Below, one piece after another: positions 1 through 64,000 of a DNA stretch of 64,000 bases. The translations under genes and the position numbers were made by a program. Numbering within the stretch: position 1 is the stretch's first letter; each line of letters begins with the position of its first letter. Source of the DNA: Ischnura elegans. Its lineage: Eukaryota > Arthropoda > Insecta > Odonata > Coenagrionidae. Under the pieces are notes generated by a model. That model was given only the letters and a program-made list of their open reading frames with translations. It searched no databases and was not told the origin of the DNA. The stretch is taken from assembly GCF_921293095.1 (NCBI RefSeq), contig NC_060248.1, forward strand, positions 14,898,744 through 14,962,743, read 5' to 3'.

Positions 1-225
1 GTAAAGAATAACATTGAAGCCAGCCTCATAAGGACGGAATTTGACGCAGCCATTCAGAATCAACCTCTTGCCGTGATGAATATGGACGACTCTCTCATCA
101 AAAGCTCGGCCGTGATGGAGAGCCTGACCCGATGGATATCCCGAATATACACGCCAGTAAAATCTGCGAACATTCTTATAATTGACTATAATGCCCTGTC
201 GATAATGAAGGAAGAATATCTATAA
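1..225 (+). CDS. 3' end of an unidentified coding region (partial at window edge)
   Basis: The first frame is open from base 1 to a TAA at 223-225, giving 74 residues with no internal stop. The composition looks protein-like (charged N-terminal half, then a hydrophobic ILIIDY stretch, ending MKEEYL). The 5' part lies outside the window, so neither the start nor an upstream splice site can be seen. AT-rich sequence follows. It may be the last exon of a host gene or the tail of a transposase; no family motif is recognised. An open frame of 75 codons could also occur by chance, although it is less likely in DNA this AT-rich. Confidence 0.4.
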   Translation, partial: VKNNIEASLIRTEFDAAIQNQPLAVMNMDDSLIKSSAVMESLTRWISRIYTPVKSANILIIDYNALSIMKEEYL

Positions 226-2030
226 AATCGCGTGCGACACTGGTTTTGTAAAAATATTAAAAAAGTTTCGAGATCGATGAACTGAAATTTTCAAGAAAAA
301 ATTGAAGCATGCTGCGAACGCGAGAGGAAATATTTAACGCTTACCAATCCTCTACAACGTGGTAAAACATTGTGCATAATTTTTCAGTTTGGTGAAATCT
401 GTACTTTTTTCGTACAGTGATGATTCGTACAGTGATGACAGTGACGCAAATGATTCAGCTGACTGTATTACTACGAACCAAAGGGTGAACAGAATTTCGA
501 ATATCGACATCGACTGAATGAAAAACAGTAAAATTAACGGTAGCCGCAAAGTGTACAATAGAAGAGTTGGAGAGATGAAAAATAATTATTATATTTTTCG
601 GACTTATGTATATTTATTAAACCGCCTAATGCCAGGAACATTTTGCTACTCGTAGCAGCACAATCGATAGAGACCAGAAGAAAACAATTAGGAAAAATAA
701 TAAAACTAAACTTTACTAAAAAAACTGAATCGATCCATTTTCTTACAATTACAACACACTTTTTATATTATGAATGGACCGACGCGTCGGTCCACGTCGC
801 GACGTAGCAGATATAATAAAATGATTTTCTCACCGTTTGTCGTGGTCAGTGCACCGTCAGCATCTGGATTAGCGCGTTTTCTTCCACAAGCTTTCTGCCC
901 ACCACCGCCGAAATGGCTCCCGGCTAAAAAGAGATAAAGTACAGAAATTGAATTTCCATTGTCGATCTACAATTACTACAATTAATCGCTTTGGAGTCAA
1001 AAGGGTAAGTGTGATGTAAAAGAAGAGTTTAAATAGTAAATTGATAAAATGGAGATGGAACCTATACCATTGGCAAGATACTACAAAAATCTATTTTACT
1101 TTTCAAATGAAGTTTTTAGCTATAATAAATAATTCAAAACAAACAATATTCAACTTTCACTTTATGAATGAAATACTAATAGTCATGAAACTCACCTTTT
1201 AAATTTTGTCGTAATAATAAAATAATTTCAATTTCATATTTTAATAAAATTATTTCAATATCTTTAAACAAATTGAACGTGATCACACAAATTTTTTAAA
1301 TGAAATAGTTGAATTTATCATAATGCTATGGCAAAAGTAGTAATCACTGATACGAAATATTTATGGAGTGTTTTACCATTTTAATAACCTTAAAACAATG
1401 AAAAGAGACAAATTACATAGTATGACCTCGGCCGATACGAGTGATGAGAGCAAACATTTTACACCAAAGAAAAGAATCTAGACTTATTGTTAAGAACAGA
1501 ATGACATAGACGTTGCCTGAAATTGTTGCATAAAGGTTAAATATATGTAATAAATTCTAAAATGCAGAAACACATAACGGCTATACAAAAAATAAACTCA
1601 ATAAGTGATGTAGCAAAAATTGAATCAAAGGTCTAATAGCACATTGAAAAAAATAGACAGTAAAAATGGTTGCCTTAAACTTATTTTGAGAATAACTCTA
1701 TACCATTTAAATAAAAACTACGCTATCGACGGTGAGTATTCATTTTAAGGGAAATTATGTTAAAAAGATGGGAAGATGGAATTCATGTTGCAGAGTACTC
1801 AATGCACCAAAAAATTACAAGGGGTAAATATACTGTAACTTATCTGCTCAAGGGAAATTGAATAGTCTTGATGGTGTGATTATATATTAAAATTGAATTT
1901 AAAAAAAAAAAAACAAAAAAAGGCAGAAAAGATATAACAAAACTTGAAATTTACCGTATTCAATGGAAAGATTTCCTGGACAGTCAATTCCATCCTAAGG
2001 TCCCTGAGGTGTTCATTCCTTACGCCAAGT
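226..2030. other. Non-coding AT-rich stretch, no gene seen
   Basis: No convincing coding region or recognised mobile element was found. It contains a perfect 20-bp palindrome at 775-794 centred on ACGCGT and several A/T runs, for example near 1,900-1,920. Confidence 0.5.
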
Positions 2031-2965
2031 GGATGTCTTGAGTCTAGCAAGAAAACGGGTTAGTACATGCATGGTAAAGATATGACCCTTCCCCCAAGGA
2101 ATTTCTTACGCCCCACTACAATACACGGGAAGTCACCATGACACAAGGAGGAAATTACCACTTTTCCATCCAAGTGAAACAGTTTCAATCCTGTGTATTA
2201 CAATGGTATGCAGCGCATGGAAAACCTCGGTTCGACACAAAAAAAAACTAAAATTTACGCGAACCAAAAAATCCTAGCCTTACTCGACGCAATGATATCG
2301 GCCGTAAGGGCCCAAAAGCTAACCTAGTTCTGAAGCTGGGGTCCTCTTCACGTGAAGTTCTGATGTCTTGAGCCTGGGAAGAGAGTACATTCAAGGAAAT
2401 AAATGACCCTTCCCCCAAGGAATTGCATACGCTCCACTACAATACACTGGAAGTCACCATGACACAAGGAGGAAATTACCACTTTTCCATCCAAGTAACA
2501 CAGTTTCAATCCTGTATTTTACAATGGTGTGCAGCGCATGGAAAACCTCAGTTCGACACAAAAAAGCTAAAAATAACGCAAACCTAAAAATCCTAGCCTT
2601 ACTCGACGCAATGATCACGGCCCAAAAGCTAACCTATTTGTGAAGCTGCGCTCCTCTTCACGTGAATTTCCGATGTATTGAGCCTGGGGAAAGAGTACAT
2701 ACAAGGAAATAAATGACCCTTCCCCCAAGGAATTGCATACGCCCCACTACAATACACTGGAAGTCACCATGACACAAGGAGGAAATTACCACTTTTCCAT
2801 CCAAGTGACACAGTTTCAATCCTGTATTTTACAATGGTGTGCAGCGCATGGAAAACCTCGGTTCGACACAAAAAAAACTAAATTAACGCTAACCTAAAAA
2901 TCCTAGCATTACTCGACGCTATTATTCACAGCCCTAATGGCCCAAAGGTAAGCTAAGGCACTCGG
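2031..2965 (+). repeat. Three-copy tandem repeat, unit about 310-320 bp
   Basis: The block starting TGACCCTTCCCCCAAGGAAT recurs at 2083, 2404 and 2714, giving spacings of 321 and 310 bp. Each copy continues through CCACTACAATACAC, GACACAAGGAGGAAATTACC and GCAGCGCATGGAAAACCT to a copy of CTCGACGC. Preceding segments resembling GATGTCTTGAGCCTGGG also recur. Copies differ by scattered substitutions and small indels. There is no coding potential; this is a local satellite-like or transposon-internal repeat. Confidence 0.85.
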
Positions 2966-5900
2966 TTTCCTCCTGGTTTGATCCTCTTGTCCTGAAGTCT
3001 TCTTTCTTCTCCTCCTAAATTTGGAGGACACACGAATCACACGCAGCCTTTCGTCGTTCTTACTATCAAAAGGCATTTTCGCTCAATCACGCTACGCATC
3101 GGATAAAACGCAATGTTCGCTCGCTTATCGATTTTTTCTTCTTTTTTTCGAGCTCTAATTGTTATCTTCTTCCTGTAATAGAGGGGGTTAGTGCAAAACA
3201 ACGTATCGTACAATTTCGCAAGTTTCCCAAAAATACATCACAAAAATCAAAGAAATCATAATTGCCCACACACACTCTTGCACAACATGGTACCATTGTT
3301 TTTGCGTACTCGAATTCCCAATGCCGGCTTAATGTTAACCGTATTAGGACTATTTTGTCCCCGTATTGATACCATTGATGTTTTCGTCGACTTTTGGAAT
3401 GTTGCAAGCATTCACTTTTTACCAATGTTTTTTGTGAACTATAGTTCATGAGAGCTCTCATGATTAGACCCAATTATTGATGAGTCTACACTATTTCACT
3501 TATTGCCATGCCCTTTATCTCATGAGATCATCTCTTCTCCCTTGAAATACTTATTTCAAAGAGAGATATACCTTATGTTACCTTCATACCTTCATATATA
3601 CCATGCTCATGAGCTTTACTTTGGATGAATCCTGCGGAGGAAAATACAATATATTCAAGGCATAGAAAAAATGAAAAATGATATGAAAAACACCCTCAGT
3701 GACTGGCAGCGTCCTGCACATCACTGCAAACCCCTCTTTGATGGGATATCCATTTGCTGCAAACACGCCTTCCTTAGTTCCATGAAAATATTTCATCTCC
3801 ATCGTTGCACTAGTATTCCTTATGCTTTAGACAACTGCTTTCTTTTCCAGATGACGAGTTTTCATCTTTTACTCCTAATAAACAGTTTTCTTAGTTCGCC
3901 CTGGAAAAATTAAAAATAAAATAGTAATTTATTTAGTTTAATAATAAAAAATATAGTAATTTATATAATACAGTTTATTCGTACATTTAAAAAACAAATT
4001 ACCATTAAAATTGTATGCAAACTATGCTAGTTATGGAAATAGTTAGGAAAGGGATGGACGTGTTTAGTTTCCCATGACATTATTTTTTCATCTGTTGGTC
4101 CGTTTTCATTCAATTTTCAAAGCCTTAAATGACGCGTGGCACTATAACATTAGTAAAAAAATTGTATTCAGAGCAATTGTAAAATATTTCTCAAGAAGGA
4201 GAAACGTGGGTATTTTTTATGGTTTGTAAAAAAATGAAAAAAATGGAGTAACAGAAAATATTTTAAGAGTAGATACGTGTTTTCTTTCCATTGCTTAAGA
4301 ATAAAGGAGAGAGAATAAAAGAGAAATACTGAAGCAAAAGTACTATTTGACAACTTTAAACTAAACCCTTAATTAAATACTGTCACAATTAATACTTCAG
4401 AGGCGACGGAGAAACAGTGAGTAATAGTGATTTTTTTTAGATTATCACATAAGGACAGATCTGAGGATCAATCACGATTCCTTGTTCCTATTTGCTGGTT
4501 GTCTCACGCAGTAAGTTAACCGCTAGAAATTTAGTCCTGAATAATTTACATTTTTAATGCAATGACGTTGGCCAATGGCTACCCAACGATTCTCTATTTG
4601 TACAAAAGTTGGAAATTGGACAAAAATAAACTTCATATCCGGGTTATCCTCCAAAACATTTTCTCGCGCTATACAGCGCGTGCCACATTCCAAGTAAAGT
4701 TTTTGAAATACCTATCCAAGAGTGGATACATTCGAAATGCGGGGCAGCGAAAGAATGGTGAAGATATAATTTATAGTAGGGCGGATTGGAAAAATCGATT
4801 TTTTTAAATCCATCTGGTTTTAATGAAAAAAAGTTGTGAGATCGATCAAAAATAAGGCCTGAAAAAAACCTCTAGGTGAACCCCTGCTCAAACCTTTGCT
4901 CCTTTGAACCTTTGCTCAAATGCAATTTAGGGGGGGAGGGTCAAAATTCGAAATATATAATATTTTATGGTCATTCCCTAAGGATAGAGATGCGTGAAAA
5001 TCGCAAATGCGATAAATGCGATATAGATGCGATGTGCGCAAATAAATGCGACATAGATGCGATGACTGGACTTTTATGATATTTTTACGCAAATTTGCCT
5101 TTTCGACGGCAAAATTCGTACATTTTGTGCCGAGTACAGTTTAAATGCTCCGCCGACACTCACCGCTTAAAGCATGTGAGCGACTGGCCAGCTGCTAGTT
5201 GGCTGGGACTCTACGTGGCCGTGAACTACAAGTGGGCGCGGGAAAGCTACACCTCCGCCACTACCTACCTACACCTCCGCGATTTTCACGTATCTCTACC
5301 TATGGATTTTACCGAGTTACCGTCCTCCAGGACAAAAATTACGTGCATTTCGACGTATCTCCCACCGCCTAGCCACAGAATGCCTAATTTGAGTCCGCGC
5401 CGCGTAAGAAAAAATTCCAACGCCCACGCAGCGTCGCGGATACAGGAACGACAGGCCGATCCCGTCCCCTCCCACGCCTCGAATGCATCAAAATTCATCC
5501 CGCGTGTGCTGTTAGGAGGGCGTTAACCTTTGATAATATTCATCGGAAGATGGTAGAAGGTAATAAAGGAAGCTTAGTGAGACGACTTGTTCCTTATTTG
5601 CCGCCTCGTCGGCGTTAAACAAATCGATGTTATCAACTTTTAGAGAAGTGATGAAATATTTTTAGATTCGCCAACGTAGGAAAGGAGCCTACGATCTATG
5701 AAGACGCCTCTGGAGTGGCTATGAAGGCGTGGGAACTTTGGATATGTGCTTCTATTCCGGTATTGTCCGACAGCTGCGACTAAATGGATTTTGGGTGAAG
5801 GCCGCCGGCGTCCCCTCCCCGCCCCCCTCTCGCACGCCCCAGATGCACCAAAATGCACACCAAGTGCGTCTTTCTTCGTTAATCTCACTTATATTTGATG

Positions 5901-7490
5901 TTTCAGCATCGTCCGGTGAGGAACAATCACGAAAGAATTACTCGATTATCTGCTTTCCAGTCTGTATTTCTTATGTCAGTGTCATTCATCGTCTTTCGCT
6001 GCTGTTAACTAAGTTTTGGTATATTCTTTCGCGAATCTGTCGTCCGCATGTATAATAAAAGGAATATTTAATTTCAAATTTTAACGCTCACGAATACATT
6101 TGTTGAGAAATGAAATTCTTGGAAGGAAATAAATCAGCCTCATCCCTGGGCAAGTATAGCGTTCGAATATAACGGAATCAAACAACAAAGAAAATGGGTG
6201 GGATCCGTTAAAAAATTATTGTACGCGAAAACAAAAGCGCTTTAGAGCTTTGTAACGAATTTAGCTGGAGGCCATTTGCAAATCAACGGCCACGTTCTAG
6301 GCTTAGGTCCATTGAAAATATGAGAATGGACATCTATGAATAGTGAAATAGAGGACAATAGGTGCAAGGAACGAACTATAATTTTAGGATGGGTAGAAAC
6401 GAATAAGACAGATACTTTGCCAATCGGATAGGTAGAGGAATTCAATTTGCCATGGGCAATTAGGTAGTTTTCAGAAACACTATGTCCCCATCAAAATACC
6501 CACAGCATACGCTTAATTTTATTCGTAAGGTTAAAATGTATTTGAAGCATTAATACGCCTATTTTAACGCACCTGTCGAGGCATCTTGCGGTGTAAAATG
6601 TAAATAAACACTAATAATTTTTTTAAATAAGACTTAGAGAACGTACCACTTCCGCTCGACCTACAATCTTTGTCGATATTTTGGAATATTATATGTTTAA
6701 GACTTTTGGTATCAATCTCAAAATATCAGTGTATGTGGAATACACCCATATCAGTAAACTCCTGTTTTTAGGATACAAAACTTTTACATTAATATTTTCC
6801 GTGAGGTAAAATGTTCGTGTCCTATGCGAAGACGGCATTCTCATCTACACCCACTAGTTTCCGAGCAAGCTAACACCATGGTGTGTGGCAGGGGGTGAAT
6901 CCACACTATCCCTGCAGCACTCATCCTAGCCTTTATCAGACACGAGCTTGTTCGTCGGACACAGGCAAAGCACATAGGACAGCGACACGCGGATAGACCA
7001 GAAACTAGGAGTGTGCTAAGGACACGAACTGGTTACCATGCAAATAAAACTACGAGTGAGCATCTTAAAATCTATCGGAACTAAAGTCTCTATTTTCCCT
7101 CATCTATTCCTTGTCATCGTTTTGTACCATTAAAATTCGGCTCTATCATCAGACAAAAAGTAATCTACTTGAAATTTCCTCAAAATATTATAATAGGTTT
7201 CACCCTTCGATTGGATTGACTCCCTTGTTATAAATTCCGAATTAATTCAGTGACACTACATGTTTATCGTAGCAATTTTCAACAAACCATGTTGCTCGCC
7301 TCTGTGTTTTATGAATATTGGAAAACACCCCTTTTTCATACGGTCCCAAAACGGTGCACTCAAAATGTGGGTCTCATGGGAGAATAACAACATCGTTAAT
7401 TTTACTCTTTCATCGCAGTTTCAAAGAATCATTTTAATAAATCCTAATGTAGCATTTATATGCTCGTTATTTTCGTGAATGCGCTTTCTT
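2966..7490. other. Non-coding stretch, no gene supported
   Basis: Several open frames of 60-143 codons occur but none shows a recognised domain or splice context. A short block of GATGCGAT-like repeats lies at about 5005-5065. GC-richer patches at 5100-5530 and 5780-5870 share weakly similar pyrimidine-rich sequence. An 18-bp palindrome is present at 3446-3463. The segment at about 6830-7035 matches one at about 23,595-23,660 in inverse orientation, suggesting a dispersed repeat. Confidence 0.45.
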
Positions 7491-7494
7491 CAGG

Positions 7495-8110
7495 TTAAGT
7501 CCTGGGTAACAGTTACTCCTAAGTATTTAACCGACTCTACATATAATAGCTTTTCTTTATTAATTGAATACGTTTCGTTGGAAAAGTCTATCTTTTTCCA
7601 AAAATTAAAAACAATTCTTTTATTATTTATCTCTAAATACCATTAATCACATAAATCGTTTAACGCATCGAGATCTCCTTAAAGCGAAATTCTGTCCGAC
7701 TCGGTGTTTATATCCCTATACAGCACTGCATCATCCGCGAACAATCAAATTTTACTACATGTATGCAACGGCAGTGATATCAATAGTGTACAAAAGGAAC
7801 AATGAGGGACCAATAACACTTCCATGGGGTACGCCGGATGTGATACCTCCGCCATATCTGAACTAACGCCGTCTAACAATACACTTTCTTCGCATTTGTT
7901 TAATAAATCCTTTATCCAGCATATAATATCTGTATGTATCTGGCTTCTTGTTTAACTATTAATTTCACGTGCGGAATTTTATCGAAGTTTTTAAATCTAA
8001 AATTATCGCGTCTACTTAAACGCACCTCTCTCCAGAAGAAAGTCACATAGAAAGAGGGCTAGCCGAGTCTCATGCGACCTATCCTTTCGGAATCGATGCT
8101 GATTTTGACT
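7495..8110 (-). pseudogene. LINE (non-LTR retrotransposon) reverse transcriptase relic
   Basis: Minus-strand translation gives ordered pieces of a non-LTR reverse transcriptase: a segment with DKIPHVKL (about 7,990), SGVPHGSVIGP (7806-7838, the usual GVPQGS motif), FADDAVLYRDI (about 7,710-7,742, the catalytic FADD box) and VKYLGVT (about 7508-7540). Several frameshifts and stops separate them, so it is a dead copy. The pattern is that of Jockey/CR1/I-type LINEs, whose reverse transcriptase copies element RNA at a nicked genomic site. The endonuclease and the 3' tail are not recognisable here. Confidence 0.85.
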
Positions 8111-8876
8111 TAGCAAGAGGTAAGCGTCAGAAGGGGCGAAATGAAATGTAAATTATAAAGTGCTATAGGGTTATCATGCTATTAAAAAGAAGATAGAGGA
8201 TATATTTGCCCGCGATAACCCAGAAAACTTCCAAATCAATCGAAACCAAATTTTTACACGTGTTTCTTGGCATGAAGGCAATGGTTTTAAAACTTTTATA
8301 ATTTATTTGTTTTGGCACATTATCACCGACTCCTAAAAATTAATATTAGTTCTAATGAGGATATCTTTTACATTCGTTAAGGGGTTCGCAGTTCCACTAA
8401 CATTTATAGTTAACAATTGACAACGAGGGCTAATTTTTTTATCTCAATGTGGAATTTAAATAGAGAAATCCATAAAGAAAAACAAGGAGAATACGTCATG
8501 AGTCAATGTCTAACGAGAAGGAATTAGAAACTGTGTCAAACTATGCCACTAGTAGTCATATCGGAGACAGATGGGGATTTGGAGAAGACAGAAATATATG
8601 GAAAGGACAATGGCTAAACATCAGGTGAAATCAATCAATAAAAAGAAAGCTAAAATAGCAGAAAAGAGAAAGTGACGACGACAAATATTCAACTAGGATA
8701 ATAAAACATGGAGGAGACAAGATTGGTTTTGCTGCCTCGGAAGGCGAGCCATTGGCGATGAATGACACGAGAGAGAAACAGTAGATAAGCGAAGGCGAAT
8801 CGGGCATTCTAAAAAAAGAAGGATCCACTTGCAGCCTAAAATACAAGAACAGGAGCAAGGAAACGATGGATCAGTT

Positions 8877-9960
8877 ATTACGCACGGAGAATGTTTCAGT
8901 ATGGGAGCGAGGCATGGACATAGAAAGCAGCAGAGAAGTTGGAAGGTGGAATGATTCGAAATGTGGAGTTACAGGAGTTATGATGAAGGTCAAATGGATC
9001 GACTGAGAGAGCAATCGAACGCCCCCAATGAGTTGAATAGATCAGTTTATTACGGATGAAATGCAGAAGATATCCGAAATTAGGAAAATATTAGCTCAGC
9101 TGAGAGGATAACGGGGTCTAATGTGTAGGCCTCGCTGGCGTCCTAGCCTACCATACCGAAGGTCGCCGTTTCGAGTCCCGCCAGGATTGGTTATCAAAAT
9201 GGTATATTTTCTCTATATTCTCTGAAGACTTCAAGACGATAGCGATGACAAGTTCTAAACTAGTTGGTATACGTAGTCAAGAAAGACAAAATACGACCGG
9301 CCGATAGGAAGGTGTGTTTCTTCCTGAAAGTGTATACAGCCATGTTGTTCTAGGAGCTAGAGATAATTTACTCGCAGAAATGTTGGTTGAAGAGATGGAG
9401 GATGAAGGAAAGAAGAACAGGAGAAGATAGCAAGCTTAAACGTTTTACCCACACCCAGATATCAACGGGCGCACCAGCAGAATAGCCCAAGAAAACAAGG
9501 CATTCCTCAAAAAGTGGAGTATCCAAGCAACCAGTAATATGACGGTGTGGAGTAAGGAAGAAGTTCATCATGATCTACAATTGGAGCTTACTTCTTTACG
9601 GTTGCGACGTGTGAAGATGACAGCAGCAGAGAAATCTTGGTTTGAAGCTTTCTGAATGTCCAAATGGATAAATTGTGCGTATGCCGAGTAGTGAGGAAGT
9701 CATAAGAAGAGAAAGAGGGAACCCCAAAACCTAGGGAGGGTGAATGGATAATTAAATCGGCCTTGTCATGTGACACGTTGGTCTGACGCAAATAATCATT
9801 GAAGGCAGATAATGTCTAAGAACGGTAGAGGAGGGCCTCGAATGAGGAGATGTTGAAGGATGTAAAACTATAGAATTGCGGTAAGTGTTAAAAGAAGCTA
9901 TGATTGGAGAATCAGGTGGAGAGGAGCGACAAAACTATAATCTGAACGATGCCTTACGAT
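8877..9960 (+). pseudogene. Relic of the C-terminal end of a LINE ORF2
   Basis: Plus-strand frames around 8,890-9,010 give pieces equivalent to SEAWT, then a MMKVKWID-like peptide. Around 9,800-9,945 come KNGRGGPRMRR and RSYDWRIRWR. These are the conserved tail motifs of non-LTR reverse transcriptases of the type often annotated in arthropods as craniofacial-development-protein-2-like. Stops and frameshifts are frequent. The two parts are separated by about 800 bp containing a SINE-like piece, so the copy has been interrupted. A related tail lies at 59,056-59,346 on the minus strand. Confidence 0.65.
9121..9215 (+). repeat. tRNA-derived SINE-like fragment
   Basis: A Pol III B-box-like sequence, GTTTCGAGTCCC, lies at 9168-9179. 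It is preceded by GCCTCGCTGGCG and followed by a GCCAGGATTGGTTAT stretch. The same layout (GCCTCGCT, B box, TGGTTAT) occurs at 17,829-17,920. No complete tRNA cloverleaf can be drawn, so it is read as a short retrotransposon rather than a tRNA gene. Confidence 0.45.
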
Positions 9961-11940
9961 GTTGATGTTAAGGACACTTTTATATATGAATGAAAGACAT
10001 ATTCCCCCACAAGATGTTATCCACTTAACCTTTAAAAGCTATGCGCCACAACGTCCGAATGGTTCTGTTAAAATCCATGAAATAAATCGGTCCATTAGAC
10101 CAATAGTGAGTCCTGGTGCACCGAGTCACCCATGGCCTTCATGTACCACTTCACATTTGAACGTAAAAAATCGGCATTAAAAATTCATTGGAATTCGTAC
10201 GAAAATTGAAAGATAAAGGAGTCCTTAAGATATCAAGATTAGTTCCCTCGACATACCTTATCAGTTCACCGATATACTTAAATTATTATAGGAATTATTA
10301 TAAAATTCAATCCAAAGAGGATCCTTCAGTCAGCCTCTAGGTTTGTTTTCATCCACCGCTCATTTAATTGGATTTACAAAAGTGACCGCTCGCGTCGCTG
10401 ACAGGCATAGCGATCCGAAAATTACGGATAAGAGAGCTATCACCTGCAGTGGCGGATTCGTGATAAGGACAAGTGGGGTCTAGTTGGTGGTAACACCAAT
10501 AGTGGGGTTCCGAACAAAATGACCACTTTATCTACAATATGAATTGGATACTCGTGGAAGGGGCTGTAGCCACTCTCTGGATTCTTCACTTGCGCTGCTG
10601 ACAGAAATTCATTTTGATAATGATGCTAACAAACAAATTCATGTCTTTTCAGTGCTATTCCTAGCGGTTGCAACTATCATATATTAAATATTGAGTATGA
10701 ATGGATCGCTCTGAACTGAATCGCCGTGCTGCGGAAATGTTTTCGGAAAATCGCTTTTCAATGCGTCCGAAGTGGCAAACAGCATAAATGGACTTTCTAC
10801 GGGACGGAGTGAGGCCTCATCTTCGAAGTCCTATTGCATTCGACCCTTTAACAAAAAGTGGACTTTGGTGTCTTAGGAACAGAGACTGTGATGTGTGGCA
10901 TAAGGCAATGAATATTTAGAATTCTGATGAATGAAAACTTTCGAGCTATTTTAAAATCGCCGACCACGAAAGTAACTTCGCCAAACGATTAAATACCAGT
11001 AACTATGACAACTATTGCCAAATGAAAATTACATGTAATTGTAAATGCAGATAACAGAACCCCTAATACATACATATTTGTAAGTGCAGAGAGAGTGATT
11101 TTTTTGCCCAATCCAACACTTTCACATTATATAACAATTCCCATCACATCCCCAAGACATCGCTTATGACTCCCCCTCAAACAATCTCTCTCCTTTCCCC
11201 ACCCCGACTATGAATATGTATTTAAGACGGCTATGATTATCGTTAGAGCTCTTACAGAAGACGAGTTATCGTTTAAACCTGAGCCATGTTTCAAGTCTCA
11301 CGGTGGAATGTACAAATAAAATACAGCCCAGATCTCGGACAAATTTCATTTTAAAATTATTAATAATGTGAGTAAAAACAATTAACGTCGTTGATGGTTT
11401 GCAATTGAAATGAAATTGGATTAAAATTAAAAGTGGTAGGGAATAGAATCATATACATTTAATTGATACTGAGTGTCTTCATCGAAGCCTTAACTTCAAA
11501 TTGAGCTAAACGAAACCATTCCTATAAAACAGGAATGTCAGAAATGCATGAAATAGACTTCCTTCAGAACAAAAAAGGGTACAATAATGGTAGGGATTGA
11601 GACTAAAAAAGATACCGCAGTGGCGCAGGTTTACATACTATCGTCAGATTACGAATAGGAAATGGCAGAAGAAGTAAACGATAATATCCCGGGAGAAATC
11701 AAACAGTTAAGAGATTAATAAAATCTTATTATTTTATAGGATCGTAGGAGAAGGCCAAGATAGAAGAAAAACGGGAAAATATGGATCAATTAATGAAAGA
11801 GGATAAATACACAAAGAATTCTGCACAGAACACAAGTAAGTGGTTGTCATCAACCTATTTAAGAATCGCATGGGAATGATATATTCGAAGAAAATACCTA
11901 AAAAATATTTAGCTAACCAAATGTACTTCATGTACTGCAC
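9961..11940. other. Non-coding stretch, nothing recognised
   Basis: Only short, unsupported open frames are seen. No terminal repeats, splice context or domain motif was found. Confidence 0.4.
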
Positions 11941-11959
11941 ATTTTAGCTTAGCAGAGGT

Positions 11960-12600
11960 TTAAAAATCAGACGAAGGTCTGCAAAAGCTACTCTGGGCCA
12001 GAAGTCGACAGTGATCGTGACGCAATTAGGATTAACATCCATCTTATTATAGGATATGTTTAAAAGCGGACAATAAGGAGATGAAAATAGAGGTATCGAG
12101 AGAAGAAAAGTGGTCGAGAAAAAGCAATGGATCTCAGATGAAGTATTAGGCCTCGTGGAAAACAGATTCAAGTTGTGAAAACGGAAGGACAGAAGTACTA
12201 TTCCATGATAATAACGAACGAGCATCGTCGAAAACAGAGGAAATATAAAGAAACGTGTATGAAGAATCTATGTGATGGTATAGAAAATACCATTTCCCAC
12301 GGTATTGTGGAAGCTGCCTATACCGCTGAAACGGGCCATTTAAAGGCAAAATGCAAGTGACACGAATGTATAGATTCGGATTGTGAGCAAAGACAAATCA
12401 TATAAATGAAAGAGGAAGGAAGCAAAAATGATCAAATAGGAAATTGAAATAGAAAAGAATTAAATGAGACCAACCATTTCAACATTGGACTTAAACGCAG
12501 CATCGTAAAACCTGAGAAAGAATACGGTTTCATGAATGGATGATATGCCAGCAGAGATAATAAAAATGCAAAAAATAACACAAACCAGCTCTACAAACAT
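11960..12600 (+). pseudogene. LINE ORF2 relic, endonuclease-RT linker and start of RT
   Basis: Plus-strand frames give KQWISDEVLGLVENR (about 12,120), a lysine/arginine-rich segment with KNLCDGIENTIS (about 12,260-12,300) and DMPAEIIKM (about 12,545-12,570). The order is that of the linker before the reverse transcriptase, followed by its first block (consensus DDIPAELLK), in the LINE type whose tail is at 8,877-9,960. Stops interrupt all three pieces. The identification rests on motif resemblance only. Confidence 0.5.
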
Positions 12601-12924
12601 CTGAACTCAAGAATGTCCCACAGTCTATTTACAAGACAACAAATATGTAGTCCTGATAAAAAGTGAACCAAACTGTACTTGTCTCTGAAAGCCTTAATAT
12701 TAAATCGATATCAAATCCAGTCGAGAAATCAAAGGGAAGGCTCCAGGAGAAGACATCCACCGCGAAAGAGATAGCATGTTGACAATTGCTTACGACAAAG
12801 CAATCATAGAAGAGAAACGTGAAATAAAAACAATTTTTAAGCCACATATGAAACTTAAAATATCCTGAGGAGTGTGAAGGACACAGCACCTTTCCAAGTA
12901 GGAGGGGCTTGAGGTAGAGATTTC

Positions 12925-13083
12925 AAATATACCGGCGAAACCGGGCGCTATATAAAAACAAGGGTGGAAGACCACAGTCGTGCTATTCAACTGGCACAAC
13001 AATTGAAGTCAGCCGTGGCGGAGAAAGCAGCCTTGGGATATGCGATTGACTTCCAAAATGCTAAATTAATCGCAAAGTGGTAA
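12925..13083 (+). pseudogene. Penelope-like retroelement GIY-YIG endonuclease fragment
   Basis: Fifty-two codons are open to a TAA at 13,081-13,083. The peptide contains KYTGETGR, then IKTRVEDH, SAVAEKA and IDFQNAKL. This is the conserved core of the GIY-YIG nuclease at the C-terminus of Penelope-like elements (Y-x-GETGR, KTR-x-x-EH, SAVAEHA). The enzyme normally nicks target DNA to start reverse transcription. The upstream CxC zinc-binding segment and reverse transcriptase are missing or decayed, so this is a fragment. It is preceded by LINE sequence, which points to nested or adjacent insertions. Confidence 0.8.
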
Positions 13084-15540
13084 ACTACAAACCAGGGCCA
13101 ATCCGGGATGCGTTGTGGAGATAAAGAAATGCTTTCAGAACTTGTGTCATATTTTTTACACAGAAGGCACTGTGTTTTAACGATAAGCCACACGTGAGAT
13201 CCTGATCTTAAATTATGCAAAATAAAGAGTCAACTCCTTCACTCCCTTCCCTTTCAACCTCCTTCCATATAAATACCCTCCACAGAAAGACTATTCTTAT
13301 TCCCCATGAGAAAGTGACCAGAAAAGGCCAGGAAACGCCGGGGCAAAAACTGGAAAATTAGACGAAGTAAACCCGAAAAACATAACCAACACCTACACGT
13401 ACAGAATTGCTTAGGAAGATGATTGAAGGAAAGCAGATGAATGATTGAAAATTTTATGTAGTCCTCCACACTTATTGGCTCAATTGCCTTTACTTGCAAA
13501 TATATTTCAAATGATTATTATTTCATTTTAAAAACAGGCCACGAGGCATTTCATCATACTTCAAAAGCACTTAGCGAAGGGGAATTTCCAGATATTCCTT
13601 GCAAAAATCTTCAATGCATTGCGTAAGATTGAGTAATTTGTAAAAATTCAAAATTGAATAAAGCAAAAGAAAACTCTGACGCTTTGTAAAGTTGAAAAAA
13701 ATCATCGGGTACAGTGCACAAAAGTTCAAGGTTTTCCAAGCTAAAAAAGTCATAGAATCCTCCAATGAAAGTTTATCTCCTCATTTACCTCAGCAATGCA
13801 CTTCCATAGGCATCGCATGACGCATTACACTACAGGCAACATACGTACAACAGGAATTATTTATTGCTATTATACTTATAGGGCCATTGAAGTTTTCGTC
13901 CCCAGGGAAACATTGTTTCATAAATTGATAATTATTCTTTCATTCCATACGGACTTTACCGCTAATTTTTAGTACCCAAGTTGTAAACTACCCTTGATCA
14001 CTCATAAAAAGTGCAATTTAATGGGAGTGGTTACTTTTGGTTTGAGAAAAAAAAGTGTATTTAGAGCCAGTCTTCACATCACTCTGAACTTTGATAATAA
14101 TCAAAGCGTTGGCAGTGCAAATGGCGTAGTCTCGAGTAGCGAACGAATGAGGCCATTCGAACATTGTAAGGGAGGACATTTTTTACCATTGCTTAAGAAA
14201 ATCCCTCCGTTATTTAAAGTCCTTTTTAAATTTACTTTGAGAATATTCCTTTATAATCTTAGATAATGGTAAAAAAATCACTCCATTCAATTTACAGAGG
14301 TCATAGCTCAAGTGGTCAACGCAGAGAAGGAGTTAAGCCGAATCCTAGAAATTCTAAATGATATCTCATTAAGACCAACAGTGAAAATTATAAGGATATA
14401 TATTTAATTATTGATGTTGTTTGGGGGTTATTTAAATAAAAAAGGAAAGATTGCTCGAAGTAGTGAGGCAAAAATATATTGAAGCTAGAAGAGGATAAAG
14501 ATGGTTTGGAACAAAACAAACTTATCACTTACACCTAGAAAACGAAAATCGTGAAAGCAGAAAAATTGAGAAGTGGAAGATAACGAGCATGCGTGTGGGC
14601 GGAATGAAATAGGAAGAAGTTTTGCTACTCTGAGAGTACCCTGGAGAACAATAAAAAATGATTCATCGAAGTAAAAAAGTGTAGCATTAGCCAAGAAAAC
14701 CGTTTTCAATTGAAGAAAAGGCTCCTGGGAAACATCGGCGTTGGTGTTGGGGCAAGGAAAGAATTTATGATTCTTATGAATGGAGTGTGTTGACACATGG
14801 ATTTTAGGCATGGAAACAGAGACGAAGGCGAGATGTGACCAAACTAATAGCAGACATGTGGTGTTGTGAGACATTGGGTACAAGAACTATGTGGACAGAC
14901 AGAATTCTAATTGAGCACAAGCCAAATTAATTCAATGGAAAAAAGAACCATTGGAAAAATTAAAATAAGTAACTTAAGGTCGTCGAAAAATTACCCAATC
15001 AACACAACTTCATGCCGAATGTTATAGAAAGAAAAGACATATATATATTATACATATATATATTATATAAAGACAGAAAGGAAGACCGAGACCTTGTAGC
15101 GCTATAAAGTATTGGCGATGGAAATGGTATGCACCTCTAACGTGTACTGAGGAGAAAGGGTGAAGATAAGGTTGGGAGGAAGTCACGGCCGTAGCAACGA
15201 GGGCAAACTTTTTAAGACCTAAAGAAAACAGTTTTTTGGAATCGCCGAAGATTTGCAAAGGACTAAATTCAAGGAAATAACACTGATGATGAATGTTTAT
15301 CTTCCGCAAAATTCTACAAGTAGAGTTCAGGAGCAAGCAACCATGTTACAAATACTTTATCATATTTTCAACTATATGTTTCATAAGATTATGTTTCATT
15401 TTCTTGTCATGGAGAAAATCACAATGGAAGTAAGTGACTCAAATATTCCCGTAGGAATAAAGTTGGAAAAAAATAAAGTGACGGTAATTGGCGACTCAAA
15501 TCACCACTAGCGGCGCTAGCGTCGGTGACGTAATTTTCCA
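13084..15540. other. Non-coding stretch, no gene supported
   Basis: No domain-bearing frame was seen. A 132-codon minus-strand frame (14,485-14,883) has no recognisable motif. An alternating AT tract lies at about 15,035-15,068. A run matching a tRNA A box occurs near 14,305 but no B box or fold supports a tRNA. Confidence 0.4.
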
Positions 15541-15542
15541 AG

Positions 15543-15848
15543 ATGGCGGACACACTGGTGATAAATTATGTTTCTAGATTAGATCGCAACGAGCTTTATA
15601 TGGCTATTTTGCTCCATCTTCTGCTATATTTATCCTTAATATCTATCGATTTATTAAGTATCGTATTTGCACGTCACAGTACAGAGGATTTTCCGTATGT
15701 AGTGCTCTTTTTCATTCAATATATATCGTTTTTTGAACCGCTCTCCATTACATTGGTGCACATTTATCTATTCCGCTGGTTCATTATTAACTTCATTTTA
15801 GAGCTTTATCGTAATTTTCAACTTGTAAAGCGTCATGGGAAACACTAA
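15543..15848 (+). CDS. Possible small multi-span membrane protein
   Basis: The frame has 101 codons from an ATG in a good context (CCAAGATGGCGG) to a TAA at 15,846-15,848. Residues about 20-43 (ILLHLLLYLSLISIDLLSIV) and about 50-85 are strongly hydrophobic, predicting two or three membrane segments. The protein ends in a basic tail (LVKRHGKH). The sequence just upstream is locally CpG-rich (GCGGCGCTAGCG), which fits a promoter/5' UTR, and the start overlaps a YY1-like AAGATGGCGG site. No family is recognised. It could be a first exon of a larger gene, a transposon-encoded ORF or a chance frame. Confidence 0.35.
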   Translation: MADTLVINYVSRLDRNELYMAILLHLLLYLSLISIDLLSIVFARHSTEDFPYVVLFFIQYISFFEPLSITLVHIYLFRWFIINFILELYRNFQLVKRHGKH

Positions 15849-16016
15849 CAAGGCGATGGTCCCACCGAGGAAAACGACGATGAGGAGAAATTAAGCGTTT
15901 CTTAATGTTATTCGGTGGTCTTATCGAACCCTGAAATAGGAACTCCGTTCCCATACATTCCCTTCAGATTTCTTTTTTGAAACAGGTTTCTCCATAAAAC
16001 TTCCTCTTATTATACC

Positions 16017-17110
16017 CATAGTTTAACTGTGCTATTAATGTCCTCACTTATTTTTACTACAATGGCTTTGTAATTATGAAACTGCATGCTAACTAAACAT
16101 TACTTCATAAACATTTTATCATTGCTCTCTCTTACAAATCACTTGTGTTACGATTGGGCCCATGATTGAACTGTGATTTAAATGTCCTCACTTTTGTTGA
16201 CTTAAATGGCTTTGTTTTTATGAACCTGCTTTCTATCTGAACCTTATTTCATAAACATTTTTCATTTCTCATCCTAAGAAATCACTAGAGTGACGACTAG
16301 GCCCATGATTGAACTTGATATTAATGTCCTCTCTGTTGTTGACTTCAATGGATTTGTATTTGTGAACCTGCATGCCAACTGAACCTTACTTCATAAACAT
16401 TTTATCATTGCTCCTCCTAAGAAATCACTTGTTTGATGTTTATGCCCATGATTGAACTATGATTTTAATTCCCTCACAGTTGTTGACTTCAATGGCCTTG
16501 TATTTATGAACCTGCATGCCAACTTAACCTTACTTCATAAACATTTTATCATTGCTCCTCCTAAGAAATCTCTTGTTTGATGATTATGCCCATGATTGAA
16601 CTATGATTTTAATTTCCTCACAGTTGTTGACTTCAATGGCCTTGTATTTATGAACCTGCATGCCAACTGAACCATACTTCATAAACATTTTATCATTGCT
16701 CCTCCTAAGAAATCACTTGTTTGATGAATATGCCCATGATTGAACTATGATTTTAATTTCCTCACAGTTGTTGACTTCAATGGCCTTGTATTTATGAACC
16801 TGCATGCCAACTTAACCTTACTTCATAAACATTTTATCATTGCTCCTCCTAATAAATCACTTGTTTGATGATTATGCCCATGATTGAACTATGATTTTAA
16901 TTTCCTCACAGTTTTTGACTTCAATGGCCTTGTATTTATGAACCTGCATGCCAACTGAACCATACTTCATAAACATTTTATCATTGTTCCTCCTAACAAA
17001 TCACTTGTTTGATGATTTGGCCCATGATTGAACTGTGATTGTAATATCCTCACTGTTGTTGACTTCAATGGCTTTGTATTTATGAACCAGCTTGCTAACT
17101 GAACCTATTT
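16017..17110 (+). repeat. 144-bp tandem array, about 7.6 copies
   Basis: The anchor CATGATTGAAC (CATAGTTTAAC in the first copy) begins units at 16017, 16161, 16304, 16447, 16591, 16735, 16879 and 17023, spaced 143-144 bp. Each unit carries CAGTTGTTGACTTCAATGG, TATTTATGAACCTGCATGC, CTTCATAAACATTTTATCAT and CTCCTAAGAAATCACTTG in order. Central units are nearly identical and outer units more diverged, as expected for a satellite evolving by unequal exchange. Units are too long and spacer-free for a CRISPR array. Confidence 0.95.
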
Positions 17111-17828
17111 TATATTGACTTCAAAGTCCTTTATGTTATCCACCTGCCACTTCTCTATGTAGTGTACCACAAATGTTTTTCTTTCCTCCCAAGTTTACAT
17201 CCCTGATCTGAGTGGAAAACCCCTAACAAGTAATAGTCAACACTCATATAAACTTCATAACCTTGGCACTCTCTACCTACCTCTTTCTTGTATCGTGTTT
17301 TCAAAATGTCCAAAAAGTATAATAAAAAATTGAATTCACTTAAAATTTTCTTCAATTTTTCTTAAGGCCATCCTAACTTTCTGTGGTATTGCTGGTACCT
17401 TAGCTCATGGAATCTATTTTACCTAGTTACTTGTTCTTAGCTAATTTTGATGAATAATGGGGGAAAGAGTCGAGGACATTGACAGAAAGTAGTAAGTGGG
17501 CTGTGAAGATGAAAAGTAAATTGGAGTGGAGAGGTAAAGAAGTAGGTGTTAAGGTAAGTACTTGTAAACAAAGTGTTGCAGTATGGAGAAGAATTTAGTC
17601 CAAATTAGCAATTGCAACTGTATCGTAGATGAAAAGAAAAACTTTTTTGTATTCTGTTAATGTTAGAATAAGTTGTGTTCACACAGTTGATCCTGAGTCA
17701 ATCTAGTTTATTGTCTACATGTTGCACCTTAACTTTATTTAATATATCCACTCCACCATCACTTTATAAGAGTCCAGTCACACCAAGTGATAGTCATCGA
17801 GGGGTATTTGTAAATTAAACCCAATAAT

Positions 17829-17960
17829 GCTGGCCTTGTTGTGGTGGGGCAAAGGCCTCGCTTTGCAAGCTGAAGGTCATGGGTTCAAGAACTGCCTGAG
17901 ATGGTTATCCTCTCCAGTGCATGGGTAGTTGTTATTGTACATAATTAATTTCTAAAATAC
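17829..17960 (+). repeat. tRNA-derived SINE-like fragment
   Basis: GTTGTGGTGGGGCAAAGGCC resembles an A-box region. GGGTTCAAGAA (17,881-17,891) is B-box-like, and a GAGATGGTTATC segment follows. It shares its layout with 9121-9215. No poly-A tail or target duplication was defined. Confidence 0.45.
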
Positions 17961-20900
17961 TCAATGTCCAAATGGGTCCAAATAGGATTTTTAGGGGTGC
18001 CATTTAGTTTTATAATTAGGAATGTATTATCAGTACAGTTGGGGTTTGTTGCATTCTAATTTACCAATTTCAGTACATCATTTTAAAAGAGGGCTTTTCC
18101 TCTGTGAAGCAGTTGTAGGAATTAGGGATAAGGATTGCCCACCAATAATCAGAAAAATTCTGTGCTTCTCAGAACCCTCTCTAACAGTAAACTCTCTATA
18201 AATATTTTATTGCCATCCCCACTTGAAACTTGTATTCACCACCAATGATAGGAAGCATCAAGTCAAAATTGCTTAGTCAACATTTGAGAGTAAAATCGTT
18301 TAGGTTGAGTCTATTTTGAGTATTTTTTAAGGGAAAGGGGTCAGTGAGTAGGAAGTAAGAAATAATTTAGCGGGCTGGAATGGTTACTCACAAGTACAGG
18401 AACTGCATGATACCATTAGGTCGGGTCTGTTCTTAAGCATGCCAACTGGATGTTCATTTATTAATTACTGGAGAAAAACCAAAAAATCTCTAGGTGGAGA
18501 GGTAAAATAAGCTATAAGTGGAGGGAATGATGAAGGAGAAGGTGCAATTGGGAGAAATGATTGCATTGGCTTATTCAGTCACCATATCTACAGAACAACT
18601 ATCAGAGCTATATGAGTACCTATTGATACTGAGAAGCTTCTTCTAGGCAATAGGAGCATATATAAGAAGCATAGTGAACTAAATGGTACATGACGTATGG
18701 TTACAATAAGATACATTATTATCATCAAAGGTGGTGGTTTATTATTTTGCTCACATAGTAGGGAGAGTAACAAATGGAAAATATTTCAACTAAGTACTTA
18801 TATAAATGATTTCTACTTCAAATATAATATACTCTGAGGAGCTCCAAAGAATATAATATGAATGCCCTAAAGGAGAGTCAACTATAGTTGATAGTAATAT
18901 ACTATAGTAATATCACTTGGTTATTCTGTGGGAATCTACTTCTGCAGAACTGGGATTAAAATGGAAGAAAGTTTGCATCAGTTAGAAATGGTGTTTTTTT
19001 TCAATCAATTAGCCGTAAAAATGTGATTCCCATGCACAATCTTTTTGATATTTCGATTGTTAAGTTTACTTATTTAAATGTTGTTGTCATCTGTAAGTAT
19101 CATACTCCAGATGGAGATATTAACCTTAATGTAGATAATTTAATGATCCTGCTTGATTAAGTGCTGAAAACTATAAGGAATATTTGATTTTATGAGGTGA
19201 AGTTAACACTGAGTTTGCGACGGCTCACTGCACCATGTCTCCAATTAGGATATCAAAATACAATGAACGTGTTTTGGATCGCGATCCTCTCTCTTCACCT
19301 TAGCGCCAACAGGAACTATACCTACGCCTAGCTTTGAGGACACATTCTCCCTAAATAATATTTCTTGAAGAAGAATTTCCACCAAAAAACGCGTCCATGA
19401 CGCCGAGACAATCACCTTGCCGATCATTTTCCTCTTGAATGAAATATAGGATACATATGAAATGTACGGCGACAGTAAAATAAAGAAGGTGGAATGAAAG
19501 GAATTAAACTATAAATACTTGAGACTTATTAAGAGGTTATTGCAGTTAATTTCCGAGAAGAAATAATGGAAATGACTGCAAGCGAAGTTCGAAGACGTGA
19601 GAGGCTGAGCTGTGAGAACAGAAAATTCAGTTACCTACGTTGTAGTTAAGAGTTACATAGAATATACAGTTTTGGAGGTATCACAGAAATGCAAGATAAG
19701 CGAAAGATCTATTAAGAGGGATGATTGTCAGGAAAGAATCCAACAGGCATCAGGGATTACTATAAGGCACTACGCAGCCTATATTCGGCATATGAATTAC
19801 ACGTAAAGAGTCCACTCTCACCGCTATCATGAACATGCATGTTCATGACCGCTATCACCACCGCGCTGCTTACATTTTTCGCCGGTAGTTGGCGTCTTCC
19901 GGGCTGGAATCGCGAATAGGTGTCCTATTAAGGATAAAAAACTGCTGAATTGGTTATTTAGTACTAATATGAGTAATTACAGTAAGAGCCTCCTAATAGT
20001 GCGGAATCCTTAACTGACGTCATAACTAAATGCATTCGGAAGAAGGGAACAATTGAGTCAGGAACCTTGGCCACATGTTTTACCATCATTATGATACCAA
20101 CGCAAGAACATATAAAAAGATGTTGGCATTGAGAATAACAGAGCTCATTGAAGATTATTAGATTTTCAGTAAATTTTTACATGACAAAACTGTTAAGATT
20201 TCTTTATCGGGGTAAAATACTATCGAATAACAGCAGGAGAATCGATAAAAATAACATTGTGATATCATGGTGGTAATATTACAAAGGAACAAATGTATAC
20301 TGTCCGAAAAAATAAGAGCAGTCAAATGAATGAGGCCAACCATTTACCAAGTGCAAATGAAAACAGAAGATCATTCGCCGAGTGTATTCAGAAGACGCTA
20401 ATATTCATGACGAACGCTCAAGTGAAGGCAAAGTTTTAGAAGCCACTAAGCGGACTAATGGTAACTTTAATACGAGTAAACTATGCAAGGGAAAATGAAT
20501 AAAAATATCCACCACCTCCATCTCGCTATCTACATGAACGAAAAAAGCCCCATGCATCTTATCTGGTATTCGAAATTTTTAAAAAGAATTCTAGGAGGAA
20601 AATGGCAATCAAAAATACAACTGTTCGTCCGTACGCTTAAGTACATAACCACCTCCATTTCAAAAAACCCTTCAATTTCTGGTAATGATTAAGGATTTGG
20701 AAACCAATGGCAACTTTTTGGCACATAACATAATAAAATGTTGTAAAATATAGAAAGAATAAATTGACTTACAATTCATTCCGCAAGACCTCCTCCCAAT
20801 GTATAGAAGAATATCCTCATAAAATAGCACAACAATACTTTCACATTCTTTCACAGACTTCATTCACTGAAAATAATAAGAAAAGGACGTCTTAAGATAA

Positions 20901-23900
20901 TGTTGTCATCATTCACGAGCAGAGAGTAGGAAATGCATAAAAGCTGAACTATGAAATGTTAACGTAGCAACATCCGTCTGCCACGATGACGGAAAACATA
21001 GGCTAGGCAATAAAACTATTGAAAAATACTATTTGATCCTCTAACTTATTCGATTACATTCCCTAATTGATTTCTTAGGCCATGTAAGTCAACGACGAAG
21101 AAGATAAAATTAAAGAAGAAAACTAAAAAGCCTGGTTGAATTCAGATGCAATCCCCGAATAACCAGACATAAGCGTAGAGTTTAAGTATTTACGACCAAT
21201 TTCCGATTTCATAAAGGAGAGGCATCAATGTCAACTCTCAAGGCGAAATATTAAGAAATTAGACATGGGGGCCCTATCCATGGCACCATGTGATGGATAA
21301 CAGCAAGGCAAGCCAATCTGCAGTCAAATGGCGCAGTCTCACAAAAATTCAATTGTCTTGGTGACAAAGCCCCGAAAATTATATAAGAATTTCATGCGGC
21401 AAGATCTTCGAAGACATGAAAACTCGATCACAATCGCTAATAGCCAAAGATGGGATACAAATCATAATCCTTATTCAAAACCATTAAGATATCACCCGAG
21501 TAACACGTACGAAAGACCTTGGAGAAAGCTCTTCGTCCGCGATTCACAAGCACTCAAAATCAGGGAAACTTAATCAGAATGACTTTTCAATGCGACCAAT
21601 CGATCGCATCGCACTCATCGAACGTATCGCACCCGTGGATTTCAAAATTTAGACGTATCTCGTCTCACAATAGCATTCGGATCCGTGAAAAAAAGGTAGC
21701 GGTACCAACAAGGGAAGGATAGGGAAAATGTCCCCACTTTCCTCGTACCTTTGGCAGGAGAATACATGCGATAAAATTTTACAATCGCTGGCGAAGATAT
21801 CACGAGAGCACTTCCTTCGATCTCTGAGATTCTTCGCTAAGGGTAGGTAAAACATGATCTTAGGTGGAATTATGCTCAATAAAACAGCGAAATAACAGTC
21901 GGCAGAAACCACAATGGATTTACTGATGACTTAAACACTAAAATTATACGGTAATGGCACAGATATGAGACGTAGAAGCGATTACTAAAACATGGCTTGC
22001 CTACTTACCTCTTAACTCGGAGACGGTTGCAACTAAACAGAGAAAGATCGAAGTCCTCGAAGATGCGAAGGTTGAACAGTCACGTGAGTGAAAAACACCT
22101 ATGACGTCACGAAGAATAAGTCTGATATATTTTCGTAAAAACAATTATAACAGAGTGTCGGCATTAAAGTAATAAATATTATTTCATTGAAATTAATTTT
22201 ACGATGTAATATTTTACATGGATTCATTAAAAATAATTTAGTTCTCCTATTGATAAATAATTCTTAACGCTGATTGGCCCTCCCACTTCCTAAGTTTCGC
22301 GGTATTTTCTCCCCCACCCCATCTTAACGGTCTTGTAATCCGTCAGCAGACAATGACTCATCATCTGTCATTTCAAAGTACTTCCACATTGTAAGAGTAA
22401 CAGTGTCTACATCAACGGACCACAACTTCATCAACATCGGTGTGGAAGCCATTGGATTCACGGATGCAGTGATGACGTGACTATTTGTACACATGGGGCG
22501 AATTGGAGACATTTTAAATGAGTGAAAAATATGTGCATGTGAGTTAGAAGATAGCCTGGCGGAAACTGCGGCTGATTGGACGAGTTATCAAGTGAGTGAG
22601 TAAAATATTAACAATGTGGATTTTTACTGCCATTATAATTTGCGTCCCATTGCTTAGTGGCTGGGTGTCGACTAAATTACATTTAAACATATCAGTATGC
22701 TCGGTTATTGGCATTTTATGATGAAATTTCGTTCGTAGCCATCCTTTCAATAAGTAGTTCGTGAAGAAATGATATTGGTAAAAACTAGTATTTCTTCTAA
22801 CTTTGGTATTCTCAGATAGATTTTCTGGATTACCGAAAACAGCCTTCTTAGCATCTGTCATGTACACTTTTCAGCGAACCTCTTCATTACCCTTTTAATG
22901 GACAACGACCCACATGAGGTCTGCTTTGCTGCTTACAGAAAGAGAATGTGAGCGATGGGACGATTTTGAACGGACGTGCGATCGGAGCGGAAATCCAGGG
23001 GGCGTGGTCGTCATCATATGAGTGTTTCATTAAAATTCCTACGCATTATGTTCCGTCATCACAGATCAGCATTCCGCAAGAGTTTTCACATAAGTTCTTC
23101 AATCCAATCTCCTATCAGCTATTCTTCACAAATTTACGTCAATCCGAACCAAGCTTCGGGTTTAAGGGATTGAGTGAGCCATGATATTCATTGCATTTTC
23201 ATAAAGCCTTCAAATATACTTCCAAGTCCTATCCCAAATGTTAAATGGCGCACTTTACACCGTCATCACAATGAGCACCGCTCGTTAATATTCCCTCGAC
23301 TAAAATCAAAAAAAGATAACATTATGGATATAGACTGCAGAAACGATAAATTTAGGATCTCGTTTCGTCCGCGTCCAATAAGGGACCATGATACTTTCGA
23401 AAATTTAGCTCTAAGAGAGCCGGACTCGGACTAGATGAAATGCGCTCTGCATTTGTGGTTAACAACTTATTATATTTTTAAATACTAACTATCTGCATGA
23501 ATTTTTGGCATGTAATATCTCATGCAGGAATCGCGTACAAGGAACACTTTACGTTTATTTATTACTAGCAAATGTTTTTATTTTCATGGTGGCATGTTCT
23601 TGTCGTAAGCACACTCCTTGTTTCTGGTCTGACCGCATCTCACTGTCCTGAGTACTTTTTAGTCAGTTCATCTTATGTTCCTCGAGGTACGAATACACAG
23701 TATCAACGGTCCTGAGCTTTGACGTTGTTTTATCACGCAGTGTTTGATTATTTTTGTCATCGCATACTTTCATGTGTAAATTATATTCACGTCAAAATGT
23801 TTATCGTCAAATGTAAATCCGGATTTTCATCGTCTGTATTAATGACGCTCCGGCCTACTGCAATACAAAAGCCTTGTTCACAAAAAATTGAATCGCTAGA

Positions 23901-23910
23901 TTAATTGAAG
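17961..23910. other. Non-coding stretch, no gene supported
   Basis: Many short frames but no domain, splice pattern or transposon ends could be defended. A perfect 22-bp palindrome lies at 19,827-19,848, flanked by direct repeats of CCGCTATCA. A 62-codon minus-strand frame at 22,324-22,512 begins and ends like a short protein but is unrecognised. The piece at about 23,595-23,660 matches the inverse of part of 6,830-7,035. Confidence 0.4.
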
Positions 23911-23911
23911 G

Positions 23912-23916
23912 GGCCG
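23912..23916. repeat. 5-bp target-site duplication (GGCCG), left
   Basis: GGCCG immediately precedes the CACAGTG terminus and is repeated directly after the other terminus at 27,982-27,986. A 5-bp GC-rich duplication is characteristic of Transib and RAG transposition. Confidence 0.85.
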
Positions 23917-24899
23917 CACAGTGGGCTGAAATCGAAAAAAGCTGGACAAAAGTCCAAAATGACGTTTTTTGAGATAGAGACTTCAAACTTGGCGTAAATA
24001 CTTATAAATGATTACCAACTGTAGATGTATGTACCATTTTACATCAATACGATCCGTTACTGAGATACAGTGGCCCAAACATGACCAACTTTTTAAAAAC
24101 ACGCGCGGTCTCGTTTTTCTTCAGCAACCTTTGAATTTAAGCAGGTGGTGTTGCGTTGGCATGATTTTTATGGAATAAAAAACGCAATATTCCTTTGACT
24201 TGATGCTTTGCCTATACGTTCCATGAATTTTGAAGATTTTGGTTCTCATTTGACTGGTTTTACAACGCAAAATGGCGGACTCGTTTTTCACGTGAAATTT
24301 GACATAAAGTAGACATTATCTTTCGCTTACCAAATATATAACTCGGGAAACTCACATCACGGTGTAAAGTAGAGATTTCTCAAGAATACTAAGCAGAAAT
24401 CTTGGAAAAAAGTCTGCGACGAAGGAAATGAGAGCGATTTTTCGATCACGAGTCAAGGCTGAGCTACACGCCGCGGGACCCTGAGGCTCGGTAACCGAGG
24501 TCGATGTTTCAAGTTTTTTGAAACTTTATTCTAGAAAATCGTTATTTTAAGCACAGAGCCTAGTCATTAATGACCTAAAACACTATACTGATGACATTAT
24601 CAAGGATTATGGATCGACCGAATTGACCATTTAACGCGTTACTCGAGTGGAAATGCTTGGGATTGGATATTTGTCGGAACCATTCCACGAATAAGAAATA
24701 TGCTTCGGGTATTGAAGTAGGGTTAAAAGATTGACTTGGCATGCTAAAGAGAGAGAGAAACAAACTGTTTTCGCGAAATGCAACTACCGTTAACATTTTC
24801 CATTTCTAACCTCGCCGAGGTGGGTCGCGTGGAAAAGGGCGTTTTACGACGGCGTACAGCCTTTGAAGGTATTTAACAGATTCTTCCTCAAGGGTTTTT
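23917..24899 (+). repeat. Left inverted arm of the Transib-like element
   Basis: It pairs with 26,999-27,981 at a constant coordinate sum of 51,898, checked at the outer end, the nonamer and the inner end, so there is no net indel between arms. One substitution was noticed near the inner end (GTCGTAAAA versus GTCATAAAA). A 73-codon frame occurs identically in both arms but shows no known domain and is not called as a gene. Confidence 0.9.
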
Positions 24900-25649
24900 C
24901 TCTTTTCTAAACAAAAATACGTTTCAACTTGCAGTATTATTTTTAAATCGGTGAAGAAGTGCCGTGCTAGTTCTCCTAGTGTCGTGTCGTTCTGTAGTGT
25001 GATTGTCAAGTTCGTTTTGACGGCGCAGTGATTTTCCAGCTTGAATTTTGTGAGGTGAGTTTTTTTATTCTTTTCATTTCAAAGATGCATTTGTTTCAGT
25101 ACAGTTTCAATGTAATATTTTAATTACTTATGAATTTTGACTATTTTTGCCTCTCAGTAACCATGGCAATTATGATACGTGTTCTCTAACATATACTTAT
25201 AATTTTCAATTCCCCTCACAAGGTTTCGAGTGCTTTTTGACGTATAAATGTATTCTAACCAAGTTACTCGTTTTGAGTTTCATAATGAATTATTAGAAAC
25301 TAAGGGAATGACATCAGGATAAAAAATACACTTGTTGGATTTTTTGTAGCTGAGATTAAATGTTGAGAGCTACGAGGCTGCTCTAGATGGTCTCCGTGAA
25401 TTACTTAAGTTGAGATTCTGGTCTAATTACGAAAAAATGTGGAGACAATATTACTGGAGCAATAAAATATTTTAGTGCTACATATTCGGATCAACAGTTA
25501 TGGAGATGAATGATTTGAGGGCAATATAGAAGCGAGTTGTAGGTGTGACCAAATATTCTTTTTGATTATCAACCTCACATTGCTACATCCGATTTTTTGA
25601 ATGTGTGCTACACATATCGTACTGGACAGAATTAAAAAAATGTAGGTAA

Positions 25650-26480
25650 GAAAGAATACAACAAAGCTGGAATCCAGTTCAATGGTGAAAATGCCTTGTA
25701 ATTACGGCCAACATTCTTTACAGGCCCGAGGATATCTGAAAACACTCCTTATAGAGAGAAAATTTAGATTTCAGAATGCTTTTAGAGGAAGGATGGGGTT
25801 TATTTTTGATGTTCCAAGGCCTGTATCAGGGAACTTGAATGACGGTAACACCGCAAGACGTCTCTTCGATTCCCCAGACTTGGCCGCTGATTTGACGGGC
25901 AATTGAGTAAATGTAGACTGCAATAGCATATGTAACCCATGCACTGTAAAGCAAGTGTAACATTCACGCATGTTTGCAAATGAAATGGTTAAATACTTCA
26001 TCTAAATTATATGTTTTCACAGGAAAGTGTAATGTATCATCAGAAGAAAATTAATTTTTCATAATTACAGGCATCAATGTTGACCTAATCAAACATTTTT
26101 CCATCATTCTGAGGGCAATATCAAGTGGAATAACTCTAAATTATACAGCTTTCTCGGACTACTGCCAGAGAACTGCGGAGTTATTAACTAAGATGTATCC
26201 CTGGTATTGCATAACTACCACGGTACATAAGGGGCTTCAGCATAGAAGCGATTTTGCAAAAGAGTTGATTCTTGCTATGGGACAATTTTCTGAAGAAGCA
26301 TTACGAGCCCAGAATAAGGACACGCATAAATTCCGCCTGAGATTCTGCAGAAAGCAATCCAGATAGGGCACGAATGAAGACATTTTTAAACGACTGTTAT
26401 TAACGACTGATACATTTCTTTTCACCATCCTGGTATCAAGTCCGAGGAGACCGAAGGAAATACCAAAAGATTAAAGAGAT
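25650..26480 (+). pseudogene. Decayed RAG1-core/Transib-type transposase, C-terminal part
   Basis: The first piece (about 25,682-25,906) encodes FQNAFRGRMGFIFDVPRPVSG, then LNDGNTARRLFDSP and LAADLTGN, and stops at a TGA. After an apparent intron ending TTACAG at 26,070, the second piece (26,071 to about 26,476) encodes INVDLIKHF, TAELLTKMYPWY, TVHKGLQH, AMGQFSEEALRAQNK and KFRLRFCRKQSR. It then meets a TAG (26,364-26,366) and continues in frame with NEDIFKRLLLTTD. HK-x-L-x-H followed by SEE and NK parallels the RAG1 segment holding the last catalytic glutamate (SEGN...GNK). The enzyme would cut and join the element ends. The N-terminal catalytic aspartates were not found. Confidence 0.75.
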
Positions 26481-26998
26481 CTGCTAATTTTTTATGATAG
26501 TGTAGAAGAGGGATCAGACGCTAGTGACGGAATAAGTTCATCGGAGGATTGAAGGTAGGAACTCTATAAATGAAAACAAATACAATTCAGTAACTTTAAG
26601 GAAGAACATTTATGTGTGACATACATCTTTTCTATTTATATCGCAATTATTGATTCCGGATTGATTTTATTTGTAAGTTTAAGGTAATAAGTACATGGAT
26701 TTCCATTGATGGTATATTGTATTTTTATTTAAATATCCCTTTACGGATAGAGCCAAACATAATCAAACATTTTTCCAATGCATATGTATGATTTGATTCT
26801 GAATTTTCATTTATTGGACATGCTCCCACGTATATTGTCTTTAAGATGGACGACTGAAAGTGAAATTTTACTTGGTCAGGTTAACTCTTCATCTTATATT
26901 TTATAATAACATAAAAATAATGAGTTTAAATTTAACGGTTTTTTCATTTTTACTAAAACATTCCCCTATTGTATACATCTTGGTCAGATTAAAAAATT

Positions 26999-27981
26999 AA
27001 AAACCCTTGAGGAAGAATCTGTTAAATACCTTCAAAGGCTGTACGCCGTCATAAAACGCCCTTTTCCACGCGACCCACCTCGGCGAGGTTAGAAATGGAA
27101 AATGTTAACGGTAGTTGCATTTCGCGAAAACAGTTTGTTTCTCTCTCTCTTTAGCATGCCAAGTCAATCTTTTAACCCTACTTCAATACCCGAAGCATAT
27201 TTCTTATTCGTGGAATGGTTCCGACAAATATCCAATCCCAAGCATTTCCACTCGAGTAACGCGTTAAATGGTCAATTCGGTCGATCCATAATCCTTGATA
27301 ATGTCATCAGTATAGTGTTTTAGGTCATTAATGACTAGGCTCTGTGCTTAAAATAACGATTTTCTAGAATAAAGTTTCAAAAAACTTGAAACATCGACCT
27401 CGGTTACCGAGCCTCAGGGTCCCGCGGCGTGTAGCTCAGCCTTGACTCGTGATCGAAAAATCGCTCTCATTTCCTTCGTCGCAGACTTTTTTCCAAGATT
27501 TCTGCTTAGTATTCTTGAGAAATCTCTACTTTACACCGTGATGTGAGTTTCCCGAGTTATATATTTGGTAAGCGAAAGATAATGTCTACTTTATGTCAAA
27601 TTTCACGTGAAAAACGAGTCCGCCATTTTGCGTTGTAAAACCAGTCAAATGAGAACCAAAATCTTCAAAATTCATGGAACGTATAGGCAAAGCATCAAGT
27701 CAAAGGAATATTGCGTTTTTTATTCCATAAAAATCATGCCAACGCAACACCACCTGCTTAAATTCAAAGGTTGCTGAAGAAAAACGAGACCGCGCGTGTT
27801 TTTAAAAAGTTGGTCATGTTTGGGCCACTGTATCTCAGTAACGGATCGTATTGATGTAAAATGGTACATACATCTACAGTTGGTAATCATTTATAAGTAT
27901 TTACGCCAAGTTTGAAGTCTCTATCTCAAAAAACGTCATTTTGGACTTTTGTCCAGCTTTTTTCGATTTCAGCCCACTGTG
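26999..27981 (-). repeat. Right inverted arm of the Transib-like element
   Basis: Reverse-complement partner of 23,917-24,899, ending CACTGTG at 27,975-27,981, with the nonamer complement GACTTTTGT at 27,944-27,952. The arms together could form a hairpin of nearly 1 kb around the 2.1-kb centre. Confidence 0.9.
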
Positions 27982-27986
27982 GGCCG
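27982..27986. repeat. 5-bp target-site duplication (GGCCG), right
   Basis: A direct copy of 23,912-23,916, directly abutting the CACTGTG end. Confidence 0.85.
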
Positions 27987-30240
27987 GGTCAAAAGAGTTG
28001 CAAACCTCATGTTTCGCCAAACTGGATGTGCAAAAAAATTACAGGGGCCATATCAGTTTAGCTAGGATTAAACTTAAAATGTGATTTAAAATTCAAATAT
28101 ATAGGCTGAAGGCTAATGTGTTGAAATTGGTTGTAAAATAATTACAAAGATTTATGAATTTAATCAAACTGTAAAACGTGAATAGCTTTAAACAACAGAA
28201 ATGATAGTTGGCACTCTATTTAACCTGATTCCTTTTATTATGCATCAGAAAAATAAATGACTCACTCTTCCAATCCCAGAACAAACCACGAATCAATCCT
28301 GAAATTGATTTTAGAGGACTTTAGGGCATTAAGATTTTCTTCGCGAGGTAGATACAACTATCCGACTTACAACCAGCTAAATTCAAGAGAAATTTTAAGT
28401 TCATTTAAGCAAATTACTGTCCTAAGCAAAATAACAAAATTTTAAGTTGATGTGAGCCAACATAATTTATTTAAGAACTTCATTCCATTACCAGTACAAT
28501 GTGAGAAGGAGACTACGCCGGGGTGATGAGTATAACATTCTATGCGAACCTATTTTAACCACTTGAAAATCTTTACTAATTTTAATGCAATGTATTTCGC
28601 TATGATATGCGCTTAATTTGTCCTCCCGGACTCTTTGGCGTTTAAAGTTTCCAAGTCACGTAATTCATACGACAGGTCTATGAATTTTCTATGGAGTTAC
28701 CCAAACTGCGATTTCTTTATCTGGGTCGTAAACGCAGCTTATTTAAATCGGCTGTCCACCAATTACAAAATAATGAAAATAAAATAAGAAACTGAGATCG
28801 TCTCTTGCGCAAATTCCAATGATTGGTTGGACATAAAACCTGCAGTTCTATCACTCTCACAGATACATTATTTTCGGATTCATTTGTGTTCGTATGTTCT
28901 AATGCTGCACCGTGTAGGTAAATAGTTATAAATACACTCATTGCGATTAATAAAGCCAACATTTTTACGCCTGCGACTGCTTAGGTAAAGTAAATAATTA
29001 ATTTTAAAAGGTGAAAATTGTTATTACTTGATTGTTACCTTGGATATGTTCCCATTTGTCTCTTTCCAGGAGAGAATGAAACCAAATCCAAAGTATCGTT
29101 TGTTATGTTATTCCTCTTCGATAACTTTCACTGTAACACAACATGCTGCACAATATGTCACGATCACCACAAGATGCTTTCACACATAAAGCATCGAACA
29201 CAACACTATGCCATGTGCTGATCAAGTGATTTCCAAATTCAGATTTTTTCCTCACTCCACATAAACCACTGCACTTCTTCACTATGCACAACGAACAACT
29301 TGTATTGGTTATGTTAATGACCTACTGCGTGTTATTTAAAGTAGGGAATAATTACTTCACGAAACGGAAAACACGCACCACTCAGAAATAAAATTCAACA
29401 CTCTCATCACATGGTTATCCAGCAACTGAACTATATTCTGAGTGCCTTCGCATCGATGCCAAACTTTATCCTCCCTCAATGCTGAATTGCGTCATCCCGA
29501 TGGACTAAATACACGACCTTTTCCAGCGGTTAGTACATGTCCGTTGTTCACAACTTGTTTTCGTCCGAAAGCAAATACAACCAGTTTAGCGAGAGTGATG
29601 CCTCGTGTTTACTACATGTACGGATTGCTAGCAATTATTCACGATGGCTTCGCACGGAATTCAGGGTTATTCTTACCCAAAATTAGAAGTACAAGGTGAG
29701 ACGAAGACTAATAAATCCATACAATAGAATACAATAGAAATACGATCGTCAGCTGAAGCATAGTTGCCCATGATACGAACCAAGGAGACTACTCACTATG
29801 CGTGGGAAGGACATGGGCCCATTTCTTTTAAACTTAATCGACAAATTCTAATGCAAGAGGCACGAATATTACAATATAAACGATTCTCCATTCTGCTGCC
29901 GTTCACCGCGCATTTAAACGGCTAAACAAAAGAGGTAGAGTGATCAGAATTTCACGGTGATATACGGTAATATTAGGGATATAATAATAATATAGGGTAA
30001 TGTATGCTCGGTATGAATTCTATCGCGAGATGTTTTATACGACAGTAGAACAACGATCAACGCCTCAGAGATAGTAGTAGGTATTTAGAATCATTAGATC
30101 ATTACAGTTCACGGAATATGCTATTTTCCATTCGAGTGCCAAGAGATACTCCAAAATTACTAAAAGACTTGAGTAACTCATTGCTCTACCCCAGATATGA
30201 ATCTTGACGGTAATCACTTGGTACGATAAAAATCCCGTCA
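27987..30240. other. Non-coding stretch, no gene supported
   Basis: Frames of 60-85 codons occur at 28,257-28,445, 28,717-28,962, 29,018-29,221 and 29,442-29,699, but none carries a recognised motif or a convincing splice context. Confidence 0.4.
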
Positions 30241-30241
30241 A

Positions 30242-30492
30242 GAGCGTACCCAGTATCAAAACTATGGGGGGTGGGGGCAAGCCATGGTTTCTCAAGCTGT
30301 AGGTAAGATTTAAGCATGGAAAAGGTGAATGAAATCAACATTTTATGGAAACTGTAACAGCTCTTTATTAGTTTTTAAAATTATTTGCTGGAAAAAATAT
30401 TATTTTCCTTAAAGACATTTGCGATTTTTGCTTCTGGGGGGCGGGGGGGGGGAGGCAGCTGCTCCCTCCTGCCCCTCGCTGGGTACGCCCAT
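30242..30492 (+). mobile_element. Short dispersed transposon copy, GGGCGTACCCAG-type ends
   Basis: The left end GAGCGTACCCAG faces the right end CGCTGGGTACGCCC as an imperfect inverted repeat. The interior (GTAAGATTTAAGCATGGAAA, AACTGTAACAGCTCTTTATT, AAAGACATTTGCGATTTT) is repeated almost verbatim at 33,361-33,575. A G-rich stretch near each end is typical of this kind of MITE. No clear target duplication was found, so the superfamily is left open. Confidence 0.7.
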
Positions 30493-30735
30493 GAATACCG
30501 TAATGTTTTGCAATGCACCAGTGTAACGGTCAACTATGTATGTTGCCCACAGGAGAACTACTACCTCGCGCTTCACCCTCCAATAGCCCGGGCTACACAG
30601 GAAGACGCAAGAGGCTTACTCGTGACAGACTTGTTTAATAGGGGTCGTGCGTCGTGTGAGCGAACGCCATTCGACTCCAGGGTGCGATGCTGTTGCCGCT
30701 TTCGTCTTCGAGTCCCGCGGTCAAGCGATTGTTAT

Positions 30736-31053
30736 CAGTGGCGCGGCGAGGGGAAGCTTCGGGGGATCAACCAGAGAAAATTTTCCCCCCCCCAGAGCTC
30801 TGAGAAAATTTTAAGTTTAATCCATTTTACTTAATGGATTAGTATTAGATACTTATAAAATAGTGTTAGGGTTAATCAAATATCTTTCATATAGCGGTAA
30901 AACTAGTCATTTTGAACCGTTGATCTTATAATTTTTCTGGTGGAGTGCCAGTTCAACTCCCACTTACCCTGGCGGGTATGCAATACCCCCACACCCTAAA
31001 GTATTAGTTGCGCCTAAAACCCCCCCTAGTCTTGATTCCAAGCTGCACCCCTG
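30736..31053 (+). mobile_element. hAT-type MITE, copy 1, with 8-bp TSD ATTGTTAT
   Basis: The ends are CAGTGGCGCGGCGAG and GCTGCACCCCTG (reverse complement CAGGGGTGCAGC). Exact 8-bp copies of ATTGTTAT flank it at 30,728-30,735 and 31,054-31,061. CAG-type ends and an 8-bp duplication define the hAT superfamily. At 318 bp with no ORF it is non-autonomous. Interior landmarks CAGAGCTCTGAGAAAATTTT and ACCCTGGCGGGTATGCAATA recur inverted in the next copy. Confidence 0.9.
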
Positions 31054-31273
31054 ATTGTTATCATCGCAGCACAGCCCTCGAGAAAGTCACACTGCGTCTC
31101 AGTTGCAGGAGAGAATGGGGAGGAGGGTGATGAAGAAGTGTTCGGAATTTGAAGCGAAAAGAGAGGGGGAAGAAGGAGATCAATGTGTACGGGATGTGCA
31201 CTGCGATAGTTGGAGGGAAGGATTTTCAACTGCAACGCAGATTTCGTATCGTGTACTTGATGATCATAGGCGG

Positions 31274-31538
31274 CAAGAGTGCGGCTAAGAATTAAGGTTA
31301 GGGGGGGTATTAGTTATTAGACATCACCGATACTAAGGGGTATTGAATACCCGCCAGGGTAAGAGGGATTTGCTGGGTCCCTTCTCCAAAAAAATTTAAA
31401 AAATAATGGTTCAAACTGGCAAGTTTTACAACTTTCTGGGCTAATCCAAATATATAAAATGTTTTAAACTTAAAAATTTCTCTGAGCTCTGGGGAGGGGG
31501 GATTATTCCCCAAAACCCCCACCCTCACTGCGCTACTG
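31274..31538 (-). mobile_element. hAT-type MITE, copy 2, opposite orientation
   Basis: It is the same family as 30,736-31,053, read on the minus strand: CAGTAGCGCAGTGAGG, then CAGAGCTCAGAGAAATTTTT, TACCCTGGCGGGTATTCAAT and a GCACTCTTG end. The flanks ATAGGCGG (31,266-31,273) and ATTGGCGG (31,539-31,546) match at 7 of 8 positions, consistent with an older insertion. The two copies lie 220 bp apart, each with its own duplication, so they inserted independently. Confidence 0.85.
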
Positions 31539-31546
31539 ATTGGCGG

Positions 31547-32500
31547 ATCTAGAGGGAAGCACGAAGGCACGTGCCCCCCCACCCCCTAACACTTAAAAAA
31601 TACACAAGATTTTTAATATGGTTATCATTACGTTCGTTTTATTTTGTGTATTGCAGAACCTCAATCATTTAATTTAATATTAATAACTTTCATATGAAAA
31701 TAAAGAGAATATTTTCTACAGTATGTTGTACGATGGTAGCCTTCTAATTGTCGAGAATTAATAAAACTATAAGAGGTACAGTAACGCAATTTTTTCATTG
31801 TTTTTCAAAGTAAGGTAAGGTTGGGTTAGTGCGATCCCTAAATAGCATATATCAATTTTAACAAGCTAAGGAAAATTTTCAAGTCTTGCTAAAAACGTGA
31901 GATTCAATGTATAATATATATGTGAATCAGTGAAGAAATTAATTAGATTCAAACTCCTTACTCTGTAAAGTGGTAATTTTTATAAATTTTTTCTTACAAT
32001 ATTGTCAATTACCCCGTACATGGGGCAAGTGCGTCCCATGGCTGATGTGCAATACATTTCCACATTACGCGGCACATGGAGTAAGTGCGATTTCCCCAGA
32101 AATTCAGCTGTACATTGCTATTTAAAGTACCAAATTATGTTTAACCATTCTTGAGAACTCAACTTTCATTTTAGCTAATGAAAGTAGGTTTTTTTGCATA
32201 TTTTTGTTAATTCTGACACAATATGGAATTGTTGTTAAATGTGTTTTTTAAATGATAGTAACAGTATTTGGCTGTTACACATTAATTCAAAAGTGTATTT
32301 AAAATAGCTAGTTTGCATTAAAGCTGAATAAATAATAATAAAAATAGTATAAATCTTGAATATGACAACAAATCTGAATACAAACTAGATTGTAATGAAC
32401 AAAGAATTGCTTCTCTAATGTAACTTACGTTATTAATATGAAAAGCAAAATGAGAAAAACTCATGGTCTTCAACCAATTTAACATTGAATATTTATTTGT
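31547..32500. other. Non-coding AT-rich stretch
   Basis: No gene seen. The start (GGATCTAGAGGGAAGC followed by C-runs) resembles another CAGTGGCGGATC-type hAT end, but a partner end was not found. Confidence 0.4.
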
Positions 32501-32812
32501 TCATTTTAAGCTGTACACCGAGAAAGATAGGCAAAACGTTAACTTTCCTTGACGGCCGACAGAGGGCTTGGGTAATATTTTTACAACATCTTCCCTAGGT
32601 ATTTCGCTGGAATCCTCATTCCGTGGATAGGTGAAACTTATTTCAGTTCCAAAATATGTCCTCATAAAACCAACCACGGTGTCACCTGATTCATTAATCT
32701 CCAGAATTTTCTCTACATAGTGAGTAACTGACTCTTTGCTGCTGAATCTAGCCAGAATCCAACCTCCACTTTGGATGTTAGTCACCAAATTTGTTAAGCT
32801 TTTTCGATTCAT
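32501..32812 (-). CDS. Unidentified ORF, resembles a transposon-associated C-terminal domain
   Basis: A 103-codon frame on the minus strand. The peptide has WILARFSSKESVTHYVEKI, then EINESGDTVVGFMRTYFG, FTYPRNEDSSEIPREDVVKIL and PKPSVGRQGKL. The pattern (W-x-x-V-F, YVGKI, EDDG, P-x-x-ED, I-x-x-EDIV-x-LP-x-P) resembles a small domain often found at the C-terminus of uncharacterised, transposon-linked insect proteins; this is recalled by pattern only. The ATG may be internal and the protein truncated, because the sequence upstream is not obviously coding. A mariner relic lies 190 bp to the right on the same strand. Confidence 0.45.
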   Translation of the reverse strand: MNRKSLTNLVTNIQSGGWILARFSSKESVTHYVEKILEINESGDTVVGFMRTYFGTEISFTYPRNEDSSEIPREDVVKILPKPSVGRQGKLTFCLSFSVYSLK

Positions 32813-33002
32813 GCTATCTTGTTTCAGGGATTAATACCATGTCATCTATGTCCTCCTCGTCAGAAGATATGATATCCAATGCCCTATCATAATCAATCAA
32901 TGAACTTAAGAAAGCTATCTTTATCAAATAAACCATCAGAATAAAAGTTGATTGAGGACTCTAATTTAAACACCTAGTTTTATAAATCTCCGCATTTTGC
33001 AT

Positions 33003-33360
33003 TTATACAAGATGGAACCAGTCGTTATAACATTTATTCCATTCCGAAGTAGGGGTAGTCAAAATGGCTGTTTTGTAGCCATCGACCACTTCTTCAGATG
33101 TCTGGAAGCGCTTTGCTCGTAGCATATTCTTGATTCTGGGGAATGTGAAAAAATCATTGGGGCTCAAGTCCGGGATGTAAGGAGGATGATCAAGAATTTC
33201 GATATCTTTGTGCATCTTCTCAGCTGATTTGGTAGCCTTTCCACCACAATGCAGGGCAACGAGAGAAAGAGGTTCTCACTGTCCATGTAAAAAGTAATGG
33301 GTGTACCATACACCAATAAAAAGCATTTCTGCAGTGGCTCCAATTCTGCCTTTAGCCAAG
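33003..33360 (-). pseudogene. mariner-type transposase relic
   Basis: Minus-strand frame 33,003-33,215 encodes KDIEILDHPPYIPDLSPNDF, then FPRIKNMLRAKRF, TSEEV and EWNKCYNDWFHLV, ending at a stop. HPPYSPDLSPxDF is the signature of the third catalytic aspartate of mariner (DD34D) transposases, and the tail matches their C-terminal part. Upstream sequence to about 33,360 continues in a shifted frame (MLFIGVWYTHYFLHG-like), so the copy is frameshifted. The first two catalytic aspartates and terminal repeats were not located. This is a dead fragment. Confidence 0.85.
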
Positions 33361-33575
33361 GGCATACCAAGGATTAAAAATAGGGGGGGCAAGCGATGGT
33401 TGTTCAAGTTAAAGGTAAGATTTAAGCATGGAGAAGGTGAATGAAACCAACATTTTAAGGAAACTGTAACAGCTCTTTATTAGTTTTTAAAATCATTTGC
33501 TTGAAATATTACTGTTTTCCTTAAAGACATTTGCGATTTTGGCTGCCCCCTCCTCCCCCTCACTGGGTAAGCCCA
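33361..33575 (+). mobile_element. Second copy of the GGGCGTACCCAG-type short element
   Basis: The ends GGGCATACCAAGG and CACTGGGTAAGCCC form an imperfect inverted pair. The interior repeats that of 30,242-30,492 (TAAGATTTAAGCATGGA, AACTGTAACAGCTCTTTATT, TTCCTTAAAGACATTTGC). It adjoins the mariner relic, possibly having inserted into it. Confidence 0.7.
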
Positions 33576-34359
33576 TGCCTCGAGCAATGTCTATGCAGAA
33601 GATGAAGAAGGAGAGGGTATGGAGTGATTGCCTCCTATCCTCATTTGCTGCTCATGTTGTTGCTATGTTTTTCATACCCACAATACCATCTCATTGTTCT
33701 GATCACAAACAAAACTGGTTATTACCGCGAACACTAGGCAAAGAATAATAAATAATACATTTCCCGGACATATATGATACCTTTAGCAATCAAGTGACCT
33801 AATTTTGGCTCACAATTTTCACTACTTACATGAGTAGCCGTGATGAATACTCTAAACCAATAGTAATTCTATAGTATTAAACTTAATGGAATCCTGCATC
33901 TGAAAACTCGCGGTATCCCTGCATCCCTATTTACTCTACATTTTTTTATTGACATGGAGGAATGGCATTATGAAATTATTTTCCACCAAGCATCAGTGAC
34001 ATCATGACAAAATTTGTACATAGTGCCGGAACGTGCTTTCCTTAACTTTTTTTTGGAGTGAAATATTACTCCGGGTCTTTTTTTATTACAAGTCATGATT
34101 TAAATTTTATCACAACATTTGTTTTGTTATGAATCTATAAGTATTTTCGAAATTTTTTGGCAACCAAATGGATAAAAATGTTATTTAACAATTATGTCTT
34201 TTGTTCAGCGTGCTCCTGCACCATGACACCTTTGCCAGGCATGTTTAATATCCTTTATTAATATGGCTATGAATTGCTTTCAAAAATCAATTTATACTAT
34301 TTTCGATAAATTTTATCTGCCATTATATAATACAATAGCGATGACTGAAACACTTTATG
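33576..34359. other. Non-coding stretch
   Basis: Nothing recognised apart from AT-rich sequence and short unsupported frames. Confidence 0.4.
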
Positions 34360-34639
34360 ATTCAAAGTCTGTATGACATGAGTCAGTTCTTAAATTTTTT
34401 CGGTTCTCGGTACCAGTCCGGTTCTCCCCAATCGGTTCTCGATTCTTGGTTCCAAGGATGAACTTTTATTACCTGAATTAATGACAATTGTAAATGAACA
34501 ACCACAAGAAGAGAATGAAAATAATTTCACTGAAAATGTAAATTACCAGGAAAGTTCTGCAAAAAACTGAAGATAGTCTCCATAATTTTATTTGCCAAGT
34601 AAAAAAGTTTAAATACCACATTGTTAAAGAATGCATGAT

Positions 34640-34830
34640 CAATTCAGATTCAACATTTTTACTCTATTTATTCTTTTATTTGGTATAAATATTGACTGCA
34701 GTACTGAACAGACGTTCACTGAAAACAGTAGTGGTAGATGCTGATTTTGAAGGCCCGCCTGAAATACGCTTGGAGCACAGTTTACGTACTGCATAGCATC
34801 AGGATCAATAGTGAAACTCCCCCAACTTAT
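34640..34830 (-). pseudogene. hAT transposase dimerisation-domain relic
   Basis: One minus-strand frame gives SASTTTVFSERLFSTAVNIY, then stops followed by KNVESEL. This is the hallmark of the hAT C-terminal dimerisation domain (SERLFSTAGNIYT, RNRLSPENVEKLLFL). Two in-frame stops show decay. The neighbouring segment to about 35,330 may hold earlier parts of the transposase but no motif is secure. Confidence 0.7.
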
Positions 34831-35379
34831 CACCCGTTAATTTGTTGTAACTTAAGTGAGTCAGTTCAAATATTCTGTATTCTGCGATGTAGCTTAAATT
34901 GTTACCTTAATTGACAACTTATTCGCATTTGCGTCACTATCATAGTTCTTATAACATGAACAATAAACTGCTCAACACGCCAGTACAGCAACACCATGGA
35001 TAAACTGCGCAGCCGTGAGTTAACGCAAAATTGTGATGAAGTCTTGCATTCTGCAGGATAGCCAAACTTTTTGATGCCTTGCATAGGTTTGTCAAATTAT
35101 GAATAAGCTCACAGAATGCATCTTGGTCATATGTCAAAGAATTAATATATGTGTACATGATTCAATCGTAAGACCACACTTTCACACGAAACGATTTTCC
35201 GCTGGCCAGCGTTCAGGGCATCGCAGAGAGTCGTCTCATTAAAAAGCCACCTGAATTTCGCATGAATGGCGGCTTGCAAAAAGTCGTATTGTTTGAAAGC
35301 TGCCTCAATGTGGCCTTGTTTGTATTTCATCCCATAGACGGCACATTGCCAGGCCGGATTGAAATGGGCACGTTTTTAA

Positions 35380-36089
35380 CCCTTTCACTGCTGTGGACGA
35401 TCTTTTTCTTCGTCCCTGCCATGCGGTCAGCACTTTCGCCGAAGCACTCCGAAAGGTTGCTTATCCGGGACCCGGAATCCTCGACCAGCTCACCCACGCA
35501 GGACCATCTCATCGACCCCACCAGCAGGGGGGCCTACCTCCCCAAAAGTGACCGCTCTGACAGCAATTTGAAAATCAATCAATCAATCCGATCATCGAAA
35601 AATGATTGTTTTCATCGCACTCCTGCCAATCAAGCAATTAAGCACGTCTTTTAACCGTGTTTCTGTGATGAAAAATAACGATTTTGTTAACTTTGCTGAA
35701 ATGGCCATTTTCCAGTTGTCCGCAGCCACGTTTTTAGCAAAGTTAACTAAATCGTTATTTTTCATCGCAGAAACACGTTTCAAAGACGTACTTGATTGCC
35801 TGATTGGCAGAAGTGCGATGAAAACAATCATTTTTCGATGATCGGATTGATTGATAGAATTTCAAAATGAAGTCAGAGCGGTCACTTTTCGGAAGGTAGG
35901 CTGGTAGGGTCGAGGAGACGGTACTGCGTGGTAGAGCTCGTCGAGGATAGGGTCCTGGATTAGCGACCCTTCAGAGGGTGTACCACGCCCATTCTGGAAG
36001 TACCTGCTCCGTGGGCCCACGAAACGCAATTTAACCTTTTCACTGCATGTGAGGAGAAGGTTTTCGGAGATTGAACAGCAGCGAAAGGG
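35380..36089 (+). mobile_element. piggyBac-like MITE, TTAA target duplication, palindromic
   Basis: It is flanked by TTAA at 35,376-35,379 and 36,090-36,093. The ends are CCCTTTCACTGCTGT and its near complement ACAGCAGCGAAAGGG. Inverted similarity extends inward over most of the length, with an almost perfect palindromic core around 35,588-35,841, so the two strands show near-identical 79-codon frames there. TTAA targets with CCC starts are characteristic of piggyBac elements. There is no transposase, so it is non-autonomous. It sits inside the hAT copy 34,368-36,270. Confidence 0.9.
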
Positions 36090-36278
36090 TTAATCTATTT
36101 TTCACTTTTTGGCCTTGAATATGCTGCAGAGTATTTTGGCTTTGGGCACCAAATTCAAATCCTTGCCACCGTTCCGCTCCTGTTCCAAAGTAGGTACCAA
36201 CTTTATGCAATAGATTCTTGATGCCGGTCCCACAGGCCAAGAACTGGGTACCAGAATGAACCCATCTCTAATTCAAAG

Positions 36279-38120
36279 TTAAACTTGATTGTATTGGAAA
36301 TTTATATGGTCTAACCATTCAAGTCATCCACTAATCTTCATTCACGGTATGCATGTGATGGAAAAAAATCTAAAACCAATAATAAACACAAATATGCTGA
36401 TATTTCCCATCATATTTTTAATTATAAAAGTTAGGAATTACACGGACTCATATCCATTGCGGTCAATAAAAAAGGATATAAATCAGATGAATTAATTCAA
36501 AAAAATTTCATGTCACCAGTTTTCTCTCAGGAGTAGATAAGGTTTTGGAAGTTGTCTCATCAATTCAATGTTCTGGAATAAATACTTAGGTACGCATGGC
36601 TTATTGAGTCAAATACATGTCCAAAAACTTGCACCTCAGCACTTGGTTGGAGAAAATAAGAATTGCACTTTAAAGTACCAATTCCAGTATTTCTTCTCAC
36701 TTTCGTTCAATGGCTCTCATGAAAAAGGTATTTTACACAAATGCAACACAAAATTCATTAAAAGTTTCAACTTAAACTATTTCTCTTTTACATTTGGAGA
36801 ATTCACTGTTTTTAAGGGAATCATCTTCTGGATAACCTGGAATTAAAATTCATATCATTATTACTTATTCACTTACTTCTTCTAATAGATTGTTGGGCAA
36901 TAGAAAATACACAATAATATACTTAGCTCTACATGACATAACATGCATTAGGTCTCATTGTATGTTGTAAACCATTTCATAAAAAGGTGAGGTTGTCAAA
37001 AGCATTGAATCAAGTGGGAAGCAATGTAAAAAATGTAAATCTTCTCCCGAGATAAACACACATTCATAGGATAATTTTCCTTAACGATCCCTTTTTGATA
37101 CATTTTCTAACATTTTGACAATCAAATGTTACCTTAAAAATGACCAGCAGGTATAGTAATCATCAGGGATCATGACTCTAAAAGAGAACCCAATCCATTT
37201 AAGTGTCCCCCTCTTTCTATCGCACACAGTCATTACTGTACCAGAATACTCATTGAGAAATACTACATACCTCATCCACTCACCTCCTATACTTCTGACA
37301 CACTCATGGCCAATTGACTGGAGTAAAAAATGTGATGGCTGAACTAGAAGTTAGTAGAGACAAAGAAAGCGTGATCCTTCAGATCCGTGTATCACTGATC
37401 ATTGCTTCCTAGGTGACGCCTCACCCCAGGGCCCAATCTCCTTATCTCCTCTAGGAAACCATATCCCACCCTCTTACTGAGAACTTTCCTGAGGATGAAA
37501 GCCAGATGCCTCCACCAGCATCTAAAGTTTGTCTTACCTTCAGTCACTCAAAACTAATACCCTGCAAGTCCACTGTGCAATGTGACCAAATTAGCCTATG
37601 TGAATGACCTACATATATGTATATGTACATCGTTTTAAAGACAATTTCATTTTAAATTCTGATTTGTTTTTCATTTTATGACAAAGCCAAAAATGTAGAA
37701 TTGTCAGTGTAATAAATAACTCTGCATACTGTAAAATTAGCCATTTTGTCAATTTCATGGACTTTGTAACTCAGCCTTGAGAAAACTACTTAGTCTACGG
37801 TATTCATCTTCCACAGTAAATTGAGAAAAGTAATGGAGATACATGCAATGGCTTTCGCATATTTTTAGAATGCATATTTGGTTATTAATTAACAAAAATG
37901 TTATTACCTTTAACATTATCTACTCCTACAGTTTACCCCGAAAGAAAAAATTAGTAGTTGGGGAATTAGAATTGCCTTCAGGAAATCCTCTGGCCCTAAC
38001 CTCTCCTCACAGACCCATCCGGCTACATACATAGTTTGAAAAGCCTTTTCCTCTATCCTTTCCCAACATTCCTCAGGACAACTTAATGCTTGATGGTGAT
38101 ATTTGGCGGAACTTGGTGAC
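36279..38120. other. Non-coding stretch; probable region of the missing last LUBEL exon
   Basis: No exon could be recognised by sequence. The terminal coding exon and 3' UTR of the minus-strand LUBEL gene should lie somewhere below 39,342, possibly here, but no acceptor plus short frame could be chosen with confidence. Confidence 0.35.
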
Positions 38121-38301
38121 AGGAAACATAATAAAAGATTCACTGTTGTATGTTTCACAGAAGTTTACTTGACTGAGACCCAGGTTTCGCCATTACACTA
38201 TGTACACTTTTGAGAATGACATAGCGTAATGTCGAAACCTGGGTCAGTCAAGTTAACTTCTGTGGAACATGCAACAGTGAATCTTCTATTATGATTCCTC
38301 A
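38121..38301. repeat. Inverted repeat, arms about 80 bp
   Basis: The left arm (AACATAATAAAAGATTCACT through ACCCAGGTTTCGCCATTACA) and the right arm (GTAATGTCGAAACCTGGGTC through GTGAATCTTCTATTATG) are reverse complements with a few mismatches and a loop of about 10 bp. Each arm contains a small stem followed by GAAAC and a second short stem, as in three loci at 62.2-63.0 kb. It is probably a short Penelope-related or MITE-type element. Confidence 0.75.
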
Positions 38302-38601
38302 GAAGCTGAAAAATAAACTCCTCACTTAAGATTCTCTATGGCACGATTTGTACCATCCTCTTCCTGCAGTGTACAGTGGTGGAAAGAATAAACTGAAAGT
38401 TCATTGGCTTCTCATTGCGGTCAGCTCAGAAACTAGTTTAAGACATACATCTTCCAAAACTTGGTCCAATTAATGTTCTCATACGACCATGAATTTTCAA
38501 ACTACATACTTCTTGTAGTGGAGAAATTTGATCACATGCGTTGCATTATGGCAACACCTAAAAGACACAACTAAAGGTTCTTACTCATATTTCTTGAAGT
38601 A

Positions 38602-38767
38602 CCGTATATGTCTGAATATAGTCCCCCCTTTTTTCCAAAAATGTCCGTGATAAAAGTTAAGGGGGGGACTATATTCAATCCATTTTAAAATTTTTTTCCC
38701 GAAACTCAAGCCTCAAAATTAGGGGGGTGACTATATTCAGAGGGGGACTATATTCGGAGAAATATGG
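38602..38767 (+). mobile_element. TA-flanked MITE with G-tract ends, copy 1
   Basis: TA dinucleotides flank the element at 38,600-38,601 and 38,768-38,769. The ends CCGTATATGTCTGAATATAG and GACTATATTCGGAGAAATAT form an imperfect inverted repeat of about 27 bp, running into GTCCCCCC. The TA target suggests a Tc1/mariner-type origin. A second copy is at 43,871-44,013. Confidence 0.75.
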
Positions 38768-39341
38768 TATGCTTCGCCCATGTCTTACCTGGAATGCCGT
38801 CATAGATTAGATCCTCTGGCCCATGGCATGAAACTTTACCCAGTACACCACCGAACAAATGTGCTCTTAAGCAATTGCAATTCCCAATATATTGCCTGCA
38901 TTCGCAGATTTCCCGAAGAGAATAAACTGCATTCTATGTGAGACATAGGTGAAGCATTACCTACTTCGGAAAATATTAGAAAGAATTCCTAGTTGGGTCT
39001 TTTTAAGCATTGTGCCACTGTGGTGCATGCGATCAAATTTCTCTGGTAAAAGAGATAAATATGCATGTAGTTTGAAAATTCCCAGTTGTTTGGGAATTTT
39101 AAAGGGACCAAATTTTGGAAGATGGATGTATGTCTTCCAGTAGTTCCTGAGCTGGCCGTATTTAGATGCCTTGAGCTTTGCGTTAATTTTTTCTGCCTAA
39201 GTGCTTACAGGCTCTAGTCTCCTCGAGAAATTTCCTCTCCTCTCTCACCAACTCTTCTCCCTCCTCTTCTATATCTACGTCCTTATTCCTTTTCTTCTGA
39301 GTTCATCGAAACAAATGTAATCGACCCCGGGTGGTACTCAC

Positions 39342-39510
39342 CTCCACACACAATTGCCTGTACTCGGCATCGACCATTCCCTGAGGTCTGTCTGGTGGGG
39401 GCACGTTACGCCTCCTCAGCTCAGCAATCGCTTCGTGTTGGTCGAATGCAGGGGCCGGGTCGAGGCCTGCCCTCCTCATCACCCCAACCAGGTACTCGAT
39501 GTAATGCAGC
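39342..39510 (-). CDS. LUBEL: LUBEL exon 15: LDD C-terminal part
   Basis: The acceptor CTCGTAG and donor GAG/GTGAGT are clean. The exon encodes [20 protein letters not shown], then [11 protein letters not shown] and [10 protein letters not shown]. It matches the HOIP LDD segment AHYKEYLVSLINAHSLDPA. The codon split with exon 14 gives GLCRLHY. The donor shows that at least one more coding exon follows. Confidence 0.92.
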
Positions 39511-42500
39511 CTACGAGGAGGCAAAACCAACCCAATCAGTTTTGGAATAGTTCAGTCCTGCTGCGTGACCATTGGTGAAATTCACATTGATTGCTTATGA
39601 GAAAAAATTACCCTAGATCGGGAATTGAGCCATGTACATTTGGCTATTCCAGCCACTGTGCAAACTGCTATGCAATCCAGGCTCTGTAATTTGAATAGCA
39701 ATTGACTTAAGGTAATCGTGCCAGACTGAAAGAAAACTGAAATATTCCACAATCACAGCAAGTGCATCTTTAGTGCTGGCATGAAGTTCACCACTGGAAG
39801 TGGCTTTTTGTAAGCCTATATCTCTTGGATTGCCATCTTGATGAACCACAGTAAAATTGTCATGGCAATCGAGATATCATAGCTGTTTGCACAGAGACCC
39901 TGGAAGCTAAAGATCAGTGGTTTCATTCACATTTCTGGGTCAGTGTGCTTGATACTAGTCAGAATTATTCTGTTCAGTTTAATGTGCAATGGGAATTTGT
40001 TGTGCTTTAAAATCTTCATTTCAATAACAATAGGAGACCTAGTTATTCATTGGAGCGAAAATGTTTAGCAACAAATTCCAATGGTATCGTTACCAAGTAG
40101 AATCAACCATTCTGTATGAAAACCAATTGGAATTATTCCAATCAGTATCTAGCACATCGAATCACAGGAATTTTTCACATAGCAATTAATTTGCACCCTT
40201 ATCAATCACCTCAGATTAAGACAGCCTCCAACCTCATCATTTTGTGATCGTGGCAGTATTTCAATTCATCAACTTTTCCATGCATGTCGTCACCTCCATA
40301 TTTTCCCTTCAACCCAAATTCCACCCACATCGAAAAGCAACTATTTCAACAATGCAACAAATTTATACAAAAGCAACATTTTCATGCAATGGGGAAGTCT
40401 GCTGAATTTGGAAATTGCAAAATATTAATGCAAGAGCAAAGTTAAATTATATGTAATTCATTGACTGTGAGAAAAATAAATGTACTAATAGAGATGCATA
40501 ATCCAAGAGCAGATTTAAAATGGTCCCTTCCCAGCCAAAACGCTCTCAAAATTTCATGAATAAGTACTCTTGAGTGTGTGTGGATGAGTCTTTACAGCAA
40601 TGTCATTTGAATCATCAAACCTGCAAAGTCCAGCGTGGTCCTTGGGCACGTCCTCATCGCAAATACCATCCAGGAGGCCTGTTGGTCCTTCCCTCTGCAC
40701 CTGCACCTGACACTTCATGTTGCCAGTGTCGTTTGTCGGATCAGGGTTCTTCCTGTTGAACTCTATATTGTTGTCCTGCAATGGGATTGTGATGCATATG
40801 TAAATCACTAGATTCATAATTTCAAATACAAAAAAAATCTCACGAAGTTGTTCTCACGCAATTACTTAGGCCCCTCAACAAATTCTTTACTGATAGTGGC
40901 TCTCTGAAAATTTCTTTCCAAATTGCCAGTGCTACCTCAAAAAACCCCTAAAATTTAATGTTTTTCATGGTAAAATTTAAAAGTACATAGTTTTGACATA
41001 ATTTGGTGAAAATATGTTTTAACCACACCAGCAATGAAATGTTTCAAAGGAAGTTACTTATTCATTATATTTGAAAATATGATGTGAATAAATAAACTTT
41101 TGAATAGTACTTCGTGATCATAAGGCATAATGATACTGAATATTTTTCAAGCACTTGCTGGAGATCTTTTGGATGTATGTATCCTCTTCCATTCAACACT
41201 TAACTGTGGGAATACATATTATTATAAAGAAAGACCTATAATTTTCTCAGTTTGAAAAAAAGGAGAGATGATTCTACATTGAATTATTTCTCTCTCCTGA
41301 TTTGAAAGTGTGTATATACACACTTTCAAATCAGGAGAGAGAATCAGTATATATACTACTTAAATTTTGCCTTGCAACTCCCCTTCGGAAAAAGAATTGG
41401 AAAAATCAGTATCTAGAATGCTGTAGCTACATTATTTGCCTATGCTGTTTTCATGCTAATGACATATGTAGGCAAGTACAACACCTTGCCTTATTACTCA
41501 TCCATGTATGATGGATCTTACTACTTCTAATGGCTAACATTCCTTTTTACTGTTGGAACTTGCCCTAATTTTTAACATTCATGTTTTAAGGGGGACATGA
41601 TCAGTATTTTATAATCTAGATTGGTATGTTGCCTTTGGGCATTTCATTTTTTACTTCTATTATTTAAAAAAATATCCCTCTCCCAAGCAAAACTTTCAAC
41701 ATCAAATTAATATACATATGTTATGTACTCATCTTTACTTTCAATTGATGACCTTTTACTTCAAAATGGATAGTTTGAGGCATGAATTTGTGAAATTTCT
41801 TCATGTTGAATCAAAAAACCTTGATTTCATATACATATGGATAGTTTAATTCTTGACCACTTTCATCACTGCGTGACATTGTCAGAACCAGAACCATGAT
41901 GATGTTGCACAGCAACATAACTGGTCAAGAATAAAATTATCTATGTGGAACCTACAAAATTTTTTGATTCAATACTTTTACTTTCAATTTGTGGTGTTTG
42001 TTTCATGTGTAATGAGTACTGTTGTTGCACACTGCTCTATGGTAATGAGCACTCTTTACCGTGAGCAACTTCTGGAGCTGCACGGGCTCCATGTCACGCA
42101 GGTAGAAGAGGCAATCTCGGGGGTGGTGTGCGTGCAGGCCCAGGCGAGCGCATGGGTGCCCCCCCCTTGCGATCACAACGGCCACCGACGTCCCCTCCTC
42201 CTCCTCCCCCCTCGCTCCATCCATGCACTGCGTCCCCATGGCAAACGTCTGGTCGCAGCCTGAGCAGAACTCGTGGCGACACTGTGGGCATGTCAAGTGC
42301 ATACAGCCCCCCCTCGCCAGCGAGAAGTTGCAGCGGCAGCGAGGGCACACCAGCATCGCCTCGGTGGACTCTGCAAGGTGGCGTGCCAGTCCGGCTGCCT
42401 GTGTGGCCGGGTCGTTCTCCTCGAGCCACTGGGCAAACAGGTCACAAGACAGTCCCTCGTGCTGCTGTGCCCACTGCGGGAAAAAATCATCGGAAACCAA

Positions 42501-45500
42501 GATGTTAAGCAGTTTCAGCGGAAAGTCATGTTTTCTGCATGGTGAGAAAAAATTTAGGCTCAGCACATAAATATTTAGATGTGGTTAATTGTGCCTCTAG
42601 TATGCATTTAAAATTATGTATGTGGAAATTGATCAGATCATCCATGTCTCACATAAGTTATGGCTGCAAAGTCTAAACAAGGGGACCATAGCCTTCTTTC
42701 GATACATTGTAATGCCTCATTAATTCCTCAAAAATTAAATTCATTACCTCTAAATTCAGGTAAGTCATACATCCAATACATACCACTACTGGACAGGAAT
42801 CAAGCCCTTCACTCTTAGTTAGCGTAGCCCTTGACAAGTTAACCTGCTCTTCTCCACATTGATGAGATTATCACCAGAGACAATTGAAAAACTGGTTTTG
42901 GAGATTTTTTTTGTCCAACTTATATTGGTGTTTGGATTTCCTGTCTTCATCCACTCTTTTTCCTTACATAGACATGATCAGGTGAAAGTCTGATGGAACC
43001 AAGCAGTTTGAGTGTTTTGAATTTGCCTATAAGGGAGGGCGATGGGAAATAGCCTCCAGGTCAACACCAGGGCCAGCAGATCTACTGTTGGAAAAATGGG
43101 CTGTTGGTACAACCTACTTAGTCTGCAATGAAAACCATCATTGGATCCTACCATATGAAATTGCAATGCCAAACTTTATGCTGATGGAGCTTAATAGACA
43201 GGGTTCCCACTCAACCGTGAAAACCTTAAAACCGTGAATAAACCGTGAATTTCGTCTACCGTGAAAAAACCTGGAAATAGCCGTGAATTTCATCCTAAAA
43301 CCTTAAAAATCTCTCAAACTTTTAGAAAAAGAACTACAATTGACAGATCAAAAGAAAAAAAAGATATTTAAATCACATTTCAAGGCCGAGCCATACAGAG
43401 ACACATTTATTTCCATACGTATATTCGAAGTGCAATTATTGGTGCCTTGTGCAATGACGACACATTGATCTTGAGCCTGTGATTGGAATACCGGCGAAGA
43501 AAGTGTTCATTAACCCTGGCAAAAAATCAGACACCTTTTTACTTCCCTACCTCACTGCTTTCTACTTTTTGCCACTCACAACCTTAAGCTTCACCTAAAT
43601 TTTGATATCGATAGGTGACGTCATGAGAAATAGCACTTTCATTGCTGCGTTTGAATTCACGGCGCCTGTCGCTGTTGATAAATTTTTAGTTAACGTGCGG
43701 ACGGTGATTGTTATGTCGTCAATATCTCTGCCTAAAATAGCTTATCAACAGACCATGAATTTGACGATATTTAGACCGTGAAAACCTGGAAAAAACCATG
43801 AATTTTATAATTTAGTGAGAGTGGGAACCCTGATAGAGGGAATAAGCTCCCAATTGATCAATTTTCAATACTGTATATGTCTGATTATAGTCCCCCCGTT
43901 TTTTCCAAAAATGCCTGTGGTAAAAGTAATGGGGGGGACCATATTCAAATGCATTTTTTTTAACTTTTCCCAAAACTGAAGCCTTTAGGGGGGGAAATAT
44001 TGAGAGAAATATGGTATTAGTCTCTTTATGAAATCAATTTTAATGCTATCAGAGGGTGCGAGAAAAAGCTGTACTGACGTGAACATGCTATAAACATTGA
44101 CATTTCTCTTGTGATAACTCTTAAATGGTTTATTGAAAGATTTACTCCTGTTCATATACATATTAATAACCTCTTAAAGCAAGCATACATACAGGCACCA
44201 GCCATGGTTCTTTGTCAACCAATAATATGAAAAGGTTATGAGAAATCAATGAATGCAATGTGAAGTAATACTTACAGGTCTGTGGCAAGAGGCGCATGTG
44301 ATTGATTTGCAGTCTGGGCATACTAATCTCTTCTGCCGTGGGTCAGAAATGAATCCTGATGAACACTGTTGGAAAACAAATAATTATGGCCCATAAATAG
44401 TTATTATTTGATTGTAGGCTCACCCTATTCATCTAAATTTTCCACAGGCGGATTCTCAGCATTTCTTGAAATCTGTATAACTTAATCTCAATCCTAAACC
44501 ATCTGTTTAACTGGAACAGGAATAATCTCCATGAGATTAATCCCCATACAACAAATTCAATTCTGGTTGAAAGTCATGGAATTGATTGTTCATAGTTTCA
44601 TAAATATCACCGCTCCATTTCATAAATATTAACAAACGAATTTATAGTACAATAAATGCAGTAGTTTTCCAAGAAATATTTTGTTAATCTCATTATTATA
44701 TAATGCAAGCATCACAATTGTAATTTGTTGTACCTGCACCTGATTATGTTAGAAAGCATTGTGAATGAAAAATTTTTTGAGGAAGACTTTTATAAGTGTT
44801 ATGATTGTGTACACTTAGGTGATATGAAGCCTGAAGCTGTTGTTTTAAAATGCACTTTCAAATCATGATAATCTTCTTACTGCCACTGCTATTATATATT
44901 TAAAACTGTAGTAGTATGCTTTTATTGTAGCCTCTCTATCAAGTGCTGAATTCACCACTTTATCATGACTTCAACATCTGCGAGTGGTTCACTCCCTCTC
45001 AAACCTGAATGTCTCAGAAATTTACTCGTCAACCTTTTTCATTACCTTTGTGCACCACTTAAAATTTGCTTCATTTGCCAGTGTCCTATCACGCAATTTC
45101 CTTTGGAATAGTTCATGGTCTTTAGGGTCCAATATAGCCTTGAGCAGAATGTCTAAATTGCTGTAGTAGTGCACGGCAGCTTCTTCAATGTCAGAGTTGT
45201 CCTTTGATCTCTTCGGAAAATTTGGCTCCTTACAGAATGGGCAAACTGCATCTTCAATGCTGCGATCACGAATTTGAACAGTGAAATACAACCGTGCACA
45301 GTCTTGGCAGCAACGATGGACACATGTTAACATTGACACCATCTGAAAGTGAAGAGATGATGTAAATCAGACTATGCATTATGTTTACAAATGTTCCTCA
45401 CATGGAGAATGCAATGATATAAAAAGTGGCCATAAATTGAGGACCATCCAGTGCGACATTGGCATTTATGCCAACCAATGTTATAGCCACAGTTTCTCGT

Positions 45501-48500
45501 AAGAGTGTTGTCTTCTAAATGAAATTCCAATAAGAATTATGGAAGATAAGGACAGGAAAAGCAAGATATTCTTTCAGCAAGTTGAAACAATATATTCCTA
45601 TTCTAGGTACTCAAGAGAGAGTAAAAAAGCAGCTGGTTAATCTTCATCTGAGCATGCCATCTTCCACAGCACATTCAAATCATGCATGGGGGGGGGGGGG
45701 GGCACTAGTGTAATTCACCTTATCCGTTAGTGTTTGTGATTTTTTTATGCAGTACATATTTCCTCCTATATGAGCTCAGGGAAACATGTCTTAATCACCT
45801 ATTAAAACTGGCTAAGGTCAGAAAGTTTTCTTCGCTTGATAAGGTATTAATAATCCTTATTTAAGCCAAGCGCAACCAGCTAGCATGGTACCCTGCTACC
45901 TGCTAGCATCCTGCGCTTGAAAATTTTCACTTTTTATTTAATCGCGAAAAATAGATATCGTCATTTAAAAATCTAAAAGCGTGAAATACATACTCCAGGA
46001 GTAATAATCTTTCGATTTTGGCAATAAAAAAATAATAGGAAACCACCCTGTTGCAGTACTTTTGATACAAATGTCTCTGGTATCCTTATGGCTTTTAAGT
46101 AATCCCTATAAGGAGTAGTACATTTAATTTAGTATAATAAATTTTACAATTAATGCTAATTTATTCTTTTAATTAGATTTACCTTATTCATTGGGTACTC
46201 TCCAGTGCACAGCAAACACTCCTGCCGAAGATAGCTCAGAGCAGCATCAACAGAATTGCATTCTTGAACTGCTAACAGTGCTTCAGCTTTAGAAATGCCT
46301 TCCTTAAGCACCAGAATGGCTGCTATTTCAGCTCTTTCGTAGGAATTCACGTGCCCCTCTGCCAGTAACTGCCGAGCCATGCGCTGAAATTTCATTGAAA
46401 TATTTTATTTAGTAATCCATATAACAATGAATGTCAAAGATTTAAAGAGGAAGAATGCTCAGTAGGTGTAGTGGTCATGTATGGTAATTTATTTGAAGTT
46501 CAGCATATGCATAAAATGTGACCTGTATATGTAGCTCCAAACAAACTGAAATGTAACTGTTGCCTCAATCAAACGACATCCTCCCAATCAAAAATATTAT
46601 CAGTTCCTATTAGATCTGGAATTGGTCACATGGAGGATGTTAGGAATTGAAATTCTTGATCAGGAAACTGAGGAATAAATATGAAATTTATTTTTGATAG
46701 GGGTTCAGTGGCACCAAGGTTCCATACTCCAAGATTCCATGCTGCACACCCACACTTTTCTCTCTTTTTATCTCCAGCCCATGAGATGAGGGTGTTTTTT
46801 TCAGCTAAATTTACGCTTACCTTGTTTACCATTGTCCAAGTAAGACATAGAGATGAAAAAACTACTTTGGTAGCACATTATTGGTATTAAGTATAGTGAA
46901 ATTGAAAAGTAGTGAAATCTTCTTTTAAAATAACTGCAATTAGTGTTCTCTGCATTGGTATAAATTTTGAGCAACCTGAAACCTTACCCTTGGACACTGC
47001 ACCTTCATTAGTCTCTAGCACACCATTTCTTTGTCTTGAATTATGTCAGTCCAGGGTCCCAAGTGCTGGATCTATATTGTGCACTGGAGCTCAGTGGATC
47101 AAAATGCATCTGTCCCATGTGATACCCTGAACCCTTACAGGCTGCGTTGTGGTGGAGACCTGTTTCGGATTTTCCTTAGGGTTCAAGCAGTTGGGTAATC
47201 TGATTTGCATGCTACACTACTAGTACCTGGATTTCCAGAGTTGGAAGAGGGAGGTGATGTGTCAGAACAAGGGTGCCATGGCCCCTAGAAATTCCTTGAA
47301 TACCTACTGTTTCATTTATACATTAATGAATGCCTGTGGTTTCATGGCTATTAAAAGTGACTCACACTCAATGTTACTGGTAGGCTAGTGGAATTGTTTA
47401 GGGTTATAAGTTAATGAGTACCTGTTCTGAGTTTTTAGATCTCTTACAGTATTTCTTTCTTCCAGCTTCATTTTCTATCATTTATTTTTCTGTTTGTCTC
47501 AATTAACTTTCCATTCAAAGGTCATGATCATGAAAAAATTAAATCATGCTATAAATCGATCAAATGTCTAATAACTTTATTTTGCCTCTTGAGGACCCAG
47601 CGCTTTTCTTAGATTTTGCAATGTTTCATGTGATCAAACAATTTTCTATCAACAAAGAATGATTTGCTCACCAAAAATTATCTGGACATAGAAAAATTAT
47701 GCTTGCTCAAATCAAGAATTTTCAACTCACGGGAAAGGAAAAGAATTTTTTTGTTAAAACAGAGTTCAAAAGACCATTTAATTCATGAATACTCCATTAT
47801 GAGGTCATGTCATAGAAACTCTGAGAGCTCAGAGCCTTGGCACACATCAATAATGAGGGCCTACTAAGAAAAACTCCCTCGCATTTGCATTCTTGTATCT
47901 TCTCGCCAGAGGTCACGGTTTTTGAGCCATTCACAAAAAAATAAAAAGCACATGAAGGGGAGGGGGGTGACACCCATTTAACGCAGGTCAGAGATTTTAT
48001 TGGGTTGTTCATGAGGCTTTACTGTGCCATTGAGCAAAAATTTACAGCTACAATATTCTATCCTCTCTTTGGCCATTTTTGACATCAACTAGAATATGAA
48101 GGAACCTATCAGCCAAGTGGGTGGCTATTATCCGTTACAGGTTCAAATCTCAGGTTTAGCACCCCAAAAACAAGTGGGAGGTGGCCTAGGGAAAGGAACT
48201 GGCCCCCATACCCAAAATGTGTCATTCTGCTACCTGTGGATTAATCAGAGTTGAGCTCTACCCTCACCTATCCAAACCAACCTTTAAGTTAAATCAGCTT
48301 TGAGTGAGTATGAGGTGGTGCATAAAATTTCATGTTATCTTTTGATTTTCATGGATGAGATGGATATTTTGCAGAGCCAACTTGCCTCATGTCCTTCTGA
48401 TTCTTCTTTTTTCGGATCCTTCGCTGGCTGTTCTCCTCCACATTCCGCAGCTGCCTTTTCTCCTTGATCGACTGGGCGCTCTGGAGCCGCTTCCACCACG

Positions 48501-51500
48501 ACGTCCCTCACTGGCATCTCCTCCCCCTCCCCACCCACCTTAGCCCCCTCCTCCTCTCTATTCTCCACCTTCTCCTCCTCCCCTCCCCCATCCACATCGC
48601 TCGACTCGTCAACGTCCTTCACCGGTTTGCTCGACTGTGGTGATGGTCCTGTAATTGAAATTTGATGACTGCAGTTAAGACTTTCAAACAGCTGAAAAAC
48701 CAATTTTGAGTAGTGGATTTTCCACAACCAGTAACTGCGATGATAAGATCAGATTGGGTAGGGGGTGGGGCAAAATAAATGTGGCAAAGCGTCTATTTTT
48801 ATAAAAACTGATATTTGTTTGTCTGTGCGGTATGCATTCCCATACGGCTGGACGGATTGCGACCAAAGTTAGTACATAAGTGCATCTCATGCTCTCAAAG
48901 CCCGTAGTGCCACTTTGGATTGCATCCGACGTGTCCATTGCGTCATTATCTCATTACCGTTTGTTATGTCACATCAGTGGCGTAGCCAGGATTTTGAAAT
49001 GGAAAGGTTTACCAGAGATTTTGGGGCCCTTCAAGGGTGCATGGGAAACACCCCAGGGTAAAGGGCCCTCCCCCAAAAGTTTTGATATTTTTGATGTTGA
49101 AAACATGATTTTTAGGACTCAAAAACAGTACTTTTGAACAAGTATTTATAAAAATAAAGTATATAAATTGGACAAAGTAAAAGTTTTAAAGGCTCAGGGG
49201 GGTGTTCTAACCTAAAACCCCACCCCCCCCCCCGTGGCTACGCCAGAGCATCACATCATACAACCTCTGCAGTTGGACATCCTGCTGGGTAGGCACACCT
49301 CTTGACACTCACAGGATGGGGGACTCAAGCTCACTTACCTAAAATAATCCTCTCGGTGCAAACTCGGTCTCGTACTTTTTCGTGGTATATGTTTTCACAT
49401 GACATTTTTGGTCTACACAGTACACTCGTATATTCACACATAATGATAATGTTGTGGAGCAGGGTATAAGCTGATCTCGTGCACAGTATACCTACGCACC
49501 ATCATCATACCTGATTTATTCCTTTACCAGAAAATTCAGCTATGTCATCATTAATTCCAAGTTCCCCACTTCTATGGCTAATATCCTCCCCGAGGAACTT
49601 CGGGTGGCCTGCTAGTATCAGAATAAAGGTTGAATGAAGTCATTTGACTCCGAGTCTTTTGTTAAATGAAAAGAGATTTGACAATGGAAACTGAAGCCCT
49701 TTAAGCATTCAAGTATTGTTAGACGTACAGATGGAAGCAAAGTGATGCATCAAGGGATTTGCCCCAATGGTGCGCGACTCGCTGCTGGTCACTTTTACAT
49801 GGGAAATGATAATTCTTGCCGATGTTGACTTTTTATTTATTTCAAGTGGGAGAAGTGGAAGGAGTTAGAACTGTAAGGGAGATGTGGAGAAATATTAAAT
49901 ATGACTGGGTTCCATGAATTGGTGAACCTTAATCCTGTGTCCATATTGAAATTCTGTTTGTTGTTCTTGATCTGGTTGGCTTCATGGGTGGATCAGAGTT
50001 TTAAGTTTCCCACCGTACAGATGACTTAAGATTTATCAGAGTTGAACTGTATGTTCTACTACAGTTGACTTTGTTGAGTACCCCATTGGAATGGCCTTTT
50101 TGTGTTACCCTGTTGATTATTGAGTATGTACATCCTATTTCCCTGTCATATTTACTGCCACTGGTTCCTATGAAAAATCCACAATTTTTCTGAGTAAAAT
50201 TTATTTAGATGTGGCTAAGTATGCTGCAAGGCAAAACTCAGATTGTCAATCAATTTTTCACTATTTGGAATTGTAGAGTTAATGTTGCCAATCCTCATAA
50301 ACAATGTATTTCTGTTTGCTAAGATACTAACTTTGGTAGGATAGGACAACAATATATGTATAGTTTTAGAATGCTAAATCTAGTATGAGTGAACAAATTT
50401 TCCAAGGGAGAATGAATGAATTCTCACCTGTACCTTCATCAATGACGTGGCTGGATTCCTCAATGCTACTGCCTCTGGAGTCAGGCCTAATAGCACTGTT
50501 GCCTGATTCATTGTCTCCTGTCCCAGAAACTGGAGGTCCCCATATCCGCATCAGAAATGGCTTCAGTTGAGACTTGCTAAGCTCATTGAAGGCCATCTCT
50601 ACGTTCCCTTGGCTGTTGGAAAGTGCAGAGACAATATCTTCCCGGGTAAAATTTCCTCTAGACACAAGTTCAGCGTACTGCAAGATAGAGAGAGATGAAA
50701 AATTATGATTATAAATGCAATTGCTAATTCTAGTAATTGCCACTCAGCATGATGAGAGATGGAATAGGGATTGTTCTCTTATTTCTTTCCCCATGCAAAT
50801 TCCAATTTCCAAGCAGCACATGATACATAAGGCTGGAACCTCATTATTACGTTTCCATGCATATTTTCCTGCTTTCTACAGATTTTTTTCTTTCATTCCC
50901 ATCTATAATAAAACCCATATTCATACCATTTCATTTTCAGCTCATCATTCATTCAATTCGAACCATTTTATCTCAGATGTTTAGACATATCTACTTCCTA
51001 ATTAGATAAGCAGCATGTATTTAGATTATTTGAGAGCATCAAAAAACTTTGTCCAGCATTTCAACTTGAACTCACATACATAATGAACAGTTTTAAGGGA
51101 ATCTCTTGCCAAAATTTATCGCAAATCTGAAATTGATGTCATTGCTTTGATCTTATGAATGACATTTCAAAATCTCTGACAATTGAACTACCTCTGCCCA
51201 TACTTGGAAGATATTCAATGGGCTGCTAAGATTTCTGCTGAAGAACTGCATGCACTGAAATTGGATTTCCACTCCTCTTTGCATGAATGAAGTAGAATGC
51301 CAGTGGATAGGGGCGAGAGGGTTGTCTCAATGCAAATGCTCTGATCCATTCAACAGTTTGTTCTCTTTTTTTTCTCCTTCTGATCTCTCAGTGCTCACTT
51401 TTTCCCCAATCTACCCTAACACCCTTTGGTGGCAAAAAAACATTTTTTTTTTCTTTTCTGCAAGAGTGGAAGGCCAAGAGATGACATGGCTCCAGAATGA

Positions 51501-54500
51501 GGGGCAAGTTATTTAGATGCTTCCTTTTAGATTTCTCTAATGAATTGTAATAGAAATGCTATGAAAAAAGAAAGCACATGTTTAAATTCATTTTAATGTG
51601 TAAGTTACAACTCAAATTTGTAGACCCTTGTACTTCAAGCTTTACTGAACCTTCCATTTAGACACCTCCTAGGTAAGAGATAGTAACTTTGGAAGTTAAT
51701 TATGTATCATGTTGTCTTAACATGTAGTCAATGCAAATAATCCATCTCGTCATTAAAAATGTATCTAGTGTAACCAACCAACCAAAATTTTTTGTGGCCA
51801 GTTACACATCAATTGTGTATATTTTTCCCGATCACTGCACAGATGTCACTGCATGATACCCAGTTAGTGTGCTAGATGCCATTTACCTTGCGCTGTCGGG
51901 ACTCCACGCAGTGCGTGACTGCAGCCCAGACGTCTCCCCCCTGCTTGCGCAGTGCCTCTCTTGCCTCTGTGGTGGAAACCGTTCCCACCGTGTTCTCCCG
52001 TCGCTCCAGGCCAAAGTTGGTGGCAAGGGTGGCCACCGTGTCAACCATCTGCAACCAGTTGGCCTTGAGCCAGGCGAGGGGTCCCTTTGCGTCCCGTTGT
52101 CCCCCACACTGCTTGAGTGCTACCTCCACCTCCTCGGCTGTGAATTGATGCTGCTCTGCTTCCTGCAATGGATTGCGCACACGCAAGAACGATGATTCTA
52201 ATGAGTGCCCCCTCTCATTGTGGTGATACACGATAATGCTCATCAGAGCAGGGAGACCACCACTTGCAGGAAAGTTTACCAACTACATGTAAAGGAGTAC
52301 CATGATATTTCTCGATTCTAATTCCTAGTAATTTTGGATTTTGATACATGCAATGAGAGCTCCTGAATGAAGGAATGCTCCTACGAGAGCTACGTGTGCT
52401 GGCAAAATTGTGTTGCATTTCCACTTTATCACGTTGGTGAAAATATTTCAGACTTTTCAGATACAGTACATATTACCTATACATATGTGTATATGCATTC
52501 ATAATTTTGAAAGAAAGGGTGAATTTACTTCTGAATAAAAAAAAAAAGCTGTGAAAACCCATTGTGTATATAGACAATGCGTTTGACGTGTTAGGGACAT
52601 TCCAGACATATACAATCCTGAGAAACATTGAGCAGTGTACACTTGTCAGTTAGTTCTGAGGGAGTCTCTGCATAATCAGATATCAATATCCAATTCTTGT
52701 GCCAAATTGAGAGTACGGGGGTTGTTTTTTTGTATCCAAAATAGCAATTCATAAAAATAATCAGGGAGATGGAAGAGAAAGATTGGTTACAATGAAAAGA
52801 CAGCCATTCATTCTAAAGTGTAAAATAAGAAAATTAAAAAGTTGTCACCTACTTTTTGTGAGTGCCACGACATCATTAGAAATCTGATTCATTTACTAAT
52901 TCAGTGAGAAAATTTCATTGAAGGAAAAAAATCACTCACATGAGGGTATGCAACAATGAACCCTGCAAGGTCCATGCACCAGTCCGAGGAATGGCTGAGA
53001 AGCAGCAACACCCTCAGCATAAGCACGTAATACCATAAACTTATTAGCAAAATGGTTAAGTTTGTCAATTTTTTGTTATGAATTGCTCAAGGACTATGCA
53101 ATAGATAGAAAAATATAAAAATACTGGTCTGTTTATTTTCCAACTCTATAGCTTTTGACCTTTGAATAAAAATTGGTGAACGAACTCATTGTTGGATAAT
53201 TTAAGCATTCCCCATGCACATTTTTCTCTTCCCCACCTCTATCCGTTATCAAAGATGAAACAGAAGCAATAAATTTGCTTAAAAACTCACTGAAAAATGG
53301 CTCTCTCTTTGGTTATTTAAAATCAGATGAAAGTAAAACTAGCCTCTTATAGGGATTGGACAACGTTAGTCTTTGTTTGAGTGAAACAACCCTGAAGAAT
53401 CCTGAGAATGAATACTTGGAGAGGATTGTCTGCGAAGGAATTTTTATTTAGCCAATTAAAAGTTGTCCTCTCATTCACTCAAAAAAGTAGTACATAATGC
53501 AAGCTTCCTTTAAGAACAGCCAAAGTATTTTTAGCTGCACCATAATGATGTGCATTGGGTAACAGCTGTTGAAGAACAAACGGCAAACAAAGAAGAACGG
53601 TAGCGGCTCAATCCTAGAATTTTCCCATCAGAAATACACTGTATCTCTTCAATATTCATCTTGCTTCGCTACACTCATTTGCTTGACTACAATAGAATAT
53701 GCAATGTTTTTTGCAGTATCACAAATCAGTGGTGATTTAAAAAAAAAATACAGGCTGTAAAAATTGGCTGAGGTTATCATGAAATGATGACTCATTCACC
53801 ATTATTTTAATGGTCCATTGGGATAGAGTTTGAAAAATGAATTGACCTGCAATTTTTCCTTTCTTGATCGGTAGCCTTGTTCTCAAGTGATCCATGAAAA
53901 AAATCAATGGCCTTCACCCTTTTGAAGATGAGTTGATGACATAGCAAGCTCATACCAAGCAGGTTACCACTTCCCAGCTAAGCCTTGAATATGAGCCTCT
54001 CATGGTTTGTTGTTGTTTAAACTTTTGTAAGCAATTGATGAAAACTTGTACTTGATGAGACTTGAACTACTGAATGAACCAGAATTGTAATGAAGTTACC
54101 GACGCACGAAAAGTGGGTGGCAACTTTCAAGTTTTCTTATTTCAAACTTGAGAGTGAATGATTGAATGGGGAAGATTTTTTTTTCATGACTAATATTTCT
54201 CTTCCAGCTATACATCAAATTATTTTCAAGAATTATGATTTAGAATTTCAGAGAACAACCCCAGTAGCTGATCTTAAATTACATGTCGTCTTCATTTCTA
54301 ATACACATTGTTACTTCAGTTGAATTCCTGTAGCTAACATTGCAGTGAAGCTCTTTCATAAGTGATGTCTTTTAAAGTTCGTGGTGCACACAGTGAGGTA
54401 GGTCACTTTCACCATTAACATTCATGTGGTAGCAAAAAGAGAGAATTTAGTTGTTGACCCTCACCCGCAACAACCGGACCAATTCGAGGCCATGCATTCT

Positions 54501-57500
54501 GTCGCCTTCTTTACGATCATCGTCACCCCCACTCCACTCCCCGTCAGCCTCCCCACTGGGATTGTAATACTCGGATGATGTTGTCGAGGAAGATGGGACA
54601 CGGCGCCTCAATGGCACGGCTGGTGGCGGCTCTGGGGTGCTTTGATCCTGCAATGAAGACCCAAACAATCAAATCATAGGAAGAGCACTAGAGATATGCT
54701 ATTCATGCATCGTCATCTAGTAAAATAGAGCATACATATTTCAGACACTTCTGACTTAATTAAAAATAAATAGCCATGGTGAAAACAAATTTTATTATGA
54801 TCAAAACTAATTTAAAACTATACAGTTCATTGATTATGATGACTAATACGTAAAAGAGAACAAGTTAGATTAAATGTGCAACGAAGGGGCAGGAGATAGC
54901 AGAACATATGTATTAAGAGAAGGTTATCGTAGATGACTGAATATTCCTGAGCGCTTTAGTAAAAGCAATTAAGGGTTAAAGTACAGAGTATATAATGTGG
55001 AACAATTCATTCTTAATGCATAGTTTCATTGGTGTTGCAGGTTAAGTAAAATGGGACTTTAACAACAAAATTGCCAAGCATCATGAATATTGAAAGCATC
55101 ATGCATGGAGCTTTTATTGAAGTGAATTTTCTTGCTGTAGGTCAGAAGATTACTACATCCTTCAGGGTTTCCACTGCATTCATTCTTTTGTAATGAACAG
55201 TAATACTTGTGATTCTTCCAGTGTGTCCAGTAAGAAGTTTCACCAGTAGAACTCTCTGAGAAAATGAAAATCCTGGAAGGATGTGCACATCCATTGCAGT
55301 ACATAAAATGCATGCAGAGACCAAATTAAGGCAGGGTGTACATTGAGATAGCACAGCTTTTAGGGCCAACCATTCCCCATATCTTTTCATATTTTTTCGA
55401 AACTTCTGCGAAGGGTCTCCAAAAACTCAAGAGTAAAATTCTATCAGGCCTTACCCCTGAATTTCCGCATATCGAATGTCGGCTCTGGCTGCGAAGAAAA
55501 GCACTGGGAGTGCTTTCCCTTTGCTTAGAATTGAAAGTGAGAGAAAGAGTCCTTCTTAGACGAGGAAATCGTCTTGAGTTTCCGCCATATTGTCCGAGAG
55601 AGCCGTGCCCCCCTAGTGATGCATTCTCTTGACCAATTGAAACCTGTGATCCAAAGTCGGCAGACGTCTTTCTTGTGGGGGGGGAGGTCAGTGCAGTTGG
55701 ATTGTCATAAGTCTGAATGAAATGAACCAAAAATGAATAAGTTGGATGGAAAAGGCATGTTACATAGCAGTTTCATAGTATGTACTCAAAAATAATTGCC
55801 TGACTTTTCATAGGCATAGATATTAGTTAGAAGAAAAGCATGCTAGAGGTATTCACAAAGAGTTAAAAAGAATTTCAGCTGTACCATTAGTTTTGAACAA
55901 AAAATGTTTGCTTGAATAAAATGTAGTGTCAGCTAATGAAGATTTTCTGGCCATAAGAGAGCACCGATCAGAAATGTTAAGGATCAAATGCAAGAAATGA
56001 AGCCTTAAGCTGGAATTATCATTACAATATGCTGTAAGTCGTTTATTTTCATTAATAATTCCTGATCAAAATGAAGTACATTCAATCAGATCAAAAATTG
56101 AAAAAGTTAAAGATTTAGTAGATTTAGACTAAGCCTTTTTTGGAACTAAATTGTAGAAAATTCATGATGAGGGCATTCATTTTACAGTCTCAACTTTTGG
56201 CTTGGATTGATGAAGTAAAATATCAGCAAAGTTAAAAGTCTTTAATATTCCCTCATTTCAGCTGGCAGATAATAACCATCAATGCATCGCTTGGACTAGA
56301 ACCAAACAGCCAACAACTTTACCTGTGTTGAAATGCTCTGCGGTGGAGGGGAAGTGCCCACAGATGCCATCGACGATGACTTGCTAAGTATCTGCTTCTC
56401 AATTTTCATTGGTCTTGGGGGTGATGTCCCTACAGCCATTGACACCTTCATGACCACTTCTTCAGTTTCTGTGGCAGTTGATTTTGTGGTGGTCTCATAG
56501 CTGTTGTTTATCCTTCGAGCACTCATGGCTCTGTCATCCCCTACGGCCGTCGAAGTCATGACAGTTGGTGAGTTGGCCACTCTCCTTGAGTCGAAAGGTC
56601 TTTCATCGCCTACTCCTGTTGAAGAGGTGGCCACCGGTGACCGGGCAACTCTCCTGAAGGGAGACGGTCTGTCGTCCCCAACTGCCGTGGACACTGTTCT
56701 CACAGGAGATCTGGATGTTCTTCTCCTCGAGTAGTTTGGCCCATCGTCACCCACTGCAGTCGATGTCATCATCACAGGGGATGCTCTTCTGATTTGAGAG
56801 GGCCCATCTGAGCCCACTCCAGTTGATGTCACTGAAACAGGAGACCTGTTGATTCTCCTGAATTGGGCAGTGGATCTGTCTTCAGCTGTGCTCATTGATG
56901 CCACAGAAACAGGAGACTTGCTGATTCTTCTCTGATGAGCCCGCCTTTCGTCAACCATCCCACTTGAAGTCACGGATGATGGTGATTTAGCAATGCTTCT
57001 GAAGTTCGACGAGGTTTTGACATTGGACTTTTGTGGCCTTGGGGAGTGTGACTTCCACCGGCTGCCTTCTTCCATCTCCTGCACGGCTGTCACGATGCTC
57101 TCCTCCTCCGAGCTCTCTTCACCAGCACTCACTACCTCCTCCTCCTTCTTCTTGTTCTTCTCTGCTTGCTTCTCTGCAGCTGGACCTTTGGCAAAAGTCT
57201 CTATAATGGGAGTTTAAATAAATAGAGTCATCAGGTGACATTTTGAAATATGTACAAAGACTCATTTAACTTAACAAATGATGTGGTAGAGCTGAATAGC
57301 ATTGATATTTTCTACCAAAAATTTGAGCCAATTCTTTTAAATTATCTATTCAAGGCATCAACTATTATATTGTGGCAAAGCACCTTGTAGAAAATAAGCT
57401 CAAATGTGATCATAAAGCAGGAGTATTTCCGAGCAAATGTAATGAATGAGACATTGTAGAAAATGAAAAATAAACACGGTGCCTGGAAGAGAATGTTTCC

Positions 57501-60500
57501 CAATTGACTGTAAGCTCAACCCCAACCGCTCATAAAATACACAGTTATTGCATGCAGGAATTCACCAGTTCCCTGACTTTACAATTTGTGAGAAGTGTGA
57601 AGACAATATCAATAAAGTGCTAAGGCTAGGTTGCTGAGGAGGCAACCTAAATTGTGTAACCAACTAAGTTTGACTCCTAGTGTGGGGGAGTAACACTATT
57701 AACCCTTTTACTGCTACTGGGCCGATATATCGGCCCTCGCTGGTTGAGCGAAAACTGACAGGGGCCGATTTATCGACCCGAATTATTTCACTTTTTTTTC
57801 GTGATTGTGGCCTTTTCAACGGCTGTAATTTATGTAAACCCCCATAATCTCTCTATGGTTATAATATGTAAATATATCTTAAGAATTGGGAAAAAATCTA
57901 GACATATTAAATAAAATTAAGTAGCTAAAAAATTTTTAAATCTGAAATGTTGCTAATTCCGGAAAAAAGCCTTGGTAGTCTTCGCACATCCCACCTGTAA
58001 TGGGCTGGGAGCAAAAGGGTTAATGATCACTTGGAGGTATAAGTATTTTTATGCTTGGTCTCAATGGCTAATGTGTTTTGCAAGAACTAATATTTGTCAA
58101 AGGAGCTCCTTTAATTCCTTTTTGACTACGAGAACCTGACGAAACTTCTCACATTCATCATGAGAAGCGAGACGAGAGACTGACCCTTGTGGTTGGCCCG
58201 CTCTTTCTGCTGCGCCCTCATCACACGCTGCCCCTCCTCCGTGGTCGTCTTGCAGCACATGGTGCACACCCGTATCCCTGGTTTGTTGACAAACGTGCAG
58301 TGCTCGCAGGACCACGTGTACGTGGGCACAAAGAGCGTTGCCTTGTCGTCCACATCCTCTGCTGCTTCCCCCACGACTCCCTCCGCTTCACCGCCACCAC
58401 CACCACCCTCTGGCTCCCCTCCCCACCACCCTTCGCGCCTCACGTCTGCCACGGGTGGAGTGGGTGCGTGACGGTGTTGCGGCCACAGCTGCAGCATCGA
58501 CCCCCCCCACCCAGGGGCACCCCCTGCCCCCCATGCATCCATCCCCCCCCAAGGACCTCCACCCCCTCCCACCATGCAGCCTGGACAGTGGTGGTGAAGG
58601 TGTGCCATTGACTGGGCCTGCACCATAAAGACAACAAAGATATTAAGAAGTACCACCAGTGCTGTAAAGGGCATTCTGATACATAGATGGTAGATGATGT
58701 ATGTACCTTACATTTGAAAAAATTGCCATTGGAAAATATTACCCTGGACAGGAGATTGAGCCATGTTCCTTTGGCTTCTCAAACCATTGTGCAGACCACT
58801 ATACTACCCTGGTTCCTGGATTCTCAAGGAAATTTAGGAACCTGGATAGGGTAGAGGTCTGCACAGTGGCCCAGAAAGCCTTAGTTCCGTGATTTGATTT
58901 GTGGTCCTGGGATATCTTTTTCCCATAATAATTAATTTTAATTTCACCGCCATTCACACGGCAGAGTTGAAATATATCACAATGCATACCCTAAATTATC
59001 TCTTTAAAACATTTAGCATGTATATGAGCATTATCATTATCATAAGTCAACAATGCTAAGATTGGTTTGATGCAGCTCTCCTATCTGCTAGTCTTTTCAT
59101 GGTGACGGATGTCTTCTCTTTTATATTGTTAGTAAGCTGTCCTATGTAACTCATCCTTGGCTGTCTCTTGCCCTTCCACCCATCCACCTGTCCTACCATT
59201 GTTTTCATCAGGCATTCATACCTCATAATGTGGCCAACTAAGTCGTCCAGTCTTCTCCTTAAGGATTTAAGAAGGCTTCTCTTTTCTCTCACTCTTCTTA
59301 GCAAATCCTCATTACTTACTGGGTTGATCCATTTTACCTTCATCATTTTTCAGTAGCACCATGTATTGAATGCCTCCTCAGTCCTACCTTTCCCAGTGGG
59401 GCAAATAACCTAAGCTGTTGGTGCCTCATCTGAATACACATAGCCAAAGTGTATTCAACTCGATTCAATTGCATGGGTGAAGTTAGGGATTAATATGATT
59501 CATGGAGCTTCAAACTAATATGGAGAACGTAAAGAGGCAATAGATTCTTCTATTTCTCTCATTCTTTGGTGGTGAAAGTGAGAAATAATTTGGGCGGCCC
59601 TTAGCCTTCGGATTGTATTTTTCAGATTTTGCTCAGGCTGATAGTGTGCTTCTATTACCATTCGTAGCGATATTCGTCTCTCTTTGTGCCACTAGGCGAC
59701 CAAGAGTCCTTCTTTCTTCACAATTTCATCAAAAAGGTTTACCTTTTGCTTGCCAGAGCATTAACAGGTCTGGATCAGACAGACCCTTAATTTGTATGCA
59801 AGAGGGAGCTTGGAGAGTAGCGAGGGAAGGCGTAGCGAGGCCGCAACTCATTTGTTGAATGAATCAATACATCAATCAGTACATAATGCCTCATATTGTG
59901 GCAAACTAAGTAGTCCCATAGGGCTTTAAGAAGACTTCTCTCTCTCTTCTTACCACTTCCTCATCACTTACTCAGGCAATCCATTTTATCTTCATCATTC
60001 TTTGGTACATGAGCTTCATCATCTACTTTATACTTCAGAGGAAGCAGGAAAAAACAGCATTAAACCAAAATTTCCACATATTGGATAGAAGTTTCCAGAT
60101 ATTTGGGAATCTATTAGCTGTCAGTATAATCCCAAATGACTGTATAGCAGATATGCTAATGCCCGGCGATTGTCACCTGCTTACATCAGCTTCAAACAGT
60201 TATTGCAGGAACAAGGGATTTTTTGCATCCTTACATGCCTAGATGTAAATTATAAGGCATAGGTGGAAGACTTCAAAATTGGCTGAGTGTTAAAGCTAAA
60301 TACCCTACATTGATATAGATGAAAGCCCTAAAAAGTTTCTTTCAGACTTCATCTCGTAAGAGAGAGAAAAATTCATTAGAGAGAGGTTTGTTCATCTCAC
60401 ATGATTACAAATTTCCAGATTCTTAGTCATTTTGTGTGGTTCTAGATGAAGATAACATTATGATGGAAAAACATTTGTACGGTCCTCAAAATTTTATTAT

Positions 60501-63309
60501 CAACCGACCTAGGTTTTGACAACTTATCGTCTTTTCTTGTCAACTCATAATTTTCACCTTGAATGTTTGTCAGTTTATTAATAAAATTATGTGGCCTGCA
60601 CAAACTTTTCTCTGTACTAATGTTACCTGTTACATGGTTCCACAAAATATCGCTATCGTCTCTTAAGTAATACATGAAGGTCCTCACCTGGTGCATAGGC
60701 ACACCGGGCCACTGGCCCATTGTGTTGAGGTCCGTGACAGATGTGCTACTTGCCATCCCTCCCCTTGGCCACCCATTCCATGGCTCAGTCAGCTCTGAGC
60801 GTCTCCTGCGGTTTAGGGTCGCAGTACCTCCTTCTCCAAATCCCCCCTGATGTGGCTGTAGCCATGGGGATGCCCTTCCATCACTGCCTGCAGCCGACTA
60901 AAACAGCAAGGCATTCATTAATTTCACCAATACCATTAATTCACTAATTCAGAAGGAAAAATTTTACACCTAATGTTTAAGAAATTATTTATTATTAGTT
61001 AGTATACTAAGAATTTTAATGAAACAATTTTAGAAATAAGTCATTATTATACATGTAAAAAACGTATTATTATTAGAGATGGGTCGAATAGCAGATTTCT
61101 CAAATGCAAAGCATATTAAACGTATGTTTTTTCTTCTATTTCCCTTGATGAATGTATAAATAAAAAGGTATACAGTGGAACCTCGATCTATCGTTTTTCA
61201 GAAGGGACAAAAAAAACCTATGAATGCGGGAATGTTTGACTAGGTTGCCTATGCAGCAGGAAACCCAGGATTTTGGCGAGTAATTGAGATTTCCTTTAAA
61301 GGATTCAAACCGGAATTTAGCTGATTAATGGAATATCTAACACGCGAATTTGATGTAGTTCGTCAACTTGCTTATAACGGCGCTGCATGCACTAAACTAC
61401 TAGATTTCTCTACATTTTTCCGAGCCAAATAACAACGACGTGCGTGCGACAGTGTATGGTGCGAAATTCAAAGTATTCGGGGTTGTACCATTAGCATAAC
61501 TATTCGAGTTCTCGAATATCGAATACTTTCTAGTATTCGAGGTATTTGAGTATTCGCAGATACTATTCACACATCTCTAATTATTATTGTATCATATAAT
61601 GACCTCTAAAACCTAACGAATGTAAGATTTAAAGTCCTGTATAATTATTAATGTGTTAGACAATCACAAACATCTCTGTGGTGGCACTTGCTCTAATGAA
61701 GATATTGTGGTTAGTTTGTGGGTTTATGTATACAGAAGTGGTGAAGCTATGATAAGAATGGGAAATATACACATCTATGAAGGTGACTTTGGGGGAGGAG
61801 ATAGATGAGGTGAAGGAAAGAGTGGAGGATTCATTAAGGGATGAGATGAAGGTCTTAGAAAGTCTAGACCATGTGGTCAAAGGAGGAAAATGTCATCAAT
61901 ATACCAAATTCAAATAATAGGTGCAACAGATTCAAGCTTCGATTGGTGGAAGTTAGACATGTTTAAATAAATAAAAGATCGAAGCACTTTTCCACAAAAT
62001 TTTTTTTGTCACGACTAGCGTCCTCCTTACGTGGGTTCCCCACATCCCGTTTTTCTATCTTTTCCCACTGTCTCCACTCTCTGTACGCCTGTTCCCACCC
62101 CCTTCTTCAAACATGTAAAATCCTCTCCAACCCCCTTTCTCAAAGGTATAAAGGTAATTTACAAATGTTTTGTAGTGTCTTGTACCAGATGATGGCTCAG
62201 TGAGCCAAAACGTGTTGTACGCAGTAAAACATTTTGTAGAAAAGTGCTATGATCTTTTATTTATTTAAATATCAAATAATAGGCTTTAATGCGTGTATAC
62301 TGGGAATTGGGAAAGGAATTTTTCCTTACATTGCACAAGATAAAGGTGATGAGCATATGAGGGACTAAACCTACAGCCCATGGCACAGCATTTTTCTGTA
62401 GGAATAGGTGGTCATTGAAAGAGAATGCATGGTGGATGAGAAATTGTGGCAGGTCTAGCAGGAAATCAGTACTTGGAATATAAGGGAATACAATCAATTG
62501 GTACGATCAAAAAATATAAGTACATATACATAGTGCCCATCAAAGCGACTAATCTTTGTCCTTCTATGTGGCTCGCCAACCCCAGTCCTTTTAGCGTTTA
62601 AGTCATCCAGAGCACAATGCTCATCCAGAGTGTGTGATTCAGCAAACAAATTTATTAATCTCACAAGTCCAAATGTTGATAAAATGAAGTTATAATAAGG
62701 ACAAGTATGTACTAGGTCCAAATGAAAATACACAACCAAGGTAACTTTTCACGGGAAAATTATTTATTGGTACGACACATTTCGACTCTGAGGCATCATT
62801 CTCAAGTACACTGATTATAATATCGACAATCCAATAAATACCCTAATTCTGGCAGGGGGGTTATAGAGGGGGGGGAAATTTGGGAAGGAGTATAACCCCT
62901 GTATAACCCTTCTCCCTCACTTGAGAATGATGCCTCAGCATCGAAACGCGTCGTACCAATAAATAATTTTCCAGTGAAAAGTTACCAAGGTTGTGTATTT
63001 TCATTTCAAGATGGATTTTCACAAAGTAAAAGCCGAATCAATTGAATTCATGTACTAGGTCATAATAAAATCCTTCTTTATACACTTTTTGGTTTAGATG
63101 GTGGTTTTGTCGCACCTGTGCCTGCCAGTTGAGGTTGGCCTGCTCTGAGCGCTGGTGCTCCCAAAGGTTGCCCATGGAGGCCCCTCGGAAGCCATTCAGT
63201 GACTTGACTGGGGGGGGCTGGGGTGAGAGGGAAGGGTGTTGTGGCCAGTGTCCTTGACTGCTCTCAGGATGGTGCCGGAATGAGGAATGAATGCTTCCCT
63301 CCCTCATTG
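39342..63309 (-). CDS. LUBEL: LUBEL/HOIP (RNF31)-type linear ubiquitin E3 ligase, 15 exons, both ends incomplete
   Basis: Fifteen exons join in frame into 1,423 codons. The product is an RBR ligase of the HOIP family: RING1 binds the E2-ubiquitin, the RING2 cysteine takes ubiquitin as a thioester, and the LDD directs its transfer to Met1 of another ubiquitin, making linear chains for NF-kB/IMD-type signalling in the cytosol. Domains by residue of the joined frame: NZF about 236-256; SP/VGDD repeats about 345-530; UBA-type helices about 719-860 and 982-1036; RING1 1037-1085; IBR about 1145-1187; RING2 1220 onward with RGGCMH (catalytic Cys about 1234); LDD from [12 protein letters not shown] to the end. 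All splice sites are GT-AG except one GC-AG. The N-terminal PUB region of vertebrate HOIP was not seen, and the last few C-terminal residues are missing. Identity is very secure from RING2 and LDD. Confidence 0.93.
39511..40620 (-). other. LUBEL intron 14
   Basis: 1,110 bp with phase-2 junctions (AG/GTTTGA to CGTAG/G). No recognisable element. Confidence 0.7.
40621..40775 (-). CDS. LUBEL: LUBEL exon 14: middle of the LDD
   Basis: Encodes [18 protein letters not shown], then [20 protein letters not shown] and DHAGLC, ending two bases into an arginine codon. It corresponds to the HOIP segment DNNVMFN ... CRVMEQKEVPAGLRDE ... AGLC. The acceptor is CATTGCAG and the donor AG/GTTTGA, which is weak but gives the exact frame and protein join. 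Confidence 0.92.
41288..41343. repeat. Perfect 56-bp palindrome inside LUBEL intron 13
   Basis: Each half is the exact reverse complement of the other, with no spacer; the outer sequence is TTCTCTCTCCTGATTTGAAA and the centre GTATATAC. It lies in the intron between exons 13 and 14 (40,776-42,059), which has no other recognised content. Confidence 0.95.
42060..42473 (-). CDS. LUBEL: LUBEL exon 13: end of IBR, catalytic RING2, start of LDD
   Basis: 138 codons. [10 protein letters not shown] closes the IBR. RING2 follows: [27 protein letters not shown]. The cysteine in RGGCMH is the thioester residue, and the following His matches the HOIP catalytic His. [14 protein letters not shown] and LQKLLT begin the LDD. 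A stretch of about 20 residues ([20 protein letters not shown]) sits between the FAMGTQC cysteine and PCARLGL, where relatives known to me have only a few residues. It is in frame and GC-rich. Acceptor CCCGCAG, donor ACG/GTAAAG. Confidence 0.95.
43199..43832 (+). mobile_element. hAT-type non-autonomous element in LUBEL intron 12
   Basis: The ends CAGGGTTCCCACTC and GAGTGGGAACCCTG are inverted repeats. ATAGA flanks both sides (43,194-43,198 and 43,833-43,837). CAGGG ends suggest hAT, though a 5-bp duplication is shorter than the usual 8. The subterminal region has several repeats of ACCGTGAA. There is no transposase frame. Confidence 0.8.
43871..44013 (+). mobile_element. TA-flanked MITE with G-tract ends, copy 2
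   Basis: TA flanks lie at 43,869-43,870 and 44,014-44,015. The left half (CTGTATATGTCTGATTATAG, TCCCCCCGTTTTTTCCAAAA) matches copy 1 at 38,602. The right end is GAGAGAAATATGG. It lies 36 bp from the hAT element. Confidence 0.75.
44276..44365 (-). CDS. LUBEL: LUBEL exon 12: core of the IBR domain
   Basis: Thirty codons, [20 protein letters not shown], then [10 protein letters not shown]. Together with WCTK at the end of exon 11 and [10 protein letters not shown] of exon 13 it supplies the zinc-binding cysteines of the in-between-RING domain. Acceptor TTCCAACAG, donor CCT/GTAAGT. Confidence 0.94.
44366..45045 (-). other. LUBEL intron 11
   Basis: 680 bp, phase 0, no recognised element. Confidence 0.7.
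45046..45342 (-). CDS. LUBEL: LUBEL exon 11: RING1 main part and linker
   Basis: 99 codons starting [15 protein letters not shown], then the CPFC pair. With CLLC at the end of exon 10 this completes RING1, which recruits the E2. A mostly helical linker follows ([20 protein letters not shown]) and the exon ends FKWCTK, the first IBR cysteine. Acceptor CTTTCAG, donor AAG/GTAATG. Confidence 0.95.
45343..46182 (-). other. LUBEL intron 10
   Basis: 840 bp, phase 0. It contains a run of 15 G at 45,688-45,702; nothing else recognised. Confidence 0.7.
46183..46383 (-). CDS. LUBEL: LUBEL exon 10: UBA-like helices and first RING1 cysteines
   Basis: 67 codons: [20 protein letters not shown], then [20 protein letters not shown] and [14 protein letters not shown]. 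The helical part resembles the HOIP segment just before RING1. CLLC (residues 1037 and 1040 of the joined frame) is the first zinc pair of RING1. Acceptor AATTTCAG-type, donor AAG/GTAAAT. Confidence 0.93.
46384..48385 (-). other. LUBEL intron 9 (GC-AG)
   Basis: 2,002 bp with donor GAG/GCAAGT and acceptor TTTCAG. A B-box-like GGTTCAAATCTC at about 48,140 hints at a SINE piece; nothing else recognised. Confidence 0.65.
48386..48648 (-). CDS. LUBEL: LUBEL exon 9: acidic low-complexity linker, GC donor
   Basis: Begins by completing a glycine codon with exon 8, then [20 protein letters not shown], long Glu/Gly runs and [12 protein letters not shown]. The exon is open throughout and its frame agrees with both neighbours. 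The donor is GAG/GCAAGT, the strongest form of a GC-type 5' splice site; no GT donor nearby preserves the frame as well. It is likely a disordered linker between UBA-type segments. Confidence 0.82.
48976..49250 (+). mobile_element. hAT-like MITE in LUBEL intron 8
   Basis: The left end CAGTGGCGTAGCCAGG faces the right end CGTGGCTACGCCAGAGCA. TCACAT flanks both sides (48,970-48,975 and 49,251-49,256). At 275 bp with G/C-runs near the right end and no ORF, it is the kind of short element very common in arthropod genomes; hAT assignment is probable rather than certain. Confidence 0.7.
49257..50427 (-). other. Remainder of LUBEL intron 8
   Basis: No recognised gene or repeat. Confidence 0.6.
50428..50677 (-). 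CDS. LUBEL: LUBEL exon 8: UBA-like segment and Ser/Gly linker
   Basis: Starts [20 protein letters not shown], then [18 protein letters not shown], a three-helix pattern of a UBA-type domain. A polar linker with [20 protein letters not shown] follows. Acceptor ATCTTGCAG, donor ACAG/GTGAGA in phase 1, matching exon 9. Confidence 0.9.
50678..51886 (-). other. LUBEL intron 7
   Basis: 1,209 bp, phase 0, no recognised element. Confidence 0.65.
51887..52162 (-). CDS. LUBEL: LUBEL exon 7: UBA-type helical region
   Basis: 92 codons: [40 protein letters not shown], then [20 protein letters not shown]. The W-L-x-x-N-W-x-x-M and GGDVWAAV patterns are those of the HOIP helical UBA region before the RINGs. 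Continuity with LVRLLR of exon 6 gives LLREAEQ. Acceptor CATTGCAG, donor AAG/GTAAAT. Confidence 0.9.
52163..54464 (-). other. LUBEL intron 6
   Basis: 2,302 bp, phase 0. Only AT-rich sequence and short unsupported frames. Confidence 0.65.
54465..54647 (-). CDS. LUBEL: LUBEL exon 6: proline/serine linker into a helix
   Basis: 61 codons: [40 protein letters not shown], ending [11 protein letters not shown], which leads directly into the UBA-region helix of exon 7. [10 protein letters not shown] could be an SH3-type ligand. Acceptor CATTGCAG, donor CGG/GTGAGG, phase 0 both sides. Confidence 0.88.
54648..55454 (-). other. LUBEL intron 5
   Basis: 807 bp, phase 0, no recognised element. Confidence 0.65.
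55455..55712 (-). CDS. LUBEL: LUBEL exon 5: low-complexity region
   Basis: 86 codons with no domain: [33 protein letters not shown], then a basic stretch [19 protein letters not shown] with possible basophilic-kinase sites. Acceptor TTCATTCAG, donor GGG/GTAAGG. Frame is continuous with exons 4 and 6. Confidence 0.85.
55713..56322 (-). other. LUBEL intron 4
   Basis: 610 bp, phase 0, no recognised element. Confidence 0.65.
56323..57200 (-). CDS. LUBEL: LUBEL exon 4: Lys/Glu coil and Ser-Pro/VGDD repeat array
   Basis: 878 bp, completing a Glu codon split with exon 3. It opens with a Lys/Glu-rich possible coil ([14 protein letters not shown]). About eight repeats of roughly 23 residues follow, of the form RR-x-x-x-SP-V-x-x-x-ST-x-V-GDD-x-P (57,003 to about 56,455). 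It ends with a Ser-rich tail with [14 protein letters not shown]. The DNA repeats every 60-70 bp or so. Several Ser-Pro sites suggest phospho-regulation; that is inference. Acceptor CATTATAG, donor CAG/GTAAAG. Confidence 0.9.
57703..58019 (+). mobile_element. piggyBac-like MITE in LUBEL intron 3, TTAA duplication
   Basis: TTAA flanks at 57,699-57,702 and 58,020-58,023. The ends CCCTTTTACTGCTACTGGGC and GGAGCAAAAGGG are related to those of 35,380-36,089 (CCCTTTCACTGCTGT). A perfect 18-bp palindrome, GGGCCGATATATCGGCCC, lies at 57,719-57,736. It is 317 bp with no ORF, and the intron (57,201-58,184) is otherwise unremarkable. Confidence 0.85.
58185..58617 (-). CDS. LUBEL: LUBEL exon 3: Gly-rich region and NZF zinc finger
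   Basis: 433 bp. The first half is His/Gly/Trp/Pro-rich ([26 protein letters not shown]). The NZF finger follows: [20 protein letters not shown], with the W, N and four Cys of the ubiquitin-binding Npl4-type finger. The tail is Lys/Arg/Gln-rich. Acceptor GGTGCAG, donor AAGG/GTCAGT in phase 1, fitting exon 4. The coding strand is GC-rich, so several antisense frames are open by composition only. Confidence 0.92.
58618..59055 (-). other. Part of LUBEL intron 2
   Basis: Nothing recognised between exon 3 and the LINE relic. Confidence 0.55.
59056..59346 (-). pseudogene. LINE ORF2 C-terminal fragment in LUBEL intron 2
   Basis: 96 codons open: [49 protein letters not shown] and MKRLADRRA. This is the conserved tail downstream of the reverse transcriptase in LINEs of the type seen at 8,877-9,960 (consensus W-x-x-x-VSNEEVLRR, GHILRHD, GKRGRGRPR). 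Being severely 5'-truncated it cannot move. It lies on the same strand as the host gene. Confidence 0.85.
59885..60005 (-). pseudogene. Second LINE tail fragment, related to 59,056-59,346
   Basis: The minus strand reads MMKIKWI, then stops and ERSLLKAL and a GHNMRH-like piece. It matches the first 40 or so residues of the neighbouring fragment, with stops. It may be an internal duplication or a separate truncated insertion. Confidence 0.6.
60688..60897 (-). CDS. LUBEL: LUBEL exon 2: low-complexity N-terminal region
   Basis: 70 codons: [40 protein letters not shown], ending [11 protein letters not shown]. No domain is recognised. The acceptor CTGTTTTAG gives phase 0 with exon 1; a second possible acceptor ten bases downstream (GCTGCAG) would break the frame. 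Donor CAG/GTGAGG. Confidence 0.78.
61074..61579 (+). mobile_element. hAT-type MITE in LUBEL intron 1, TSD ATTATTAT
   Basis: The ends TAGAGATGGGTCGAATAG and CTATTCACACATCTCTA are an imperfect inverted repeat. Exact 8-bp ATTATTAT copies flank it (61,066-61,073 and 61,580-61,587), although the target is itself repetitive. The right part has several TATTCGA motifs. The terminus resembles the right end of 34,368-36,270. Confidence 0.8.
61656..62497 (-). pseudogene. Penelope-like reverse transcriptase relic, split by a later insertion
   Basis: Read on the minus strand, 62,497-62,284 gives [20 protein letters not shown], then in a shifted frame [18 protein letters not shown] and [12 protein letters not shown]. 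After the inserted element it continues at 61,909 with WYIDDIFLL (61,892-61,906) and, shifted again, [20 protein letters not shown]. These are ordered Penelope RT motifs: GTAMG-x-x-x-APSYA, YIDDIFL and FLDV-x-I ... SVYRKPT. Frameshifts show decay. The C-terminal GIY-YIG endonuclease is absent; a GIY-YIG fragment of this class is at 12,925-13,083. Confidence 0.85.
61922..62271. mobile_element. 350-bp insertion with 12-bp TSD inside the Penelope RT relic
   Basis: TCAAATAATAGG occurs directly on both sides (61,910-61,921 and 62,272-62,283), and the Penelope protein resumes across it. Inverted arms of about 45 bp (61,961 on: GTTTAAATAAATAAAAGATC; ending at 62,270) enclose it. At 62,181-62,220 it holds a GGCTC-AGT-GAGCC stem followed by AAAAC and GTGTTGTAC. 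A 12-bp duplication fits retrotransposition, as seen with Penelope-like elements, better than known DNA transposons. Confidence 0.8.
62721..63006. repeat. Inverted repeat, arms about 85-90 bp, next to LUBEL exon 1
   Basis: The left arm starts AATGAAAATACACAACCAAG and the right arm ends CTTGGTTGTGTATTTTCATT in complement. Both contain GATGC-CTCA-GCATC (or a close variant) followed by GAAAC and a GTCGTACC stretch. About 115 bp of G-rich sequence lies between the arms. It is about 110 bp from the exon 1 donor, so it lies in the first part of intron 1. Confidence 0.8.
63116..63309 (-). CDS. LUBEL: LUBEL exon 1 of this window: Pro/His/Gln-rich, 5' end uncertain
   Basis: 64 codons in frame with exon 2: [58 protein letters not shown]. 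Donor ACAG/GTGCGA. The upstream boundary is either the acceptor TCACAAG at 63,310-63,311 or a genuine start, since MSQAM precedes in frame; a pyrimidine-rich stretch upstream makes an acceptor more likely. Further 5' exons would lie beyond the window. Confidence 0.68.
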
Positions 63310-63530
63310 CTTGTGACATTGAAAAAGAAATATTGATTAATGCAAGTCATGAGAACTGTGAGAGCCACATTACCTTATTAATAGCTGCATTTTTAATGTT
63401 TTATCATCACAAGTTATCATCGCATTAGAATCACAAAAAAATGCAAAAATTTTCTATGCATCTTTAAAGCTATGAGAAAAAGATTCCCAAATATTTGGGT
63501 CGCCAAAAATGTTGTAGACATGATTGTTGA

Positions 63531-63689
63531 TAAGATCTGGTGCTTTCCAAGGGCACACATTGATTAAAATTCTTTCTGGTTCTCCACTGCGTGAGTTTTT
63601 CCATCACTACCATTGGCTTATGAGCTCATGCTTTAGAAAATCCAATAGAATTTTACTCACTATGTGCCTCAGGAAAGCACCAGATCTTA
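63531..63689. mobile_element. TA-flanked palindromic MITE, 159 bp
   Basis: TAAGATCTGGTGCTTTCC at the left and GGAAAGCACCAGATCTTA at the right are perfect inverted repeats. Complementarity continues imperfectly for about 50 bp (GGGCACACATTGATTAAAAT against ATTTTACTCACTATGTGCC). A TA target suggests a Tc1/mariner relative. It lies just upstream of LUBEL exon 1. Confidence 0.8.
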
Positions 63690-64000
63690 TTTTACTTGCC
63701 TCTACTGGGAGGAGGTACACCTTGACACTTGAGAAGCTACAAAAAGAGAAGGCGAGCATCTGTAGCTCCCATGCCTTCCTTCTGAGATGCTGCCAACATG
63801 ACGGTCTTAGCTAGTGCTGGCAAAATTCCTGGCAATGGAGCACATTTTAGAACATGCCCTGGTGAGTGAACGACAATCCAAGATGGCTACGAGAGGAGAC
63901 TTGAAGCCCCTCACTTCACCTTGCTGTGATACTATAGCCGGTGAATTGGGAACATGTGGAATGTGCAACTGCTGTCAATGGTGAACTTATGCTAACAAAG
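63690..64000. other. Non-coding right edge
   Basis: No exon identified. A CCAAGATGGCTACGAG sequence at about 63,878 looks like a start context but its frame closes after about 30 codons. Confidence 0.4.

Follow-up and report, generated by a model that had tools for sequence, protein, structure and literature searches.

The 4,065-bp element at positions 23917-27981 of the window (the whole 64-kb stretch of DNA that was analysed) is, with high confidence, a non-autonomous cut-and-paste DNA transposon that belongs to the Transib superfamily and has long terminal inverted repeats (TIRs). It combines a homologous transposase, a 5-bp target-site duplication and inverted, heptamer-like ends that start with CAC. 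The heptamer pair, the duplication and the protein are all beyond chance. The original prediction had assigned the element to this superfamily, and the assignment is supported by the transposase match, the CACAGTG ends and the 5-bp duplication. Most likely, the copy was moved in trans by a transposase made elsewhere.

Boundaries and terminal inverted repeats

Comparison of the flanks demonstrated that the element is bordered on both sides by exact 5-bp GGCCG duplications, located at 23912-23916 on the left and at 27982-27986 on the right. At the local base composition, a 5-bp match between the flanks has a chance probability of approximately 0.0013. A GC-rich duplication of this length had been predicted, and it proved identical on both flanks of the one copy from which the element is known.

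Each TIR is 983 bp long, with the left arm at 23917-24899 (+ strand) and the right arm at 26999-27981 (- strand). Direct arm-to-arm comparison revealed a single mismatch, at position 931; the repeat listing gives the arms in rounded form as 990 nt and 100%. One mismatch per 983 bp suggests that the insertion is young, unless the arms were homogenised by gene conversion.

The left end (23917-23954, + strand) consists of the heptamer CACAGTG (23917-23923), a 22-nt spacer and the nonamer-like block ACAAAAGTC (23946-23954), and the right end (27944-27981, - strand) has the same letters. Termini of precisely this form had been predicted and were recovered, exact and inverted, at both ends of the element. 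As for the terminal repeat that had been claimed, its ends are real and its extent goes beyond the tip to the full length of the arms. When the 38-nt end was searched against the 64-kb window with up to three mismatches allowed, two matches were obtained, both exact, compared to a mean of 0.00 in 100 shuffles. No further fragments of the element were found elsewhere in the window by blastn at E 0.01.

Other repeats were observed in the window. Tandem arrays occupy 16009-17106 (144-bp unit, 7.6 copies, 89% matches) and 2062-2934 (310-bp unit, 2.8 copies, 90% matches). A direct repeat of 160 bp with 90% identity (30273-30432 and 33385-33544) is perhaps another mobile element, and an inverted repeat of 88 bp with 92% identity and a short loop (62720-62807 and 62919-63006) is perhaps a small fold-back or MITE. 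On the - strand, an IBR_1 domain (E = 2.2e-17) was identified in the frame 42003-42584 and a UBA_HOIP domain (E = 2.5e-32) in the frame 51872-52282; both frames probably belong to a gene for a linear-ubiquitin ligase of the HOIP/LUBEL type, which indicates that the host is probably an animal, perhaps an arthropod. A search for tRNA genes found none.

Identity and decay of the transposase gene

The HzTransib transposase (6pqn) was the best PDB match (E = 1.2e-21) for the open frame of 103 aa at 26055-26366 (+ strand). Three read-through frames, with X at the stops, were started at 24901 and ended at 26290, 26471 and 26337. One of them matched 6pqn over chain positions 222-280 and 337-457 (E = 6.5e-34), a second matched chain positions 278-342 (E = 7.3e-07), and the third + strand frame gave no transposase match. 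In total, the transposase homology spans 25470-26420 on the + strand, and the remnant shares 43% identity with HzTransib over 121 columns. The rows found beside HzTransib were chance matches: a phage tail fibre (0.014) and a CSC1-like protein (1.3) for the 103-aa frame, a deacylase (1.1) for the frame with E = 6.5e-34, and a dehydrogenase (2.2) for the third frame. Pfam analysis of three ORFs and of the transposase remnant returned no families. The - strand of the element was compared with Pfam only. The original prediction of a decayed, RAG1-related transposase of the Transib type was borne out by the match to 6pqn at E = 6.5e-34 together with the internal stops.

The relationship to RAG1 itself was more distant. 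The window remnant alone did not reach RAG1 at E values up to 10. With a two-row profile of the remnant and the HzTransib segment, 16 of 24 rows were RAG1 or RAG1L (best, 6.1e-05), and the remaining rows were HzTransib and seven unrelated proteins at E values of at least 0.045. This link to RAG1 is not independent evidence, because HzTransib itself supplies one row of the profile. The profile matches to RAG1 and to a RAG1L chain would fit a decayed RAG-like transposon of the RAGL/ProtoRAG type carrying both RAG1L and RAG2L genes, as would the CAC ends and 5-bp duplications that are common to both groups according to the excerpt of PMC7204232. Such an identity is very improbable, and it was rejected: on its own the remnant leads to HzTransib and not to RAG1, and the value of 6.1e-05 was reached only with HzTransib in the profile. 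Positions 8-10 of the ends are GGC, compared to AAA in the protostome RAGL consensus given in the same excerpt (PMC7204232). In addition, the search for a RAG2-like (kelch) gene in all six frames of the element returned no Pfam family of any kind at E values up to 0.1; this search was run without a positive control, and a badly decayed RAG2L could escape it.

A further reading is that the element belongs to another superfamily of the CMCT group with 5'-CA..TG-3' ends, such as EnSpm/CACTA, Mirage or Chapaev. The group shares mostly CA..TG termini, duplications of 2 to 5 bp, and the C(2)C and H(3-4)H motifs, as described in the available part of PMC12730594. Against this, the remnant matches Transib in sequence and the element is flanked by a 5-bp duplication, which makes the reading extremely improbable.

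Within the Transib transposase remnant, the homology falls into three blocks on the + strand. The first (25470-25646) aligns with HzTransib chain positions 222-280; the second (25709-25906), in another frame, aligns with positions 278-342 and includes the NDGNTARR block; and the third (26061-26420), which represents the C-terminal part, aligns with positions 337-457 and includes HKGLQH. Premature stops interrupt the first block at 25527 and 25563 and the third block at 26364. Two further stops are located at 25904, at the edge of the second block, and at 25473, where the TAG directly before 25476 is splice-like and perhaps a splice acceptor. Two putative introns were read by eye from the letters. 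Putative intron A (25646-25723, + strand; GTAAGA...TTTACAG) has splice-like ends at a break in the homology, and its frame does not close. Putative intron B (25899-26070, + strand; GC...ACAG) has uncertain boundaries, because (L/I)TG is encoded on both sides. Since the homology breaks coincide with splice-like ends, the ancestral transposase gene may have had introns.

The catalytic residues were located by alignment. The Glu of HzTransib 'SEARNK' (chain position 419) pairs with the Glu of RAG1 'NESGNK' (4wwx_B position 572). We take this position to be residue 962, assuming that the 618 residues of 4wwx_B end at residue 1008, and E962 is presumably the catalytic Glu of RAG1. The HzTransib triad is given as D126, D225 and E436 in the excerpt of PMC6941560, and these residues were placed at chain positions 109, 208 and 419 from the RAG1 alignment and an inferred offset of 17. 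At the column of the catalytic Glu, which would be E436 by this offset, the element has the Arg codon CGA (26304-26306, + strand). The HK-x-L-x-H...SEE...NK pattern that had been predicted is indeed present in the open frame 26055-26366 (+ strand), but its 'SEE' does not hold as the catalytic motif: the residue aligned with the Glu sits three residues later and is Arg here. By alignment, 'SEE' is best read as a conserved neighbour of the active-site residue.

The C(2)C and H(3-4)H motifs have been described for Transib and its relatives (PMC12730594, in part), and HKGLQH and CYIF appear to correspond to them. HKGLQH fits H(4)H, and CYIF, which lies in the first block, replaces CYLC of HzTransib, with the second Cys gone. 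For the N-terminal half, which would carry the first two catalytic Asp, no transposase match was obtained in the three + strand frames of 23917-25478, nor in any + strand frame upstream of 25470; these searches returned two chance amylase rows only, with E values of 1.3 and 1.5. Divergence may also have hidden this half from phmmer, which was run with a single reference.

In contrast to an autonomous element, the copy has no intact DDE triad, given its stops, Arg in place of Glu and both Asp undetected, and it has lost the second Cys of C(2)C. As judged from its sequence, the transposase gene is dead. The copy was filed as non-autonomous on the basis of the stops, the Arg at the Glu column and the undetected Asp region.

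Resemblance of the ends to the V(D)J recombination signal

The heptamer of the ends is an exact CACAGTG, and the nonamer-like ACAAAAGTC agrees with seven of the nine letters of ACAAAAACC, the consensus taken from PMC8289069, at a spacer of 22 nt. To assess the significance of the nonamer, the 76 nt that follow the heptamer were shuffled 20,000 times. A nonamer with 7/9 letters was obtained in 0.9% of the shuffles at exactly 22 nt (P of approximately 0.009), in 5.0% at a spacing of 12 ± 1 or 23 ± 1 (P = 0.05), and in 28.7% when every spacing between 0 and 39 was allowed. Nine CACAGTG sites are present in the window, and one of the seven outside the element ends also has a 7/9 nonamer, at a spacing of 11. 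Furthermore, the two ends count as one observation, because they are parts of one 983-bp repeat. The resemblance of the nonamer is weak and on its own unconvincing, and the nonamer was rejected as strong evidence given the shuffling P of up to 0.05 and the equal score at one of the seven other sites.

It has been reported that Transib ends carry a heptamer and nonamer-like blocks with symmetric spacers of 20-22 bp, and in some cases asymmetric 12/23 spacers, a description that goes back to Kapitonov and Jurka 2005 (PMC8355894, excerpt). In some cases the heptamers and nonamers of Transib are the very ones that RAG recognises, and the spacers differ in length (PMC6941560, excerpt). Most Transib families, such as Hztransib, show 'little or no' similarity to the nonamer in the passage available from PMC8289069, which argues against giving weight to the nonamer here.

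A genuine symmetric 23-RSS-like pair, in which the nonamer is bound and used, would be compatible with a Transib copy moved in trans. The exact heptamer followed at 22 nt by a 7/9 nonamer at both ends, and the published Transib ends with 20-22-bp spacers (PMC8355894, in part), point in this direction. We consider it unlikely, in view of the single repeat to which both ends belong, the P of 0.05 over all allowed spacings, the one of seven other CACAGTG sites that does equally well, and the families with little or no nonamer similarity (PMC8289069, in part). A more specific proposal is quite doubtful, namely that recently mobilised, symmetric 23-RSS-like ends have a functional nonamer at 22 nt and would be used as a bipartite signal by an active host Transib transposase, perhaps also by RAG1/RAG2 in vitro.

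According to the original prediction, an RSS-like end was unusual for Transib and had a new bearing on the origin of RSSs. Neither claim is supported: ends of this kind have already been described for Transib in the available parts of PMC8355894 and PMC6941560. The combination of ends, duplication and TIRs lies within the range reported for Transib, and a new bearing on RSS origins is thus unsupported. RSS-like Transib ends are already known, and the element adds one more such copy. With the pattern traced by reviews to a 2005 paper, the element is ordinary and matters little in this respect.

Probable mobilisation in trans and comparison with known systems

Arms of 983 bp that are almost identical and enclose a dead gene suggest that the host has an active Transib transposase. 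This enzyme, with its gene at another place in the genome, would have bound both identical ends, made its cut on the 5' side of CACAGTG and integrated the element at a GC-rich 5-bp site, which would then have been duplicated as GGCCG. By analogy with HzTransib, for which a flank hairpin and a blunt signal end are described in the excerpt of PMC6941560, cleavage may have proceeded via flank hairpins. The movement would have taken place in trans, after the gene of the element had died. It would also have been recent, with arm homogenisation by gene conversion as the alternative. Taken together, the dead gene, the intact ends, the near-identical arms and the undamaged duplication make movement in trans the most likely course.

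Relatives were also sought in viral contigs and prokaryote genome contigs, which are poor sources for relatives of an animal transposon. In the viral contigs, none of 8 pattern stretches for the 103-aa frame and none of 133 for the two-row profile was confirmed, and the 18-nt end gave no matches. In the prokaryote genome contigs, none of 37 stretches for the 103-aa frame and none of 75 for the two-row profile was confirmed. Neither a second copy nor an empty site nor an autonomous partner emerged from these two collections, whose silence carries little weight.

Compared to the V(D)J 23-RSS, the element has the identical heptamer CACAGTG and a 7/9 nonamer, but its spacer is 22 instead of 23, and its ends are alike within a 983-bp repeat, with no 12/23 pair. 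GC-biased 5-bp duplications have been described for both Transib and RAG (PMC8289069, excerpt). ProtoRAG and RAGL have the CAC start, the 5-bp duplications and a distant transposase kinship in common with the element, whereas the element differs from them in its long, nearly perfect and symmetric TIRs and in having no detected RAG2-like domain. The TIRs of two Anopheles gambiae Transib families are imperfect according to the excerpt of PMC3442997, unlike the near-identical arms of the element.

Hztransib of Helicoverpa zea (6pqn and five further PDB entries) is like the element in its transposase, with the 43% identity over 121 columns given above. It measures 3,518 bp and has long TIRs and 5-bp GCTCG duplications (PMC1852546, in part); long TIRs, a GC-rich 5-bp duplication and a similar size (3,518 compared to 4,065 bp) are thus common to both. 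The Hztransib transposase is functional (PMC6941560, excerpt), whereas that of the element has stops, Arg at the Glu column and an N-terminal half that escaped detection. The Transib families with RSS-like ends, to which the element is likened by description, have symmetric spacers of 20-22 bp in the excerpt of PMC8355894, and the spacer of 22 in the element agrees with them.
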